Assembly: GCF_024199795.1 (NCBI RefSeq)
Contig: NZ_JANADK010000001.1
Coordinates: 6,138,001-6,202,000, forward strand
Origin: Bradyrhizobium sp. CCGB01
Lineage (GTDB): Bacteria > Pseudomonadota > Alphaproteobacteria > Rhizobiales > Xanthobacteraceae
Reading direction: 5' to 3'
DNA: 64,000 nt
In this document: positions 1 to 64,000 of the stretch, in pieces
Position numbering within the stretch: position 1 is the stretch's first letter
Layout: each line of letters starts with the position of its first letter
Notes under the pieces: generated by a model
What the model saw: the letters and a program-made list of their open reading frames with translations, nothing else
Told to the model about the DNA's origin: nothing
The model's database searches: none
Translations under genes and position numbers: made by a program

Positions 1-82
1 CAACGCCGTGATCCTGCTCGCGATCACCTTCCTGATCATCACCATGATGTCGCGCATCGTCGACATCAAGAAGGAGCTCTAG
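1..82 (+). CDS. ABC transporter permease, 3' end only (partial)
   Basis: Only the last 26 codons are in the window. They encode a hydrophobic helix (NAVILLAITFLIITMM) followed by a short charged tail ending DIKKEL and a TAG stop at 80-82. The next permease begins 3 nt later, so this is most likely the first (PotB-like) permease of a polyamine-type ABC importer. The 5' part lies outside the window, so the family is inferred from the partner gene. Confidence 0.7.
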   Translation, partial: NAVILLAITFLIITMMSRIVDIKKEL

Positions 83-85
83 AGC

Positions 86-964
86 ATGAAGGAAGGACGC
101 CCGCGCTCGTTCTACGTGCTCGCGACCTTCTTCGCGGCCTATGTACTGTTCCTCTATGGCCCGATGATCGCGATCTACGTGCTGTCGTTCCAGGGGCCGC
201 AGGGCGGCCTCACCTTCCCGATGAACGGCGTGTCGACCTTCTGGATCGCAAAACTGTTCCAGGGCACCGGCATCGTCGATCTTGGCGCGGCCTTCCGCCG
301 CTCGCTGCTGCTCGGCATTATCGTGATGATCGTCACCGTCGTGCTGTCGGTCGCTGCCGGCATGGCCTTCCGCCGCAAGTTCAAGGCGCAGGGCATCCTG
401 TTCTATTCGGCGATCGCGAGCCTGATCGTGCCCTCGATCATCACCTCGCTCGGCATCTCGCTTGAATTCCGCATCATCGACGACCTGATCAAGGCGCATT
501 GGAACGAGAACTTCGAGACCTCGATGGGCCTGCTCACGTCAGGCTTAGGTGCACACCTCACCTGGACGCTGCCGTTCGGCCTGCTCATCATGTTCGCGAT
601 CTTCAACCGCTTCGATCCGCGCCTCGAGGAAGCCGCGCGCGATCTCGGCGCGACGCCATGGCAGGCCTTCCGCCATGTCGTGCTGCCGATCATCCTGCCT
701 TCGGTGATCGGCATTGGCCTGTTCGGCTTCACGCTGTCCTGGGACGAGCTTGCCCGCTCCAGCCAGGCGATCGGGGCGGTGAATACATTGCCGCTCGATC
801 TCCAGGGCCTCACCACCACCGTGACGAACCCCGACATCTATGCGCTCGGCACCGTGATCTCGGCGGTCTCGTTCACGGTGATCACGCTTGCGCTCGGCAC
901 CATCCACGTGCTCAACAAGCGGCAGGCGGCCAAGGGCTCGGACGCCGGCCAAGGACTCGTCTGA
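86..964 (+). CDS. ABC transporter permease, PotC-like (spermidine/putrescine type)
   Basis: A 292-residue inner-membrane permease with about six hydrophobic segments (residues ~9-33, 72-92, 104-124, 155-173, 202-220, 252-275). The EAA loop that docks the ATPase lies at ~181-210 and begins EEAARDLGATPWQAF. Length and layout fit the BPD_transp_1 family, PotC subgroup. It follows the previous permease by 3 nt and is followed by a racemase gene 4 nt after its stop, so all three are probably one transcript. The substrate cannot be read from the sequence; a polyamine or related organic cation is the family default. Confidence 0.85.
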   Translation: MKEGRPRSFYVLATFFAAYVLFLYGPMIAIYVLSFQGPQGGLTFPMNGVSTFWIAKLFQGTGIVDLGAAFRRSLLLGIIVMIVTVVLSVAAGMAFRRKFKAQGILFYSAIASLIVPSIITSLGISLEFRIIDDLIKAHWNENFETSMGLLTSGLGAHLTWTLPFGLLIMFAIFNRFDPRLEEAARDLGATPWQAFRHVVLPIILPSVIGIGLFGFTLSWDELARSSQAIGAVNTLPLDLQGLTTTVTNPDIYALGTVISAVSFTVITLALGTIHVLNKRQAAKGSDAGQGLV

Positions 965-968
965 TCCG

Positions 969-1700
969 ATGCGACTTCACGTCGTCAATCCCAACACAAC
1001 CGCGTCGATGACGGCGAAGATCGCTGCCGCCGCGCGAGCGGTTGCGCTCCCCGACACCGTGATCGATGCACGTCAGCCCAGCATGGGCCCGGTCTCGATC
1101 GAGGGATTTTACGACGAGGCCTTCGCCGTCCCCGGTATGCTCGGCTGCATCCGCGACGCCGACCGCGACGGCGCTGACGCGCACATCATCGCCTGCTTCG
1201 ACGACACCGGCCTGGATGCCGCGCGCGCCGCTGCGAAAGCGCCGGTGATCGGCATCGGCGAAGCCGGCTTCCACATGGCGAGTCTGATCGCGGCGCGCTT
1301 TGCCGTGGTCACGACGCTCGGTGTCTCCATCGTGCCGATCGAACATAATTTGCGGAAATACGGTCTCGCCGAGCGCTGCGCCCGCGTCCGCGCCGCCGAG
1401 GTGCCGGTGCTCGCGCTCGAGGAGCGCAACACTGATGCGCTCAACAAGATCTCCGCCGAGATCACGGCGGCAATCCGCGACGACCGTGCCGAGGCCATCG
1501 TGCTCGGCTGCGCCGGCATGGCCGACCTCGCCGCCGAGCTTTCCGCCACACACGGCCTGCCCGTGGTCGACGGCGTCGCCGCGGCGGTCACGCTGGCAGA
1601 ATCAGCCGTGCGGCTGGGGCTGAAGACGTCCCGGCTCGGGCCCTACGCGGCGCCGCGCGCGAAGACCTATTCCGGGCCGTTTTCGCCGTTTCAGCCCTGA
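969..1700 (+). CDS. Asp/Glu/hydantoin racemase family protein
   Basis: A 243-residue protein starting MRLHVVNPNTT, the usual N-terminus of the family. The two catalytic cysteines of the cofactor-independent racemase fold are in place: C76 in IIACFDDTG and C181 in VLGCAGMADL. A longer reading upstream would overlap the permease gene, so the ATG at 969 is preferred. The family interconverts stereoisomers of amino acids or 5-substituted hydantoins in the cytoplasm. Its position directly behind an importer suggests that it acts on the imported compound; the actual substrate is unknown. Confidence 0.85.
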   Translation: MRLHVVNPNTTASMTAKIAAAARAVALPDTVIDARQPSMGPVSIEGFYDEAFAVPGMLGCIRDADRDGADAHIIACFDDTGLDAARAAAKAPVIGIGEAGFHMASLIAARFAVVTTLGVSIVPIEHNLRKYGLAERCARVRAAEVPVLALEERNTDALNKISAEITAAIRDDRAEAIVLGCAGMADLAAELSATHGLPVVDGVAAAVTLAESAVRLGLKTSRLGPYAAPRAKTYSGPFSPFQP

Positions 1701-1877
1701 TCACGTCCTCTTTGGGGCCTTCTGGAGGCCTCAAGGCCAGCTGATTGCTGGATTTTTTGCCCTTAGCCTCTTTTTGGTCCCATTCCTTGCCGAAATCTAA
1801 CGTTTTCGGGACCCCCGGCCGCCCATAGGTAGCCGGTCTTCGCCACGCACCAAGTTTCAATTTGGGTTTTGTCAGCG

Positions 1878-2372
1878 ATGATCGATCTCGCACGGGACAC
1901 GCCGTCCAATCCCCTCCTTCGCTTGGGCGCCCAGCCTATCGCGCTGACCGCCGCTGCCCTTCTCTTGCTGGTCGCCGGCGTGACCTCGATCGCGATCTGG
2001 CGCGCCTATACCGGCTCAGCTCCCGAGGCCGACCGGGTCGTGGCATCGCGGCAGCTCCAGGCCCGCACGGCCCAGGCGTCCGAGCAACTCGTCGAGAAGA
2101 CCAAGGGGCTGGAGGCGACCCAGCAGGAATCGATCGACCAGCTCCAGCTCGTGCAGGACCAGCTCCAGACCATGAAGCGACTGATGGCGGCGCAGCAAGC
2201 CGACACCAAGCGCCTGTCCGAGCAGGTCACGACACTGAACGAGTCCATCGACAATCTGCGGCAGTCCTTTGCCAGCGCCCGGGCTACGGAGGCCGAGACC
2301 CCCTCGGTTACCCGCAGGAAACCGGCGCGGCACCGTGTCCACGCCAGCGCCCGCAAGCGCTCGCGCGGCTAG
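1878..2372 (+). CDS. Hypothetical membrane-anchored coiled-coil protein
   Basis: A 164-residue protein with one transmembrane segment (~residues 20-43), then a Gln/Glu/Lys-rich region (~50-135) with the heptad look of a coiled coil, and a strongly basic tail (RRKPARHRVHASARKRSRG). The ATG at 1878 is taken as the start; a TTG at 1869 in the same frame would add three residues, and neither has a strong ribosome binding site. I do not recognise a family. The layout suggests a single-pass anchor with a helical domain and a nucleic-acid- or phospholipid-binding tail. Confidence 0.65.
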   Translation: MIDLARDTPSNPLLRLGAQPIALTAAALLLLVAGVTSIAIWRAYTGSAPEADRVVASRQLQARTAQASEQLVEKTKGLEATQQESIDQLQLVQDQLQTMKRLMAAQQADTKRLSEQVTTLNESIDNLRQSFASARATEAETPSVTRRKPARHRVHASARKRSRG

Positions 2373-2592
2373 CCGGGTCACGGCCGGCGCTTTAAATTTT
2401 CTGACTTGTGAACTGGATCACATTCCCCCGTATGATTCCGCTTCATGCTCTCCGGTACCGGATGGCGTGAGCCGATTTCAATGTCCGGGGCTGGCAAGGT
2501 CGTTGACGGTATACTGCGTCAACGGCCTTGTTCTTTTAGTGGTCCAGGTTTTGGCAGGTCTGGCTTGGTAGCCTGATCTGGCGTTGTGGACG

Positions 2593-2943
2593 TTATTCGC
2601 AGACATCCACGCGGCGGACACGCCAGCCCGACGGCGTCATGACGCGCTTCCGCGCGACATAGCATCCACCATAACCGCCATCGTCGTAGCCGGTACCATA
2701 GTAATAGGGATTGCCGTAATAGGGGTAACCGTAGCCGTAATAGCCGCCGCCTGCGAGGCCCGCTCCGATCGCGACGCCCGGCCAGAAGCCGCCGCCTCGC
2801 CAGTGGCCGCCATGACCCCAGCCGCCACCGTGGCCCCAGCCGCCTCCGCCATGTCCAAAACCGCCCCTCGCCTGGGCCGCCTGCGGTGCCGACAGCGCCA
2901 CCGCCGCAACGGCCACGGCCGCCATCATCATCTTGCGTAACAT
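2593..2943 (-). CDS. Secreted Gly/Tyr-rich small protein
   Basis: 116 residues: a signal peptide (MLRKMMMAAVAVAAVALSA, cleaved near AQA-R), then a low-complexity Gly-His-Trp block (GFGHGGGGWGHGGG), a short hydrophobic stretch (GVAIGAGLAGGG), a Tyr-Gly block (YYGYGYPYYG) and a C-terminal module holding two cysteines (GGCYVARKR ... VDVCE). GGAGG about 9 nt upstream of ATG supports this start over a longer reading. Similar Gly/Tyr-rich exported proteins ending in a basic two-cysteine module are common in Bradyrhizobium; no function is established. Confidence 0.8.
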   Translation of the reverse strand: MLRKMMMAAVAVAAVALSAPQAAQARGGFGHGGGGWGHGGGWGHGGHWRGGGFWPGVAIGAGLAGGGYYGYGYPYYGNPYYYGTGYDDGGYGGCYVARKRVMTPSGWRVRRVDVCE

Positions 2944-3047
2944 CACTCGATCCTCCGCGTGGAGACGTTCCACGCTTCAAAGCAGGACCAAGCTAACGCC
3001 ACCCGCGCTTTCCTGACAGCCTCACTGTCTCACTTCCGCGCGAGCCA

Positions 3048-3368
3048 TCAGCAGCCGCGGCAGATGCTCTTCATCTTCTTGTCGAGCAACCGGTTCTCGG
3101 TGTTGACGGCGGCATCAGCCGCCTCACCTGTGCCGGTGCCGGTGGTGACTCCGGAGCCGGTGTTCGCGCCGGATGATTGGGCCGTCCCCAGGCTGTTGGT
3201 GCCGGGTGGCGGAGCCGGAGCGTTGGCGACGCCTCCGGTCGATCCGGTCGATCCGCTGGAGCCGGTTGCGCCGCCGGTCGCTTGCGCGAACGACACGGCC
3301 GGCATCGCCGCAAGACTGAGGATCACCATCAACGTCTTCATTGAAATGGTTGGAGGCGATGTGGCCAT
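3048..3368 (-). CDS. Hypothetical exported Ser/Gly/Thr-rich protein
   Basis: 106 residues. AGGAG lies about 8 nt before the ATG that gives MATSPPTIS; an internal Met at 3341 gives a classic signal peptide (MKTLMVILSLAAMPAVSFA, cleavage before QATGG). The mature part is disordered and rich in Gly, Ser, Thr and Pro, ending in a basic stretch with two cysteines (KKMKSICRGC). Probably a small periplasmic or surface protein; function unknown. Confidence 0.7.
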   Translation of the reverse strand: MATSPPTISMKTLMVILSLAAMPAVSFAQATGGATGSSGSTGSTGGVANAPAPPPGTNSLGTAQSSGANTGSGVTTGTGTGEAADAAVNTENRLLDKKMKSICRGC

Positions 3369-3525
3369 CGGAATGCTCCTTTGGCTGTCAACGGCCCCGA
3401 CCAGGACCCGTTCCGGAACAAATCCCGTCACATCAGCTTGAAAGCGAGGATGAAGGCGCGATCAGCGCCAACAAGGACCCTGCCAAGCCGGCTGCGCGTT
3501 CCAAAGCCAGAAAGGCAAAATCACG

Positions 3526-3690
3526 ATGACCGATCGCGATCCTTTTGCAGAGGGCGAACGCGCCGCGCGCGAAAACATCCCGGCCGAAGCCAACCCCTAC
3601 TCGGACGGCAGCGACGAGCATGCGCTGTGGTCGGCAGGCCACGAGAAGGTCGCGGGCGCAAGCGAAGCTCGCGAATCCGAGGGAAGCTGA
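3526..3690 (+). CDS. Small Rmf-like protein
   Basis: 54 residues reading MTDRDPFAEGERAARENIP and continuing AEANPYSDGSDEHALW, then SAGHEK. The pattern of a Gly/Arg-rich start, a central NPY and a late W..GH resembles the short ribosome modulation factor/CrpP-like proteins of alphaproteobacteria, which sit on or near ribosomes in slow growth. The match is by eye only. The gene stands alone between a minus-strand exported protein and the carbonic anhydrase gene, and no strong ribosome binding site is visible. Confidence 0.55.
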   Translation: MTDRDPFAEGERAARENIPAEANPYSDGSDEHALWSAGHEKVAGASEARESEGS

Positions 3691-3768
3691 CGCGCCGCGC
3701 GAGTTCATGGCGATCTCGCAGGCCGCCGGCTCAATGGTGCGCGGACCGGAGGCGGCCCACAGCCCTTC

Positions 3769-4299
3769 TCAACCGATGCGCTTCAGGCCTTTCTTGAAGC
3801 GCGGGCCGTTGGCCACGTAGAACCTGGCCGCGCTCCCCATCTTCTGCACCTGGGCATCATCGAGCGTGCGGATCACGCGCGCGGGCGAGCCGATGATCAG
3901 GGAGCGTTCGGGAAATTCCTTGCCCTCGGTGATCACCGAGCCCGCGCCGACGATGCTGTTGCGGCCGATCTTCGCGCCGTTCATCACGATCGATCCCATC
4001 CCGATCAGCGCGCCCTCCTCGATCGTGCAGCCGTGCAGGATGACGTTGTGGCCGACGGTGCAGTTCCTGCCGATGACCATGGGAAAGCCGAGATCGGTGT
4101 GACAGGTCGAGCCGTCCTGCACATTGGCGCCCTCGCCGATCTCGATCCATTCATTGTCGCCGCGCAGCACGGCGCCGAACCAGACGCTCGCGCCCGGCTT
4201 CAGGCGCACGCGGCCGATCACGGTCGCGGTCTCGGCGATGAAGTAGTTCCCATCGGCGGGAAGATCGGGTGCCTGTCCGTCGAGCTCGTAGATCGCCAT
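3769..4299 (-). CDS. Gamma-carbonic anhydrase family protein
   Basis: 176 residues of left-handed beta-helix hexapeptide repeats (IGRNCTVGHNVILHG and similar). The three zinc-ligand histidines of the family are present: H67 in CHTDLG, and H84 and H89 in GHNVILHGC. A charged segment RGDNEWIEIGEGANVQDG matches the YrdA/PaaY type. AGGAG about 7 nt upstream supports the ATG giving MAIYELDG. Bacterial members are trimeric, cytoplasmic, and have weak or undetected carbonic anhydrase activity. No operon partner is evident. Confidence 0.9.
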   Translation of the reverse strand: MAIYELDGQAPDLPADGNYFIAETATVIGRVRLKPGASVWFGAVLRGDNEWIEIGEGANVQDGSTCHTDLGFPMVIGRNCTVGHNVILHGCTIEEGALIGMGSIVMNGAKIGRNSIVGAGSVITEGKEFPERSLIIGSPARVIRTLDDAQVQKMGSAARFYVANGPRFKKGLKRIG

Positions 4300-4386
4300 G
4301 GGGTTCTCCTGTCGCGTCAACCCCAGCCATAGCGAAACGGCGGCGCGGAGGCAAAGGCCCGCCGCGCCACGCAGCCCTGCAGAGCG

Positions 4387-4716
4387 TCAGCCCAGGACGC
4401 CGGTCGCGCGCAGCGTCATCAGGAAGAAGGTGCCGCTCATCATGCTCCAGAAGCCGGCGATGACGGTCGCCATCATCACGAACTCGAAGCGGCGGCTTTC
4501 CAGCCGCATGCCGCGCAGGGTGTTGCGCATGATGATGAAGGGCGCCGCGAACACCAGGAACGGCACCGCCGCAAAAGTCCTCGGCGCCACGCCGTCCTGC
4601 AACAAGCCGAAGCCGGCGGGGCGCTGCGCGACCGCCTGATATCCGCTCACGAGCGCGCCCGCGAGCGCGAATCCGATGCAGATCGAGAAGAGAGAATTGA
4701 AAGCCTCAGGTGTCAT
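4387..4716 (-). CDS. Hypothetical membrane protein
   Basis: 109 residues with three hydrophobic segments (~10-28, ~48-65, ~82-102) and a conserved-looking charged loop NTLRGMRLESRRFE between the second and third. No catalytic motif is visible. The gene stands 67 nt downstream of the carbonic anhydrase start on the same strand, so the two could share a transcript with this gene first. I recognise the type as a rhizobial conserved hypothetical but cannot name a function. Confidence 0.65.
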   Translation of the reverse strand: MTPEAFNSLFSICIGFALAGALVSGYQAVAQRPAGFGLLQDGVAPRTFAAVPFLVFAAPFIIMRNTLRGMRLESRRFEFVMMATVIAGFWSMMSGTFFLMTLRATGVLG

Positions 4717-4927
4717 CGGAACGGTCCGCCCTTACGCAACGCCGGAGCCTTCCTGTGACAAAGAGTGCCGGTTAACGCTACATTATCCTTAAGGGAAGGT
4801 TAACATCGCCAGCCGGTCCGCGCAGGGCCCTCCCTCATCCCGGCAGCCGGGACCGCTGCGCGAATTCGCCGCCACGTGGCATATTCGCGGCTGATTCGTC
4901 GGCCATCGGCCGACCTCCCGGCTCGAC

Positions 4928-5647
4928 TTGCGCAAGCTCATGACGATGTTTTCAGCAGTCTCCCCCCGGTCCCGCAGGACCCGCGCATGGGCGCATGTCG
5001 TCCCGATCGTGCTCGGCGGCGTTGCTGCGGTGGCCGCGGTCGCGTTCGTCGCCTACCTGCTGTGGCCGACCTGGGGCTCGGGCGGCGCGAACGCTCCGGA
5101 CAGGCTGCCGGTGAGCGTCGGCGGCACTCTGTTCAACGTGCCGACGTCGGCGATCCGGATGAAGATCCAGCGGCACTCCGGGCCGCAGGAGCGCATCGAT
5201 CTCGACTTCCTCTATCCGTCCCTGGAGCCGCCGGGCGCGCCAAAACACGTCACCGCCGACACCGTCGAAGAGGCGATGCAGCCGATCGACCGCATCTTCC
5301 TGTCGATCGCGGCGCATCGCGATGCGCTCGCGCCCGAGCAGCGAACGGCCACGATCTATCCGCGCTATCTCGATCAGGCCGCGACCATGCCGCAGGACGG
5401 GCTGACGATGCGGACGTTCCGCAGCGATACGCCCTATGGCAGCGAGGACTTCTATTCCGCTGCAAACCCCACGCTGAGCGCGCGCTGCACGCGCGATGCG
5501 GCGACGCCCGGCATGTGCCTCTCCGAACGCCGCGTCGGCGGCGCCGACCTCACCTTCCGCTTTCCGCGCAGCTGGCTGTCGCAGTGGCGCGATGCGGCGG
5601 ACGCGATGGACCGCCTGACGGCGCAGCTGCGCGGGCCAAAGGGCTGA
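4928..5647 (+). CDS. Hypothetical membrane-anchored protein
   Basis: 239 residues: a basic N-terminus, one transmembrane segment (~24-45, VVPIVLGGVAAVAAVAFVAYLLW) and an extracytoplasmic domain of about 190 residues. Two cysteines (SARCTRD and GMCLSE) could form a disulfide. The TTG at 4928 is the longest start; ATGs at 4940 and 4946 are equally possible. The mature part reads like a globular periplasmic domain, with no motif I recognise. It faces a short gene desert on both sides and has no clear operon partner. Confidence 0.65.
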   Translation: MRKLMTMFSAVSPRSRRTRAWAHVVPIVLGGVAAVAAVAFVAYLLWPTWGSGGANAPDRLPVSVGGTLFNVPTSAIRMKIQRHSGPQERIDLDFLYPSLEPPGAPKHVTADTVEEAMQPIDRIFLSIAAHRDALAPEQRTATIYPRYLDQAATMPQDGLTMRTFRSDTPYGSEDFYSAANPTLSARCTRDAATPGMCLSERRVGGADLTFRFPRSWLSQWRDAADAMDRLTAQLRGPKG

Positions 5648-5753
5648 GCGGCGCCTCTCCGCCCCGCCGCGAGAGCGGCTTGCGGGGACGGGCCGCAGCC
5701 TCCCGACAAAAACATCGAAAACAACCCCATGCACAGTAGCCAAGCGCCTGTCA

Positions 5754-5776
5754 TGACTTCGTATTTTTCGAAGTCA
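5754..5776. promoter_or_regulatory. Inverted repeat, possible operator
   Basis: TGACTTCG at 5754-5761 and CGAAGTCA at 5769-5776 form a perfect 8-bp inverted repeat around an AT-rich 7-nt centre (TATTTTT), 52 nt upstream of the thioesterase start. The size and symmetry suit a dimeric repressor or activator. It is not followed by a T-run in a position that would make it a normal terminator for the upstream gene, although the T5 in the loop is unusual. Confidence 0.4.
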
Positions 5777-5828
5777 ATTTGACCCGTCGGGCAAAACAGG
5801 GGTATGGTGTCATGATGGGGCGATCGAC

Positions 5829-6227
5829 TTGAACGATGCGGCAACACATCTCCCACCCGGTGCCCAATTGCTGGGGCGCGAGTGGCTGGGCTTCGACGAG
5901 ACGGGCCAGATCGCTCTGATCCGCTTCCAGGCTCAGGTCGCCTTCACCAACAGGCACGGGACTGTCCAGGGTGGCTTCCTGGCGGCGATGCTGGACTCCG
6001 CGACCGGGATTTGCGCGCTCGCAAAACTCTCACCTGACCTGACTGTGGTCACCAAGAGCCTCGACACAAGATTCCTCAAGCCTGCAGCGGTTGGACCCAT
6101 CACGGCACGGGCGCGGGTGATGGAGCAGACGGAGCGCGACATGGTCGTGCAAGCCGAGCTCATCGATACGAAGGGCATCACTGTCGCTGATGCCACGGCG
6201 CGGCTGCGCATTCTGTCAAAGAAATAG
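5829..6227 (+). CDS. PaaI-family hotdog thioesterase
   Basis: 132 residues of the hotdog fold. The segment NRHGTVQGGFLAAMLDSATG (residues 41-60) is the PaaI-type active-site loop and helix, with the Gly-rich turn and catalytic Asp. Family members hydrolyse acyl- or phenylacyl-CoA thioesters in the cytoplasm. The start is TTG; the two ATGs just upstream are out of frame, and no earlier in-frame start fits. Substrate unknown. No catabolic partners are adjacent, which suggests a general CoA-salvage role. Confidence 0.8.
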   Translation: MNDAATHLPPGAQLLGREWLGFDETGQIALIRFQAQVAFTNRHGTVQGGFLAAMLDSATGICALAKLSPDLTVVTKSLDTRFLKPAAVGPITARARVMEQTERDMVVQAELIDTKGITVADATARLRILSKK

Positions 6228-6267
6228 ATACAGCGTCGCGACGCGCGCGACGCCGTCGGGCGCGAGA

Positions 6268-6486
6268 CTATTCCTGATCGACGAGATCGTCCTCGAGGAT
6301 CGCCATCTGGAACTGGAACGAGCGATCATCATCCTCGTCGTCGACGAAGAGCACGCCGATGAATTCCTCGCCGATATAGACCTCGGCGGAATCATCCTTC
6401 TTCGGCCGCGGCACGACGCGGATCTTGGGATTGCCGAATACGCGCTTCAGATACGCGTCGAGCTTCCTTACTTCCTTGACGTCCAC
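6268..6486 (-). CDS. DUF3126 family protein
   Basis: 72 residues beginning MDVKEVRKLDAYLKRVFGNP and ending in an acidic segment (VDDEDDDRSFQ ... EDDLVDQE). This is the DUF3126 pattern, a small, highly conserved alphaproteobacterial family of unknown function. The gene lies downstream of cysE on the same strand, but the hairpin terminator at 6577-6601 separates the two, so it probably has its own promoter in the ~90 nt between. Confidence 0.85.
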   Translation of the reverse strand: MDVKEVRKLDAYLKRVFGNPKIRVVPRPKKDDSAEVYIGEEFIGVLFVDDEDDDRSFQFQMAILEDDLVDQE

Positions 6487-6576
6487 GGCAAGTCTCCAAT
6501 CGAAATCTGGGTTGGCGGGGTTTTAGGACGAGACGCGACGAACCGCCAGCATGAATTGCCAAAGAATTTGGGGACG

Positions 6577-6601
6577 AAAAGGGCCGGAGAATCCGGCCCT
6601 T
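6577..6601 (-). terminator. Rho-independent terminator of cysE
   Basis: On the minus strand, AAGGGCCGGA and TCCGGCCCTT form a perfect 10-bp stem with a 3-nt loop, followed by a T-rich end (TTTT then CGTCCC). It begins 10 nt beyond the cysE stop codon. Confidence 0.85.
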
Positions 6602-6610
6602 CGCGCGAGC

Positions 6611-7435
6611 TCAAAGCCCCATCGCGTTGATCATCTGATCCATGGTGCGCGACGGCTCGGCGCAGCCGGCTTCGCCGACGATCTTGGCGGGCACGCCGGC
6701 AACGGTGACGTTGTGCGGCACCGGCTTGACCACGACCGAGCCGGCGGCGATGCGCGCGCAATGGCCGATCTCGATGTTGCCGAGGATTTTTGCGCCGGCG
6801 CCGATCAGGACGCCGTGACGGATTTTCGGATGGCGGTCCTCGTTCTCCTTGCCGGTGCCGCCGAGCGTGACGCCGTGCAGGATCGAGACGTCGTCCTCGA
6901 TCACCGCGGTCTCACCGCAGACGAAGCCGGTGGCGTGGTCGAGGAAGATGCCGCGGCCGATGCGCGCGGCGGGATTGATGTCGGTCTGGAACACCGCCGA
7001 CGCGCGGCTCTGGAGATAATACGCAAAGTCCTTGCGGCCCTTCAGATAGAGCCAGTGCGCGAGGCGATGGGTCTGGATGGCGTGAAAGCCCTTGAAGTAG
7101 AGCAAGGGGTCGATGAAGCGCGAGGTCGCGGGATCGCGGTCGTAGACGGCGACGAGATCGGCGCGGAAGGCGTTGCCGAGATCGGGGGCCTCGCGCAGCG
7201 CCTCGTCATAGGTCTGGCGAACGAGATCGCCCGACAGTGCGGAATGATCGAGCCGGTCGGCGAGACGATGGATCACCGAATCTTCCAGGCGACTGTGATG
7301 CAGCACCGTCGAGTAGATGAAGGTCGCAAGCTCCGGCTCGCGATGGACGATGTCTTCCGCCTCGCCGCGGATCCGATCCCAGATCGGATCGAGCGTTGCG
7401 AGCTTTCCTCCCGGATTGACCTGATGCACTGCCAT
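6611..7435 (-). CDS. cysE: Serine O-acetyltransferase
   Basis: 274 residues, the normal CysE length. The N-terminal helical domain (~1-165, including IWDRIRGEAEDIV and HRLAHWLY) is followed by the left-handed beta-helix acetyltransferase domain (GIFLDHATGFVCGETAVIEDDVSI..., catalytic Asp-His in LDHATG, then ILHGVTLGGTGK). It transfers acetyl from acetyl-CoA to serine, the first step of cysteine synthesis. The ATG giving MAVHQVNPGG is chosen because the 45-residue extension upstream is not family-like. The C-terminus MINAMGL lacks an obvious terminal Ile of the type that docks in CysK. Terminated by the hairpin just downstream. Confidence 0.95.
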   Translation of the reverse strand: MAVHQVNPGGKLATLDPIWDRIRGEAEDIVHREPELATFIYSTVLHHSRLEDSVIHRLADRLDHSALSGDLVRQTYDEALREAPDLGNAFRADLVAVYDRDPATSRFIDPLLYFKGFHAIQTHRLAHWLYLKGRKDFAYYLQSRASAVFQTDINPAARIGRGIFLDHATGFVCGETAVIEDDVSILHGVTLGGTGKENEDRHPKIRHGVLIGAGAKILGNIEIGHCARIAAGSVVVKPVPHNVTVAGVPAKIVGEAGCAEPSRTMDQMINAMGL

Positions 7436-7709
7436 AGGATCTGCTCTTTCGAATTGGCTCGTTTTGCTGGCTCTATAACACAGTCTAGGTGACAAAGTCC
7501 CGACGGGCTTGCCTGAGAGTGAACAGTGCCTTGCCCCGCGAAAGCACGCCAACGCCTTGAAACACAACAATTTCTCAGGACGCCCCCAGGCGGCAAGGTC
7601 GCTTCAAAGTGGTCAGAGTTTCGCCAAATTCAAGCCGGTGGCGTCAAACTATTGGTGAATTCCGTCGCACCGGCTATTGCGGGCATGGTCCGGACGAGAC
7701 GGAGCGGTT

Positions 7710-9080
7710 TTGAGCATCACCACCGAACAATTGCGCGCGCGCGCCGCGGGCTCGTTTTGGCTGCGGCTGGCGGCGGGGGCCCTGCCCCTCCTCCTGATCG
7801 CGCCGGCATTCTGGAACCGCTATCCGCTGTTGCAATGGGATACCGGCGGCTATCTGGCGCGCTGGTACGAAGGCTATCTGGTCCCGAGCCGCTCCACCGT
7901 GTTCGGCCTCTATCTGCATTACGGCGAGAATTTTGGTTTCTGGATCAACCTCGCGGTCCAGTCGCTGGCGACGCTATGGCTGTTGCAGCTCACCCTGCGC
8001 GTACTTGGCCTGATGCAGACCTTCCGCTTCGTTGCGATCAGCCTGCTGCTGATTGTGTCGACCGCGCTGCCCTGGCTCGCGAGCATGCTGCTCACCGACA
8101 TCTTTGCCGGGCTCTCGATCCTGTCGCTGTTCCTGCTGATCGTTGGTGCAAGCAGAATCTCGACGCTCGAAAAGATCTCGCTGTTCGTCTTCACGGCCTT
8201 TGCCGCCGCGACCCACAGCGCCACGCTCGGCGTGCTGCTCGGGCTCTGCATCGTCGGCTGGATGGCGCGGCCATTCCTGGGGCGTCGTCTCCCGGTTGCC
8301 GGCCTGGCGCAGGCGAGCCTGACCATCGTCGCGGGCGGCCTGATGCTGGTGTCGGCGAACCATGCGCTATCAGGGAAATGGGCCTGGACGCCCGGCGGCT
8401 ACGGCGTCGCGTTCGGCCGCATGATGCAGGACGGCATCGTTGCGCGCTTTCTCAACGACCACTGCCCCCGCGAGCACTACAAGCTCTGTCCCTATCGCAA
8501 CGAACTGCCAGCGACCGCCGACGAGTTCCTGTGGGGCAAGAGCATGTTCAACACGCTCGGCCGCTTCGAAGGCATGAACGACGAGATGGGCATCATCGTC
8601 GTGCATTCGCTCGCCGACTATCCGGCCTGGCAGGCCGGCGCGGCGCTGCGGGCGATGGGCCAGCAATTGCTGCATGTGGCCACCGGCGAAGGCGCCAGCG
8701 TCTGGATCGGACACACCTACGGCATCATCGAGCGCTACATCCCGGCGCAAGTCGCGCACATGCGCGCGGCGCGCCAGCAGAATTGGGAGCTCAATTTCAA
8801 CTACGTCAACTGGCTGCACGTCCCCGTCGCGCTGGCCTCGATGCTGGCGCTGGTCGTGCTGCTCGCGCAGGCGCTGGCGAACCGCAGGCTCGACGATCTG
8901 ACGCTGCTGGCGGCGACCGTCACGCTGGCGCTGCTCGGCAACGCCTTCATCTGCGGCGTGATCTCGGGCCCGCACGACCGCTACGGCGCGCGGATGGTGT
9001 GGGTCGCGACCTTCGTGGTGCTGATGGCGCTGTTCCGGTCGTTCGGCGACGACGCGGACGAAACCTCAGCCGCGGCGTGA
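7710..9080 (+). CDS. Polytopic membrane protein, glycosyltransferase-like, unknown
   Basis: About 456 residues with some 10 hydrophobic segments. Early in the protein, PLLQWDTGGYLARWYEGYLV has the look of the first extracytoplasmic loop of GT-C type lipid-linked sugar transferases, where an acidic residue is catalytic; this is an inference. The TTG at 7710 has GGAG 6 nt upstream; a further TTG at 7677 would add 11 residues. A soluble loop near ~245-330 holds cysteines (NDHCPREHYKLCPY). The 3' end overlaps the convergent hydrolase gene by 15 bp. Confidence 0.65.
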   Translation: MSITTEQLRARAAGSFWLRLAAGALPLLLIAPAFWNRYPLLQWDTGGYLARWYEGYLVPSRSTVFGLYLHYGENFGFWINLAVQSLATLWLLQLTLRVLGLMQTFRFVAISLLLIVSTALPWLASMLLTDIFAGLSILSLFLLIVGASRISTLEKISLFVFTAFAAATHSATLGVLLGLCIVGWMARPFLGRRLPVAGLAQASLTIVAGGLMLVSANHALSGKWAWTPGGYGVAFGRMMQDGIVARFLNDHCPREHYKLCPYRNELPATADEFLWGKSMFNTLGRFEGMNDEMGIIVVHSLADYPAWQAGAALRAMGQQLLHVATGEGASVWIGHTYGIIERYIPAQVAHMRAARQQNWELNFNYVNWLHVPVALASMLALVVLLAQALANRRLDDLTLLAATVTLALLGNAFICGVISGPHDRYGARMVWVATFVVLMALFRSFGDDADETSAAA

Positions 9081-9821
9081 CAGGAAGTCGAGCACGCCGG
9101 TCTTGTAGACCTTGTCGCCGACCGCGCGCATGTGGTCGCGGCCCGGGATGTCGAGCACTTCCGAGCCGGGAATGATCGCGCCGAGCGCGCTGGCGGATCC
9201 CGCAACGTCGTCGGTGCTGCCGACCGCGATCAGCACGGGCACGTCGATGCGCGCGGCCTCCTCCTTCGTCATGAGGTCGCGCGTGCCGCGCAGGCAGGCG
9301 GCGAGCGCACGGCGGTCGGAACGGGTTTGGTCTGCAAACGCACGAAACGTGCGGCCGACCGGATCGGTGACGTCATCGAGCGAGGGCGCCTCCAGCGCCT
9401 TCGCCACGTTCTCGCCGGGCCCGGTGCCCTCGATCAGGCCGCCAATGCCGATGCCCCCCAGGATCGCCGAGCGCAGGCGCTGCGGCTCGTTGAGGGAAAG
9501 CCAGGCCGTCATCCGCCCGCCCATCGAATAGCCCATGATGTCGGCCTGCGGGATCGCGAGGTGATCCATCAGCGCGAGCACGTCGCCGGCCATGGTCGGG
9601 ATCGAGTACTGCGCGGGCTCGTAGAGTTTTGCGCTTTCGCCATGGCCGCGATTGTCGAGCGCGATGGCCCGGCGGCCGTTCTTGCGCAGTTCCGAGACCC
9701 AGGTCGGATAGACCCAGTTCACGTTCTTGCTCGAGGCAAAGCCGTGCACCAGGATGATCGGATCGCCCTCGCCTTCGTCGAGATAGGCAATTTCAACGGC
9801 GCCGTTGTGAAAGCTCGGCAT
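9066..9821 (-). CDS. Alpha/beta-hydrolase
   Basis: 251 residues with the full alpha/beta-hydrolase pattern: oxyanion motif LVHGFASSK (~24-32), nucleophile S99 in GYSMGG, an acidic residue in AVGSTDDVAG and a histidine in GRDHMRAVG. Cytoplasmic, no signal peptide. Family members act on esters, lactones or C-C bonds; the substrate cannot be inferred. Its 3' end overlaps by 15 bp the end of the convergent membrane protein gene, so the two mRNAs would be antisense there. Confidence 0.85.
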   Translation of the reverse strand: MPSFHNGAVEIAYLDEGEGDPIILVHGFASSKNVNWVYPTWVSELRKNGRRAIALDNRGHGESAKLYEPAQYSIPTMAGDVLALMDHLAIPQADIMGYSMGGRMTAWLSLNEPQRLRSAILGGIGIGGLIEGTGPGENVAKALEAPSLDDVTDPVGRTFRAFADQTRSDRRALAACLRGTRDLMTKEEAARIDVPVLIAVGSTDDVAGSASALGAIIPGSEVLDIPGRDHMRAVGDKVYKTGVLDFLSRRG

Positions 9822-9857
9822 CAGCAGTTCCGCAGTCTTGAGGGGGGAAGGTTGATC

Positions 9858-11006
9858 TTAAGCCGAGACGGCTTCGTTCGCCAGAGCGGCCTCGGCAGCG
9901 GCCTGGGCAGCGACCTGGGCACGGCGGAGCCGCCGCGCCCGTTTGCGATCGCACCAGGCCTGGGTCAGGCGCTCCGTCGTCGCCTTGATGGATGACAACA
10001 GGCCGAACAGCGTCAGCGCCGCGCCGAACAGCCAGAGCGCCAGATCGAACATGCCGCCAACGAGCAGCAGCGCGCCGCGGCCGAGCAGCTTCATGATCGC
10101 GCGGGTCTTGCTCCCTTGCGCTTCAGCGAGCCGCGCCGCGCGCGCGACGTCCTTCGGGCCTTCGGCGATGCGCAAGCTATCCATGGCGCCGCGCGCGCCG
10201 GTCTTTTCGGCAACGCGGGTGACGTCCTTGCCGAGGCGAACCAGCGCACCGGCCTTCTCGGCACGGAACGCAGCCTTGATCGCGCTGACGGTCTCGCCGG
10301 GGCGGAACACCGAACCCTTGGCGACCGCGTTCTGGAGCATCGGCCCATCGACCACCTCACGCGCCGACCGGCCGGCCCATGCGGCAAGCCCCTCGCCGAG
10401 CCGTCCAACCTTGCGGGCATCCTTCACCAGCGTCAGCCCGGCACGAACGGGCGCGGCACCGCCAACGGAGACGTAGGTCACGGCCGTCACCGCAAGGCCT
10501 GCGGTCGCAAGTCCCAACACCAGGCGATCGGTGTCCTCGCCCATGGCGAGATGCTTGCCCTCGCGCACGACGTCCCTGATGTCGCCGATCACGAAGAGAT
10601 CGCCGGCCACCGTCCCGGACAGGCTCGCGACATCGTCGGCGTTGCCGGTGACGAGGCCGGTGGCGAACCGTTTGGCGAAATGCCCGGTGGAATTTTCTTC
10701 CTTGACCGCATCGCTCACGCGGTTGAGGAGGTCGTCGGGCAGCGCGATGTTGCGCTCACGCGCCAGCGCGACAAAGCTGTCGGCGAGATCGACATCGCCC
10801 GTGGCGAGCGCGGCCTCGATATTGTCCTGAACCAGGTGGTCGTTCTGCCGCAGCAACGCATCGAGCTTGAGCTCGGAGAGCGCCGCCGGATCGTCCTGGG
10901 CCGAGAGGATCGCGCCGGCCTCGCGGGCATGCGGCGCTACCTGCGCGAGCATGAAGCTGCAGGCCGCGATACCGGTCAACGCCGTGCTGATTCGCAGCCA
11001 CTTCAT
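9858..11006 (-). CDS. Hypothetical membrane-associated protein
   Basis: 382 residues. The N-terminus MKWLRISTALTGIAACSFMLAQV is a signal or anchor sequence. Residues ~90-160 (FVALARERNIALPDDLLNRV ...) look helical and extracytoplasmic, followed by a Gly/Ala-rich hydrophobic segment (LVLGLATAGLAVTAVTYVSVGG), an Ala/Arg-rich helix-forming stretch and a C-terminal pair of hydrophobic segments (LLGRGALLLVGGMFDLALWLFG and ALTLFGLLSSI) with a basic Ala-rich tail. The ATG at 11006 is preferred over a longer reading that would cross the promoter region. No recognised family. Confidence 0.7.
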   Translation of the reverse strand: MKWLRISTALTGIAACSFMLAQVAPHAREAGAILSAQDDPAALSELKLDALLRQNDHLVQDNIEAALATGDVDLADSFVALARERNIALPDDLLNRVSDAVKEENSTGHFAKRFATGLVTGNADDVASLSGTVAGDLFVIGDIRDVVREGKHLAMGEDTDRLVLGLATAGLAVTAVTYVSVGGAAPVRAGLTLVKDARKVGRLGEGLAAWAGRSAREVVDGPMLQNAVAKGSVFRPGETVSAIKAAFRAEKAGALVRLGKDVTRVAEKTGARGAMDSLRIAEGPKDVARAARLAEAQGSKTRAIMKLLGRGALLLVGGMFDLALWLFGAALTLFGLLSSIKATTERLTQAWCDRKRARRLRRAQVAAQAAAEAALANEAVSA

Positions 11007-11325
11007 GCCAAGAGCCTGGACGGTCCAAAGATCTGTCTCGAGATCATCTGCGCCTGATGGTTCGCATTTCGTCGCAATTCCGCGCGTCCACAGACATAGT
11101 ATGCCAAAATTGCGACACAACGTCCCCGACGAAAGAAGGGCTTCTCTCTGGCCGCAAGATTGTGTCGAATTTGCATGAGCAAATGAGCATGGGGCAATTG
11201 CGAACCTTTCGGTTCCGCTGGACTAGCAATCATCAGCACCCACCAGTATGGTCCGCGGCGCCTCAAATATGCCGCGTCAGTTCTTGATTGTGTCTGCCGC
11301 CATTGCCACTCCAGGATGAACTACG
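11007..11325. other. Divergent intergenic region with an imperfect inverted repeat
   Basis: This 319-bp gap separates the minus-strand 382-aa gene from the plus-strand zinc-finger gene, so it should hold both promoters. CGACACAA at 11113-11120 is matched by TTGTGTCG at 11160-11167; flanking AATT bases extend the match imperfectly. The arms are 39 nt apart, which suits two operator half-sites or a long hairpin. No ORF of family-like character is present. Confidence 0.4.
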
Positions 11326-11571
11326 ATGTCCGACCATGTCGTCCCGCACTTCCATAACGATGCCGGTGTCCCCGTCATCGAGATCGGCTCGCAAGAGTTC
11401 ATGTGCGTCGGCGCCAATCCTCCGTTCGATCATCCGCACGTGTTCCTGGACCTCGGCAACGACAACGAGATCATCTGCCCCTATTGCTCGACGCTGTACC
11501 GTTTCGCCGCAGACCTGAAGCCGGGCGAAGCCCGTCCGCCGGAATGCGTGCTGAAGGACAAGGTGGCCTGA
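11326..11571 (+). CDS. CHCC zinc-finger domain protein
   Basis: 81 residues matching the zf-CHCC type (NDUFS6-like): C27 in EFMCVGANPP, H36 and/or H38 in FDHPHVFLDL, and C51 and C54 in ICPYCSTLYRF provide a four-ligand zinc site. Alphaproteobacterial members correspond to the small zinc accessory subunit of respiratory complex I and are often encoded beside a UbiH-like FAD monooxygenase, as here (20 nt to the next start). A role in complex I assembly is known for the mitochondrial homologue and is inferred here. Confidence 0.85.
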   Translation: MSDHVVPHFHNDAGVPVIEIGSQEFMCVGANPPFDHPHVFLDLGNDNEIICPYCSTLYRFAADLKPGEARPPECVLKDKVA

Positions 11572-11590
11572 CCGTTCCCATCGGTCAGGG

Positions 11591-12793
11591 GTGGCGCTCT
11601 CCCGAACGATTGTCATCGCCGGTGCCGGCATCGGTGGACTGACGGCTGCGCTTGCGCTCGCCGCCCGCGGCTTCCGCATCGTCGTGCTGGAGAAGGCCGA
11701 GCGGCTCGAGGAAGTCGGCGCCGGCCTGCAACTCTCCCCCAATGCCAGCCGCGTGCTGGTCGAGCTCGGCCTCACCGATCGGCTCAAGCTGCGCGCCGTC
11801 ACGCCTGAGGCGCTCTGCGTCATGAGCGCGCGGGCCGGCGGCGAACTGCTGCGCATGCCGCTCGGCGACGCCGCGTCCGCGCGGGCCGGCGCCCCCTATT
11901 GGGTGGTGCACCGCGCGGACCTGCAATCCGCGCTGGCCGGTGCGGTCTCCGACCATCCCGATATCGACCTGAAGCTGGGGGCGACCTTCGAGGACGTTGC
12001 GCCCCACGCCAAGGGCCTGACGGTGGTCCATCGCAGCGGCACGATCCGCCGCAGCGATCTCGCCAGCGCGCTGATCGGCGCCGACGGCATCTGGTCGACG
12101 GTCCGCCAGCATCTGTTTCCCGAGGTGCAGCCGCGCTTCTCCGGCCTGATCGCCTGGCGCGGCACGCTCGATGCCACGCAACTGCCGAAGGAGTTTACCG
12201 CGCGGCGGGTGCAGCTCTGGATGGGTCCGAACGCCCATCTCGTGGCTTATCCGATCGCCGGCGGGCGCCAGATCAACGTTGTCGCGGTCCTGCCCGGGAC
12301 CTGGAACAGGCCCGGCTGGAGCACGCCGGGCGACCCCTTCGAGGTGATGGATGCCTTCGCGGCGCCGCGCTGGCCACCGCCGGCCAGGATGATGCTCACC
12401 GCGGTCGACAATTGGCGCAAATGGGCGCTGTTCGGCGTGCCTGACGGCTGCCCCTGGAGCCAGGGACCGGTCGGCCTGCTCGGTGACGCCGTGCACGCGA
12501 TGCTGCCGTTCGCGGCCCAGGGGGCCGGCATGGCGATCGAGGATGCCGCCGTGCTCGCGCAGCATCTGAGCCCTGAGGCCGCCGAGAGCGCGGCCGGCGT
12601 CACCGCGGCGCTGAAGCAATATGGCCGCGCGCGGCAGGCGCGGGTGCGGCGGGTGCAGCGGACGGCGCGGCAGCAGGGCCGCATCTATCATCTCAATGGG
12701 CCGCTCGCGCTCGCGCGGGATGTTGCGATCCGCGCGCTCGGCCCGGAGCGCATGCTGGCGCGGCAGGACTGGATCTACGGCTGGCGCGTTTGA
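11591..12793 (+). CDS. FAD-dependent monooxygenase (UbiH/salicylate hydroxylase-like)
   Basis: 400 residues, GTG start. GAGIGGLTAALALAARG near the N-terminus binds the ADP of FAD; the second FAD motif GDAVHAMLPFAAQGAGMAIE is at ~299-318. Between them, ALIGADGIWSTVR is the DG motif of class A flavoprotein hydroxylases. Such enzymes hydroxylate aromatic rings using NAD(P)H and O2. It is probably co-transcribed with the CHCC zinc-finger gene 20 nt upstream. The closest reading is a salicylate- or 6-hydroxynicotinate-type hydroxylase, but ubiquinone-ring hydroxylation cannot be excluded. Confidence 0.85.
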   Translation: MALSRTIVIAGAGIGGLTAALALAARGFRIVVLEKAERLEEVGAGLQLSPNASRVLVELGLTDRLKLRAVTPEALCVMSARAGGELLRMPLGDAASARAGAPYWVVHRADLQSALAGAVSDHPDIDLKLGATFEDVAPHAKGLTVVHRSGTIRRSDLASALIGADGIWSTVRQHLFPEVQPRFSGLIAWRGTLDATQLPKEFTARRVQLWMGPNAHLVAYPIAGGRQINVVAVLPGTWNRPGWSTPGDPFEVMDAFAAPRWPPPARMMLTAVDNWRKWALFGVPDGCPWSQGPVGLLGDAVHAMLPFAAQGAGMAIEDAAVLAQHLSPEAAESAAGVTAALKQYGRARQARVRRVQRTARQQGRIYHLNGPLALARDVAIRALGPERMLARQDWIYGWRV

Positions 12794-12814
12794 GACGGAC
12801 GCAGCCGCGTCGAC

Positions 12815-13240
12815 TTACCGATTGGTGCCGCCTGATTTTGGGGCGGGCTTGATGTCCGGCCGCTGCGGCGCAGAGGCCGGCGTCGGCGCACCCGGCGGCG
12901 TCTCCCGGCACCTGTTGCGGCGCCAGGCGTCTTCGGCGAGCTGCGCCCGGCCGCGTACCGCGACGTAATCGTTGCGATAAGCGAGCTCGGACACGACGGC
13001 ACCGCCGGCTCCGGTCTCCGCCTTGTCCATCAGCTTCTGCAAATCGGCGGTCCGGGCGGCGAGCGACTTGCGCTCGGTCTCCAGCTGCTTGCAGTCGTAC
13101 AATTCATAGGCGCCGGGATCGGCAAAGGCCGGAGCGATCGTCTCGCTCATGCCGGCGCAGCCGGACAGCACAGCGCCCGCCGCGAGCAGAGCCAGAAGCG
13201 CGGCCGAGCCGCGCGGGCGGTAGGAAAACGAAACAGCCAT
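12815..13240 (-). CDS. Small lipoprotein, unknown function
   Basis: 141 residues with an N-terminal signal ending in the lipobox LSGCAGM, so the mature protein should be lipidated at that Cys. The mature part contains two further cysteines (YDCKQLETER and RRNRCRETPP), a helical stretch resembling a coiled coil (KSLAARTADLQKLMDKAE) and a Pro-rich tail. This arrangement is common in a twin-cysteine rhizobial lipoprotein family of unknown role. It is convergent with the monooxygenase, 21 nt away. Confidence 0.75.
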   Translation of the reverse strand: MAVSFSYRPRGSAALLALLAAGAVLSGCAGMSETIAPAFADPGAYELYDCKQLETERKSLAARTADLQKLMDKAETGAGGAVVSELAYRNDYVAVRGRAQLAEDAWRRNRCRETPPGAPTPASAPQRPDIKPAPKSGGTNR

Positions 13241-13413
13241 GCCGGATGAATAGTCCCCGTGGATTGAGAATGCCTAAAGCAACAACAGATGTCCGGATTG
13301 AGGCTTTGCCTTGCGCGGCCGGCTCGCTTAAGGAAGAACCGCCCACCCGGCCTGCAAAGCACCAATTCCAGACCGCCGGGATGGGACTTAAGTGTTTGAT
13401 CTCGTTGGATCAA

Positions 13414-13502
13414 GCGGGCATGGCGGAATTGGTAGACGCAAGGGACTTAAAATCCCTCGGCGCGCAAGCGCTGTGCCGGTTCGACCCCGGCTGCCCGCAC
13501 CA
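13414..13502 (+). tRNA. tRNA-Leu (anticodon UAA)
   Basis: A full class II tRNA: acceptor GCGGGCA at 13414-13420 pairs with TGCCCGC at 13492-13498; D-arm; anticodon stem AGGGA/TCCCT with loop CTTAAAA, anticodon TAA at 13448-13450; long variable arm (CGGCGCGCAAGCGCTG); T-arm GCCGG TTCGACC CCGGC. CCA is encoded at 13500-13502. Confidence 0.97.
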
Positions 13503-13532
13503 TCGGAGCTGACGGTGGAGCAGCAAGTTTTT

Positions 13533-14146
13533 TCATGATTGGTCCCAACTGTATTCAGCGGTGCAGGCGATCGGCTGGCGACGACGGATACGGTAGACCG
13601 ACGCAGGCGGGACATTGAGCGCGGTCGGCCGACCAGGCTCGCCTTCAGTCCAAGGCGGTCGAGAATCGGCCGAGGGATCGGGCAGCTCATGCCATAGGTG
13701 AATTGGTAGAAGGTGCCGCCTTCCCGCATGTGGCGGAAGGCTCCCGCCAGGATCGCCATCACCTTGCGCGGCGTCATCGAGAGCAACGGAAGGCCGCTCA
13801 CAACAGCGCCGGCCGGCGCGACAAACGGTGCATACTGGCTCAGCTGGGAAGCATCCATCCAAAGCACCCGCGCGTTCGGAAAACGCTGCTGCAGCAGCCG
13901 CATGAAATCAGAGCCATATTCGATCAGCAGCAGATCCGACTCTGCGATGCCCTGACGGAGAAGCGCCTTGGTAAAGACGCCGGTGCCCGGTCCCAGCTCG
14001 ATCACGGGTCCGTCGCCGGGCTTGATCTCACCGGTCATGAGGCGAGCCAGGCTTTGGCCGGAGGGCGCGATGGCGGAGACTCGCCTCGGATTGGCAATCC
14101 ACGCGCGAAAAAAGCCAACGAAATCGTTGCATGTCGTAGCGGTCAT
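13533..14146 (-). pseudogene. SAM-dependent methyltransferase, PmtA-like, frameshifted near its end
   Basis: Starts at ATG 14146 behind GGAGG. Motif I VIELGPGTGVFTKALL, an acidic residue (LLLIEYGSDFM) and the tail IPRPILDRLGLKASLVG are typical of PmtA/PmtX-type phospholipid N-methyltransferases of rhizobia. At ~13627-13633 the frame shifts: family-like TALNVPPASVYRI continues only in the next frame and stops at 13533, giving ~204 residues if one base (probably a C) is restored. Uncorrected, the frame runs on to 13388, antisense across tRNA-Leu. It may be a real mutation or a sequencing error. It is the last gene of the TetR-SDR unit, 23 nt after the SDR. Confidence 0.75.
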
Positions 14147-14168
14147 ATCAGGCCTCCGATTGTCGATG

Positions 14169-15077
14169 TCAGAACTCGAAGCGAATTCCCGACATGCGTT
14201 CGAGCTCCTCAACGAGAATGCGACCGGCCTCCGCATCGTCCGCAAGGGAGGCGGTCTTATCTTCGGCGGGATGCCCACGCAGTCGCATGAAGCCGCCGGG
14301 ACCATAATAGCCACCCGGCTTCACATCCTTCGAGGTTGCGGCCATGAGCGTCGGCTCCGCCCCCATGGCAGCATTCTGAATCAGCGGATAGATGGCAAAC
14401 GCCGCCAGCAGCATCAGCGCGCTGGTGTCGCCGAACAGGTTCGTTTTTGATGCACCCGGGTGGCAGATAACCGACAGCAACCGGTCCCCGGCGCGCCGTT
14501 GCAACTCCCTCGCGACCAGCACGTTTGCCAGTTTCGTTTTCGCGTAGGCTTTAATGGGCTTGTAGCCCTGCCTGGAGTCGAGGTCTGCAATGGGGACCGG
14601 ACCACCCATCGCGTGGGTACCGGATGCCACCGTAACGAGACGTGGTGCAGCAGATCGAAGCAGTGCAGGAAGCAGTAAAGCCGTCAGCCGGTATGGGCCC
14701 AGGACATTCGTCGCAAACTGCATCTCGTGACCGTCTACGCTTTCCCGGCGATCAGGCAGCGCCATGACACCTGCATTGTTGACCAGCACGTCGATCGGCC
14801 CGGATAGCACCAGTTGGCTTTCTGCAAAGGCCTTCACCGACGCCGGATCCGAGAGGTCAAGTTTACCGGTCTTCAGCTTGGCGTTTGGCGCGATGGCGAG
14901 GATGCGGCGAGCCGCTTCAGCGGCCTTGGCTTCGTTGCGAGAAGCGATTGTCACTTCTGCTTCCGCGCGCGCCAGCTCCAACGCCGCATGCCAGCCGATG
15001 CCGCTGTTGGCACCGGTCACGATGATGCGCTTTCCCGCTTGCGAAGGAATATCCTTCACCGTCCACGCTTTACTCAT
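14169..15077 (-). CDS. SDR-family NAD(P)-dependent oxidoreductase
   Basis: 302 residues. Rossmann motif TGANSGIGWHAALELA near the N-terminus, NNAGVMALP in the middle and the catalytic YAKTK with an upstream Ser form the short-chain dehydrogenase site. The sequence is closest to the retinol/WW-domain oxidoreductase-like SDRs with a longer C-terminal region. It starts 5 nt after the TetR stop, so it is co-transcribed with its likely regulator. Substrate unknown; a hydrophobic alcohol or ketone is a reasonable guess. Confidence 0.85.
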   Translation of the reverse strand: MSKAWTVKDIPSQAGKRIIVTGANSGIGWHAALELARAEAEVTIASRNEAKAAEAARRILAIAPNAKLKTGKLDLSDPASVKAFAESQLVLSGPIDVLVNNAGVMALPDRRESVDGHEMQFATNVLGPYRLTALLLPALLRSAAPRLVTVASGTHAMGGPVPIADLDSRQGYKPIKAYAKTKLANVLVARELQRRAGDRLLSVICHPGASKTNLFGDTSALMLLAAFAIYPLIQNAAMGAEPTLMAATSKDVKPGGYYGPGGFMRLRGHPAEDKTASLADDAEAGRILVEELERMSGIRFEF

Positions 15078-15082
15078 ACTCG

Positions 15083-15643
15083 CTACTTTCGTTTGTTGGC
15101 AGACGGTGCGAACCGCGTTGCGAGAAGCTGAACGCGCTGCTCCAGCACCGCTGGGGTGGGCTCATCGCTGAGCAGTCCATCGAGCGCGAGCAGGAAAACC
15201 TCAGCGGCGGATTCGTCACCGTCAAGAATTGCCGCAACGCATTCCGCCGCCACACCGCGATGTAGTGCTTCGATTTCGGGATCTATGCGTTCGCAGACGT
15301 CAAAGAACTCACCTGCCATCGGCGCACCGACCATGTCGGCCCAGGGCTGGATCACCATGAGCCTGCACACATCGACGAGAAGCTCGCGCGGCGGTTTGGT
15401 GCCCGCCGCCGCCTGCTTCGCCGCCGGATGTCGAGAGATGAGCCAATCAGCAAATACAGCAGTGAAGATGTCCTCCTTATCCTTGAACGTCCGATAGAGG
15501 AGCGTGCGCGAAATCGCCGCGCGCTTCGCGATGTCGTCGAGCGAAGTCTTGGAGAAGCCGAAGTTGAGGAAGCACCAGCGCGCGGCCACCAGGATCTTGT
15601 GGCGACGCGCTTCTGCTTCGTTCGGGGTGAGTTTGCTGGTCAT
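15083..15643 (-). CDS. TetR/AcrR-family transcriptional regulator
   Basis: 186 residues; the N-terminal helix-turn-helix reads ILVAARWCFLNFGFSKTSL then DDIAKRAAISRTLLYRTFKD, the standard TetR DNA-binding domain, and the C-terminal part is the ligand-binding region. The ATG at 15643 (MTSKLTPNEAEARR) is chosen over a 17-residue extension that would overlap the operator. A perfect 8-bp-arm palindrome lies 26 nt upstream, so it probably represses its own operon (TetR-SDR-methyltransferase). Confidence 0.9.
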   Translation of the reverse strand: MTSKLTPNEAEARRHKILVAARWCFLNFGFSKTSLDDIAKRAAISRTLLYRTFKDKEDIFTAVFADWLISRHPAAKQAAAGTKPPRELLVDVCRLMVIQPWADMVGAPMAGEFFDVCERIDPEIEALHRGVAAECVAAILDGDESAAEVFLLALDGLLSDEPTPAVLEQRVQLLATRFAPSANKRK

Positions 15644-15668
15644 GGGCTGCGTGCTATCCGAACATACT

Positions 15669-15694
15669 TTGACAAAAAATGATTTATTTGTCAA
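15669..15694. promoter_or_regulatory. Probable TetR operator
   Basis: TTGACAAA at 15669-15676 and TTTGTCAA at 15687-15694 are perfect inverted arms separated by a 10-bp AT-rich spacer. It lies just upstream of the tetR start (ATG at 15643) in the region expected to hold the leftward promoter; TTGACA within the arm also resembles a -35 box. Confidence 0.7.
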
Positions 15695-15872
15695 CTTGTA
15701 TCGGAGAAGATCGTTGGCCGGTCCATGCCAGCGCCGCTCAACGCAATCATTCGTTCACCAACCCGCCCCTGCCCGCCCGGAACCGGCGTGGCGCAGCCGG
15801 CCTTTACCCGGCTTTAGGCCGTCTTCCCCTAAAGCGAACGATGTCTGCCGCCGATCGACGCAGACCAAGAAC

Positions 15873-17420
15873 ATGCAGGGCCTGGAGCGGCTGGCTGCGA
15901 TGGTGAGAGCTCCAATGGACGCGCGCGAGAATTGGTCCCGGTCGGGGATTGGCGAAGCGTCCGCGGCGTCGGGACATCGCCTGCACGGCTTCGAAGTCTA
16001 CGTCTTCCTGATCGCTTTCCTCGGCGTGTTCTATTTGTCGAACGGGCCGCTTCTGCTCGGCCACTACGATCTGGGCTGGCACCTCGCCGCCGGAGACCTG
16101 ATCAGGGAGCGGGGCGAAGTCCCCTTTCAGGACCCCTGGGCGTTCACCCTGGGCGACAAGCGCTGGTATAATCTGTCGTGGCTTTGGGACGTGATTGCCA
16201 GCGTGGTCTTTCAGCACGCGGGCTTCGCCGGCATCGTCCTGATGGTCGTCGCCTCCGGCGCGACCATTGCCGGATACCTCGCCTTCTGCGGCTTGAGCAG
16301 CGGCGCATCCGCGCCCGCGGTCTGCATCGCGGTCTTCGCGGCGTGTCTGCTCTATCCCTGCTACGAAGCCTCGCCGAACATGTATCTGGCGGCGTCGCCG
16401 AACATCGCGACGATGCTGTTCGCAGTCGTCTTCTACGGCGAATGTTTGCGACGGCGCGCATGGTTCCTGTTGCCGCCGATGATGGTGCTCTGGGTCAATC
16501 TGCATGGCGGCTTCATGCTGGCCTTTCCCATCATCGGCGTCTTCTGCGGCGTCGCCCTGCTGCGACGGGACTGGGTGAACTTCCGGAACTACCTCCTCGC
16601 GGGCGTCGGGTGTTTCATCGCGATCTTCGTCAATCCGCTCGGATGGCATGTCTATGACGGCGTCAGGGCGACGCTGGGTCATTTCGTCCAGGCCGACATC
16701 GGCGAGTGGCGTCCCTACTTCCACAACATGGTCATGCCCGGGAGCATTCCCGGCATCGCCTATGCATTGACGTTCGTCGTGCTCGAGCTGTGGTACCGAA
16801 GCTCAACGCGGGTTCCGCCGGAGGCGCGCCTGCTGGCGTGGCTGTTCCTGTTCCTGGGGCTCTATCAGTTCAGGTACGCCGCGTTCTTCTTCATCTTCTC
16901 GAGCGTTCCGATGGCGCTCCACATCGACCGGCTGTTGCCCGAACGGCTTGCGAAGTTCGAGGTCCAGCGCGCGATGCTGGCAGCCGGCGTCGTCGGCGTG
17001 CTGTTGCTGCCGCTCACGTTCATGCAGGCGAGACCGGCGCTGGCATTGCCCGACATGCTCTCGGAAGACGACGCCAATTATCTCAAGGCGCATGCTGCGC
17101 ATGCCCGCCTGCTGAACCACTGGAATATCGGCGGGCTCCTGATCTTCCGGACGCAGGGCTCGGTGCCGCTGTTCGTGGACGGCCGCGCGGCGACCGCCTA
17201 TCCGGACGAGCTGTTGCACGACTATCTCAAGCTGGTTCGATGGGAAATCGACGAGACCACTTGGGACAAGGTGATCAGCAAATACAAGATCGACGCAGTG
17301 CTCTGGGTCAGAGGGCACGAGCAGCTGAGGCAGTTCCTCGTCCACGAGAGGGGCTGGAGCGAGCAATATACCGGAGCCTATGTGAGCCTCTACACCAGGC
17401 AACCGGCCGCTTCCCGGTAG
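15873..17420 (+). CDS. Polytopic membrane protein, GT-C-like, unknown
   Basis: About 515 residues with 9-10 hydrophobic segments. After the first segment, LLLGHYDLGWHLAAGDLI places an acidic residue and His on the first extracytoplasmic loop, as in lipid-linked glycosyltransferases of the GT-C fold, and a C-terminal soluble domain (LLNHWNIGGLLIF ... VDGRAATAYPDELL) resembles the periplasmic end of such proteins. ATGs at 15873, 15900 and 15915 are all possible starts; no strong ribosome binding site decides. It is divergent from tetR and convergent with the GT87-like pair. Confidence 0.65.
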   Translation: MQGLERLAAMVRAPMDARENWSRSGIGEASAASGHRLHGFEVYVFLIAFLGVFYLSNGPLLLGHYDLGWHLAAGDLIRERGEVPFQDPWAFTLGDKRWYNLSWLWDVIASVVFQHAGFAGIVLMVVASGATIAGYLAFCGLSSGASAPAVCIAVFAACLLYPCYEASPNMYLAASPNIATMLFAVVFYGECLRRRAWFLLPPMMVLWVNLHGGFMLAFPIIGVFCGVALLRRDWVNFRNYLLAGVGCFIAIFVNPLGWHVYDGVRATLGHFVQADIGEWRPYFHNMVMPGSIPGIAYALTFVVLELWYRSSTRVPPEARLLAWLFLFLGLYQFRYAAFFFIFSSVPMALHIDRLLPERLAKFEVQRAMLAAGVVGVLLLPLTFMQARPALALPDMLSEDDANYLKAHAAHARLLNHWNIGGLLIFRTQGSVPLFVDGRAATAYPDELLHDYLKLVRWEIDETTWDKVISKYKIDAVLWVRGHEQLRQFLVHERGWSEQYTGAYVSLYTRQPAASR

Positions 17421-17424
17421 AGGA

Positions 17425-18729
17425 TCAAGTCTGCTGCGGCGCCAGGCGGCCTGAAGACTCCCGTGGGAGCAGCAGCCAGAAGCAGATCAGCGCGAACGTG
17501 AGCTGGCCGAACCCGCCCCTGAACGTGATGCCCGAGATCGATGCCAGGGTCGGGATGGCGACCCCGACCGTCAGCACCGCCGCCATCGTCGCCGCAGGCA
17601 GGTTGACGATGAGAACGGCCGCGTAGAGCGCCACTTCGAAGAAGGCATATTCCTTCAGCCTGGGCGCACAGAGATAGATCGCGTACATCGTGAGCACGGT
17701 GATGCGCATCGCGGCATCAGGGTGCTCCATGAGCCAGTCGTCGAGCACCCGAAGCCGCAAGCCCCTGCGAGCCGGGCGCTGCGCCTGGATCATGCGCCAC
17801 ACGGAGATCGTGAACGGCGCGAGCACCAGTGCGATCGCGATGACCCCATAGAGCGCGACAACGATTGGCTTGCTGCCGGCGAGCCCAACGCTGTCCGCAA
17901 GTGTGAGCGAGAGGAACAGCAGCGACGGATTGACCTCGTTCCCCGGCGCATGCTGTCCGGGAATCTGGCCGAGGATCGCGCTCAGCCAGCTCCTGGACAG
18001 ATCGGGGTAGAACGCCATCGACGCCAGGATCGGCAGTGCGAACATGCCGGCCGCCACCGCGACCAGAACGAGCTTGCGACGTCGCGGCTGCGGCAGGAAA
18101 TACAGCGCCGCTAGAACCGGGACGAACACCAGCTTGAACGAGGCGACGAGGCCGAGCACGGCCGCACCGGCGAGCTGCGGCACGTAGCTCGCCGGCCGGG
18201 CGGGACGCAGCAGCAGCGCAAGCGATGCGGCCGTCAGCAGCCCGCTCAGGATCGCAAAGTTCCCGGTCGCCACGATCCATTCAAAACCGAGCAGACCTCC
18301 GAGCGCGAACACGCCGCGCAGCACGACGTCCCGCGAGGCCGGACGGGTCTTGCCGAGACCCGGCAACAGCAGCGCGCAGAGCAGCGCAAGGACGAGGAAG
18401 ATCGGCTTGTAATGCGCGACGAGAAAGCCGCCGGCGCAAAGCGGTCGGAAGGCATCGAGGGTAACAGGCAGATAGGGATAGGAGAGCTTGGTGTCCTTCA
18501 GGTTCTTGACGAAATAGGGATCGAGCTCCGCGATATGGGCGTCGACCGCTGCGCAGTTCACGCGCGCATCCCAGCCAAATGTGTCGTCCATGCCCATGTC
18601 GATGGCGACGGCCGTGGCGACGAGCACCGCCAGGGCCAGGATGAAACGGGTCATCCAGCTCCTCCCCGGCGCTTCGGCGATCAAGGTCCGTTCTGCTCCG
18701 GCATCTGCGGACGCGGCGATATCCGTCAT
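17425..18729 (-). CDS. GT87/DUF2029-like polytopic glycosyltransferase, copy 2
   Basis: 434 residues with ~10-11 transmembrane segments. The early loop FGWDARVNCAAVDAHIAELDPYFVKN carries Asp residues typical of the catalytic loop of GT-C (DUF2029/GT87) mannosyl- or arabinosyltransferases, and KLSYPYLPVTL follows. The ATG overlaps the stop of the upstream paralogue as ATGA, implying translational coupling. It is a diverged tandem duplicate of 18726-20084, with the same order of motifs. Role in exopolysaccharide or lipid glycosylation is inferred. Confidence 0.75.
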   Translation of the reverse strand: MTDIAASADAGAERTLIAEAPGRSWMTRFILALAVLVATAVAIDMGMDDTFGWDARVNCAAVDAHIAELDPYFVKNLKDTKLSYPYLPVTLDAFRPLCAGGFLVAHYKPIFLVLALLCALLLPGLGKTRPASRDVVLRGVFALGGLLGFEWIVATGNFAILSGLLTAASLALLLRPARPASYVPQLAGAAVLGLVASFKLVFVPVLAALYFLPQPRRRKLVLVAVAAGMFALPILASMAFYPDLSRSWLSAILGQIPGQHAPGNEVNPSLLFLSLTLADSVGLAGSKPIVVALYGVIAIALVLAPFTISVWRMIQAQRPARRGLRLRVLDDWLMEHPDAAMRITVLTMYAIYLCAPRLKEYAFFEVALYAAVLIVNLPAATMAAVLTVGVAIPTLASISGITFRGGFGQLTFALICFWLLLPRESSGRLAPQQT

Positions 18730-20084
18730 GGTTGCGCGAGCTCCATCTCGAGGCGTTTCGGCTCGGCGCGGAAGTCGAGCAGCAGGATCCAGAAGCATAT
18801 CAGCGCGACGATGAGGAGCATGAAACTGCCCTCGAGCGGCGTTCCGACAAGCGAGATCAGTGCAGGAACAAGGACACCGACGGAGAGAAATGCGGCAAGT
18901 GCCAGCGCCGGAAGATCGACGACGAGGATCGCGGCGTAGACCGCGAGCTCGAAGAAGGCATACTCCTTGAGGCGGGGCGAGCTGAGATAGAGCGCAAACA
19001 TGGCAAGCACCGTGATGCGCATGGCCGCGCGGGGATGTTGCATCAGCCAGCGATCCAGCCGCGTCAAGAACGATCCCCCTTCCCGCGCCGGCTGGCTCGC
19101 GACCACGCGCAGGACGGACAAGGCGAACGGCACGAGCACGAGCGCGGACGCCGCGAGCGCATAGGTCGCGAACATCGCCAGCTTGCTGTCACCCAGGCCG
19201 GCATGTTCCATCAGGCTCCGCGCCAGCAGCAGCAGCGACGGATTGATCTCCACGAGATCGACGGCGTGCTGGTTGGGGATCTGCCCCGCGATCGCAAGCC
19301 GCCAGCTCCCGAACAGATCGGGGTAGAACAGGCTCGATACCAGAATTGGCAATGCGAATGCGAACGTCGCCGCCGCGATCAGCACCAGCTTGCGGCCGCG
19401 CGGCAGCGGCAGGAAATAGAGCGCAGCCAGCACCGGAAAAAACACCAGCTTGAACGAGGTCACGAGGCCGAGCAGCGCTGCACCGGCAAGCCGTAAGGGA
19501 AAGCTACGGTCGTGCCACGCTCCGGATGCGGGTGGACCAAGCAGGAGCGCCAGCGCGATTGCAGTGAACAGGCCACTCAGGATCGCGAAATTGCCCGACG
19601 CCTGCACCCACTCGAACCCGACGAACGCGCCGAGCGCGCAAAGCACCCTCAGCGCAACATCGCGCACGCTCGTGCGCGCTCGGCCGAGAGCGGGCAGCAG
19701 AAGCGCGCAGAGCACGGCGAGAGCGAGAAAGATGCCTCTGTAATGATCGACCAGAAAGGTGCCGCCGCACAGCGGACGGAAGACGTCGAGCGTCACCGGC
19801 AAATAGGGATAAGAGAGCCTGGTGCCCTTCAGGTTCTTGACGAAATAGGGATCGAGCCCGTCGGCATGCGCATCGACCGCCGCGCAATTGACGCGAACGT
19901 CCCAGCCATATTTCACGTCGAGCGCGGCGTCGTTGGCGAGATTGCCGAGCACCAGCAGCGCAATCAGCGCGATCAGGCAGGCAAGCCAGGTGTTCCGCCG
20001 CCCAGCCATGCCGGCTGAGGGGCCCACCCATCGTGCTGCATCGGTAGCGTCGGACACCGCGAAATACCTGTCGTCGGGGTTCAA
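18726..20084 (-). CDS. GT87/DUF2029-like polytopic glycosyltransferase, copy 1
   Basis: 452 residues, first of a tandem pair. It has the same early loop (YGWDVRVNCAAVDAHADGLDP), followed by RLSYPYLPVTLDVFRPLCGG, ~10-11 hydrophobic segments and the late RLKEYAFFE motif that the copy 17425-18729 shares. Its TGA overlaps the ATG of that copy. The longer N-terminus before the first transmembrane segment (~28 residues) is hydrophilic. The promoter should lie in the 274 bp up to the divergent MFS gene. Confidence 0.75.
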   Translation of the reverse strand: MNPDDRYFAVSDATDAARWVGPSAGMAGRRNTWLACLIALIALLVLGNLANDAALDVKYGWDVRVNCAAVDAHADGLDPYFVKNLKGTRLSYPYLPVTLDVFRPLCGGTFLVDHYRGIFLALAVLCALLLPALGRARTSVRDVALRVLCALGAFVGFEWVQASGNFAILSGLFTAIALALLLGPPASGAWHDRSFPLRLAGAALLGLVTSFKLVFFPVLAALYFLPLPRGRKLVLIAAATFAFALPILVSSLFYPDLFGSWRLAIAGQIPNQHAVDLVEINPSLLLLARSLMEHAGLGDSKLAMFATYALAASALVLVPFALSVLRVVASQPAREGGSFLTRLDRWLMQHPRAAMRITVLAMFALYLSSPRLKEYAFFELAVYAAILVVDLPALALAAFLSVGVLVPALISLVGTPLEGSFMLLIVALICFWILLLDFRAEPKRLEMELAQP

Positions 20085-20358
20085 TTCCTAAATTTCCTCT
20101 GGCGCGCTGCGCGGGCGCCGGTCCGACCACAATGGACAGGATGGGTTGCGGATTCATCTCCCCGAGGCACCGCGCCCGGTCTTATGGTGAATCCCTGGTT
20201 GTTGACTGCGGCCCGGGTCCGATGAACCGGCCGCCCGCCTTCGACGCAGCAGCGACCCGCGGCCACTTCACCAATTCTTGTCCGCCCGCCTGCCAGCCAT
20301 CCCGAAACATGGGTTGTGCGGCGCAGCATAAGCGCTAGAAAAGCCTCAGATTTCAGAG

Positions 20359-21618
20359 GTGAGCTTCTTGTCCGACGTCAATGCCGACGATTGGGTGTCC
20401 TCGGGACACCGCCCCATGGGTTTTCCAGAATTCGTCATCGTGATCGCGTCCATCATGGCGCTGAATCCGCTTGCGATGGACATGATGCTGCCGGCTCTGC
20501 CCAATATCGGGGCGGCCTTCAACATTCCCAACGCCAATCATCTTCAGCTCGTGCTGTCGACCTTCCTGATCGGGTTCGGCGCGGGTCAGTTCATCATGGG
20601 GCCGCTGTCGGATCGCTTTGGCCGGCGCCCCGTGCTGCTCGGCGGGATGACCGTCTACGCCGTGGCGAGCGTGCTGGCGATTGCCGCGCCGTCGTTCGAG
20701 ACGCTGCTGCTGGCGCGCGCGTTCCAGGGCTTCGGCACCTCGGCGACGCGCGTCATCGCCACGTCGATCGTGCGCGACTGTTACGTCGGCCGCCGCATGG
20801 CGAGCGTGATGTCGCTTGCGATGATGATCTTCATCGCCGTCCCCGTGGTCGCGCCCTCCTTCGGACAGGCGGTGCTGCTGGTGACGCAATGGCGCGGCAT
20901 CTTCGTCGTGCTGATGCTCTACGGCCTGCTCGCGCTCGCATGGTCCGTACTGCGGCTGCCGGAAACCTTGCCGGAAAGCGAACGCAGGTCGCTCGCGCCG
21001 CGTGACGTGCTCGCGGCCTACTGGCAGACCGTGAGCAATCGCCAGACCATCGGCTATGCGGCAGCCGCCGGCAGCGTCATGGGCGCACTGTTCGCCTACG
21101 TGTTCTCGGCGCAGCAGGTTTTTGTCGGCATCTATCACCTTGGCCGTTATTTCCCGCTCGCCTTTGCCGCGATCGCGGCCGGCACCGCCATTGCCGGCTT
21201 CCTCAACGCAAGGTTTGTCGGGACCCTCGGCATGCGCGTGATCTCGCACGGCGCACTGACGCTCTACACCGCGGTCGCGGGCGTGATGCTGCTGACGGAA
21301 AGCCTCGGCATGCTGCCGCTCTCCCTGTTCATGGTGCTCTCGGCCCTGATGATGTTCTCGTTCGGCATGATGGTCGCGAACTTCACTGCGCTCGCCATGG
21401 AGCCGCAGGGCCACATCGCCGGCACGGCCTCTTCGCTCTACGGCTCGATCACGACGCTGATCGGCATCGTCGTCGGCATGGCGATCGGGCAGAGTTTCGA
21501 CGGCACGCTGCTGCCGTTCTCGGTCGGCTTCTTCCTGTCGACGCTGGTGGCGCTGGCGATCGTGCTGGTGGTGGAAAAGGGACGGCTGTTCAAGCCGCAT
21601 CATCGCGCCATCGCGTGA
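20359..21618 (+). CDS. MFS drug-efflux transporter, Bcr/CflA type
   Basis: 419 residues with 12 transmembrane segments. Motif A GPLSDRFGRRPVLLGG between helices 2 and 3 and the early ALNPLAMDMMLPALP stretch are characteristic of Bcr/CflA proton-coupled efflux pumps. GTG at 20359 is the longest start, but TTG at 20368 has GAGG 9 nt upstream and may be the true one. It is divergent from the GT87-like pair. Substrate unknown; bicyclomycin, chloramphenicol or sulfonamide are family examples. Confidence 0.85.
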   Translation: MSFLSDVNADDWVSSGHRPMGFPEFVIVIASIMALNPLAMDMMLPALPNIGAAFNIPNANHLQLVLSTFLIGFGAGQFIMGPLSDRFGRRPVLLGGMTVYAVASVLAIAAPSFETLLLARAFQGFGTSATRVIATSIVRDCYVGRRMASVMSLAMMIFIAVPVVAPSFGQAVLLVTQWRGIFVVLMLYGLLALAWSVLRLPETLPESERRSLAPRDVLAAYWQTVSNRQTIGYAAAAGSVMGALFAYVFSAQQVFVGIYHLGRYFPLAFAAIAAGTAIAGFLNARFVGTLGMRVISHGALTLYTAVAGVMLLTESLGMLPLSLFMVLSALMMFSFGMMVANFTALAMEPQGHIAGTASSLYGSITTLIGIVVGMAIGQSFDGTLLPFSVGFFLSTLVALAIVLVVEKGRLFKPHHRAIA

Positions 21619-21671
21619 GGAACATAGCGGCGACTTCGATGTTGTACTGCAGCAATTCGAAAGGCCGCTCT

Positions 21672-21812
21672 ATGGAACCGGAACACCGCGAAGACCAACC
21701 TGCCTCGGATCGGCCCGCGACGGAGCCATCAGTGCCGAACACCGACCAGGACGCGTTCACCGCGCCTTTCGCAAGCGAAGGGCTCGAAGGACTGCGCGAC
21801 AGCAATTGCTGA
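21672..21812 (+). CDS. Possible small acidic protein
   Basis: A 46-residue reading frame from ATG at 21672 (MEPEHREDQPASDRPATEPS ... LRDSNC), just downstream of the MFS gene and convergent with the GT39 gene. It is hydrophilic and acidic with a C-terminal Cys. No strong ribosome binding site and no recognised family; it may be spurious. Confidence 0.3.
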   Translation: MEPEHREDQPASDRPATEPSVPNTDQDAFTAPFASEGLEGLRDSNC

Positions 21813-21821
21813 GTGCAAAGC

Positions 21822-23417
21822 CTAGTCCATCTTACGTCTGCTTGCGCTGAAATCGTCCGCAGCGCTCTCGGGCGCCGCGCTGTTTCCGCGTGGCGGAACC
21901 ATCAGCACGACCACGTCCCGCGTGACACCGGCGCGACCCCACAGCGTCGCCTGCACCGTGAACTCATGCTTGACGGAATATCCCGCGCGCCCGGACACCG
22001 ATTCCATCCATTGATTGCAATGGTCCTGGCCCCGGAAACAGAGCGCGGCCCAGCCGCGGTCCAGCGTCGTCTTGCGCGGCAGGCCCCAGGTGTACTGGTA
22101 CTCGAGCGGTCGCGCATAATGCGGGTGGTCCGGGCTGTAAAACGCCGTCGCGAAGGCCAGCGAATCATCGCCGCTCACGGCGCTGAGCGGCCTGCCGGTC
22201 AGCTCACGCCATTCGCGCGTCAGTTCGTTCGCCGCCTGGGCATAGAAATTCCGGCCCTCTTCGTAACCGTGATTGTTGCGATAGACGGCATGGATCGGCG
22301 CGGCGACGAGGACGGCGGCGAGCGCGACGCCGGCCGCAATCGCCGTGAGGTTGACGGTGTAGAAGCGCTCGATCGGATAGCGCGTGCCGCAGACCACGAG
22401 AACCGCGAACAGGAACAGCCCCTGCAACGCCCAGAGCGACGGCAGATCCGTGCCCATCGCGAGCGAGGTGATGATCGGCAGCGCGATCGTGCCGATCGCA
22501 ACATAGAAGAGAAGCCGCAGGCCCGGGCTCATCGCGACGAAATCGGCCGGAAACTGCTTCAGCCGCGTGCCGGCGATGAACACCCACAGCACGGCCGATA
22601 CGCTCATCGCTGCCGCCAGCCCCAACAGAAAATTCTTGACCTCACCGAGCGAGCTGACGGCGTTTCCGTTGGCGTGGTTCATTGCATAAGTGAAGGTCGA
22701 GGCGCCCGTGGTCGCGAGCCAGTAGATATGCGGCGACAGCACCGCGAGCCCGACGACAATCGAAATCCAGGGCGAAGCCGAGGTGAAATAGGCGCGCCGC
22801 GCCGGATGCGCCAGCGCGGCAAAAGCAAGACTCGCGACGAGGAAGATCGAATAATACTTGCCGACCATCGCCAGCGCCGTCGTGCATCCCACCGCGACCG
22901 CCCACCGCGGGCTGCGGGTCTCGAACGCGCGCAGGAAGCAATAAGTCGCCAGTGGCCAGACCGCGAGCAGCACCGCATTGGCATTGAAGCGCTGGGCGTG
23001 GAATTGATAGGCCGGCGTCAGCATCAAAAGCAGCAGCACGAGGATGCGCTTGTGCCCCGTCACGAAGCGCCGCGCGATCAGGTCGACGAAGAACAGCGCA
23101 AGCCCCGCATTGGCCATCGCCATCAATTGCAGCGACCAGTCGCTGAGCGGAAAAACCGAGGTCCAGCCGGCCGCAATCCAGCCCATCAGTGGCGGGTGCT
23201 TGTGATAGCCCCAGGCGAAATTCCGTCCCAGCGTCCAGGCTTCGAGCGTATCGGGATGCAGGCCGCCGCCGGCATAGGCGATGGCGAGATAGAGCGTCCA
23301 GATCGCAACGAAGCACGCGATGAGAAGCGGTGCGGCCCAGCCCGCCTCGACACCATCGAGCCAGCGCAGGAAAGGCCGGCGCCACCCTGCCGGAGCGCGA
23401 TCGGACCGTTCGGCCAT
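21822..23417 (-). CDS. GT39/ArnT-like glycosyltransferase (PMT_2)
   Basis: 531 residues with ~11-12 transmembrane segments. The first extracytoplasmic loop GGGLHPDTLEAWTLGRNFAW followed by GYHKHPPLMGWIA is the PMT_2/ArnT signature: an acidic residue near Glu in the loop and the HPP motif that binds the polyprenyl-phosphate sugar. Such enzymes move a sugar from undecaprenyl phosphate onto lipid A or another envelope acceptor. ATG at 23417 is chosen; an in-frame TTG at 23468 would add 17 residues. The C-terminal soluble domain has two cysteines (ALCFRGQDHC). It is convergent with the small ORF and MFS gene. Confidence 0.85.
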   Translation of the reverse strand: MAERSDRAPAGWRRPFLRWLDGVEAGWAAPLLIACFVAIWTLYLAIAYAGGGLHPDTLEAWTLGRNFAWGYHKHPPLMGWIAAGWTSVFPLSDWSLQLMAMANAGLALFFVDLIARRFVTGHKRILVLLLLMLTPAYQFHAQRFNANAVLLAVWPLATYCFLRAFETRSPRWAVAVGCTTALAMVGKYYSIFLVASLAFAALAHPARRAYFTSASPWISIVVGLAVLSPHIYWLATTGASTFTYAMNHANGNAVSSLGEVKNFLLGLAAAMSVSAVLWVFIAGTRLKQFPADFVAMSPGLRLLFYVAIGTIALPIITSLAMGTDLPSLWALQGLFLFAVLVVCGTRYPIERFYTVNLTAIAAGVALAAVLVAAPIHAVYRNNHGYEEGRNFYAQAANELTREWRELTGRPLSAVSGDDSLAFATAFYSPDHPHYARPLEYQYTWGLPRKTTLDRGWAALCFRGQDHCNQWMESVSGRAGYSVKHEFTVQATLWGRAGVTRDVVVLMVPPRGNSAAPESAADDFSASRRKMD

Positions 23418-23565
23418 CGCCTGGAATGCAAAATCGATCGGCAAGGGAATCAAAATGAAAGACGGCAAGTGATGTGCGAGCTGCGCACATCTATTTCAGG
23501 ATAGAAACAAATAGCAACAATTGGAAACTGGAAGGGTTCAAAGCTGACGCGAGGCTGACAAAACG

Positions 23566-23596
23566 AAAAACGGCGCCGCTGGTGACAGCGGCGCCG
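23566..23596 (-). terminator. Rho-independent terminator of the SBP genes
   Basis: On the minus strand a 10-bp GC stem (CGGCGCCGCT / AGCGGCGCCG, 23571-23596, 6-nt loop) is followed by T5 at 23570-23566. It lies 41 nt beyond the stop of the downstream substrate-binding protein gene. Confidence 0.85.
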
Positions 23597-23637
23597 ATTG
23601 ATTGACCGGGACTGAAGGCGCGAGGCGCGCCCTCACC

Positions 23638-25254
23638 TTACTCGGATTTGTCGACGTTCCAGAACACCGGCGTCGCCGGGCCGTCGATCACGCCGGAGAG
23701 CGACTTGCGCCAGGCGCTCGGTGCCTGATACTGGCCGAGCGGCATGTAGAGCACCTGATCGTAGGCCTCCTGCTGGATCTCGGCCGCGATCTTCTTCCGC
23801 TCGTCGAGCGAGGCGGCACGAACGAAGCCGTCCTTGAGCTGCTCGATCCTGGCGTCCTCCGCCCAGCCGAACCAGCCGCCCTTCTTGCCCTGCCCGCCGA
23901 CGGCGACGTTGGAGATCGGGTTGTCCACGTCGGCGCTGACCCAGTTTGTGATGAACATGTTCCAGCCGCCCTCCTTCGGGGGCTTCTGGCTGGCGCGCCG
24001 GCTAACCACCGTCTGCCAGTCGGTGGCCTGGAGGTCGACCTTGAAACCGGCTTCGCGCAGCTGCTGGGCCACCACGATCGGTTGAGCCTTCAGCAACAGC
24101 ACGTCGCCCGGCGCCATCAGCACGATGGGTGTCCCGTCGTAACCGGACTCGGCCAGCGCCTTCCTGGCCGCAGCCATGTCGCCCCCCTTCGCCAGGGTCT
24201 CACCGCCGACTTCTGTCGCGAACGGCGTGTCGCAGATGAAGGCCGCGGCGCAAGTCTTGTAGTACTTGGGATCGCCGATCAGCGCATCGAGCACGTCCTT
24301 CTGTTTGATCGCCAGGAATGCTGCGCGGCGGACCTTGACGTTATCGAAGGGCGGATGAAGGAAGTTCATCCGTGCACCCGTCTGGAATCCGAACTTGTTC
24401 AGAATTTCGATTTTGAGCGCCTTGTCGGCTTCGATGGCGGGCAACATCTCGATGGCGGGACTTTCCATGAAATCGATGTCGCCCGACTGAAGCGCGTTCA
24501 ACGCCGTCTGAGCGTCCGGCATCGTAATCCATTCGACGCGGTCGACCTTCACCACCTTGCCGCCGGCGGTCCAGCTCGACGGCTCCTTGCGCGGCAGGTA
24601 ATCGGTGTTCTTGACATAGATCGCCTTCACCCCGGGCTGGAATTCAGCCTGCACGAACTTGAAGGGACCGGAGCCGATCTGCTCGGGGATCTGCTTGTCC
24701 ACCGGTGTCTCGGCGAGACGCTTCGGCATCATGAAAGCGACCCGTGAAGACGGCTTGCCGATCGATTCCAGCACGAGCCCGTACGGCTCCTTCAGCTTCA
24801 GCGTGATGGTCTTGGCATCGGTCGCCTCGATGCTCGCGGTGAACAGCATCATCTGCTGCCCCATGCCATCGACAGCGGCCCAGCGCTTCAGCGAGGCAAC
24901 GCAATCTTCCGCGGTGACCGGCGTACCGTCATGCCACTTCAGGCCGTCGCGCAGCGTGAAGGTGTAGGTCAGCTTGTCGTCGGAGATCTTCCAGTCCGCC
25001 ATCTGCGGCTGGATCTTGAAGTTCGAATCCGTCGCGATCAGCGTGTCGTAGACCATGTAGCCATGATCGCGCGAGATATAGGCGCTGGTGAAGATCGGAT
25101 CGAGGATGCGCAGATCCGAATGCATCACCGCGGTAATGGTCTTGCCTGCGGCAAGAACCGGCGAGGCAAGTACCGAAAGCCCCAGGACTGAAAGCGACAA
25201 AGCTGAAATTGCAAATGTGGAAACGAACGTCCGGCGCCGCATGAGTTGGAACAC
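23638..25254 (-). CDS. ABC transporter substrate-binding protein (peptide type), copy 2
   Basis: 538 residues: signal peptide (cleaved near VLAAGK), then the SBP_bac_5 (DppA/OppA) fold, with HSDLRILDPIFTSAY at the start of the mature protein and GLKWHDGTPVTAEDCV (~100-115) as the family signature. The GTG start is supported by AGGAG 8 nt upstream. It is a tandem duplicate of 25377-26984 and lies downstream of it on one transcript, separated by a hairpin. It binds peptides, or small amides or glycosides, in the periplasm for the Dpp-type permease encoded from 28522. Confidence 0.9.
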   Translation of the reverse strand: MFQLMRRRTFVSTFAISALSLSVLGLSVLASPVLAAGKTITAVMHSDLRILDPIFTSAYISRDHGYMVYDTLIATDSNFKIQPQMADWKISDDKLTYTFTLRDGLKWHDGTPVTAEDCVASLKRWAAVDGMGQQMMLFTASIEATDAKTITLKLKEPYGLVLESIGKPSSRVAFMMPKRLAETPVDKQIPEQIGSGPFKFVQAEFQPGVKAIYVKNTDYLPRKEPSSWTAGGKVVKVDRVEWITMPDAQTALNALQSGDIDFMESPAIEMLPAIEADKALKIEILNKFGFQTGARMNFLHPPFDNVKVRRAAFLAIKQKDVLDALIGDPKYYKTCAAAFICDTPFATEVGGETLAKGGDMAAARKALAESGYDGTPIVLMAPGDVLLLKAQPIVVAQQLREAGFKVDLQATDWQTVVSRRASQKPPKEGGWNMFITNWVSADVDNPISNVAVGGQGKKGGWFGWAEDARIEQLKDGFVRAASLDERKKIAAEIQQEAYDQVLYMPLGQYQAPSAWRKSLSGVIDGPATPVFWNVDKSE

Positions 25255-25307
25255 TGAAGTTCTCCTGGAACGTTTCTTGAAAATCCTTGGGAAGTTTCTC
25301 CTGGCGA

Positions 25308-25335
25308 GCGGCGCCGCTGATGGCAGCGGCGCCGC
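25308..25335 (-). repeat. Intercistronic hairpin between the two SBP genes
   Basis: GCGGCGCCGCT (25308-25318) and AGCGGCGCCGC (25325-25335) form an 11-bp perfect stem with the loop GATGGC. The core resembles the terminator stem at 23571-23596 but no T-run follows on the minus strand, so it probably limits rather than stops readthrough, or protects the upstream mRNA end. Confidence 0.6.
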
Positions 25336-25376
25336 GTGATTGATCGGGATAAGAGGTGCAGGAATGCGCCCTCTCC

Positions 25377-26984
25377 TTACTCCGACTTGTCGACGTTCCA
25401 GAACAGCGGCGTTGCCGGGCCGTCGAGCACGCCGCTCAGCGATTTGCGCCAGCCGCTCGGCAGCAGGTACTGCCCGAGCGGAATGTAGATCACCTGCTCA
25501 TAGGCTTCCTTCTGGATCTCGGCGGCGATCTTCTTCTGCTCGTCGATCGAGGACGCGCGGACGAAGGTGTCCTTGAGCTGCTCGATCTTGGCGTTTTCCG
25601 CCCAGCCGAACCAGCCCTTCTTGCCCTGGCCGCCGATCGAGAGATTGGCGATCGGGTTGGAGACGTCGGCCGCGACCCAATTGGTGAAGAACATGTTCCA
25701 GCCGCCCTCCTTTGGCGGCTTCTGGCTGGCGCGGCGGCTCACCACCGTCTGCCAATCGGTCGCTTGCAGGTCGACCTTGAAGCCGGCCTCGCGCAGCAAC
25801 TGGGCCGCGACGATCGGCTGCGCCTTGAGCGTCGTGACGTCGCCGGGCGCCATGACCACCACGGGGGTGCCGTCATAGCCGGATTCGGCGAGCGCCTTCT
25901 TGGCTTCCGCCATGCCGTTGCCCTTGACCAGGGTCTCGGCGCCGACCTCGGTCGCGAGCGGCGTATCGCATACGAAGAACGCGCCACAGATCTTCTGATA
26001 TTTGGCGTTGCCGACGAGCGCGTCGAGAACGTCCTTCTGGTTCATCGCCAGAAACGCCGCACGGCGCACTTTCACGTTGTCGAACGGCGGATAGAGGAAG
26101 TTCATCCGGCCGAGCGTCTGGAAGCCGAACTTGTTCGAGACCTCGATCGTGATCTCCTTGTTCGCCTCCAGCAACGGCAGCATGTCGTACGGCAGGTTTT
26201 CCATGAAGTCGATGTCGCCCGACTGAAGCGCGTTCACGGCGGTCTGCGAGTCCGGCATGGTGATCCATTCGACGCGGTCGACCTTCGCCACCTTGCCGCC
26301 CGAGGTCCAGCTCGCCGGCTCCTTGCGCGGCACGTAATCGGTATTCTTGACGTAGACCGCCTTCACGCCCGGCTGGAATTCCGACTGCACGAACTTGAAG
26401 GGACCCGAGCCGATCTGCTCCGGGATCTGCTTGTCCGCCGGCGTCTCGGCGAGACGCTTCGGCATCATGAAGGCCACGCGCGAGGACGGCTTGCCGATCG
26501 ACTCGAGCACGAGGCCGTAGGGCTCCTTCAGCTTCAGCGTGATGGTCTTGGGGTCGGTCGCCTCGAGGCTGGCTGTGAAGGTCATCATCTGCTGGCCCAT
26601 GCCGTCGACGGCGGCCCAGCGCTTCAGCGAAGCGACGCAGTCTTCCGCCGTCACCGGCGCACCGTCGTGCCACTTCAGGCCGTCACGCAGCGTGAAGGTG
26701 TAAGTGAGCTTGTCGTCGGAGATCTTCCAGTCCGCCATCTGGGGCTGGATCTTGAAGTTCGAATCCGTCGCGATCAGCGTGTCGTAGATCATGTAGCCAT
26801 GGTCACGCGTGATGTAGGCGGTGGTGAAGATCGGATCGATGATGCGCAGATCCGAATGCATCACCGCGGTGATGGTCTTGCCGGCCGCAAATACCGGCGA
26901 GGCCATCGCCGTGGATAGCGCAACGACCGACAGCGCAAGTTTGGAGGCGAACGCGCGACGCCCCCGGCGCATCAAGCTCAACAT
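25377..26984 (-). CDS. ABC transporter substrate-binding protein (peptide type), copy 1
   Basis: 535 residues; signal peptide ending near ASPVFAAGK, followed by the same SBP_bac_5 fold and motifs as the copy downstream (HSDLRIIDPIFTTAY, GLKWHDGAPVTAEDCV). The two proteins look more than 75% identical by eye over most of their length, diverging mainly in the signal peptide and in scattered positions. ATG 26984 has AGGAG about 10 nt upstream. The first gene of the leftward unit; its promoter lies in the 266 bp shared with the divergent M20 gene. Confidence 0.9.
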   Translation of the reverse strand: MLSLMRRGRRAFASKLALSVVALSTAMASPVFAAGKTITAVMHSDLRIIDPIFTTAYITRDHGYMIYDTLIATDSNFKIQPQMADWKISDDKLTYTFTLRDGLKWHDGAPVTAEDCVASLKRWAAVDGMGQQMMTFTASLEATDPKTITLKLKEPYGLVLESIGKPSSRVAFMMPKRLAETPADKQIPEQIGSGPFKFVQSEFQPGVKAVYVKNTDYVPRKEPASWTSGGKVAKVDRVEWITMPDSQTAVNALQSGDIDFMENLPYDMLPLLEANKEITIEVSNKFGFQTLGRMNFLYPPFDNVKVRRAAFLAMNQKDVLDALVGNAKYQKICGAFFVCDTPLATEVGAETLVKGNGMAEAKKALAESGYDGTPVVVMAPGDVTTLKAQPIVAAQLLREAGFKVDLQATDWQTVVSRRASQKPPKEGGWNMFFTNWVAADVSNPIANLSIGGQGKKGWFGWAENAKIEQLKDTFVRASSIDEQKKIAAEIQKEAYEQVIYIPLGQYLLPSGWRKSLSGVLDGPATPLFWNVDKSE

Positions 26985-27250
26985 AAAAACTTCTCCTGAC
27001 GTGAAACTGTTCAAAGGCAGGTTATTGATTAAGCATCAGGTTCGTTCTTTAGGCGAACTAACCTCATGCAATGCCTTCATCTTTCGAGACTTGCAGACAG
27101 CGTTGAGCGCGTCAATCCGGTTTCGCTGCAGCCCCTCGCGGCGCACGCACGGGCTCCACAAAGCTCGGTTTGGCTCTACAACGCTCTCCACCAGTCCTGC
27201 CGTGCCGATGCAATGCGCGTTCCATCTTTCGCAGCTTGAGAGACATTCAG

Positions 27251-28381
27251 ATGAATCCAGCCAATCTTCCCTTCGATTCCGAGGCGATGCTCCAGGGCCT
27301 GCGCACCTGGGTGGAATGCGAGAGCCCGACCTGGGACGCAAATGCGGTCAACCGCATGCTCGATTTCGCAGCGCGGGATATGGCGATCATGGGTGCGACG
27401 ATCGAACGCATCGCCGGCCGGCAAGGCTTCGGCGGCGTGATCCGCGCGCGCTTCCCGCATCCGAAGCAGGGGGAGCCGGGCATCCTGATCGCCGGACACA
27501 TGGATACCGTCCACCCGGTCGGCACCATCGAGAAGCTGAAATGGCGGCGCGAGGGCAACAAGTGCTACGGCCCCGGCATCTACGACATGAAGGGTGGCAA
27601 CTACCTCTCGCTCGAAGCGATCCGGCAGCTGGCGCGCGCGTCCTTCACCACGCCCCTGCCGATCACCGTGCTGTTCACCCCGGACGAGGAAGTCGGCACC
27701 CCCTCGACGCGCGACATCATCGAAGCGGAAGCCGCGCGCAATAAATATGTGCTGGTGCCCGAGCCCGGCCGCGCGGACAACGGCGTCACCACCGGACGTT
27801 ACGCCATCGCACGCTTCAATCTGGAGGCGACGGGACGGCCGAGCCATGCCGGCGCGACATTGTCGGCGGGACGCTCGGCGATCCGCGAGATGGCGCGGCA
27901 GATCCTCGCCATCGACGCGATGACGACGGAGGATTGCACCTTCTCGGTCGGCGTCGTGCATGGCGGACAATGGGTCAATTGCGTTGCAACGACCGCGACC
28001 GGCGAGGCGCTGTCCATGGCCAAGCGCCAGGCCGATCTCGACCGCGGCGTCGAGCGGATGCTGGCGCTGTCGGGCACAACCAATGATGTCGCCTTCAAGG
28101 TGACGCGTGGCGTCACGCGTCCGGTCTGGGAGCCGGATGCCGGCACCATGGCGCTGTACGAAAAGGCGCGCAGCATCGCAAAATCGCTCGGCGCCGAGCT
28201 GCCGCATGCGAGTTCCGGCGGCGGCTCCGACGGCAACTTTACCGGCGCAATGGGAATCCCGACTCTCGACGGCCTGGGCGTGCGTGGAGCCAATGGCCAC
28301 ACGCTTGAAGAGTATATCGAGGTCGAAAGCCTGGTGGAACGCGGCCGCCTGATGGCGGGGCTGCTGGCGACGCTGGAGTGA
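27251..28381 (+). CDS. M20-family metallopeptidase (carboxypeptidase G2-like)
   Basis: 376 residues. H83 and D85 in AGHMDTVHPVG are the first metal ligands, DMKGG carries the bridging Asp, and PDEEVGTPST provides the catalytic Glu and its neighbour. SSGGGSDGN carries the late metal/substrate Ser-Gly turn of the CPG2/ArgE subgroup. It cleaves C-terminal acidic residues or N-acyl groups. It is divergent from the SBP genes and precedes the permease genes, so it probably processes imported peptides or acyl amino acids. Confidence 0.85.
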   Translation: MNPANLPFDSEAMLQGLRTWVECESPTWDANAVNRMLDFAARDMAIMGATIERIAGRQGFGGVIRARFPHPKQGEPGILIAGHMDTVHPVGTIEKLKWRREGNKCYGPGIYDMKGGNYLSLEAIRQLARASFTTPLPITVLFTPDEEVGTPSTRDIIEAEAARNKYVLVPEPGRADNGVTTGRYAIARFNLEATGRPSHAGATLSAGRSAIREMARQILAIDAMTTEDCTFSVGVVHGGQWVNCVATTATGEALSMAKRQADLDRGVERMLALSGTTNDVAFKVTRGVTRPVWEPDAGTMALYEKARSIAKSLGAELPHASSGGGSDGNFTGAMGIPTLDGLGVRGANGHTLEEYIEVESLVERGRLMAGLLATLE

Positions 28382-28521
28382 GGCGAGCCACGTCACCAAA
28401 ACCAAGGGGGCCGCACTGCAAAATCTGTGGCCCGGATGGCATGGGAATTGCTGAAATGTTAGGCTGATGGCAACCTGTTGAAGGTGTTGCCACGATTTGA
28501 CTCTAAACTGACGGATCCAAC

Positions 28522-29463
28522 TTGCTCGGATATCTCGTTCGCCGAATTTTCGCCGCCGTGCCCGTAATGGGCGTCGTCGCGCTGTTCGTGTTCCTGCTGC
28601 TGCGGCTGACGCCCGGCGATCCCGCCGCGATTCTCGCCGGCGACAACGCCACGCCCGAACGGCTGGAACGCATCCGCGCCTCGCTCGGCCTCAACGAGCC
28701 CCTGATCGTGCAGTTCGTCACCTGGGTGAACAAGCTGCTGCACGGCGATCTCGGCACCTCGCTGATCTCCAACCTGCCGGTGATGAAGATGATCGGCCAG
28801 CGGGTCGAGCCGTCGATCTCGATCGCGCTGTCGACCATCGTCCTGGCCGTCGTCGTCGCCGTCCCCCTCGGCGTGATCGCGGCGTGGAAGCACGGCACGT
28901 GGATCGACCGCTTCGTGATGGGCCTTTCCGTGCTCGGCTTCTCGGTGCCGGTGTTCGTGGTCGGCTATGTCCTGATCGAGATCTTCGCGATCGACCTGCG
29001 CTGGGTGCCGGTGCAGGGCTTCCGTAGCATTTCGAACGGTTTTGGCCCGTTCTTCGAACGCATCATCCTGCCGACCTGCGCACTCTCCTTCATCTACATC
29101 GCGCTGATCGCGCGCATGACGCGCGCGGCGATGCTCGACGTGCTCGGCGAGGATTACGTCCGCACCGCGCGCGCAAAAGGCATCAATGAGGTCGCGGTGA
29201 TGATGCGCCATGCGCTGCGCAACGCCGCGGTGCCCGTCATCACCGTGATCGGCACCGGCTTTGCGCTGCTGATCTCCGGCGTCGTCGTCACCGAGAGCGT
29301 GTTCAACATCCCGGGCATCGGCCGCCTCACCGTGGACGCCGTGCTGGCGCGCGACTATCCGGTGATCCAGGCGATGATCCTGCTGACGTCGCTGATCTAT
29401 GTCGTCGTCAATCTCCTGATCGACGTCGCTTATACGCTGCTCGATCCCCGGATCCGGTACTAG
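28522..29463 (+). CDS. Peptide ABC transporter permease, DppB-like
   Basis: 313 residues with six transmembrane segments; the N-terminus LGYLVRRIFAAVPVMGVVALFVF and the TPGDPA motif are the DppB/OppB hallmark. A TTG start at 28522 is chosen because family members begin at this point; no ATG lies nearby. The EAA loop (RTARAKGINEVAVMMRHALRNAAVPV) is near residues 212-240. It is first of the dppBC-DF genes. Confidence 0.9.
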   Translation: MLGYLVRRIFAAVPVMGVVALFVFLLLRLTPGDPAAILAGDNATPERLERIRASLGLNEPLIVQFVTWVNKLLHGDLGTSLISNLPVMKMIGQRVEPSISIALSTIVLAVVVAVPLGVIAAWKHGTWIDRFVMGLSVLGFSVPVFVVGYVLIEIFAIDLRWVPVQGFRSISNGFGPFFERIILPTCALSFIYIALIARMTRAAMLDVLGEDYVRTARAKGINEVAVMMRHALRNAAVPVITVIGTGFALLISGVVVTESVFNIPGIGRLTVDAVLARDYPVIQAMILLTSLIYVVVNLLIDVAYTLLDPRIRY

Positions 29464-29484
29464 GGCTAAGGATTAAGAACACCC

Positions 29485-30371
29485 ATGTCGGTCGATACCC
29501 TTCCCCAGTCCTCCATTCCGATTACGTCGCCACTGCGGCCGCGCTTCGGATTCCTGACCTCGACGCCGATCATCGCGGCGGCCACGGTCCTGCTCACCTT
29601 GATCGTGCTGGTCTCGATCCTGGCGCCGCTGATCGCGCCGCACGACCCCGTCCAGCTTGCGCCCTCGCAGCGGCTGAAGCCGGCCTCGGCGCAGTTCCTG
29701 CTCGGCACCGACGCCTATGGCCGTGACCTGTTGTCGCGCGTCATCTATGGCGGCCGCATCTCGCTCCTGATCGGCATCGGCTCGGCGATCCTGTCGATCG
29801 TCATCGGCCTTGCGATCGGCCTCGTCTCCGGCTTCTTCAAGCTGGTCGATGCGGTCCTGATGCGCGTCATGGACGGCCTGATGGCGATGCCGAGCATCCT
29901 GCTCGCGATTGCCGTGGTCTCGCTGTCCGGCGCCAGCATCTGGACCGTGCTGGTCGCGATCACCATCCCGGAAATTCCGCGCGTGGCGCGCCTGGTGCGT
30001 TCGGTGGTGCTATCCGCGCGCGAAGAGCCTTACGTCGAGGCGGCGATCTCGGTCGGCTCGTCGCTGCCGAAGATCATGTGGCGGCATTTGATGCCGAACA
30101 CGATCGCGCCGCTGATCGTCCAGGGCACCTATGTCTGCGCGTCTGCGATCCTCACCGAGGCCATCCTGTCCTTCCTCGGCGCCGGCATCTCGCCGGAGAC
30201 GCCGACCTGGGGCAACATCATGGCCGAGGGCCGCCAGTATTTTCAGCTCAAGCCGATGCTGATCTTCTGGCCGGGCCTGCTGCTCTCGATCGCCATCCTC
30301 AGCATCAACCTGATCGGCGACGCTGCCCGCGACGCCCTCGATCCCCGCATGAAGCAGCGGGAAGGCAAATA

Positions 30372-30372
<1 letters not shown>
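29485..30372 (+). CDS. Peptide ABC transporter permease, DppC-like
   Basis: 295 residues, six transmembrane segments. GTDAYGRDLLSRVIYGGRISL is the DppC signature after the first helix, and the EAA-type loop (EPYVEAAISVGSSLPKIMWRH) is near 173-195. It starts 21 nt after dppB with AAGGA upstream, and its TAA overlaps the ATG of the ATPase gene by one base, so the unit is translationally linked. Confidence 0.9.
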
Positions 30373-32036
<1,664 letters not shown>

Positions 32037-32051
32037 CGACATCCTCCGCTG

Positions 32052-32177
32052 TCGTCCCCGCGAACGCGGGGACCCATACCGCGGAATCTATCGATAGCGC
32101 GTGGTACGAGTCCCGAGCGACCAATCTTCGCCAAACTCCTCCCCGGGGTTATGGGTCCCCGCGTTCGCGGGGACGAC
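32052..32177. repeat. Inverted pair of REP-like palindromes
   Basis: GTCGTCCCCGCGAACGCGGGG with ACCCATA (32052-32079) is repeated as its inverted complement, TATGGGT then CCCCGCGTTCGCGGGGACGAC (32150-32177). Each copy contains a 16-bp CCCCGCG..CGCGGGG palindrome. The pair fills most of the gap between the ATPase gene and the M81 gene. Repeats of this type are common between genes in Bradyrhizobium; they may be REP elements. Confidence 0.8.
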
Positions 32178-32335
32178 ACCGAGAGCGTGGTTGGCGGAGC
32201 GCTCACTACACCCACCGCATCCGCAGCATTCCCAAAACAGCTTGAGCCTATGCACGGCGCGATTGCTTCCCGGCTTGCTCTCGCCGCAAGCACAGGGCTA
32301 ACGTCGCGCACTTTCAATCGCCTGGACTTGAGTTG

Positions 32336-33841
32336 ATGACACGTATCGCCGTCGGCGGCTTCCTGCACGAGACCAACACCTTCGCTCCCACGAAGGCGAC
32401 ATTTGCGGACTTCCAGCATGGCGGCGGCTGGCCGGCGATGACTGAAGGTGCCGACGTGCTGAAGGTGATGCGCCGCATCAATGTCGGCCTCGCCGGCTTC
32501 GTCGACAGCGCCGAAGCCAACGGCTGGGAACTCATTCCGACCATCGCCTGCGGTGCGAGCCCGTCGGCGCACGTGACCAAAGATGCCTTCGAGCGCATCG
32601 TGAAGGTCATGGTCGACGGCATCGCAGCCGCCGGCCCGCTCGATGCGGTCTATCTCGATCTGCATGGTGCGATGGTGACCGAGCATCTCGACGATGGCGA
32701 AGGCGAGATTTTGGCGCGCGTGCGCCGCGTCATCGGCAAGGACGTTCCACTGGTTGCGAGCCTCGACCTGCACGCCAACGTCACGCCGGAGATGATGGAA
32801 CAGGCGGACGCGCTGATCGCCTACCGCACCTACCCCCACGTCGACATGGCCGAGACCGGCCGCGCCTCCGCAAGGCACCTCGCTTTGCTTCTGAAGACCA
32901 GGCAGCGTTTCGCGAAGTCGTTCCGCCAATTGCCGTTCCTGATCGCAATCAGCTGGCAATGCACCAACGACTATCCCACCAAGGGCATCTACGAGAAGCT
33001 CGCCGCGCTGGAGAGCGACGCGGTTCCGACGCTGTCCTTTGCGCCCGGTTTCCCCGCCGCCGATTTCCGCGATTGCGGGCCGAGCGTGTTCGCCTATGGC
33101 AAGACGCAAGCCGATGCCGACCGCGCGGCCGATGCGATCGTCAAGCTGATCGAAAGCCATGAAGACGATTTCGACGGCAAGATCTGGACGCCCGACGACG
33201 GCGTGCGCCATGCGATGGAACTTTCGAAGAGCGCGAGCAAGCCGATCATCATCGCCGACACCCAGGACAATCCCGGCGCCGGCGGCGATTCCGACACCAC
33301 CGGCATGCTGCGCGCGCTGGTGCGCAACAAGGCGAGCGCCGCGACCGGCGCGATCTACGATCCGGTGTCGGCTAAGGCCGCGCATGCGGCCGGCGTCGGT
33401 GCCACCGTGACGCTGTCGCTCGGCGGCAAGTCCGGCATTCCCGGCGACGAGCCCTATCGCGAGACGTTCGTCGTCGAAAAGCTCTCCGACGGCCGCTTCA
33501 TCGCGCCGGGCCCCTATTATGGCGGCCGCGAGATGGAGATGGGCCCCTCCGCCTGCCTGCGCATCGGCGACGTCCGCGTGGTCGTGAGCTCGCACAAGGC
33601 CCAGCTCGCCGATCAAGCGATGTATCGCTATGTCGGCATCGAGCCGACCGCGCAGAAGATCCTGGTCAACAAGAGCTCGGTGCACTTCCGCGCCGATTTC
33701 GAGCCGATCGCGGAAAAGCTGATGATCTGCGCCGCGCCGGGCGCGATGCCGGCCGACACCGCCACCCTGCCCTGGACGCGCCTGCGGCCGGGCATCCGCA
33801 TCAAGCCGAACGGCCCCGTTTTCAATCCCCCTTCACGCTAA
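32336..33841 (+). CDS. M81 metallopeptidase, MlrC-like
   Basis: 501 residues with the MlrC order: N-terminal GGFLHETNTFAPT, then DLHGAMVTEHLDDGEGE, SLDLHANVTPEM, and the C-terminal MlrC part DTQDNPGAGGDSDTTGML. His and Asp in these motifs bind the metal. MlrC is the last peptidase of microcystin breakdown and its relatives are often next to peptide importers. It probably cleaves imported peptides or related amides. ATG at 32336 is used. It begins behind the repeat pair and is followed 14 nt later by an M20 gene. Confidence 0.85.
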   Translation: MTRIAVGGFLHETNTFAPTKATFADFQHGGGWPAMTEGADVLKVMRRINVGLAGFVDSAEANGWELIPTIACGASPSAHVTKDAFERIVKVMVDGIAAAGPLDAVYLDLHGAMVTEHLDDGEGEILARVRRVIGKDVPLVASLDLHANVTPEMMEQADALIAYRTYPHVDMAETGRASARHLALLLKTRQRFAKSFRQLPFLIAISWQCTNDYPTKGIYEKLAALESDAVPTLSFAPGFPAADFRDCGPSVFAYGKTQADADRAADAIVKLIESHEDDFDGKIWTPDDGVRHAMELSKSASKPIIIADTQDNPGAGGDSDTTGMLRALVRNKASAATGAIYDPVSAKAAHAAGVGATVTLSLGGKSGIPGDEPYRETFVVEKLSDGRFIAPGPYYGGREMEMGPSACLRIGDVRVVVSSHKAQLADQAMYRYVGIEPTAQKILVNKSSVHFRADFEPIAEKLMICAAPGAMPADTATLPWTRLRPGIRIKPNGPVFNPPSR

Positions 33842-33855
33842 CCGGACAGGAACAC

Positions 33856-35019
33856 ATGCCCACGATCGAGCGCATCGACGGCTACGCCGACGAACTCACC
33901 GCCATCCGCCGCGACCTCCACGCCCATCCCGAGATCGGTTTCGAGGAAGTGCGCACCTCCGGCATCGTCGCCGACAAGCTGAAGAGCTGGGGCATCGAGG
34001 TGCATCGCGGTCTCGGCGGCACCGGCGTGATCGGCGTCATCAAGGGCAAGGGTACGAGCGGCAAGCGCATCGGGCTGCGCGCCGACATGGACGCGCTGCC
34101 GATGGAAGAGAACACCAATCTCAAATGGAGCTCGAAAATCCCCGGCCGCTTCCACGGCTGCGGCCATGACGGCCACACCACCATGCTGCTCGGCACCGCG
34201 CGCTACCTCGCCGAGACCAAGAACTTCGACGGCACCGTGCATCTGATCTTCCAGCCGGCCGAGGAAGGCCTCGGCGGCGCCCGGGCGATGATCAAGGACG
34301 GGCTGTTCGAGAAATTTCCCTGCGACGAGCTCTACGGCCTGCACAACGCGCCCGACCTCAACCACGGCGAGATCGCGATCCTGCCCGGCCCTGCGATGGC
34401 CAGCGCCGACTTCTTCGACCTCCGCATCACCGGCTACGGCGCGCACGGCGCGATGCCCGAGCGTTCCAAGGACGCGGTGATCATCGCGACAACGCTGGCG
34501 CAGGCGATCCAGACCATCGTCAGCCGCAACGTCGAGCCGCTCCAGGCCGCCGTCATCTCGATCACCCAGATCCATGCCGGCTCCGCCTACAACGTCATCC
34601 CCGGCGACGCGCATCTCTGCGGCACCATCCGCACCTTCTCGAAGGAAGTCCGCACCCTGATCAGCGAACGCATCCGCACGATCTGCGCCGGCATCGCGAG
34701 CGCCTATCAGTGCGTGATCGACGTCGACATCCGCGACACCTTCAACGTGCTGGTCAACCAGGTCGAGCAGTCCAAGGTGGTCGAGGACGTCGCGCGCACC
34801 ATCGTCGATCCCGCCAAGGTGATCACCCGCGCCCAGCCGAAGATGGGCAGCGAGGACTTCGCCGACATGCTGGAGACCATTCCCGGCGCCTATTTCTGGG
34901 TCGGCCATGACGGCTCCGTGCCCGTGCACAATCCCGGCTTCGTGCTCGACGACAAGATCCTGCCGATCGGCGCCAGCATGTTCGCCCGGATCATCGAAAC
35001 GCGCATGCCGGTGGGCTAG
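33856..35019 (+). CDS. M20 aminoacylase/hippurate hydrolase-like amidohydrolase
   Basis: 387 residues of the peptidase M20D type. Metal and catalytic motifs: RRDLHAHPEIGFEE (N-term), GCGHDGHTTMLLGTA (Cys/His ligands), FQPAEEGLGGA (catalytic Glu pair) and MGSEDFADM near the C-terminus. It removes an acyl or carbamoyl group from amino acids, as hippurate hydrolase or N-acetyl-amino-acid deacetylase. Starts 14 nt after the M81 gene and ends 2 nt before the amidase, so the three form one unit. Confidence 0.88.
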   Translation: MPTIERIDGYADELTAIRRDLHAHPEIGFEEVRTSGIVADKLKSWGIEVHRGLGGTGVIGVIKGKGTSGKRIGLRADMDALPMEENTNLKWSSKIPGRFHGCGHDGHTTMLLGTARYLAETKNFDGTVHLIFQPAEEGLGGARAMIKDGLFEKFPCDELYGLHNAPDLNHGEIAILPGPAMASADFFDLRITGYGAHGAMPERSKDAVIIATTLAQAIQTIVSRNVEPLQAAVISITQIHAGSAYNVIPGDAHLCGTIRTFSKEVRTLISERIRTICAGIASAYQCVIDVDIRDTFNVLVNQVEQSKVVEDVARTIVDPAKVITRAQPKMGSEDFADMLETIPGAYFWVGHDGSVPVHNPGFVLDDKILPIGASMFARIIETRMPVG

Positions 35020-35021
35020 CA

Positions 35022-36443
35022 ATGCAGAAAAAGAGCGTCGAAGAGGCGGTCACCTCGCTGCACGATCTCTCCGCGGTCGATCTGATCGCGGGCTATCGGG
35101 CCAAGCAATTCTCGCCGAGCGAGGTGCTGGAGGACGTGCTTGCGCATGTCGCTGCGTGGGAACCGCATCTGAAGGCGCTCTATGCGTACGATCCCGACAG
35201 CGCGCGCGAGGCCGCCAAGGCCTCGACCGCGCGCTGGACCGGGGGCGAACCGTCAGGCGCGCTCGACGGCGTGCCTGTCACGGTGAAGGACAACATCGCG
35301 ACCAAGGGCGTGCCGGTGCCGCTGGGCGCCGCCAGCGTCAAGCTCGTTCCGGCCGAGAAGGACGCCCCGCCCGCTGCGCGGCTGCGCGAGGCCGGCGCCG
35401 TCATCTTCGCCAAAACCACCATGCCCGATTACGGCATGCTGTCCTCGGGGCTCTCCAGCTTTCACGCGCTGGCGCGCAACCCCTGGGACCTCTCCAAGAA
35501 TCCCGGCGGCTCCAGCGCGGGTGCCGGTGCTGCTGCGGCGGCCGGCTACGGTCCGCTGCATCTCGGCACCGATATCGGCGGCTCGGTGCGCCTGCCCGCG
35601 GGCTGGTGCGGCCTCGTCGGGCTGAAGCCGAGCTTCGGCCGCGTGCCGATCGATCCCGTCTATGTCGGCCGCGTCGCGGGTCCCATGACCCGCACCGTCG
35701 ACGATTGCGCGCTGATGATGAGCGTGATCGCAAAGCCCGACCGCCGCGACGGCATGAGCCTGCCCGCCGAGCCGCTCAACTGGAAGGGGCTGGAGAAGTC
35801 GCCGCGCAAACTGCGCATCGGCCTGATGCTCGATCCCGGCACCGGCCTGGCGCTGGAGAAACCGGTGCGCGAGGTCGCGGTGAAGGCGGCCAAAGCCTTC
35901 GAATCCGCCGGCGCCGTCGTCACCGAGGTCGACGGCATCCTGACGCGCGAGATGCTCGACGGCCTCGACAATTTCTGGCGCGCGCGGATGTGGGACGATC
36001 TGTCGAAGCTGACGCCGGCGGAACAGGCAAAGGTGCTGCCCTACATTTTCGCATGGGGCGAGTCCGGTGCGAAACTCTCCGGCCTCGACGTCATCCGCGG
36101 TTTCAACCAGACCATGGCGATCCGCGCGGCCGCTTCAAAGCTGTTCTGCGAGCTCGACTATGTGATTTCGCCGACCGCTCCGAACGTGAACTACCCCGCG
36201 GACTGGGCCTCGCCGACCAACGATCCCATGAAGCCGTTCGAGCACATCGCCTATACCGTGCCATGGAATATGTCGGAGAACCCCGCCGTCTCCCTCAATG
36301 GCGGCTTCGATGCCAAAGGTTTTCCGATCGGCGTGCAGATCGTCGGCCGCCGCTTCGACGATACCGGCGTGCTCGGCATGGCCAAGGCGTTCGAGGGCCT
36401 GCGCGCCCTGCAGCGGCCCTGGCCGAGCCCGCCGGCACACTGA
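35022..36443 (+). CDS. Amidase (amidase-signature family)
   Basis: 473 residues. The catalytic triad of the amidase-signature family is present: Lys in VPVTVKDNIATKG, cis-Ser in GGSSAGAGAAAAAG and the nucleophile Ser in GTDIGGSVRLPAGWCG. The order and length match aliphatic/aryl amidases and GatA relatives. It hydrolyses amides to acid plus ammonia in the cytoplasm. It begins 2 nt after the M20 gene and probably acts on the same family of imported compounds. Confidence 0.9.
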   Translation: MQKKSVEEAVTSLHDLSAVDLIAGYRAKQFSPSEVLEDVLAHVAAWEPHLKALYAYDPDSAREAAKASTARWTGGEPSGALDGVPVTVKDNIATKGVPVPLGAASVKLVPAEKDAPPAARLREAGAVIFAKTTMPDYGMLSSGLSSFHALARNPWDLSKNPGGSSAGAGAAAAAGYGPLHLGTDIGGSVRLPAGWCGLVGLKPSFGRVPIDPVYVGRVAGPMTRTVDDCALMMSVIAKPDRRDGMSLPAEPLNWKGLEKSPRKLRIGLMLDPGTGLALEKPVREVAVKAAKAFESAGAVVTEVDGILTREMLDGLDNFWRARMWDDLSKLTPAEQAKVLPYIFAWGESGAKLSGLDVIRGFNQTMAIRAAASKLFCELDYVISPTAPNVNYPADWASPTNDPMKPFEHIAYTVPWNMSENPAVSLNGGFDAKGFPIGVQIVGRRFDDTGVLGMAKAFEGLRALQRPWPSPPAH

Positions 36444-36466
36444 CCGCTTCAATTCCATCAGACTGC

Positions 36467-36496
36467 GACATGGCCGGGCTTGCCCCGGCCATTGTC
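36467..36496. repeat. Palindrome after the amidase gene
   Basis: GACATGGCCGGGC (36467-36479) and GCCCCGGCCATTGTC (36482-36496) form an imperfect hairpin 24 nt downstream of the amidase stop. It may terminate the peptidase-amidase transcript, but it lacks a T-run on the plus strand, and its composition resembles REP-type repeats. Confidence 0.4.
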
Positions 36497-36602
36497 GTTT
36501 GGATACTCAGGAGAGACGACATGCCCAGTCCGCGCAAGACGGACGGCGGCGTGCATGCATGACGTCTTCAACGAGACTGCGTTCAAGAAGGAAGGAAACC
36601 CC

Positions 36603-37493
36603 ATGGCGTATGAGACGATCAAATACGAGGTCGCCGAGCAGATCCTCACCATCACGCTGAATCGGCCCGACAAGCTCAACGCCTTCAATGCGCAGATGCA
36701 GACCGAGCTGATCGACGCGTTCGACGCAGCCGACAAGGACGACAACGTGCGCGCCATCATCGTGACAGGCGCTGGCCGCGGTTTTTGCGCGGGCGCCGAT
36801 TTGTCGTCGGGCGCCGATACGTTCGACCGCGACGCGCGGCGCGGGCCCGTAAAGCGCTTCGCCGACGGCAAGGTCGACTACAGCGATCCGCAGGTGCGCG
36901 ACGGCGGCGGCCAGGTGACCCTGCGTATCTTCAAATGCCTGAAGCCCGTGATCGCCGCGATCAACGGCCCTGCCGTGGGCATCGGCGTCACCATGCAGCT
37001 CGCGATGGACATCCGCATTGCTTCGGACGCCGCACGGTTCGGCTTCGTGTTCTCCCAGCGCGGCATCGTGCCCGAGGCCGCCTCGAGCTGGTTCCTGCCG
37101 CGCATCGTCGGCATCGCGCAGGCGCTGGAATGGTGTTATTCGGGCCGCGTCTTCCCGGCGCAGGAGGCGCTCGCCGGCCGCCTCGTGAGCAAGGTCGTCG
37201 CCCCGGATGATCTCTTGCCGACCGCACGCGCCCTCGCCAAGGAGTTCGCGGCCAAGACCGCGCCGGTGTCGGTCGCGCTGATCCGCCAGATGATGTGGCG
37301 CATGATGGGCGCCGACGATCCCATGGAAGCCCACAAGGTCGACAGCCGCGGCATCTACGCCCGCGGCCGCTCCGACGATGTGAAGGAAGGCGTGGTGTCG
37401 TTCCTGGAAAAGCGCCCGGCGCAGTTCAAGAACAAGGTGTCGAGCGATATGCCCGACTATTTCCCGTGGTGGACGGAACGGGAGTACAAGTGA
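36603..37493 (+). CDS. Enoyl-CoA hydratase/isomerase (crotonase family)
   Basis: 296 residues. ITLNRPDKLNAFNAQM and VTGAGRGFCAGADLSSG (first oxyanion-hole segment) are near the N-terminus; AAINGPAVGIGVTMQLAMDIRIAS supplies the second. AAGAAGGAAGGAAACCCC precedes ATG 36603. Length slightly above a classic hydratase; the C-terminal region (RPAQFKNKVSSDMPDYFPW) fits the acyl-CoA hydratase group seen beside degradation genes. It follows the amidase by 159 bp including a palindrome, so it may be transcribed separately. Confidence 0.85.
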   Translation: MAYETIKYEVAEQILTITLNRPDKLNAFNAQMQTELIDAFDAADKDDNVRAIIVTGAGRGFCAGADLSSGADTFDRDARRGPVKRFADGKVDYSDPQVRDGGGQVTLRIFKCLKPVIAAINGPAVGIGVTMQLAMDIRIASDAARFGFVFSQRGIVPEAASSWFLPRIVGIAQALEWCYSGRVFPAQEALAGRLVSKVVAPDDLLPTARALAKEFAAKTAPVSVALIRQMMWRMMGADDPMEAHKVDSRGIYARGRSDDVKEGVVSFLEKRPAQFKNKVSSDMPDYFPWWTEREYK

Positions 37494-37501
37494 CGCGAAG
37501 C

Positions 37502-37579
37502 GTCATCCCGGGGCGATGCGAAGCATCGAACCCGGGATCTCGAGATTCCGGGTTCGCCCTTCGGGCGCCCCGGAATGAC
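37502..37579. repeat. REP-like nested palindrome
   Basis: Outer arms GTCATCCCGGGGCG (37502-37515) and CGCCCCGGAATGAC (37566-37579) enclose an inner palindrome (CGAACCCGGGATCT ... ATTCCGGGTTCG, 37528-37557). It lies between convergent genes. The outer end GTCAT..GGAATGAC recurs at 46027-46064. Confidence 0.7.
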
Positions 37580-37590
37580 AGTGATGGAGG

Positions 37591-38568
37591 TCACGCCATC
37601 ACCAGCGCCACACGCCCGATCGCCTTGCGGTCGAGCAACAACCGCATCGCCTTGGCGTAGTCTTCCAGCGGCAGGCGATGCGAGACGTTGGGGCGCAGCT
37701 TGCCCTCCTCCGCCCATGCGAGCAGCGCCTTCAGCCGCACCTCGCCGAGATCAGGATTTTTCCGCACCGCCTCTCCCGCGCGCACTCCTAACACGCTGGC
37801 CCCCTTGATCAGCAGGAGGTTGGTCTTGGCCGAGCCGATGCCGCCCGTAAAGCCGATCACCAACAGCCGGGCGCCCCAGGCGATGCAGCGCATCGAATTC
37901 TCGAACACCTCGCCGCCGACGGGATCGAACACGACATCCGCGCCTCGGCCGTCAGTGATCCGCTTGACGGCATCGCGGAACGGCTCGCGGTCGTAGCGCA
38001 CGAGATGATCGGCGCCGCGCGATTTCGCGATGGCAAGCTTCTCGTCGCTGGACGCGGTCGCGATCACCGTCGCGCCCAGCATCTTGCCGATCTCGACGGC
38101 GGCAAGGCCGACGCCGCCGCCGGCGCCGTGCACCAGCAGCACTTCGCCCGGCTCGACCCGGCCACGATCGATCAGCGCATGATAGGCGGTGCCGTGGCCG
38201 GCGAGATAGGTCGCGGCTTCGGCGTAGTCGAAGGTCGACGGCATCGGCGTGAGCTGCGACGGCGCCACCACGGCTTCGTCGGTGAAGGCGCCATGGCGCA
38301 TCTTCACGATGACCTTGTCGCCGACGGAAACGCCGCTTGCCTCCGCGCCCACCTCGGTGACGTCACCGGCGGCCTCCATGCCGGGGGTGAACGGCAGCTC
38401 CGGCTTGAGCTGGTACTCGCCGGCCGCCATCAGCACGTCCGGAAAGTTCAATCCGGCGGCGCGGATCGAAACGCGCACCTCGCCCGGCTTCAGGGCGCGC
38501 GACGGAAACTCCTCCAGCCGCAACGTCTCGGGCGCGCCGAGCGCGTGGCAGACGACAGCCCGCACCAT
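37591..38568 (-). CDS. NAD(P)H:quinone oxidoreductase, zinc-free MDR family
   Basis: 325 residues. Catalytic-domain motif GLNFPDVLMAAGEYQ and the nucleotide-binding motif GAGGGVGLAAVEIGKMLGA are those of the QOR branch of the medium-chain dehydrogenases; no zinc-binding cysteines are visible. It reduces quinones or alpha,beta-unsaturated carbonyls using NADPH. Its ATG overlaps the TGA of the upstream isomerase gene (TGATG), so the two are translationally coupled. Confidence 0.85.
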   Translation of the reverse strand: MVRAVVCHALGAPETLRLEEFPSRALKPGEVRVSIRAAGLNFPDVLMAAGEYQLKPELPFTPGMEAAGDVTEVGAEASGVSVGDKVIVKMRHGAFTDEAVVAPSQLTPMPSTFDYAEAATYLAGHGTAYHALIDRGRVEPGEVLLVHGAGGGVGLAAVEIGKMLGATVIATASSDEKLAIAKSRGADHLVRYDREPFRDAVKRITDGRGADVVFDPVGGEVFENSMRCIAWGARLLVIGFTGGIGSAKTNLLLIKGASVLGVRAGEAVRKNPDLGEVRLKALLAWAEEGKLRPNVSHRLPLEDYAKAMRLLLDRKAIGRVALVMA

Positions 38569-39176
38569 CAGGCCGCACTCGCCTTGTTGCGCAGCAGCGC
38601 CTCGCGGATCAGCGGCAGGCGATCATTGCCGAAATACATGTCGGTCTTGCCCACGAAAATCGTTGGTGAGCCGAAGCCGCCGCGCGCGACGACCTCTTCC
38701 GTGTTGGCCTTGAGCTGGTCCTTGATTGCCTGCTCAGAGATACCGGCGAAGAATTTTGGCTCGTCGATGCCGACCTTCTTGCAGATCCCGGCGAGCACAG
38801 CGTCCTGCGAGATGTCCTTGTCCTCGCCCCAATACGCCTCGAACACGGCGGTGGCGAACGGCACCATGTCCTTGCCGAGCCAGATGCAGCCGCGCATGGC
38901 TTTCACGCTGTTCACGGGAAACACCGTCGGCGGCATCTTGATCGCGAGCCCTGCCGAGCGCGCCCAGTCACCGAGGTCCTTCTTCATGTAGCGCGCCTTC
39001 AGTGGCACCGGTGTCTCACGCTGCGCATAGACGCTCGGATTGACCGTGTTGAAGATGCCGCCGACCAGGATCGGCCGCCAGATGATCTCGGCGCCGACCT
39101 CCCTGGCGAGCGGCTGGATGTTGTGGAAGGCGAGATAGGTCCAGGGGCTGGAACAGTCGAAGAAGAATTCGATCAT
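38568..39176 (-). CDS. 2-hydroxychromene-2-carboxylate isomerase/DsbA-fold protein
   Basis: 202 residues with a thioredoxin-like fold carrying a helical insertion. FFFDCSSPWTYLAFHNIQ, with Ser at the active-site position, and the C-terminal GGFGSPTIFVGKTDMYFGNDRL match the HCCA-isomerase (kappa-GST) family rather than DsbA. ATG 39176 is preferred over a 9-residue extension. Family members handle glutathione-linked or aromatic ring-cleavage intermediates. It is co-transcribed with the quinone oxidoreductase; a GST gene lies 135 bp upstream. Confidence 0.85.
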   Translation of the reverse strand: MIEFFFDCSSPWTYLAFHNIQPLAREVGAEIIWRPILVGGIFNTVNPSVYAQRETPVPLKARYMKKDLGDWARSAGLAIKMPPTVFPVNSVKAMRGCIWLGKDMVPFATAVFEAYWGEDKDISQDAVLAGICKKVGIDEPKFFAGISEQAIKDQLKANTEEVVARGGFGSPTIFVGKTDMYFGNDRLPLIREALLRNKASAA

Positions 39177-39197
39177 GGCGTTTCCTTTTATGACGGA

Positions 39198-39308
39198 CCT
39201 CATCCTGAGGAGGCCGCGTAGCGGCCGTCTCGAAGGATGGCCGCGGTGAAAGTCGGGCCTTCATGGTTCGAGACGCGCCTACGGCGCTCCTCACCATGAG
39301 GAGTGAGG
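39198..39308. repeat. Bradyrhizobium-type palindromic repeat
   Basis: CCTCATCCTGAGGAG ... TCTCGAAGGATGG at the left and GGGCCTTCATGGTTCGAGAC ... CTCACCATGAGGAG at the right form the characteristic two-lobed repeat found between many genes of these genomes. It fills the gap between the GST and isomerase genes and may separate their transcripts. Confidence 0.8.
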
Positions 39309-39310
39309 AC

Positions 39311-40012
39311 CTATGTCTTTCCCAACACTTCCTTCGCACGCTGACCGAACATGATCTTGCGTGATTCCTCGTCGAACGGCTCTTTCACGAATTTTCCGAT
39401 CGCCAGTCCCGCCTGCACTTGCGGCCTTGCGCGCATTTCGGCGTACCAGCGTTTCACGTGCGGATGCTCGTCGAGCGTAAAGCCCTGCGCCTTGTGGGTC
39501 ATGGTCCAGGGGAAGCAGGCGATGTCGGCGATGGAATAGTCGCCGGCGACATAGGCGCCGGTCCTGGCCAACTGCCGATCGAGCACGCCATAGAGCCGCG
39601 CGGCCTCGTCGCGGTAGCGTTCGATCGCATAAGGAATCTTTTCCGCTGCATAGAGCGCGAAATGGCCGTGCTGGCCGAGCATCGGCCCGAGGCCCGCCAT
39701 CTGCCACATCACCCATTGGATGGTGGTGGAGCGGCCGCGCAGATCGGTGGGCAAGAAACGGCCGGTCTTCTCCGCCAGATAAATCAGGATCGCGCCGGTC
39801 TCGAACGCCGAGAACGGCGCGCCGCCATCGGCGGGATCATGATCGACGATCGCGGGAATACGGTTGTTCGGGGAGATCGCCAGAAACTCAGGAGTGAACT
39901 GCTCGCCGGCGCGGATATTGACCGGCTTCACCGTGTAGGGAAGCCCGAGTTCCTCCAGCATGATCGAGATTTTCCAGCCATTCGGCGTTGGCGCATAATA
40001 GAGGTCGATCAT
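39311..40012 (-). CDS. Glutathione S-transferase, YfcG/Ure2p-like (Nu class)
   Basis: 233 residues. N-terminal thioredoxin-fold domain begins MIDLYYAPTPNGWKISIML; SPNNRIPAIVDHDPADGG and FETGAILIYLAEKTG hold the cis-Pro and the glutathione Glu/Ser of the family. The C-terminal helical domain ends with RAKEVLGKT. Nu-class GSTs have disulfide-bond reductase activity. Upstream, on the minus strand, the leader is a run of GGAAAGG-type purine repeats, unusual for a start region. Confidence 0.9.
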   Translation of the reverse strand: MIDLYYAPTPNGWKISIMLEELGLPYTVKPVNIRAGEQFTPEFLAISPNNRIPAIVDHDPADGGAPFSAFETGAILIYLAEKTGRFLPTDLRGRSTTIQWVMWQMAGLGPMLGQHGHFALYAAEKIPYAIERYRDEAARLYGVLDRQLARTGAYVAGDYSIADIACFPWTMTHKAQGFTLDEHPHVKRWYAEMRARPQVQAGLAIGKFVKEPFDEESRKIMFGQRAKEVLGKT

Positions 40013-40157
40013 GACCTTTCCCTTGGCCTTTCCGCTGGCCCTTTCCTGGGCCTTCCCTGTCGCCGCCGCTGGAATAGAGAGCGACTTTCGTTGTTCTGTA
40101 CCTCGACGTTAGGACATGGCAGGAAGGGGCGCAACTCAACCTGCCGGGAGGGCCGCC

Positions 40158-41180
40158 ATGCTGTTTCCAACCACGATCGCCGGCTCCTTGCCGAAGCCGG
40201 AATGGCTCGCTGAGCCCAACATGCTCTGGGCGCCCTGGAAGTCCCAAGGCGACGAGCTGCTCCGCGCCAAGCGCGACGCGACGCTGATCTGGCTGAAGAT
40301 CCAGGAAGACGCCGGCATCGACATCGTCACCGAGGGCGAGCAGGCCCGCCAGCATTTCGTGCACGGTTTCCTCGAGAAGATCGAGGGCATCGATTTCGCC
40401 CACAAGGTCGAGATGGGCATCCGGAAAGATCGCTACAAAGCGATGGTGCCGCAGGTGGTCGCGCCGCTCCGGCTCAAGGGCCGCGTCCATGCCTTCGAGG
40501 CGGGCGTTGCACGGACGCATACGAAGAAGAGGCTCAAATTCACCCTGCCCGGCCCGATGACCATCATCGACACGATTGCAGATCGCTACTATGGCGATCG
40601 CGTCAAGATGGCCTTTGCCTTCGCCGAGTTGCTCAACGAAGAGGCCAAGGCGTTGCAGGCCGACGGCATCGATCTCGTGCAGTTCGACGAGCCCGCCTTC
40701 AACGTCTACATGGACGAGGTCAACGACTGGGGCATCAAGGCGCTGGAGCGCGCCGCGCAGGGCCTCACCTGCGCCACCGCCGTGCACATCTGTTACGGCT
40801 ACGGCATCAAGGCCAACACCGACTGGAAGGAAACGCTCGGCGCGCAATGGCGGCAGTATGAGCAGATCTTTCCGGCGATCGACGCCAGCCCGATCCAGCA
40901 GGTCGCCATCGAGTGCCGCAACTCGAAGGTCCCGCTCGATCTGCTCGCCCTCTTGAAGAACAAGATCGTGCAGGCCGGCGTCATCGACGTCGCCAGCGAC
41001 ACGGTGGAGACGGCCGAGGACGTCGTGCAGGTGATCGACGCGGTGTCGAAGTTCGTTCCCAAGAGCAACATCATCGCGACCACCAATTGCGGCATGGCGC
41101 CGATGCGGCGCGAGATCGCCGAGGCCAAGCTGATGGCGCTCGGCGCCGGTGCCGCGCTGGCGCGCGAGAAGCTTGGGTGA
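40158..41180 (+). CDS. Core MetE-like methyltransferase (cobalamin-independent)
   Basis: 340 residues: only the C-terminal (catalytic) MetE-type barrel, without the N-terminal duplicate of full MetE. Key zinc ligands: HIC in TAVHICYGYG and Cys in TTNCGMAPM; SLPKPEWL at the start and PGPMTIIDTI in the middle are typical. Reported core-MetE proteins can act with methylcobalamin or other methyl donors, so the physiological donor here is uncertain. GGGAGG 8 nt before ATG 40158 decides the start over an earlier ATG at 40116. Stop overlaps the next ATG as TGATG. Confidence 0.85.
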   Translation: MLFPTTIAGSLPKPEWLAEPNMLWAPWKSQGDELLRAKRDATLIWLKIQEDAGIDIVTEGEQARQHFVHGFLEKIEGIDFAHKVEMGIRKDRYKAMVPQVVAPLRLKGRVHAFEAGVARTHTKKRLKFTLPGPMTIIDTIADRYYGDRVKMAFAFAELLNEEAKALQADGIDLVQFDEPAFNVYMDEVNDWGIKALERAAQGLTCATAVHICYGYGIKANTDWKETLGAQWRQYEQIFPAIDASPIQQVAIECRNSKVPLDLLALLKNKIVQAGVIDVASDTVETAEDVVQVIDAVSKFVPKSNIIATTNCGMAPMRREIAEAKLMALGAGAALAREKLG

Positions 41181-41410
41181 TGGTGATCCGCCCGTTTCTC
41201 GTCGCAGCCGCTCTTGCGGCGCTCGCGCTGCCCGCGCACGCGGAGGATCGTTCCGTGCTGCTGAACTGCAAGGCCATGGTGGAGCGCGCGGAGAAGGCGG
41301 CCGGCACCGCGAGCGAGGCTGAGCTGACACGCTGCCGCCAGGTGATCCGCGAATGGGCCCTGCGCGATGCGCGGACGACGGTGGACGAACAGGGACGGCC
41401 GCTGCGCTAG
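41180..41410 (+). CDS. Small periplasmic protein
   Basis: 76 residues with a signal peptide (MVIRPFLVAAALAALALPAHA, cleaved before EDRSV), followed by a short helical mature part with two cysteines (LLNCKAMVERAE and LTRCRQVIREW). Its ATG overlaps the stop of the MetE-like gene (TGATG), indicating translational coupling. Function unknown. Its 3' end overlaps by 4 bp the convergent hypothetical gene. Confidence 0.7.
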   Translation: MVIRPFLVAAALAALALPAHAEDRSVLLNCKAMVERAEKAAGTASEAELTRCRQVIREWALRDARTTVDEQGRPLR

Positions 41411-42024
41411 GAAAGCGTCGTCGGATGCAGCGTGGGCTGATAGCCGGCGTTCAGCGTACGCAGCGTCGAGGGCGGCGTCAGGAGTGTTGCTTCGCCGAAT
41501 TGACGCTCGACCGCGGAATAACCCGCTGGCGACCACAGCAGCGCCCTGCCCTGCGTCACCAGAAAGCTCTCCTCGGCCTGCAGCACCATCGCGCCGTCGG
41601 GAAGCTGGTCGAGCGGCACCAGCAGCGCATGCAGCCGCTTCTTGCCGTGATCGAGCCGCTCGTGGTGCAGCACCGTGTCGATGTCGTGCATGCGGACGTC
41701 ATGCACGCGGTTGCCCTTCTCCCACGCAGCCCGGAATCGATTGGCGTCGTCACGACGGCAATAGAAGCAGGGGCGATGGCCGGCGGCGAGCGCGGTGGCC
41801 TCGTCGAGAAAGAACAGCTCGGTCCAGCTCCGCTGTGCCATCACCTCGCGGCGACGGCCGCGGAATTCGCAAGTGCAAGTGAGCCAGGCCGGCGTCGACC
41901 AGCGCTTCTTCAGCAGCGTCTTGGTCGCGGGATCGTGGATGATGCCGCGATTGCCGGTGAACAGGCCGCGGTGCGGGGTGGCGATGATGTCGCCGGTGGG
42001 CGTGACGCGGTTTTGCAGGGGCAT
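41407..42024 (-). CDS. Conserved hypothetical protein with CxxC motif
   Basis: 205 residues starting MPLQNRVTPTGDI behind GGAGG. A CxC (LTCTCEFRG) and a CxxC (CFYCRRDDANRF) suggest a metal site, and basic residues cluster around them, in a pattern often seen in conserved rhizobial proteins of unknown function. No catalytic motif is recognised. It is convergent with the periplasmic protein gene (4-bp overlap) and sits just before a palindromic repeat at 42038. Confidence 0.7.
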   Translation of the reverse strand: MPLQNRVTPTGDIIATPHRGLFTGNRGIIHDPATKTLLKKRWSTPAWLTCTCEFRGRRREVMAQRSWTELFFLDEATALAAGHRPCFYCRRDDANRFRAAWEKGNRVHDVRMHDIDTVLHHERLDHGKKRLHALLVPLDQLPDGAMVLQAEESFLVTQGRALLWSPAGYSAVERQFGEATLLTPPSTLRTLNAGYQPTLHPTTLS

Positions 42025-42037
42025 GGTCGCCTCCACT

Positions 42038-42123
42038 CGTCATTGCGAGCGAAGCGAAGCAATCCAGACCGTCTCCACCGCGGCAGTCTGGATTGCTTCC
42101 TCGCTTCGCTCCTCGCAATGACG
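42038..42123. repeat. Palindromic repeat, CGTCATTGCGAG type
   Basis: CGTCATTGCGAGCG, AAGCGAAGCAATCCAGAC and the mirror GTCTGGATTGCTTC, CTCGCAATGACG give an 86-bp hairpin. This sequence is a common short interspersed palindrome of Bradyrhizobium and relatives. A truncated copy (CGTCATTGCGAGCGGAGCAA) occurs near 53148-53167. Confidence 0.85.
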
Positions 42124-42130
42124 GCGATAA

Positions 42131-42658
42131 CTACGCCGCCCCGTCGCGAAGTGGCGGATGGTATGACAACGCAGTGTCCCACGGGAAGAAGATCCATGTG
42201 TCCTGCGACACTTCGGTGATGAAGGTGTCGACCAGCGGGCGTCCCATCGGCTTGGCATAGACCGTGGCGAAATGCGCATCCGGCAGCATCTCGCGCACCA
42301 GCCTGCCGGTCTTGCCGGTGTCGACGAGGTCGTCGACGATCAAAAGCCCTTTGCCAGTGCCGTTGCCGAGCTTCATCGCGGCCTCCGAGATGCCCTTGAG
42401 CACCTGAAGCTCGCCCTGCTTGTTGTGGTCGTAGCTGGCGATGCAGACCGTATCGATCACGCGCACGCCGAGCTCGCGCGCCACGATCGCGGCCGGCACC
42501 AGCCCGCCGCGGGTGATCGCGATCACCGCATGGAACGGACCGACCTCGTTGAGGCGCCAGGTCAGCGCCCGGCAGTCCCGGTGGAACTGGTCCCACGAGA
42601 CCGGGAAGGCCCTGCCGGCCTTCTCCTGCGCATTCAGCTCCGGTGCTTCACCAGCCAT
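42131..42658 (-). CDS. gpt: Xanthine-guanine phosphoribosyltransferase
   Basis: 175 residues of the type I PRTase fold. The PRPP loop [17 protein letters not shown] and the early [21 protein letters not shown] segment are characteristic of Gpt (xanthine/guanine). It salvages xanthine and guanine to XMP and GMP. AGGAG upstream of the ATG decides the start. The palindromic repeat beyond its stop may act as its transcript end. Confidence 0.9.
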
Positions 42659-42692
42659 TGTCGTCTCCTGCCATTGGTCTGCGGGCAGTTTG

Positions 42693-43430
42693 CTAGCGGG
42701 TGATGCTCAATCCTGCCAGCATTTCCTTCACCGCGGCCATCGCGGATGCGAGCTTGTCCGCGTCGCGCGAGCGCACCACCAGATTGGTGTTCGGCTTCTG
42801 CTCCTCGTCCATGAACGGATAGCTGCCGATGATGGTGTCGGGATGGGCGGCGGCGATCGCACGCAGGGGGCTGCCGATGTCACCCTCCCGCGCATTGGCG
42901 CGAACCGATTCGGAGAGCATGCGCACGCCCGACTTCAGCTTGGGCGAGACGATGTCCATCATCGCCTGCATGATCGAGGGCACGCCGGCCATCACGATGA
43001 CGTTGCCGATCTTGAACCCGGGGGCGAGGATGGTGGCGCTCTGGATCAGCTCGGCGCCATCGGGGATGCGGGCCATGCGCAGGCGGGCCTCGTTGAGGTC
43101 CTGCTCGCTCCAGCGCTCGCGGAATCGCGCGACCACCTCCGGATGATGGTCGATGCCGACGCCGAACGCCTTGGCCACACTGTCGGCGGTGATGTCGTCA
43201 TGGGTCGGTCCGATGCCGCCGGTGGTGAAGACATAGGTGTAGCGATGCCGCAGTGCATCCAATGCGGCGATGATGTCGGACTCGTCGTCGGAGACGACCC
43301 GGACTTCCTTCAGGTCGATGCCGATATTGGTCAGATATTCGGCGATGAAGCCGATATTCTTGTCCTTGGTCCGGCCGGACAGGATTTCATCCCCGATGAC
43401 CAGAATGCCCGCCGTGACGATGTCGCTCAT
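42693..43430 (-). CDS. CinA-type molybdopterin-binding domain protein
   Basis: 245 residues consisting of only the MoCF_biosynth (CinA N-terminal) domain: [18 protein letters not shown] near the start, [21 protein letters not shown] in the middle. The C-terminal NMN-deamidase domain of full CinA is absent. Related proteins are nucleotide pyrophosphatases or damage-inducible proteins; the family also resembles MogA/MoaB. It lies 34 nt upstream of gpt on the same strand and the two are probably co-transcribed. Confidence 0.85.
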
Positions 43431-43651
43431 ACCTGAAGTCCCTCACCTGTCGGCCCGACTTTGCCGAGGTAACGCGTTGAAGTCACGCGGTTTTGCTGCC
43501 GAAATAAGCAGTCCTCAGCCATTTTTTCAGGCAAGCTCCCGGCCATCCCCGGCAAATGCCCTCCATCAATGCTTATCGCGCTGGCCCGCCCCTTGCTACC
43601 ACATGAAAGTCATGCACTCTTGCCGCATGGCGACAGAGACAGTCGGGATCT

Positions 43652-45070
43652 ATGGCAGTCGCGTTTGACGAAATGAATATTCCCGGCGGGGACCTTCGCC
43701 CCGCCTATCAGGAGCTGGCGCGCTGGCTCAAGGAGACGCCTCCCGAGGCGCTCGAATATCGCCGCCAGGAGGCCGAGCTCCTGTTTCGCCGCATCGGCAT
43801 CACCTTCGCGGTCTATGGGGATTCCGAATCCACCGAGCGCCTGATCCCGTTCGACGTGATCCCGCGAATCATGTCCGGCAAGGAATGGGCGCTGCTGGAG
43901 AAGGGCCTGAAGCAGCGCGTGCGCGCGCTCAACATGTTCCTGCGCGACATCTATCATGGCCGCGACATCCTGCGCGCCGAGATCGTGCCCGACGATTTGA
44001 TCTTCCAGAACCCGGTGTTCCGCCCCGAGATGAACGGCCAGCAGGTGCCGCACGACGTCTACGTGCACATCGCCGGCATCGACATCGTCCGGGTCGATGC
44101 CGAGGACTTCATCGTGCTGGAGGACAATGCCCGCACGCCGTCGGGTGTGTCCTACATGCTGGAAAACCGCGAGATCATGATGCGGTTGTTTCCAGACCTG
44201 TTCGCCCGCCACAGGGTGGCGCCGGTCGAACGCTATCCGGACGAGCTGCTCTCCGCCCTGCGCTCGGTTGCCCCGCAAAGCGCCTCGGGCGAGCCGACCG
44301 TCGCCCTGCTCACGCCCGGCGTCTACAACTCGGCCTACTACGAGCACTCCTTCCTTGCCGACAAGCTCGGTATCGAGCTGGTCGAGGGCCGCGACCTCAT
44401 CGTCAAGAACAACGAAGTGTTCATGCGGACGACCGAGGGGGTGAAGCGGATCGACGTGATCTACCGCCGTGTCGACGACGACTTCCTCGATCCCCTCACC
44501 TTCCGCCCCGACTCCGTGCTCGGCGTGCCCGGGCTGATGTCGGCCTATGCGGCCGGCAACATCACGCTCGCCAACGCGGTCGGCACCGGCATCGCCGACG
44601 ACAAGGCGATCTACTCCTACATGCCCGACATCGTGAAATTCTACCTCGGCGAGGAGCCGATCCTGAAGAACGTGCCGACCTGGCGCTGCCGCGAGCCGAA
44701 GGATCTCGCCTATGTGCTGGACAATCTCGGCGAGCTCGTCGTCAAGGAAGTCCACGGCTCGGGCGGCTACGGCATGCTGATCGGCCCCGCCGCGACGAAG
44801 GCGACCATCGAAGCCTTCCGCGAGAAGCTCAAGCGCGAGCCCGAAGGGTTCATTGCCCAGCCGACGCTGGCGCTCTCGACCTGCCCGACCTGCACGGCAT
44901 CCGGCCTCGCGCCGCGCCACGTGGATCTGCGGCCCTTCGTGCTCACCGGCAGCAAGGGGACCACCATCGTGCCGGGCGGCCTGACACGTGTTGCGCTGAA
45001 GGAAGGCTCCCTGGTGGTGAATTCGAGCCAGGGCGGCGGCACCAAAGACACCTGGATCCTGGACGAGTAG
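43652..45070 (+). CDS. Circularly permuted ATP-grasp protein
   Basis: 472 residues of the COG2308 type. Early DLRPAYQELARWLKE, the central EDNARTPSGVSYMLENRE and RVDDDFLDPLTF, and the late KEVHGSGGYGMLIGP (the ATP-grasp loop) and GGLTRVALKEGSLVVNSSQG are the family landmarks. Members are predicted to ligate amino acids or peptides through acylphosphate intermediates. Four nt separate it from the alpha-E gene. Together with alpha-E, transglutaminase and Anbu this is a conserved predicted peptide-ligation neighbourhood; the product is unknown. Confidence 0.88.
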   Translation: MAVAFDEMNIPGGDLRPAYQELARWLKETPPEALEYRRQEAELLFRRIGITFAVYGDSESTERLIPFDVIPRIMSGKEWALLEKGLKQRVRALNMFLRDIYHGRDILRAEIVPDDLIFQNPVFRPEMNGQQVPHDVYVHIAGIDIVRVDAEDFIVLEDNARTPSGVSYMLENREIMMRLFPDLFARHRVAPVERYPDELLSALRSVAPQSASGEPTVALLTPGVYNSAYYEHSFLADKLGIELVEGRDLIVKNNEVFMRTTEGVKRIDVIYRRVDDDFLDPLTFRPDSVLGVPGLMSAYAAGNITLANAVGTGIADDKAIYSYMPDIVKFYLGEEPILKNVPTWRCREPKDLAYVLDNLGELVVKEVHGSGGYGMLIGPAATKATIEAFREKLKREPEGFIAQPTLALSTCPTCTASGLAPRHVDLRPFVLTGSKGTTIVPGGLTRVALKEGSLVVNSSQGGGTKDTWILDE

Positions 45071-45074
45071 TCAG

Positions 45075-46019
45075 ATGCTGTCGCGTACCGCCGAAAACCT
45101 CTACTGGCTCGCCCGCTATGTCGAACGGGCCGAGTACCTCGCGCGCACCATCGATGCGACACTGCGCGTCACCGCGCTTCCCGCTGCCTATATCGGCAAG
45201 ACCAATGAATGGGACTCGGCGCTTCTCACCGCCGGCGTCGCCACCAGCTTCTATCAGCAATATGAGGAAGCCAACGAGCGCAACGTCGTCGACTACCTCT
45301 CCTTCTCGGCCGACAACCCGTCCTCGATCCGCAACTGCATCGAGGCGGCGAGACTGAACTCGCGCTCGGTGCGCACAGCGCTCACCAGCGAGATGTGGGA
45401 CACCATCAACTCGGCCTGGATCGAATTGCAGGAGGTCTGGAGCAAGGGCACCTCGACCCGCGAGGATTTGGCAAAATTCCTGCGCTTCGTGCAGGAGACC
45501 TCGCTGCGCTTCGACGGCTCGGCCTACCGGACCATGCTGCGCAACGACGCCTACTGGTTCTCGCGGCTCGGCCTGCACCTGGAGCGCGCCGACAACACCG
45601 CGCGCATCCTCGATGTGAAGTATCACGTGCTGCTGCCCGAGGAAGAGCATGTCGGCGGCCCGCTCGACTTCTACCAGTGGAGCTCGATCCTGCGTTCGGT
45701 TTCGGCGCTGACGGCCTATCACTGGGTCTATCGCGAGACGCTGAAACCCTGGCTGGTCGCGGATCTCTTGATCCTCAACGGCACGCTGCCGCGTTCGCTG
45801 GCGAGCTGCTACGACAATCTCACGCGCAACCTCGACCAGATCGGCGTCGCCTATGGCCGCCAGGGCCCCGCCCAGCGCCACGCCCGCGGCATCCGCAACC
45901 GGCTGGAACACAGCAATATGAACGACATCTTCCAGCACGGCGTGCATGAATTCATTCAGGAATTCATCGCGGACAATTCCAGGCTGGGCGAAATCATCAC
46001 GAAGCAGTATTTGATCTGA
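45075..46019 (+). CDS. Alpha-E domain protein
   Basis: 314 residues, all-helical. It starts MLSRTAENLYWLARYVERAEYLARTID, the defining N-terminus of the alpha-E (COG2307) family, and continues with further Glu-rich helix pairs (LHLERADNTARILDVKYH). The family has no known enzyme activity and is fused to or next to COG2308 ATP-grasp proteins, so a scaffold or partner role is inferred. It is separated by 4 nt from the ATP-grasp gene. Confidence 0.9.
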   Translation: MLSRTAENLYWLARYVERAEYLARTIDATLRVTALPAAYIGKTNEWDSALLTAGVATSFYQQYEEANERNVVDYLSFSADNPSSIRNCIEAARLNSRSVRTALTSEMWDTINSAWIELQEVWSKGTSTREDLAKFLRFVQETSLRFDGSAYRTMLRNDAYWFSRLGLHLERADNTARILDVKYHVLLPEEEHVGGPLDFYQWSSILRSVSALTAYHWVYRETLKPWLVADLLILNGTLPRSLASCYDNLTRNLDQIGVAYGRQGPAQRHARGIRNRLEHSNMNDIFQHGVHEFIQEFIADNSRLGEIITKQYLI

Positions 46020-46026
46020 TACTGCG

Positions 46027-46064
46027 GTCATTCCCGGGCGCCCGCAGGGCAAGCCCGGAATGAC
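46027..46064. repeat. REP-like hairpin between alpha-E and transglutaminase genes
   Basis: GTCATTCCCGGGC (46027-46039) and GCCCGGAATGAC (46053-46064) form a stem with a 13-nt loop. The arms match the ends of the element at 37502-37579. The in-frame ATG at 46060 lies inside the element. Confidence 0.7.
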
Positions 46065-46086
46065 GACGGAAGAACAACGGTCCACC

Positions 46087-46935
46087 ATGCGCCTGCGAAT
46101 CCAGCACACCACGACCTATCGCTACGAGCCGCCGGCCACCAGCGTGATCCAGATCCTGCGCATGACGCCCGGCAGCCATGACGGGCAATATGTGGCGGAG
46201 TGGCAGATCGACGTCTCGACCGACACCAGGCTCGACACTCATGAGGACGCCTTCGGCAACGTCACCCACGTGCTGTCCTGCGGACCCGTCGGCGACATCA
46301 AGATCACTGCCGAGGGCCTGATCGAGACCCACGACACCGGCGGCGTGCTGCGCGGCGCCGACGAGCGCTTTCCGGCCGGCATGTTCTTGCGCGCCACCGA
46401 CCTTACCGGGGTCAATCCCGCGATGACGGCGGTCGCGCGGCAGTTGCGCAGCGAAGCCGAGAGCGACACGCTCGGCTTCCTGCACACGCTGATGACGCAG
46501 ATCAGCGACCACATGACCTTCGACGAGGATCCAACCAACAGCGGCACGTCGGCGGCCGATGCGTTCACGCTCAAGCGCGGCGTCTGCCAGGACTACGCGC
46601 ACATCTTCATCGCCTGCGCCCGCAGCGGCGGCGTGCCGGCGCGCTTCGTTTCCGGCCATTTCCTGCGCTCGGATGGCACGGTGCACCAGGATGCCGGCCA
46701 TGCCTGGGCGGAAGCTTACGTCGAGGGTCTCGGCTGGGTCGGCTTCGATCCCGCCAACTGCATCTGCACCACCGACGCCCATGTCCGCGTCGCGATCGGG
46801 CTCGACTATCTCGGCGCAGCCCCCGTGCGCGGCACCCGCTATGGCGGCGGTGCGGAGACGCTGACGGTGGCCGTGAAGGTCGAGCAGGCCGGCCGCGGCG
46901 GGCAATCACAATCGCAGTCCCAGCGGCAGAGCTAG
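46087..46935 (+). CDS. Transglutaminase-like peptidase
   Basis: 282 residues. After a beta-rich N-terminal domain (MRLRIQHTTTYRYEPPATSV), the transglutaminase core carries the Cys-His-Asp triad: GVCQDYAHIFIA, DAGHAWAEAYVEGLGWV and FDPANC. ATG 46087 is preferred over ATG 46060, which lies in a repeat. It is a typical third member of the ATP-grasp/alpha-E cluster. Family members cleave or transfer on peptide amides, so it may trim or attach the product of the ATP-grasp enzyme. Confidence 0.88.
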   Translation: MRLRIQHTTTYRYEPPATSVIQILRMTPGSHDGQYVAEWQIDVSTDTRLDTHEDAFGNVTHVLSCGPVGDIKITAEGLIETHDTGGVLRGADERFPAGMFLRATDLTGVNPAMTAVARQLRSEAESDTLGFLHTLMTQISDHMTFDEDPTNSGTSAADAFTLKRGVCQDYAHIFIACARSGGVPARFVSGHFLRSDGTVHQDAGHAWAEAYVEGLGWVGFDPANCICTTDAHVRVAIGLDYLGAAPVRGTRYGGGAETLTVAVKVEQAGRGGQSQSQSQRQS

Positions 46936-47003
46936 GCACGCGGAAGCGCTACAGCCGTAACCGACAACCGCAGCGCTGAAACCACCCCGTAGCGCCCTCT
47001 GTC

Positions 47004-47040
47004 CAACCTTTGTTGCTATCCGTCCCTGCAACAGAGGTTG
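47004..47040 (+). promoter_or_regulatory. Inverted repeat covering the ribosome binding site of the next gene
   Basis: CAACCTTTGTTGC (47004-47016) and GCAACAGAGGTTG (47028-47040) form a stem of 13 positions with one mismatch and an 11-nt loop. The right arm contains GAGG, the ribosome binding site for ATG 47047. It could be a translational control hairpin or a repressor operator. Confidence 0.5.
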
Positions 47041-47046
47041 AGACAG

Positions 47047-48246
47047 ATGCGGCTTCAAGAAAGAATCAGCCATCATTCCGTGCCACTGCGTGATCCCCAA
47101 GAGGACATCCTTGCGGGCATCCGAGAACTGGCCCCCGAGATCAAGGTACGCGCCGCCGAGATCGAGACTGCGCGCCGGATTCCGCCTGACATCGTGGAAC
47201 GGCTGAGATATCTCGGGCTCTTTCGCATGTTCGTGCCGCGAAGCCAGGGTGGGCTGGAGCTCGATTTTCCGGCTGGCCTCGAGGTCATCAAGGCGGTGAC
47301 CCGTCTTGACGGCTCAATGGGCTGGATCTCGATCGTCGCCGGAATCGGCAGCCTCATCGTCGCCGCGGCCCGCCCTGAATTGTACCAGCGCATCTATCAG
47401 AACGGACCGGATGTGGCGGTCTGCGGCTCATCTCAGCCGAATGGCACGGCAGAGCGCGTGGCGGACGGCTATCGCGTCAAGGGCCGCTGGCCGTTCGCGA
47501 GCGGTTGCACGCATGCCGACTGGATCGGCGGCTTCTGCATCGTCACCGAAAACGGCAAACCGGTCCCCGGCCCGCAGGGCAAGCCTCAGATTCGCGCCGT
47601 CGCGCTGCCGGCGCGCGACTGGGAGATCGAGGACACCTGGTACGCGGCGGGCCTCGAGGGCACCGGCAGCCATCACATCACGCTGCGGGAAAGGATCGTT
47701 CCCGAGGAACATTTGTTCGATATCGATGCCGCCCCGCGCCTGTCGGGCCCGCTCTATCAGGCGCTGCGGCAATGGCTGCCGATCGTGCATGGCGCATTCT
47801 CGGTGAGCATGGCCGAGGGCACCGTCGATGACCTGCTCGCGCTGGCCCATACCGGGAAGCAGCAATTGTATGCGGCCACCCCGATGCGCGAGTCCGAGAC
47901 CTTCCAGTACGAGCTCGGCCGGATTTCCGCCGGCCTCAGGGCCGCGCAGGCCTTCCACGAGGTTCAGGTCGCCAGCCATTGGCGCCGCGCGCTGGCGGGA
48001 ACGCTGAAGGACGATGACGTCATGATCGAGGGCGCCCGGTCCGCGGTCTGGCTCGCCACCACCTGCGTCGGCATTGCGGACGCCTGCTTTGCGCTGGCCG
48101 GAAGCGGCGCGGTCTACGACGACTCGCCGCTGCAGCGGCGCCTGCGCGATCTTCACATCGGCGCGCAGCATGCTCACGCGCAGCAACGGCAATATGTTGA
48201 CATCGGCAAGCTCGCCTTGCGCCGGTCGGCCGGGCATGCCGGTTGA
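47047..48246 (+). CDS. Acyl-CoA dehydrogenase-fold flavin monooxygenase (HsaA-like)
   Basis: 399 residues of the acyl-CoA dehydrogenase fold. RRIPPDIVERLRYLGLFRMFVP and VTRLDGSMGWISIVAGIGSL near the N-terminus and GRWPFASGCTHADWIGGF in the middle are typical of the two-component FMNH2-dependent monooxygenases (HsaA/HpaB-like), not of CoA oxidation: the catalytic Glu of dehydrogenases is not evident. Such enzymes need a separate flavin reductase. An ATG at 47047 follows a hairpin that buries its GAGG. It sits inside the Anbu cluster, an unusual position. Confidence 0.8.
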   Translation: MRLQERISHHSVPLRDPQEDILAGIRELAPEIKVRAAEIETARRIPPDIVERLRYLGLFRMFVPRSQGGLELDFPAGLEVIKAVTRLDGSMGWISIVAGIGSLIVAAARPELYQRIYQNGPDVAVCGSSQPNGTAERVADGYRVKGRWPFASGCTHADWIGGFCIVTENGKPVPGPQGKPQIRAVALPARDWEIEDTWYAAGLEGTGSHHITLRERIVPEEHLFDIDAAPRLSGPLYQALRQWLPIVHGAFSVSMAEGTVDDLLALAHTGKQQLYAATPMRESETFQYELGRISAGLRAAQAFHEVQVASHWRRALAGTLKDDDVMIEGARSAVWLATTCVGIADACFALAGSGAVYDDSPLQRRLRDLHIGAQHAHAQQRQYVDIGKLALRRSAGHAG

Positions 48247-48299
48247 CCACGCGAGCCGTGCTACACTCGCGGGATCAGATTTGATCCCGCGAGGCCCCC

Positions 48300-48707
48300 A
48301 TGGCGACCGTAAAGCTGCTGTCCGACGATGAGCTCTCCCCTGAAGCGCGCGCCGTTTTCGACGACATCCGCAAGGTGCGGAAGTCGGACTTCGTCAACAA
48401 TTTCTGGCGCGCGCTGGCGCATGATCCGAAGACGCTGCGGCGGACCTGGGAAAGCATCAAGGAGGTGATGGCTCCCGGCGCGCTCGATCCCAAGGTCAAG
48501 GAAATGCTCTATGTCGCGGTTTCGATCGCGCATGGCTGCAGCTACTGCATCCATTCCCACACCGCCGGCGCACGGGCCAAGGGCATGACCGAGGCCGAAT
48601 ATGGCGAGTTGCTCGCCATCGTCGGCATGGCCGCGGAGACGAACCGGCTGGTCACGGCGCTCGGCGTTCCCGTCGACGAGGCGTTTCTGGTCGATGCGGC
48701 TGACTGA
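48300..48707 (+). CDS. Carboxymuconolactone decarboxylase/AhpD-like protein
   Basis: 135 residues. KEMLYVAVSIAHGCSYCIHSHTAGAR carries the redox-active CxxC and the conserved His of AhpD-like peroxidase partners; the N-terminal SDDELSPEARAVFDDIRKV is typical. It is a small helical oligomer that may reduce peroxides or act as a thiol partner. It begins 53 nt after the monooxygenase gene, and precedes the Anbu gene by 83 nt, so it is likely to be part of the same transcript. Confidence 0.85.
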   Translation: MATVKLLSDDELSPEARAVFDDIRKVRKSDFVNNFWRALAHDPKTLRRTWESIKEVMAPGALDPKVKEMLYVAVSIAHGCSYCIHSHTAGARAKGMTEAEYGELLAIVGMAAETNRLVTALGVPVDEAFLVDAAD

Positions 48708-48790
48708 GGTCCCGCCCCCGGGGAATCGGGGGTTGGAGCGGCCCCCGAAATTGGCTAGTAATTCCGCGCAAACGCGTTCGGGGACTGGAA

Positions 48791-49549
48791 ATGACCTATT
48801 GTTGCGGAATTCTGGTTCGGGACGGGCTCGTCATGATCGCCGACACCCGCACCAATGCCGGCCTCGACAATGTCTCGACCTTCCGCAAGCTCCATATCTT
48901 CTCCAAGCCCGGCGACCGCATCATGGCGATCGCCAGCGCCGGCAACCTCGCCATCAGCCAGTCGGTGCTGTCGACGCTGACCGAAGGCCTGGAAGACCCC
49001 AACACGGGCGAGCTCGAGACGCTGATGAACGCGCCGACCATGTTCCAGGCCGCCCAGCGCATCGGCCGGGCGATCCGCGCGGTGCACGCCACCGAAGGTC
49101 CGGCGCTGCGATCCGAAGACGTCTCCTTCGACGTCTCGTTCCTGTTCGGCGGCCAGATCAAGGGCGCCCGGATGCGCCTGTTCATGGTCTACACCGCAGG
49201 CAATTTCATCGAGTGCACCACCGACACCCCTTACCTGCAGATCGGCGAGCACAAATACGGCAAGCCGGTGCTCGACCGTGCCATGCATTACGACGTCGAG
49301 CTCTACGAGGCGCTGAAGACCGGCCTGATCTCGATGGACTCGACCATGCGCTCCAATCTCGGCGTCGGCCTGCCGATCGACGTGCTGGTGGTGCGCGCCG
49401 ACGCCTGCGATGCCGATCTCAACCACCGCATCGAGGCGGGCGAGCCCTATTTCCACGACCTGCGCTCGCGCTGGTCGGCAGCACTGCGCGCGGCGCACCA
49501 GAACATTCCGCGGCCGCCCTACAAGAACGAAAAAGAACCCAAAACCTGA
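48791..49549 (+). CDS. Anbu-type proteasome-like Ntn peptidase
   Basis: 252 residues. The N-terminal MTYCCGILVRDGLVMIADTR matches the ancestral beta-subunit (Anbu, COG3484) family: removal of Met would expose Thr2 as the N-terminal nucleophile, with the early D..TN (ADTRTNAG) and the downstream Lys and Ser of the proteasome fold. It should assemble into an open oligomeric ring and cleave peptides in the cytoplasm. Its usual neighbours, ATP-grasp, alpha-E and transglutaminase, are upstream, with two additional genes in between. Confidence 0.88.
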   Translation: MTYCCGILVRDGLVMIADTRTNAGLDNVSTFRKLHIFSKPGDRIMAIASAGNLAISQSVLSTLTEGLEDPNTGELETLMNAPTMFQAAQRIGRAIRAVHATEGPALRSEDVSFDVSFLFGGQIKGARMRLFMVYTAGNFIECTTDTPYLQIGEHKYGKPVLDRAMHYDVELYEALKTGLISMDSTMRSNLGVGLPIDVLVVRADACDADLNHRIEAGEPYFHDLRSRWSAALRAAHQNIPRPPYKNEKEPKT

Positions 49550-49573
49550 CAGCAAGAGAAAAGGCAGGAAACG

Positions 49574-50332
49574 ATGAGTGAAGCAAAAAAGATCGCAGTG
49601 GTGACGGGCGCCGGCACCGGTGTCGGGCGCGCGGCATCGCTGGCGCTGATGAACACCGGCTTCACCGTGGTGCTGGTCGGGCGCCGCCTCGACATGCTCG
49701 AGGAGACCGCCAAGCTCGGCCCCGCCGGCAAGAGCCTGTGCGTCACCGCCGACATGACCAAGCCGGATTCGATTGCCGCGCTGTTCGACAAGGTGAAGGC
49801 GACCTATGGCCGCCTCGACGTGCTCTTCAACAATGCCGGCATGGGCGCGCCGGCCGTCAACTTCGAGGACCTCAGCCTCGAGCAGTGGCAGGCGGTGGTG
49901 AACACCAACCTCACCGGCCCCTTCCTGTGCACCCAGCACGCCTTCCGCATCATGAAGGACCAGAGCCCGCGCGGCGGCCGCATCATCAACAATGGCTCGA
50001 TCTCGGCGCATGCGCCGCGGCCGTTCTCGGCGGCCTACACCTCGACCAAGCACGCCATCACGGGCCTCACCAAGGCCTCTAACCTCGACGGCCGCATGTA
50101 CGACATCGCGGTCGGCCAGGTCGACATCGGCAATGCCGCGACCCCGATGACCGACCGCATGGTCAACGGCCCCGGCGTGCTGCAGCCCGATGGCACCACC
50201 AAGCACGAGCCGCGCATGGATGCGAAAGCGGTCGGCGATGCCGTCGCCTACATGGCCGGCCTGCCGCTCGATGCCAACGTGCTGACCATGACGGTCATGG
50301 CGACCAAGATGCCGTTCGTCGGCCGGGGCTGA
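49574..50332 (+). CDS. SDR-family oxidoreductase
   Basis: 252 residues. [17 protein letters not shown] binds NAD(P), NNAGMGAP follows, and [18 protein letters not shown] holds the Ser and the YxxxK of the active site. The C-terminal segment ([14 protein letters not shown]) is typical of classical SDRs. AGG-rich leader supports the ATG. It begins 24 nt after the Anbu stop and is probably co-transcribed, though not a standard partner of that cluster. Substrate unknown. Confidence 0.85.
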
Positions 50333-50354
50333 ACAAAAAACGCGGCGCGTGACA

Positions 50355-50380
50355 GCCTCTCCCCGCAAGCGGGGAGAGGC
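50355..50380. terminator. Hairpin between convergent genes
   Basis: GCCTCTCCCCGC and GCGGGGAGAGGC form a 12-bp perfect stem with loop AA (effectively 4 nt after fraying). It lies between the SDR stop (50332) and the MFS stop (50394), and could end both transcripts, though no long T-run flanks it. Similar CTCTCCCCGC..GCGGGGAGAG palindromes are frequent in rhizobia. Confidence 0.55.
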
Positions 50381-50393
50381 AAAGAAGAGCTCC

Positions 50394-51632
50394 TTACTCC
50401 AGGCTCTCCACCTGCCGCAGGCTCGGAAACAGCTTCATCCACAGCAGCGCCACCGCGACGGTGCAGACGCCGCCGAGGACTGCGGCAGGCATGGCACCGA
50501 GCAGCGCGGCCGCGACGCCGCTCTCGAACTGGCCGAGCTGGTTCGAGGCGTTGATGAAGAGGAAATTCACTGCGCCGACCCGGCCGCGCATCTCGTCGGG
50601 CGTGGCGAGCTGCACCAGCGAGAAGCGGATCACGACACTGATCGTATCGGCCGCGCCGAGCACGGCAAGCGCGAGCACCGACAGCCACATCCAGGACGAC
50701 AGCGCGAACACGACCGTGGCAACGCCGAACACGATCACGGCCTGGAACATGCGCAGGCCCACATGCCGCGAGATGGCGTGACGCGCCAGCACCATGGTCA
50801 TCAACAACGCACCGACCGCGGGCGCGGCGCGCAGCACGCCGAGCCCGACCGGGCCGGTCTGGAGGATGTCGCGGGCATAGATCGGCAGCAGCGCGGTGAC
50901 GCCGCCGAACAGCACCGCGAACAGATCGAGCGAGATGGTGCCGAGGATCGCCGGGTTGCGGCGGATGAAGCGGACGCCGGCAAAGATGTTGTCCGAGCCC
51001 GTCCCCTCCTTGGCGACCGCCTGCGGGCGCGGCCGGATGAAGCCGGTCAGGATCATCCCGAAAATCCAGAACAGCACCATCACGGCATAGGCCAGATGCG
51101 GCGCGATCGCGTACGCGAAGCCGCCGAGCGCCGGGCCGGTGATGGTCGCGACCTGCCCCGCGCCGCTCGCGACGGCCGTGGCGCGCTGGAGCGATCCCTG
51201 CGGCGCGATCAGCGGCAGCAGCGCCGCCGTGGTCGGGCTCTCGAACGCGCCGGCGATGCCGAGCACGAAGGTTGCGATGAAGATCTGCACCTCGCTGACC
51301 GCGCCGAGATAGGTGATGATTGCGAGATAGAGCGCGGTCGCGGCTTCTACGAGCTGGCAGAGCTGGACCACGCGCTTGCGCTCAAAGCGGTCGGCGGCGT
51401 GGCCGGCGACGAACACGAGCAGCGCGGTGGGCAGGAATTGCACGAGGCCGACCATGCCGAGGTCGAAGGCCGAGCCGGTGAGATCATAGATCTGCCAGCC
51501 GATCGCGACCGCCGCGATCTGGCTGGAGAAGCGCGACAGGCTGCGCGAGAGCAGGAAGAACAGGAAGGCGCGGTGGGCGAGGAGCGCACGGGCACTGACC
51601 GGCGGACTGGTTGATGTTGGCTGCTCTGGCAT
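50394..51632 (-). CDS. MFS transporter (ENTS/DHA3-like)
   Basis: 412 residues with 12 hydrophobic segments; LSRFSSQIAAVAIGWQIYDLTGSAFDLGMVGL at the start, GHAADRFERKRVV (motif A between helices 2 and 3) and AATALYLAIITYLGAVSEVQI follow the EntS/DHA3 pattern, whose members export siderophores or drugs. ATG 51632 (MPEQPTS) has GAGG close upstream; a GTG at 51647 would add five residues. Substrate unknown. Confidence 0.8.
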   Translation of the reverse strand: MPEQPTSTSPPVSARALLAHRAFLFFLLSRSLSRFSSQIAAVAIGWQIYDLTGSAFDLGMVGLVQFLPTALLVFVAGHAADRFERKRVVQLCQLVEAATALYLAIITYLGAVSEVQIFIATFVLGIAGAFESPTTAALLPLIAPQGSLQRATAVASGAGQVATITGPALGGFAYAIAPHLAYAVMVLFWIFGMILTGFIRPRPQAVAKEGTGSDNIFAGVRFIRRNPAILGTISLDLFAVLFGGVTALLPIYARDILQTGPVGLGVLRAAPAVGALLMTMVLARHAISRHVGLRMFQAVIVFGVATVVFALSSWMWLSVLALAVLGAADTISVVIRFSLVQLATPDEMRGRVGAVNFLFINASNQLGQFESGVAAALLGAMPAAVLGGVCTVAVALLWMKLFPSLRQVESLE

Positions 51633-51791
51633 CGCCTCTTGGGTCACCCCGGACCGTCCGCCCCCTGATATCGACGTGCCCTCGCGTGACTGAGGCGGAC
51701 CTGCTTGTCAACAGCGGGACCTTTCCCGCATGTCCCGGCATTGCCTTTGCAACGCGGGCGCGGCCATAATCATTGGGGCTTTGGGGACATC

Positions 51792-53042
51792 ATGCTGCGC
51801 TTGCAATCGGCACTCGGCATTTTCGCATTGCTGTTGATAGCCTTCGCGCTGGCGGAGAATCGGCGCGCCGTCTCGCTGCGGCAGGCGGCGATCGGCCTCG
51901 TCGCGACCTTCGTCACCGCGGCCGTCCTCCTGAAAGTGCCCGTCGTCGCACGAGCTTTTGGGGCGATCAACGACGCGGTCGGCGCGATCTCCGCGGCCTC
52001 GCGCGCCGGCTCCTCCTTCGTGTTCGGCTATATCGGGGGCGGTCCCCTGCCCTTCGACGCGAAGGTGCCTGGCGCCGATTTCATCCTGGCGTTCCAGGCG
52101 CTGCCGATCGTGCTGGTCATGAGCGTGCTGACGACGCTGCTGTTCTATTGGCGCGTGCTGCCGCCGGTCGTGCGCGGCATGGCGTGGCTGCTCGAACGGA
52201 CGCTGGGGGTCGGCGGCGCGGTCGGGCTCTCGACCGCCGCCAACATCTTCCTCGGCATGGTCGAGGCGCCGCTGTTCGTGCGGCCGTATCTTAAGCAGAT
52301 GACGCGCAGCGAATTATTCCTGGTGATGACCGGCGGCATGGCCGGCATCGCCGGCACGGTGCTGGTGCTCTATGCGACGCTCCTTGCTCCGCTCATTCCT
52401 GACGCCGCCGCGCATTTCGTCATCGCCTCCGTGCTGGGCGCGCCGGCCGCGATCCTCGTCAGCCTGATCATGGTGCCGGAGACATCCGACAAGCGCACCG
52501 GCGGCGCGCTGGAAGATCCCGAGATGGAGGTCGCCAGCACGATGGATGCGATCGTGAAGGGGACGAGTGCGGGGATCGAACTGCTGATCAACATCGTCGC
52601 TATGCTGCTGGTGCTGGTGGCGCTGGTCTATCTCGTCAACGCCATGCTGGGCCTGCTGCCCGATATCGGCGGCGCCGCGATCTCGTTGCAGCGCCTGCTC
52701 GGCCTCGTGATGGCGCCGGTGTGCTGGCTGATGGGGCTGCCCTGGGACCAGGCCGTGACGGCCGGCAGCCTGATGGGCACCAAGACCGTGCTCAACGAGC
52801 TGATCGCCTATGTCGACTTCTCGAAGCTGTCGTCCGACGCGCTCGATCCGCGCTCGCGCCTGATCATGCTCTACGCGATGTGCGGCTTCGCCAATTTCGC
52901 CAGCCTCGGCATCATGATCGGCGGCCTGGGTGTGATGGCGCCGGGGCGCCGCGAGGAGATCAACGCGCTCGGATTGAAGTCGATCGTGTCGGGGACGCTG
53001 ACGACGTGCCTGATGGGGGCGGTGGTGGGGGTGTTGGCGTAG
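51792..53042 (+). CDS. Concentrative nucleoside transporter, NupC-like
   Basis: 416 residues of the CNT family: N-terminal helices, the gate domain, then AANIFLGMVEAPLFVRPYLKQMTRSE, GMAGIAGTVLVLY and SLMGTKTVLNELIAYVDF, which carry the nucleoside-binding and Na+/H+-binding residues of the family. It imports nucleosides by proton or sodium symport. ATG 51792 has GGGG 7 nt upstream; earlier candidates are out of the family frame. It is followed by a palindromic repeat. Confidence 0.88.
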   Translation: MLRLQSALGIFALLLIAFALAENRRAVSLRQAAIGLVATFVTAAVLLKVPVVARAFGAINDAVGAISAASRAGSSFVFGYIGGGPLPFDAKVPGADFILAFQALPIVLVMSVLTTLLFYWRVLPPVVRGMAWLLERTLGVGGAVGLSTAANIFLGMVEAPLFVRPYLKQMTRSELFLVMTGGMAGIAGTVLVLYATLLAPLIPDAAAHFVIASVLGAPAAILVSLIMVPETSDKRTGGALEDPEMEVASTMDAIVKGTSAGIELLINIVAMLLVLVALVYLVNAMLGLLPDIGGAAISLQRLLGLVMAPVCWLMGLPWDQAVTAGSLMGTKTVLNELIAYVDFSKLSSDALDPRSRLIMLYAMCGFANFASLGIMIGGLGVMAPGRREEINALGLKSIVSGTLTTCLMGAVVGVLA

Positions 53043-53052
53043 CGACGGTCCC

Positions 53053-53137
53053 GTAGCCCGGATGAGCGCAGCGATATTCGGGACCAGCTTCGCCGCGGAG
53101 AGACTTTCCCGGATATCGCTGCGCTCATCCGGGCTAC
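53053..53137. repeat. Long palindrome, GTAGCCCGGATGAGC type
   Basis: GTAGCCCGGATGAGCGCAGC... (53053-53077) and the exact inverted complement ending GCTCATCCGGGCTAC (53113-53137) form a 25-bp perfect stem with a 35-nt centre. It follows the transporter gene on one side and the cupin gene on the other. A partial CGTCATTGCGAG-type repeat begins right after. Confidence 0.8.
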
Positions 53138-53166
53138 GAAGCACCCCGTCATTGCGAGCGGAGCAA

Positions 53167-53706
53167 CTACGCCTTCAGCTCCACCGTCTTGAACTCCGCC
53201 GGCAAAATCACCTCCAGCAGCTCGACGTCATCCGAGTAATCCAAAATCATGTGCTTGATTTTCGGCGGCTGGGTCCAGGCGCTACCTTCCTTCATCAGCG
53301 TTTCGCCCTGGCCATCCATGTAGGTCTTCACCCAGCCCTTGAGCACGTAGACCATCTGGAATTCGACGTCGTGGAAGTGCAGCTTCGACACTTCGGCGGG
53401 ATCGCAGGGGCCTTGCAGGCGGATGACGTGCGCTTGCGCGAGGCCGTGACTGGCTTCGGCAATGCCGAGGTCGCGGTACTTGGCGTAGGCGCGCAGGCCG
53501 TCGGCCTTGAAATCTTCCTCGCGGTGATGGCTGATGGCGATGCGCTGTCTGGGACGTGCGGGCTTTTTCGCGGAGGACTTGGCAGGCGTCGTGTGCGCCT
53601 TCGCCTTGACGGCCTTGCGCGCGGATGATCTCGCGGGAGCCTTGGCTCCGCTCCGCTTCTTCACCGCGGCCTGGGCTGCGCTGCGCGATTTTGCTTTCTT
53701 GGCCAT
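53167..53706 (-). CDS. Cupin-domain protein with histone H1-like basic tail
   Basis: 179 residues in two parts. The first ~75 are Lys/Ala/Ser/Arg-rich (AKKAKSRSAAQAAVKKRSGA and KAHTTPAKSSAKK), resembling histone H1-like or AlgP-like tails that bind DNA or polyanions. The rest is one cupin barrel (KLHFHDVEFQMVYVLKGWVK ... EGSAWTQPP) with metal-type His/Glu. GGGAGG precedes the ATG at 53706. The combination is unusual; the cupin part may sense or bind a small molecule. Function unknown. Confidence 0.75.
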   Translation of the reverse strand: MAKKAKSRSAAQAAVKKRSGAKAPARSSARKAVKAKAHTTPAKSSAKKPARPRQRIAISHHREEDFKADGLRAYAKYRDLGIAEASHGLAQAHVIRLQGPCDPAEVSKLHFHDVEFQMVYVLKGWVKTYMDGQGETLMKEGSAWTQPPKIKHMILDYSDDVELLEVILPAEFKTVELKA

Positions 53707-53758
53707 GGGCCGCCTCCCGTTGTTGTTATGGGCGGAGGCTAGCACAGAATGCGAAATT

Positions 53759-53874
53759 GTAGGGTGGATTAGCCGAAGGCGTAATCCACCACTTCTCTTT
53801 CGACGCGTGGAGAGCAAAGAGGTGGATTACGCCGGCGACCGCGCTTCGCGCAGCCGCCGGCTAATCCACCCTAC
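53759..53874. repeat. Palindromic repeat, GTAGGGTGGATTAG type
   Basis: GTAGGGTGGATTAG (53759-53772) is mirrored by CTAATCCACCCTAC (53861-53874), with a second inner pair GTAATCCACC/GGTGGATTAC. Same kind of common short palindrome as others in this window, between the cupin and usg genes. Confidence 0.8.
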
Positions 53875-53884
53875 GCATCCCCTC

Positions 53885-54172
53885 TCAATGCAGCCGGAAC
53901 ACGCCGTCCACCGCGCGCAGCTCGGCCGGCCTGATCAGCTTGGAATGCGCCACGGTCACCGAATGGAGCGGACCGTCGAGCCTCTCCTGCCAGAACGCCA
54001 GGAAATCCTTCAGCGCCGGAAATTTTGGAAACATGTCGTAGTTCTGCCAGACGTAAGTCTGGAGCAGCGAGGGATGATCCGGCATCCGATAGAGAATTTG
54101 CGCGGTCGTCAGCCCGTAACCCAAAAGCTGTTTCCGGAAGTCCTCGGAAACGCCCCCACTCCGCAAGCCCAT
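53885..54172 (-). CDS. usg: Usg family protein
   Basis: 95 residues starting MGLRSGGVSEDFRKQLLGYG and containing TTAQILYRMPDHPSLLQTYVWQ, the pattern of the alphaproteobacterial Usg family (a small conserved protein named from its position near tryptophan genes in some species; function unproven). It is monocistronic here, divergent from groES with a 379-bp gap between. Confidence 0.85.
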   Translation of the reverse strand: MGLRSGGVSEDFRKQLLGYGLTTAQILYRMPDHPSLLQTYVWQNYDMFPKFPALKDFLAFWQERLDGPLHSVTVAHSKLIRPAELRAVDGVFRLH

Positions 54173-54437
54173 GCCAACCTCCTTTGCAGGAGCGCATTCA
54201 AGGGGCGGCTAGTCGGTGTGCGCCTTTACGAGCCACCCGGTACTGATGCGCTCACATGAGAGAAATGTGACGCAAACTGACAACCCATCTCAAGCCCAAA
54301 AGTTTAACAAGCTGTTGAAATTCAATGCTTTAGCAGCAGACATGGCTCCGTGCTAATACGGTCCCGGCGCCGGTTAACGATGGTTAGGAGATTCTGGCAG
54401 GGAGGCCTTCTGAGCGCCAAATTTTCTGCTAGAAGCC

Positions 54438-54466
54438 CTTGCCCCCGCAAAATTCCTGTCCTATTT
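54438..54466 (+). promoter_or_regulatory. Sigma32-like promoter of groESL
   Basis: CTTGCC at 54438-54443 and CTATTT at 54461-54466 are separated by 17 nt. This matches the alphaproteobacterial RpoH consensus (CTTG then CYTAT-T). The predicted start of transcription is near 54473, just ahead of the CIRCE element. Confidence 0.6.
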
Positions 54467-54480
54467 CAACCTCGCCTGTG

Positions 54481-54507
54481 CTAGCACTCGCGGGCATCGA
54501 TTGCTAA
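54481..54507 (+). promoter_or_regulatory. CIRCE operator (HrcA site)
   Basis: CTAGCACTC, a 9-nt spacer (GCGGGCATC), and GATTGCTAA form the CIRCE inverted repeat. The left arm differs from the consensus TTAGCACTC at its first base, and the right arm GAGTGCTAA at its third. It lies about 45 nt before groES, in the 5' UTR, as in other HrcA-controlled groESL operons. Confidence 0.8.
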
Positions 54508-54551
54508 CAATCTGAAAATCATCAACTCGTGCAAATGCTTAGGAGAGCTGC

Positions 54552-54866
54552 ATGAAATTCCGTCCGCTTCACGACCGCGTCGTGGTCAAGCGTATCGACG
54601 CAGAAGAGAAGACCGCCGGCGGCATCATCATCCCCGACACTGCCAAGGAAAAGCCCTCCCAGGGTGAAGTCGTCGCCGTCGGCCCGGGTGGCCGCGACGA
54701 AGCCGGCAAGCTGATCCCGATCGACCTGAAGGTCGGCGACCGTGTGCTGTTCGGCAAGTGGTCGGGCACCGAGGTCAAGATCGACAACGTCGATCTGCTG
54801 ATCATGAAGGAAAGCGACATCATGGGCGTCCTCGACGTCCCCGCTTCCAAGAAGAAGGCGGCCTAA
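54552..54866 (+). CDS. groES: Co-chaperonin GroES
   Basis: 104 residues. [20 protein letters not shown] at the start and the mobile loop [17 protein letters not shown] are GroES motifs, with YTV-like [10 protein letters not shown] replaced by typical alphaproteobacterial residues. A heptameric lid for GroEL, in the cytoplasm. Start ATG 54552 follows GGAG. It precedes groEL by 45 nt. Regulation is probably double: a sigma32-type promoter and HrcA at the CIRCE upstream. Bradyrhizobia carry several groESL copies; which this is cannot be told from the window. Confidence 0.97.
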
Positions 54867-56552
<1,686 letters not shown>

Positions 56553-56579
56553 GGTCCAACCACCTCAAGACCTACGAAA

Positions 56580-56604
56580 CCCCGGCAGCGATGCCGGGGT
56601 TTTT
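56580..56604 (+). terminator. Rho-independent terminator of groESL
   Basis: CCCCGGCA, loop GCGA and TGCCGGGG followed by T5 at 56600-56604, 28 nt after the groEL stop: a canonical terminator. Confidence 0.95.
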
Positions 56605-56630
56605 GTTTGGGCACGCTCTATCCCCAGTCC

Positions 56631-56665
56631 TTCCGGGGCGCGCCCTCTTGGGCGCGAGCCCGGAA
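56631..56665. repeat. REP-like hairpin
   Basis: TTCCGGGGCGCGCCC (56631-56645) and GGGCGCGAGCCCGGAA (56650-56665) pair around a TCTT loop, with one unpaired base on each side. It lies between the convergent groEL and lepB genes and resembles the GGAATGAC-ended repeats at 37502 and 46027. Confidence 0.6.
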
Positions 56666-56688
56666 TGACGGGTGGAGAGACTAAAGCC

Positions 56689-57447
56689 TCACCGCACCTT
56701 CCCCATCCGCTCGAAGCGCGGCTCGCCGTCATCGTCGAGCGACCAGATGATCCGCGTCACTCGGCCTACGAGATTGTCCATGGGGATGAAGCCGATCGTC
56801 GCCATCACGCGGCTGTCGGTGGAGTTGTCGCGATTGTCGCCGAGCACGAAGAAGTGGCCCGGCGGGACCGTGTAGACGTTGGTGTTGTCGTAATAGCCGT
56901 TCTCGATGCAGTCGTAGGTGGTGTAGGACGGGCCGTGGGGCCTACTGTTCGGCAGCGTCTCAAGCCAGCTTTTGGCCTTCGCGTCGTCGGTGCCGCAGGC
57001 GGCTTCGCCGTCCACCTCTTTCAGCGGCACGCGATTCACCGGCTTGTCGTTGAGGACAAGTTGCCCCTGCCGCATCTGGATGCGGTCGCCGGGCAGTCCG
57101 ACCACGCGCTTGACGTAATCGACCGATGTGTCCTTGGGCGTCCGGAATACCACGACGTCCCCACGCTCGGGCTCCGCGGCGAAGACGCGGTGCGTGATCA
57201 GCGAGGATGCGAACGGAAACGAATAGGGTCCGTATCCATAAGCGAACTTCGAGGCGAAGACATAGTCGCCGATCATCAGCGTCGGTGCCATCGAACCCGA
57301 AGGGATGTTGAACGGCTGGTACAGGAAGAAGCGAAACAGGAACGGCGGCGACCACAGCACCGGGATCAACAGGATCAGGACGACGATCGCCTTCCATTCC
57401 CGCGATTGCGCCTTCGACGGCCGGATGGTTTGCGAGAGAGCGGTCAT
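56689..57447 (-). CDS. lepB: Signal peptidase I
   Basis: 252 residues. One transmembrane anchor (~20-43) is followed by the catalytic Ser52 in PSGSMAPTLMIGD and Lys113 in YVKRVVGLPGD; box E is GDNRDNSTDSR. This is the S26 Ser-Lys protease that removes signal peptides on the outer face of the inner membrane. ATG 57447 is preferred to a TTG at 57486. A second alphaproteobacterial lepB elsewhere cannot be excluded. Confidence 0.93.
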   Translation of the reverse strand: MTALSQTIRPSKAQSREWKAIVVLILLIPVLWSPPFLFRFFLYQPFNIPSGSMAPTLMIGDYVFASKFAYGYGPYSFPFASSLITHRVFAAEPERGDVVVFRTPKDTSVDYVKRVVGLPGDRIQMRQGQLVLNDKPVNRVPLKEVDGEAACGTDDAKAKSWLETLPNSRPHGPSYTTYDCIENGYYDNTNVYTVPPGHFFVLGDNRDNSTDSRVMATIGFIPMDNLVGRVTRIIWSLDDDGEPRFERMGKVR

Positions 57448-57573
57448 GCGCCTGCCTTGATCGAGACTGTTCGCGAGATTACGCAACCGTCGCGCGCCTG
57501 CAATCCCGCTCAGTTATCTTGGTCGCACCGGCACGCTCACGCGTTCACGCCAAATGAACACGACAGACATGTG

Positions 57574-57597
57574 AAGGGCCGCCCGTGGGCGGCCCTT
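57574..57597 (-). terminator. Hairpin downstream of the slipin gene
   Basis: AAGGGCCGCCC and GGGCGGCCCTT form an 11-bp perfect stem with a 2-nt loop, 6 nt beyond the slipin stop on the minus strand. No T-run follows (CACATG...), so it may be a weak or Rho-assisted terminator. Confidence 0.55.
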
Positions 57598-57602
57598 CCG
57601 CT

Positions 57603-58754
57603 TCATGCGCTCTCGGGCGCCTTCAGGCGCACGAGCCGGGTCAGGAGAGCATCGAGGCCCTCGCCGTTGCCGGCGTGAAGATCGATGCGGCCGACCTTCT
57701 CGACCAGCCGCTCCAGCGACTCCAGCTCCTTGAGCCGCAGCAGCAGAGGGTTCTCCTCCATCAGGCGTGCGGTGTTCAGGAGCGAACGCGTCGCCGCGGT
57801 CTCCTCCTGCCGGCGGATCAGGTTCGCCTTGGCGACCCGCTCCGCCTCGACCACCTTGTTCACCAGTTCCCGGATCTCGCCGGGCAGGATCACATCCTTG
57901 ACGCCGAGCTCGGTCACCTCCACGCCGGACTCCGCGACGCGTGCCCGCACATAGTCGCGCAGCTCCGCGTCCAGCGCCGCCTTCGCGGACAGCACCTCGT
58001 CCAGCGTCCGACCGGCGACCGCTTCGCGGATCGCGAACTGCACCAGCCGGTACAGCCACGCATCCACGTCGGGCACGGTCGCCACCGTCCGCTCGGGATC
58101 GACCACCCGGCGGAACGCCGTCAGCGTCACCCGCAGCGCGATGCGATCCCTGGTCAGCATCTCCTGCGCAGTGATCTCGACCGCCTGGGGCCGCAGGTCG
58201 AGGCGCTTCACCTCGATCTTGCGGCCGACGGTCCAGAAAGCGTGCCGGCCGGGCGCGAGCCGCTGCACCAGCCGGCCCTCGACATAGAGCAGGCCGGCCT
58301 CGTGGTTCTCGACCACCGTCTCGCTCACGACGGTCGAGCGGCTCCGCTCGATCATGGTCAGGTGCCGCGCATCGACCCGGGGATCGCTGGACACATCGAT
58401 GCGCTCGACATCGATGCGGGTCGCGACCTTCCAGTAGACGCGGATCTGCCAGGGCGTCATCAGATGCACGGGCCGGCCGTCGAGGCTGACGATGGCGACC
58501 TCGTCCGCCTTGGTCTCGACCGCCTCGAACAGCTCGGCGGCGAGATCAGGCCGCGCGGCCTTCAGCACCGCGTAGCGATCCGCGGGGAATTCGGTCCCCA
58601 CGACGTTGTACACGGTGGCCGTCAACTCGTTGCGCAGATCGAACAGGCGATGCCGCCCAGGCGCGAGCACACGCTCAAGCTGGCCGTTTCGCGTGAGTAG
58701 CGCGCGCTCACCGTCCTTCACGGTGACCGTGGTCGTCAGCAAGTGCCAGGTCAT
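57603..58754 (-). CDS. Slipin-family protein (SPFH/band-7)
   Basis: 383 residues. It lacks a transmembrane helix at the N-terminus (MTWHLLTTTVTVKDGERALL), contains the SPFH/band-7 domain (VENHEAGLLYVEGRLV, EITAQEMLTRDRIALRVTL, RREAVAGRTLDEVL-like core) and ends in a coiled-coil (EAERVAKANLIRRQEETAATR ... LKELESLERLV). GGAGG precedes the ATG at 58754. SPFH/band-7 proteins are proposed scaffolds in bacterial RNA-repair loci, where they travel with a tRNA-like RNA; two such sequences lie upstream on the same strand (59086-59230). No RNA ligase gene is present in this window. Confidence 0.88.
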   Translation of the reverse strand: MTWHLLTTTVTVKDGERALLTRNGQLERVLAPGRHRLFDLRNELTATVYNVVGTEFPADRYAVLKAARPDLAAELFEAVETKADEVAIVSLDGRPVHLMTPWQIRVYWKVATRIDVERIDVSSDPRVDARHLTMIERSRSTVVSETVVENHEAGLLYVEGRLVQRLAPGRHAFWTVGRKIEVKRLDLRPQAVEITAQEMLTRDRIALRVTLTAFRRVVDPERTVATVPDVDAWLYRLVQFAIREAVAGRTLDEVLSAKAALDAELRDYVRARVAESGVEVTELGVKDVILPGEIRELVNKVVEAERVAKANLIRRQEETAATRSLLNTARLMEENPLLLRLKELESLERLVEKVGRIDLHAGNGEGLDALLTRLVRLKAPESA

Positions 58755-59085
58755 GACACGCCTCCATCGTTTGCGCCCGGCCGGATGCCGGACAACAGGT
58801 TTCGTTTGCAAAGGACGTGAGGACGCGGACGACGCTTCCTGAAAAATCGGCGGGCCGTGGCTTGAGCTTGCACGATGACGGGCGCACGCGCGCGATCGCC
58901 CGACACGCGTCGGGCGTTCGCACGAAGCCACCCGGCATCAGCGCAAGCGGTATCCACCGCGGCACGGAGCCGGTTTCACAGTGTCGTTGTTCGGTCGGAA
59001 GCCTTTTTGGGCAAAACGGCCGGACGGCGACTGAAGCGCGCGTCCGGTCCTCGTCAGAGGTATCAGCTTTTCAGGCTGAAACGGA

Positions 59086-59159
59086 GCGCTGGAGCGGGAT
59101 TCGAACCCGCGTCACGATGAGTAACAGTCATCTGCTCTACCAAACTGAGCTATCCTTTG
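59086..59159 (-). ncRNA. tRNA-like RNA 1, tRNA-Asn(GUU)-like with defective acceptor stem
   Basis: Reading on the minus strand from 59159: D-arm GCTC..GAGC, anticodon stem GATGA/TCATC with the loop CTGTTAC (GUU), and T-arm GCGGG-TTCGAAT-CCCGC are all intact. The acceptor is not: 5' CAAAGGA faces 3' TCCAGCG, with only 4 of 7 pairs, and no CCA follows. A working tRNA-Asn is therefore unlikely. It abuts the second tRNA-like module with no spacer and is in line with the slipin gene. Confidence 0.7.
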
Positions 59160-59230
59160 TGCAAGAGACCGGAATCGAACCGATGCCTTCGGGTGTTCAA
59201 GCCCGACGCTCTCCATGAGCTACGTCCTGC
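59160..59230 (-). ncRNA. tRNA-like RNA 2, eight-base anticodon loop
   Basis: Minus strand from 59230: acceptor GCAGGAC/CTCTTGC pairs at 6 of 7 positions, D-arm GCTC-ATGGA-GAGC has a very short 5-nt loop, anticodon stem TCGGG/CCCGA encloses an 8-nt loop CTTGAACA, and T-arm ATCGG-TTCGATT-CCGGT is intact. Total 71 nt with a final A and no CCA. The extra loop base and the single extra base before the D-arm make a decoding tRNA unlikely. It is immediately followed by tRNA-like RNA 1. Confidence 0.65.
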
Positions 59231-59424
59231 GTTTCTGCTTCATTCGGCGGAACACGAAACCGCAGAGCGGCCCGCGCCAGTCGGGATCTCAGAGAGCCCG
59301 AACCCATGGCCTAGCGAAGGAGCGGGCTAATAGACGAAGCACGTTCGGGTTGCAAGAGGGGAGTGCAAGATTTTTTCGTCACGCGCCTTTCGCTGTGACG
59401 CGATCGTCACACCGCAGCAACGCC

Positions 59425-60258
59425 TCAACTGCGCGACATGTCCTGAAAACACGCCCTCACCCAGTCGATCGTCACGCGCGTTGCGGCGTCGCGCTTGAGG
59501 TGATTTTGCACGAGCAGCCAGACGTCGCGCCGTTTCGGCAGCAGCGTCGCGCGCAGGCGACGATCGCCGAGCAGATCCGCGCAAACATACTCCGGCAGCA
59601 CGCCTGCGGCCTGATACGAGAGGATCAGGCTGCGGATGACGCGAACGTTGTCGGTGACGCAGCGCGAGCGGGCTTGCTTCGTGCGCAGGAATTGCATCTC
59701 GGGAATGGCACCGAGTTCGTCCGGATAGGCGCACAGCATCGGCTCGGCGTCCCTCGCAACAGGCTCGAAATAGTAGATGCGGGTCTCACCGAGCTTTGAG
59801 ATCGCGAAGTCGCCCTTGTCGGGCTTGCGCAGCCGGATGGCGAGGTCGGCTTCCCAGCGCGAGAACTTGACGTTCTCGCTCGAGGTGAGGAATTGCAGCG
59901 TCAGGCCGGGATTGGCGCGCAGGAAATTGCTCGCGCGCGGCGACAGCACCTCCTCGGCGACCGTGTTGGTGGAGGCGATGCGCAGGCGTCCCACCGGACC
60001 TGCCAGACTCTCGCCGACGCGGCCGATCTCGGCGGCATGCGCCGCCATCGCCTCGACATGCGCCAGCACCGCTTCGCATTGCCGTGTCGGCTTGCGGACG
60101 CCGTCGGCGGCCTCGAACAGACGCAGGCCGAGCGCACGCTCGATGCGCGACAGCCTGCGCCCGACCGTCGTCTCGTCGATGCGCAGCCGCGCGCTGGCGC
60201 CGGCGTAAGTGCCCTCGTCCCTGACGGCAGCGATGATGCGCAGATCGTCCCAGTTCAT
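59425..60258 (-). CDS. LysR-family transcriptional regulator
   Basis: 277 residues, slightly short for the family. The N-terminal winged helix (MNWDDLRIIAAVRDEGTYAG then ASARLRIDETTVGRRLSRIE) is standard; the C-terminal substrate-binding domain continues with GRLRIASTNTVAEEVLSPR. It is divergent from the isochorismatase gene with a 127-bp gap containing repeated CTGCAATATC boxes, so it probably regulates that gene and itself in the classic LysR arrangement. Confidence 0.9.
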   Translation of the reverse strand: MNWDDLRIIAAVRDEGTYAGASARLRIDETTVGRRLSRIERALGLRLFEAADGVRKPTRQCEAVLAHVEAMAAHAAEIGRVGESLAGPVGRLRIASTNTVAEEVLSPRASNFLRANPGLTLQFLTSSENVKFSRWEADLAIRLRKPDKGDFAISKLGETRIYYFEPVARDAEPMLCAYPDELGAIPEMQFLRTKQARSRCVTDNVRVIRSLILSYQAAGVLPEYVCADLLGDRRLRATLLPKRRDVWLLVQNHLKRDAATRVTIDWVRACFQDMSRS

Positions 60259-60287
60259 CGCTCGAGGTTATATCGGCCGGGCGCAGC

Positions 60288-60333
60288 CTGCAATATCGCA
60301 GCCACCAGCTGCAATATCCCTGCATATCGGCAG
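60288..60333. promoter_or_regulatory. Repeated CTGCAATATC boxes, probable LysR sites
   Basis: CTGCAATATCGCAG at 60288-60301, CTGCAATATC at 60309-60318 and CTGCATATCGGCAG at 60320-60333 share a CTGCA(A)TAT core, and the first and last are partial palindromes (CTGC..GCAG). Their position between divergent LysR and isochorismatase genes and their spacing fit recognition and activation sites of a LysR regulator. Confidence 0.6.
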
Positions 60334-60385
60334 GTGCTCATGGGGCTATGCTCGTCGTGCCTTTTGCCCCGGAGATTTCCAGACC

Positions 60386-60979
60386 ATGACGACCGCAAAG
60401 ACCCTGCTGCAGCTTGCCGGTGCCGACCTCAACCCGCCGCGACTTGGCAACGCCGCACTGGTGCTGATCGACATCCAGAACGAATATCTCACAGGCCCCC
60501 TCGCCTTGCCCGACGCCAGGCCCGCGATCGCGCGGGCAGCTGCGCTGCTGGCGCGGGCCCGAGAGAGCGGAGCCGCGATCATCCATATCGCCCACCGCGG
60601 CAAGGCGGGCAGTCTGTTCGATCGCGCCGCCGAGCGGGGCGCCATTGTCGCTGAGCTCACGCCCCGTGCCGGCGAGCTGGTGATCGAAAAAGAGCTGCCC
60701 AATGCGTTTGCCGGCACCGATCTCAAGGCGCGCCTTGACGCGACCGACCGCAAGAACATCGTGCTGGCCGGCTTCATGACACATATGTGCGTCAGCTCCA
60801 CGGCGCGCGCCGCGCTCGACCTCGGCTTTCGCACGACGATCGACGCCGATTCCTGCGCCACGCGCGACCTGCCCGACGGACGCGGCGGCACGCTGGACGC
60901 CCGGGCCATCCACGAGGTTGCGCTCGCCGAGCTATCCGACCGCTTCGCGATCATCGCGCGCGGCGATGCGCTGACATAG
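60386..60979 (+). CDS. Isochorismatase-family cysteine hydrolase
   Basis: 197 residues. The catalytic triad of the family is D29 (LVLIDIQNEYL), K102 (IEKELPNAFAG) and C135 (THMCVSSTARAA). Family members hydrolyse isochorismate, nicotinamide, carbamates or similar. ATG 60386 is chosen behind GGAG. It is divergent from LysR and followed 12 nt later by a GST gene, so the two are co-transcribed. The substrate is not predictable. Confidence 0.88.
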   Translation: MTTAKTLLQLAGADLNPPRLGNAALVLIDIQNEYLTGPLALPDARPAIARAAALLARARESGAAIIHIAHRGKAGSLFDRAAERGAIVAELTPRAGELVIEKELPNAFAGTDLKARLDATDRKNIVLAGFMTHMCVSSTARAALDLGFRTTIDADSCATRDLPDGRGGTLDARAIHEVALAELSDRFAIIARGDALT

Positions 60980-60991
60980 CGGGGCAACGCG

Positions 60992-61630
60992 ATGCTGCAG
61001 CTCTATTTCTCGCCGATGGCCTGCTCGCTTGCGAGCCGCATCGCGCTGATGGAAGCCGGCCTCGATGCGCGCTATCATCTGGTGCATCTCGCGACCAAGA
61101 CAGTCGCGGACGACGACAGCGATTTTCGCGGCATTTCGTCGAAGAGCGCTGTGCCGGTCCTCGTGCTGGACAACGGCGAGCGGCTGACGGAAAGCGCAGC
61201 GGTGCTGCAATACATCGCCGACCTGAAGCCCGAGCGCGGCCTTGCGCCGCCGCCCGGCGATCCCGATCGCTACCGCCTGCAGGAATGGCTGAGCTTCATC
61301 GGCACCGAGATCCACAAGGCCTTCCTGTTTCCGACCTTCTGGTACAAGGACGATGCCTCGCTCGCCAAACCGCGCGCAAGGATCGCACAGACGTTGTCGG
61401 TGCCAGCAGCGCATCTGACGGACCGTGAATTCCTCGTGGGCCAACGCTTCACCGTTGCGGACGCACATCTCGCCTGGGCTTTGCTGCTGCTCCGTGCCGC
61501 AGGTGTCGACGTCGCGCAATGGCCGTCGCTCGCTTCCTATCTCGAACGCATGCAGGCGCGCCCCACAGTGAGAGAAGCGATCGCGACCGAGATGGCGCTG
61601 CGCAAGGCCATGGCCGCAAGCGCGGCATGA
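60992..61630 (+). CDS. Glutathione S-transferase
   Basis: 212 residues. MLQLYFSPMACSLASRIALMEA at the start, with Ser/Cys at the active-site position, SKSAVPVLVLDNGERLTESAAVLQYIADL (cis-Pro, then Glu-Ser glutathione site) and a C-terminal helical domain (QRFTVADAHLAWALLLL). Beta-like GST by the N-terminal Cys. It starts 12 nt after the isochorismatase stop. Confidence 0.88.
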   Translation: MLQLYFSPMACSLASRIALMEAGLDARYHLVHLATKTVADDDSDFRGISSKSAVPVLVLDNGERLTESAAVLQYIADLKPERGLAPPPGDPDRYRLQEWLSFIGTEIHKAFLFPTFWYKDDASLAKPRARIAQTLSVPAAHLTDREFLVGQRFTVADAHLAWALLLLRAAGVDVAQWPSLASYLERMQARPTVREAIATEMALRKAMAASAA

Positions 61631-61707
61631 AGGGATCACTGGTACAGGTGATGCCGAATGGGTTAGATCTTGTGACCGACTGAACTTTCAAAAACGGGAA
61701 CAAGATC

Positions 61708-62532
61708 ATGACATCGCATGACACGGCGAAGCTTCTGGCAGGCAAGGTTGCGCTGGTGACGGGCGCGGGGCGCGGGCTCGGCCGCGCCTTTGCGGAGAAG
61801 CTCGCCGCGCTCGGTGCCGATGTCGCCATCCACGGCATGCGCGAGAACGGGCCGGCGGAATATGGCGAGGGCACCACCCTCACCGCGGTGGCCGCGGAGA
61901 TCGGCCAGCAGTTCGGTGTGCGCAGCCAGCGCGTGCTCGGCGATCTCACCAGGGGTGAGGACATCGCGCGCGTGATTGCGGAGACGGAAGCCGCGCTCGG
62001 CCCGATCGACATTCTCGTGCACAATGCCGGCGGCGATATCGCAGCCGCCGGCGGCAAACCCGACCCGAACGACGCGGTGCACATCAAGGAGGCCGATGTG
62101 CGCGCGGTGCTGGAGCGCAATCTGCTCTCGACCATCCTGACCTGCCAGGCGGTCGCAAAAGGCATGATGGAACGCAAGCGCGGCCGCATCGTCACGCTCG
62201 GCTCGGTCGCCGCCTTCAAGGGGCGCACCCAGGGCTCGATCTATGCGGTGTCGAAGGCCGGCGTCACCCACTACACGCGATGCCTGGCCGACCAGCTCCG
62301 CCCCTACGACATCGCCGTCAACTGCATCGCGCCCGGCGATACCCGCACCGGCCGCTTCCTCGGCACCCGCGCGGTGGACCCGGACCGGATGGTCGAGACC
62401 GGCACGCTCGACCGCATCGCGACCGTCGACGAGGTCGCCCGCGTCGTCGAATTCTTCGCAGGTCCCATGGGCGCCTTCGTCTCCGGCCAGGTGCTGCGGA
62501 TCGACGGCGGCGGCCAGTGCTGGCCGGGCTGA
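61708..62532 (+). CDS. SDR-family oxidoreductase (FabG-like)
   Basis: 274 residues. TGAGRGLGRAFAEKLAALGA binds NAD(P); HNAGGDIAAAGG, the catalytic Ser in TLGSVAAFKG and YAVSKAGVTHY follow, and the C-terminus GQVLRIDGGGQCWPG is the 3-oxoacyl-ACP-reductase-like tail. The 77-nt gap from the GST gene and the shared strand suggest membership of the LysR-controlled unit. Substrate not predictable. Confidence 0.85.
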   Translation: MTSHDTAKLLAGKVALVTGAGRGLGRAFAEKLAALGADVAIHGMRENGPAEYGEGTTLTAVAAEIGQQFGVRSQRVLGDLTRGEDIARVIAETEAALGPIDILVHNAGGDIAAAGGKPDPNDAVHIKEADVRAVLERNLLSTILTCQAVAKGMMERKRGRIVTLGSVAAFKGRTQGSIYAVSKAGVTHYTRCLADQLRPYDIAVNCIAPGDTRTGRFLGTRAVDPDRMVETGTLDRIATVDEVARVVEFFAGPMGAFVSGQVLRIDGGGQCWPG

Positions 62533-62557
62533 AAACGCGCGAGCGAGGCACAAAAAG

Positions 62558-62584
62558 AAAAGGGCCGCTGCAAGCGGCCCTTTT
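62558..62584. terminator. Bidirectional terminator between SDR and Tlde1-like genes
   Basis: AAAAGGGCCGCT (62558-62569), loop GCA and AGCGGCCCTTTT (62573-62584): a perfect 12-bp stem bounded by A4 and T4, so it works in both directions between the convergent genes that stop at 62532 and 62608. Confidence 0.88.
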
Positions 62585-62607
62585 GCATTATCCAGGATGA
62601 GCTGAGA

Positions 62608-63768
62608 TCACTCGACCCGCGCCAGCACGGCGAGCTTGCGGATGCCCTTGTTGCGGTAGGCGTCGAGGAACGCGTAGTAGTCCTTGAACGACACGCAGCC
62701 GTTGGAATCGCCGTTCGGGCCGAGCATGAAGGTGTGGGCGAGCAGGCCGTCGCGGCCGTAGATCGCGCTCTCGCCGCCGATCGGGGTCAAGCGTAGCGCC
62801 GGCACGCCGTGGAACAGCGCCTCGCGCGGCTTCAGCGTATAGATATGCGGCGGCGTCACCCCGCGCATGCGGACCCGCGAGGAACGCGGATCGTCGAGAT
62901 TGGAGCCGAGGCCGGAATGCGCCTCGAGCTTGGTGCCGTCGGGCAGGTAAACCGTCTTGGCGGTGATGTCATAGACCGCGGTGTCGCGTTCATAGGGCGC
63001 CGAACCGCCGAGCATCGGGTTCTGCTCCTTCGGCGCGATCGACGCGGTCACGCTGGCATCGGCGGAGGCGTAAGCGAGCAGCCCGCCGGACGGCTCACGC
63101 TTGCCCCAGAGCTTTTCGACCATCGACTGGCGCGGTCCGGTGATCGACATCACCGCGGCCTTGGCGCGATCGGCAAACGATTTTGGCTTTGCTTCGGGCG
63201 CCGGCACGATCTCGGCCGGATCGGCCGAGGCCAGCTGCACCGGCGCGTCGGCGCCGCGCTTGCCCCTGGCAGCATCCGCAACCTTCTCAGTGACCTTCGC
63301 CGCGGCAGGCTTCAGCACTTCCGCGACCTTCGCGATCACGCCTTGCTTCGGCGCGTCCTTGGCCACAGCAACCTGGGCTGCGGGTGCAGCGCTCGCCGCA
63401 TTGGACGCCACGCCCTGCGTCGCAGCCGCGGCAAAGCGCTCGTTGAACATCTCGCGGGAGATCGGAGCGGCGACCTGCAACCGGTCGGGCAACAACGCAA
63501 AGGTTTCGTTGATGGCCTCGCCGGCCTCGCGCAGCGCCACCCTGGGCGCTCGCTTGATCACGGGCTCGTCGTAGCCAATGCTGCCGACGGTCGGATAGAC
63601 GCTGGCGCCGAACACGTTGCTGTAGATGGTCCAGCCGGCGCCGATCACGGCGCAGCCGATCGCCGCGGCGCCAAGCCAATTGGTCGCAGTCATTTTCCGG
63701 GAAGGCTTCCGATATGAATTCTTGGACTTCCGTGCCGCGTTACTCTGCGCAGCGATACTCGTACTCAT
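62608..63768 (-). CDS. Tlde1/DUF2778 L,D-transpeptidase-like protein
   Basis: 386 residues: one N-terminal transmembrane segment (~30-50, WLGAAAIGCAVIGAGWTIYSN), a long Ala/Lys-rich linker (~100-210), and a C-terminal DUF2778 domain in which the catalytic pair lies in AHTFMLGPNGDSNGCVSFKDY (His and Cys). Proteins with this domain include the T6SS effector Tlde1, which cuts or exchanges peptidoglycan stem peptides; membrane-anchored housekeeping versions are common in rhizobia. ATG 63768 (MSTSIAAQSN) is preferred to a 55-residue extension. Terminated by the hairpin at 62558. Confidence 0.82.
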   Translation of the reverse strand: MSTSIAAQSNAARKSKNSYRKPSRKMTATNWLGAAAIGCAVIGAGWTIYSNVFGASVYPTVGSIGYDEPVIKRAPRVALREAGEAINETFALLPDRLQVAAPISREMFNERFAAAATQGVASNAASAAPAAQVAVAKDAPKQGVIAKVAEVLKPAAAKVTEKVADAARGKRGADAPVQLASADPAEIVPAPEAKPKSFADRAKAAVMSITGPRQSMVEKLWGKREPSGGLLAYASADASVTASIAPKEQNPMLGGSAPYERDTAVYDITAKTVYLPDGTKLEAHSGLGSNLDDPRSSRVRMRGVTPPHIYTLKPREALFHGVPALRLTPIGGESAIYGRDGLLAHTFMLGPNGDSNGCVSFKDYYAFLDAYRNKGIRKLAVLARVE

Positions 63769-64000
63769 TCGCCTTGCGTCCAGGACGGTGTCACTCAGTC
63801 CCCCTTCGAAGTGCCGCTGGTCACGATCCGGGACCAGCATCTCGCAGGAGGTCGGAGCGTCATTAAGGCGACTTTTAGTTAAATGCGGATTAAGTTCGGG
63901 CGGATATGGGGCGGCGCGTTCACGCTGTCCCATTTCGAGAAAAAAGTCCGCAGAACTACGGACTTAGGCGGGTCTGTTAACTATAATTCTCGGCCGGATC

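Follow-up and report, generated by a model that had tools for sequence, protein, structure and literature searches.

By comparison of homologous loci, the anticodon of RNA B, a tRNA-like RNA encoded upstream of a slipin gene, is repeatedly replaced on a nearly fixed body; this is our main result. The preliminary description of the locus missed this hypervariability, which is new relative to it. We read the locus, found in a 64,000-nt stretch of DNA (hereafter, the window), as an rtc-free alphaproteobacterial branch of the module that joins an SPFH/Band-7 protein to a tRNA-like RNA, and not as a full RNA-repair locus. The best explanation for the whole combines this branch with a proposed decoy function of RNA B, exerted through its anticodon loop. 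That function is our inference, and we give the combined explanation an even chance of being right.

Organization of the locus

On the minus strand of the window, the slipin gene (57603-58754, 383 aa) encodes an SPFH/Band-7 protein (Pfam Band_7, E 1.3e-32), and two tandem tRNA-like RNAs lie upstream on the same strand: RNA B (about 59085-59159) and RNA A (59161-59230). Both exceeded the Rfam gathering score of 29, with 52.0 bits for RNA B (tRNA match at 59091-59155) and 38.9 bits for RNA A. The RNA B model R1 gave 78.4 bits to the window copy, which was itself among the 37 model-building sequences. RNA B, previously called RNA 1, presents perfect D, anticodon, and T arms, the anticodon loop CTGTTAC (GUU; 59121-59127), and a weak acceptor with good pairing confined to the end next to the D arm. 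RNA A, previously RNA 2, presents a shortened D loop and an anticodon loop of 8 nt (CTTGAACA, 59194-59201), to which ARAGORN assigns a 4-letter 'anticodon'. Neither of them encodes a 3' CCA in the window.

The slipin gene, the two abutting RNAs with their arms and loops, and the lack of CCA had been described beforehand and were confirmed here. The coordinates of the unit were also right, but the unit is larger. It adds a structured-looking leader of about 330 nt that separates RNA B from the slipin start, two hairpins in the leader 5' of RNA A (59248-59304, minus strand; 59280-59304 and 59248-59279), and a sigma70-like promoter site, TTGCAA-N17-TATTAG (59327-59355, minus strand), which is a consensus match only and was largely kept in an 11-locus alignment. 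The hairpins are backed by covariation: with 30 loci aligned of the 36 picked, 13 of the 16 predicted pairs were altered on both sides in one or more sequences.

Conservation and covariation of the two RNAs

Upstream of slipin, the RNA B model (it recognises RNA A as well) matched in 181/183 loci (80/80, 63/63, and 38/40), a set that still contains duplicates identical over 600 nt. A sequence profile agreed with the model (181 loci at E 0.01; 178 at 1e-5), and the two loci without a match, L120 and L217, had little upstream sequence in the examined stretch. ARAGORN tRNA hits were on the slipin strand in 161/183 loci and on the opposite strand in none.

Two-sided changes affected 16/21 pairs in RNA B and likewise 16/21 in RNA A, with covariation scores of 0.521 (shuffled, 0.152) and 0.556 (shuffled, 0.176), respectively. 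These alignments included the window and 36 (RNA B) or 34 (RNA A) of the 64 loci with both RNAs called by ARAGORN, a preselection that favours paired cells. RNA B pairing was recounted on 175 loci picked and aligned by sequence alone: 98.9% of the cells were paired in the anticodon stem, 100% in the T arm, 98.6% in the D arm, and 97.7% in the inner acceptor, against 40% in the outer four acceptor pairs. In the anticodon stem, 304/872 cells had changed on both sides. The covariation check proposed earlier thus gave a strong signal, including in the loci chosen by sequence alone.

Among the same-genus genomes with an RNA match, slipin was downstream in 63/64; in the remaining one (G108), the RNA region is broken and slipin was not found within the stretches read. 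The preliminary description had considered a decayed tRNA cluster that relatives would carry without slipin. Covariation and the downstream slipin in 63/64 genomes led us to reject it. More generally, it is extremely improbable that ordinary or decaying tRNA genes adjoin slipin by chance. Both RNAs do exceed the Rfam tRNA cut-off, but they are kept beside slipin across a phylum, with many anticodons in one slot and strong covariation, and RNA B rarely encodes CCA and has open outer acceptor pairs.

Neither RNA looks like a translating tRNA at the sequence level. For RNA B, CCA was encoded in 4/108 loci of other genera and 0/62 of the window's own genus (4/170 in total), and the acceptor had 7/7 pairs in 8/101 parsed copies outside the genus and 0/59 inside. 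The anticodon is not fixed for a given body (28 anticodons in 103 loops outside the genus; 18 in 54 inside), and all 27 copies with Leu or Ser anticodons had a variable loop of 4-5 nt. RNA B does not look chargeable, and we rejected it as a functional tRNA on its changing anticodon, rare CCA, class I variable loops on Leu/Ser anticodons, and open outer acceptor. RNA A has a loop of 4-8 nt; outside the genus, it encoded CCA in 50/77 loci and had 7/7 acceptor pairs in 33/68 parsed copies.

Replacement of the RNA B anticodon

Within a tRNA family, few parts are normally as fixed as the anticodon. Among the 94 own-genus pairs with a slipin third-position divergence of 0.06-0.10, the RNA B anticodon presented 0.418 differences per site, compared with 0.037 in the anticodon stem, 0.029 in the T arm, 0.088 at slipin third positions, and 0.202 in 40 columns of DNA lying 5' of the leader. 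In Mesorhizobium (72 pairs), the anticodon reached 0.481 against 0.000 in the stem and 0.031 in the T arm. These divergence bins cover 61 own-genus and 30 Mesorhizobium loci with parsed RNA A, and close loci are non-independent. In each of the nine bins holding at least 40 pairs, the anticodon changed faster than any other region. In the smallest Mesorhizobium bins, the RNA A loop led it (9 pairs, 0.367 vs. 0.222; 1 pair, 0.600 vs. 0.333), and positions 37-38 were level with it in a 7-pair own-genus bin. On slipin trees, the anticodon state changed at least 39 times among 62 own-genus loci and at least 15 times among 30 Mesorhizobium loci, compared with 11 and 0 for the stem.

Unless the anticodon loop is under selection, it is difficult to see why an RNA would keep its body and yet replace its anticodon at a higher rate than codon third positions change. 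The old guess that tRNA mimics are decoys for tRNA-cutting toxins becomes directly testable in this way, as the current anticodon should predict the nuclease. Fast change could stem from mutation or conversion without selection; we consider this very unlikely, whether the loop is a mutational hotspot or is converted from tRNA genes of the genome. Multi-site replacements and the exact real loops at positions 33-38 outside the genus (61/100) fit conversion. Conversion tracts should carry stem bases, but the 30 Mesorhizobium loci showed no change at all in the anticodon stem (0.000 throughout the bins), and many own-genus loops match no real tRNA.

Mimicry of real tRNA loops

Outside the genus, the 61 RNA B loops identical to a real tRNA loop at positions 33-38 exceeded the permuted mean of 40.8 (p 0.0002), the real loops being those of two genomes only (G000 and G298). 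Among the loops tested there, 28 anticodons were represented. In the own genus, 18/54 loops matched at these positions (permuted, 16.5; p 0.30), with no excess; for the whole loop (32-38), 14/54 matched (permuted, 10.1; p 0.04), a marginal result. Some own-genus loops are 6 or 8 nt long. The tests left out loops of other than 7 nt and five loci where the wrong element was parsed (L057, L124, L195, L224, and L234); L117-L120 and L217 yielded no parsed RNA B, and a repeat of the loop test dropped three loci that shared 600 identical nt with another. U36 is over-used (65/103 RNA B loops vs. 12/45 real anticodons), and a structural preference for UAA at 36-38 may account for some of the match.

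The 7-nt loops of RNA A matched real loops in 0/21 cases in other genera and 1/22 in the genus, and we rejected mimicry by this RNA. The two RNAs are therefore unlike: tRNA-like loop sequences are confined to RNA B, and within the window's genus they are at most marginal.

These results bear on a Y-RNA-like scaffold, where slipin or another protein would bind the tRNA fold and the anticodon loop would drift freely. The conserved body and stems with a non-conserved loop agree with it, as do the own-genus loops, at most marginally real-like, and a weak Rfam YrlA match at 59134-59185. Nevertheless, in the own-genus bin of 94 pairs, the anticodon had roughly double the divergence of the DNA 5' of the leader and almost five times that of slipin third positions, and the loops stay real-like outside the genus. 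Neutral drift predicts neither, and we regard the scaffold as quite unlikely. An identity as YrlA was rejected by score (28.2 bits vs. a gathering score of 69). A competitive-inhibitor role has been suggested for YrlA (PMC7790460). The locus shares with YrlA and bacterial Y RNAs the tRNA-like noncoding RNA and the possible company of RNA repair, but the window genome has no TROVE/Ro60 match.

The leader of the slipin gene

The conserved leader from RNA B to the slipin start (58755-59084, minus strand) looks structured. RNAalifold on 62 same-genus loci gave two-sided changes in 28/111 pairs (shuffled mean 12.5, maximum 18), with a strong hairpin at 59020-59047. The tRNA-like parts could then belong to the slipin mRNA as sites for processing or sensing, cut for example by RNase P, RNase Z, or anticodon nucleases; tRNA damage would thereby control slipin expression, with no action in trans. 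We judge this unlikely. Every element is 5' of slipin on the same strand, there are signs of structure between RNA B and slipin, and a minigene (start, a few codons, stop) with a Shine-Dalgarno-like sequence precedes slipin in 46/50 non-Mesorhizobium named loci (mean 5.1 and maximum 11 in mononucleotide shuffles), 22/30 Mesorhizobium loci (mean 3.7, maximum 8), and 7/11 of L121-L131 (mean 1.2, maximum 4). On the other hand, the same scan found no minigene in the window, 0/8 in L112-L119, and 0/14 outside the class; in the own genus it found 10/63 (shuffled mean 2.0, maximum 7), and the one instance inspected overlaps the slipin start. Moreover, pure cis processing offers no reason for the fast, real-looking replacement of the anticodon.

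Relation to RNA-repair loci

By comparative genomics, Burroughs and Aravind reportedly described in 2016 RNA-repair loci in which an SPFH/Band-7 module comes with a novel tRNA-like RNA. Linkage to rtcB, rtcA, and rtcR is a context feature of that module. Its two other features, an SPFH/Band-7 protein and an adjacent same-strand tRNA-like RNA, are both present in our locus. We found rtcB nearby in 0/100 alphaproteobacterial loci (duplicates identical over 600 nt included), whereas 12/14 loci outside the class had rtcB and/or rtcR within about 1.5 kb; in Citrobacter, a slipin homologue stands beside rtcR and a nucleotidyltransferase. The locus and the module share an SPFH protein with a neighbouring tRNA-like RNA, and relatives outside the class stand beside rtcB/rtcR. 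They differ in that here no rtcB is nearby, many loci have two tandem RNAs, and the RNA B anticodon is hypervariable.

The earlier assignment to this module therefore stands for the conserved slipin/tRNA-like unit and not for the rtc linkage, which is why we file it as an rtc-free branch. No rtc genes are beside the window locus, as first noted, but this is nothing peculiar to it: in the alphaproteobacterial loci that we examined, the rtc-free form is the usual one. Elsewhere in the window genome, at a distance of about 1 Mb, an RtcB occurs paired with PrfH and is not part of the slipin locus; a search of the genome gave no match for RtcR, RtcA, or TROVE. The RtcB-PrfH pair has been tied to RNA damage (PMC6514570).

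An RtcR-type sigma54 motif was found in 0/63 own-genus loci, 1/20 of L112-L131, 2/80 of L132-L211, and 5/20 of L213-L234; such control was rejected for the window on its absence from the own-genus loci. In the literature, an incomplete check gave nothing on a slipin with a tRNA-like RNA among the matches listed, except for a Pseudomonas aeruginosa SPFH gene embedded in an rtc context (PMC13086221). Throughout a bacterial class, the SPFH/tRNA-like module can occur away from rtc genes, which implies that its function need not depend on a nearby RtcB.

Proposed function

A role as scaffold and decoy for tRNA-cleaving toxins had been guessed before. The decoy is now the best-supported role for RNA B. 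This RNA would act as bait for ribonucleases that cleave anticodons (toxins, phage- or host-encoded) by presenting them with a tRNA-like anticodon loop, and the anticodon that it carries would track a shifting set of these enzymes. RNA A and the leader hairpins may be fixed components that aid folding, processing, or the binding of proteins. The slipin, with no evident N-terminal membrane segment, may oligomerise like other SPFH proteins, and it could bind and concentrate the RNAs or their cleavage products. Outside the class, with linked rtcR and rtcB, the bait would be made while tRNAs are cut, and repair would follow; in the alphaproteobacterial branch, it would work without rtcR/rtcB.

A bolder version is possible, although we lean against it: a soluble SPFH assembly, somewhat like a small vault particle, would carry tRNA mimics with a rapidly exchanged anticodon bait in an arms race with anticodon nucleases, and without Rtc enzymes in alphaproteobacteria. 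If true, RNA B would be the RNA counterpart of a hypervariable recognition loop.

The slipin protein and its distribution

The predicted slipin architecture comprises three beta units, the SPFH domain, and a long helix (AlphaFold2, mean pLDDT 82.0). It shares the SPFH domain and fold with stomatin/slipin, HflK/C, erlin, and prohibitin, but it has extra N-terminal beta units and, by hydropathy, no N-terminal hydrophobic segment (best 19-residue Kyte-Doolittle mean of 0.41 within the first 60 residues). Nor did the 37 aligned relatives present such a segment, with a maximum of 1.11 or less in the first 60 residues, although many of their rows begin after the true start and that of the window does not; 4/37 reach 1.6 outside the first 60 residues. 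The major vault protein, marked by tandem vault repeats ahead of an SPFH-like shoulder, is also among the closest known systems, although the slipin was not assigned to it.

No PADLOC model matched the slipin, and phage carriage was rejected, as none of 50,697 phage records matched the protein at E 1e-10. Plasmid records gave eight matches at E 1e-40, all below 60% identity and seven of them on records of about 1 Mb or more. Of 5426 complete Escherichia coli genomes, 1624 carry a homologous slipin locus, which makes laboratory work feasible; in the only copy inspected (L325), the RNA is reduced to a T-arm remnant.

Locus organization and conservation

The genome of Bradyrhizobium sp. CCGB01 is a single 9.3-Mb contig, and its slipin unit lies on the minus strand. 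It runs from a sigma70-like site (59355-59327, the 5'-most element) through two hairpins (59304-59248), RNA A (59230-59161), RNA B (59159-59085), and a leader of ~330 nt to the slipin gene (58754-57603, the 3'-most element). With Rfam tRNA scores of 38.9 bits for RNA A and 52.0 bits for RNA B, both above the cut-off of 29 bits, the preliminary description of two tRNA-like RNAs upstream of slipin on the same strand was borne out. tRNA was the sole Rfam family above its cut-off in the window and five relatives.

The RNAs are conserved together with slipin. A 186-nt query spanning both matched 64 of 195 genomes of the genus (E 1e-12), and slipin lay downstream in 63 of the 64, which argues against the decayed tRNA cluster without slipin that had been considered earlier. 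In the exception, G108, RNA B is without its T arm, RNA A is without its 5' part, and no leader is present; other DNA follows the broken RNA region, and slipin was not found in the stretches read (L110, L329). Slipin was also present in 22 of 199 genomes of the order (E 1e-40 or better), and 23 of 398 genomes of a phylum sample matched the slipin alignment (E 1e-50 or better). A pattern search of genome_contigs matched at least 593 stretches, 580 of these were confirmed, and the best 80 retained.

We analyzed 183 upstream regions (63 own-genus, 20 order, 80 named, and 20 phylum-sample loci, three duplicates among them). ARAGORN predicted a tRNA-like RNA in the orientation of slipin in 161/183 and in the opposite orientation in 0/183. 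The RNA B covariance model, which also picks up RNA A, matched 181/183 (80/80 named, 63/63 own-genus, and 38/40 remaining loci), and the stretches covering the two misses, L120 and L217, included scant upstream sequence. A sequence profile retrieved 181/183 at E 0.01 and 178/183 at 1e-5. One locus, L232, carries three tRNA-like RNAs in tandem rather than two.

RNA structure and covariation

With the cloverleaf fixed beforehand, 91.0% of cells were paired in 37 RNA B sequences and 91.9% in 35 RNA A sequences, with two-sided changes in 16/21 pairs in each. For both alignments, the covariation score was reached by 0/500 shuffles and fell to ≤0.143 when partner columns were slid. Since these sequences were preselected by ARAGORN, which favours pairing, we redid the RNA B count on 175 loci picked and aligned by sequence alone. 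Covariation at other slipin loci, proposed earlier as a check, was found there: the anticodon stem was paired in 98.9% of cells, with 304/872 changed on both sides. The T stem (100% paired, 137/875 changed on both sides), the D stem (98.6%, 2/700), and the inner three acceptor pairs (97.7%, 97/525) were also maintained. The outer four acceptor pairs were paired in just 40.1% of cells, so a short acceptor is the rule in RNA B. Two-sided changes also occurred in 13/16 pairs of the leader hairpins and in 28/111 pairs between RNA B and slipin (shuffled mean 12.5, maximum 18), each structure being predicted from the alignment in which the changes were counted.

Other features are unlike those of an ordinary tRNA. 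A long variable arm characterizes tRNAs for Leu and Ser, whereas the variable loop was 4-5 nt in all 27 RNA B copies with a Leu or Ser anticodon. In automatic register, CCA was encoded by RNA B in 4/108 loci outside the genus and 0/62 inside, and by RNA A in 50/77 and 25/61, respectively. CCA can be added post-transcriptionally, so its rarity in RNA B is not proof by itself; together with the short variable loops, the open outer acceptor, and the changing anticodon, it led us to reject RNA B as an ordinary tRNA. The anticodon loop was 7 nt in 158/178 RNA B loci; RNA A loops of 4, 5, 6, 7, and 8 nt occurred in 14, 16, 57, 44, and 11 of 142 parsed loci.

Anticodon hypervariability

The RNA B anticodon is hypervariable. 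Pairs among 61 Bradyrhizobium and 30 Mesorhizobium loci were binned by slipin third-codon-position divergence; as pairs overlap in members, the values are descriptive and not independent tests. For the 94 Bradyrhizobium pairs at 0.06-0.10, the RNA B anticodon diverged by 0.418 per site, its loop positions 32-33 and 37-38 by 0.221 and 0.309, its anticodon stem by 0.037, and its T arm by 0.029; values were 0.205 for the RNA A loop, 0.088 for slipin third positions, and 0.202 for 40 alignment columns of DNA lying 5' to the leader. At 0.10-0.15 in Mesorhizobium (72 pairs), they were 0.481 for the RNA B anticodon, 0.000 for its stem, 0.031 for the T arm, and 0.045 for the leader. The anticodon was the fastest region in 9/9 bins with at least 40 pairs. 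The RNA A loop exceeded it in Mesorhizobium bins of nine pairs (0.367 vs. 0.222) and one pair (0.600 vs. 0.333), and positions 37-38 equalled it in a seven-pair Bradyrhizobium bin (both 0.286). On slipin trees, with loops of other lengths as states of their own, at least 39 anticodon-state changes vs. 11 stem changes were required for 62 Bradyrhizobium loci, and at least 15 vs. 0 for 30 Mesorhizobium loci.

Resemblance to genuine tRNA loops

Outside the genus, RNA B loops resemble real tRNA loops, which is shown in part. The reference, drawn from 95 tRNAs in loci of CCGB01 and G298, comprised 54 different loops with 45 anticodons. Positions 33-38 were identical to a real loop in 64/103 (mean 43.5 when anticodons were shuffled against flanks, p ≤0.0005), in 61/100 without duplicate loci (permuted 40.8, p 0.0002), and in 23/56 distinct loops (column shuffle 13.7, p ≤0.002). 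U36, found in anticodons for ANN codons, was commoner in 7-nt RNA B loops (65/103 outside and 29/54 inside the genus) than in the reference anticodons (12/45), so a structural preference may explain part of the match outside the genus. Inside the genus the resemblance was at most marginal (positions 33-38, 18/54 vs. 16.5 permuted, p 0.30; whole loop, 14/54 vs. 10.1, p 0.04). Among 7-nt RNA A loops, 0/21 outside and 1/22 inside matched at positions 33-38.

Possible role

The sequence data establish conservation, RNA structure, departures from ordinary tRNAs, and rapid anticodon change. We infer that RNA B could serve as bait for anticodon nucleases, in an arms race where the bait would be swapped as enemies change, and that slipin may bind and hold the RNAs or their pieces. 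The main competing reading is a leader that acts in cis to sense tRNA damage. The minigenes that precede slipin in other alphaproteobacteria would suit such a leader; however, the window has none, and they occur in at most 10/63 own-genus loci (shuffled mean 2.0, maximum 7).

These minigenes (a start, a few codons, and a stop, with a Shine-Dalgarno-like sequence) lie ~40-90 nt before slipin in order loci L121-L131 and named loci L132-L211, for example ATG ACG TGA, GTG CCT TAG, and TTG CGA CGA CGA TAG. They were detected in 46/50 non-Mesorhizobium named loci (shuffled mean 5.1, maximum 11), 22/30 Mesorhizobium loci (3.7, maximum 8), and 7/11 of L121-L131; the same scan gave 0/8 in L112-L119 and 0/14 outside the class.

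That SPFH proteins go together with a tRNA-like RNA is itself already known, reportedly from a 2016 study by Burroughs and Aravind. Our incomplete literature search found no description of the RNAs in tandem, of an alphaproteobacterial branch free of rtc genes, or of a hypervariable anticodon.

RNA-repair context

Outside the class, 14 homologous loci (L221-L234) were scanned within ~1.5 kb of slipin: 11 carried rtcB, 6 rtcR, and 12 at least one of the two. The same search, with the RtcB of CCGB01 as query (~27-31% identity to the copies recovered), found rtcB beside slipin in 0/100 alphaproteobacterial loci (L112-L211, class by kinship and record titles, two duplicates included, flanks mostly 6-9 kb and shorter near contig ends). 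Five of these had matches solely to the middle of RtcR (residues ~201-429, 37-38% identity). In the order, where two of the 22 genomes with slipin belong to the own genus, Pfam detected RtcR in 4 of the 22 and RtcB in 13, none on the slipin contig except in single-contig CCGB01, many assemblies being fragmented.

The preliminary description had proposed that the repair partners lie elsewhere in the genome or that the module acts alone. Of these partners, rtcB was found: it adjoins the gene for peptide chain release factor H (PrfH, NCBIfam) at 7089-8896 of L003 (C1 ~5.187 Mb), ~1 Mb from slipin, and CCGB01 gave no match to RtcR, RtcA, or TROVE.

In P. aeruginosa, the SPFH gene paFlo8 sits inside the rtc locus (PMC13086221). 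The Citrobacter slipin has rtcR before it and a nucleotidyltransferase after it. In Citrobacter and E. coli, the model weakly matched a remnant of the T arm and nothing else of the tRNA-like RNA (12 bits, E 0.073, model positions 50-64 of 74). In E. coli, a homologous slipin locus occurs in 1624/5426 complete genomes, always chromosomal, and one copy (L325, 6680-8130) presents a sigma54-like site besides the remnant.
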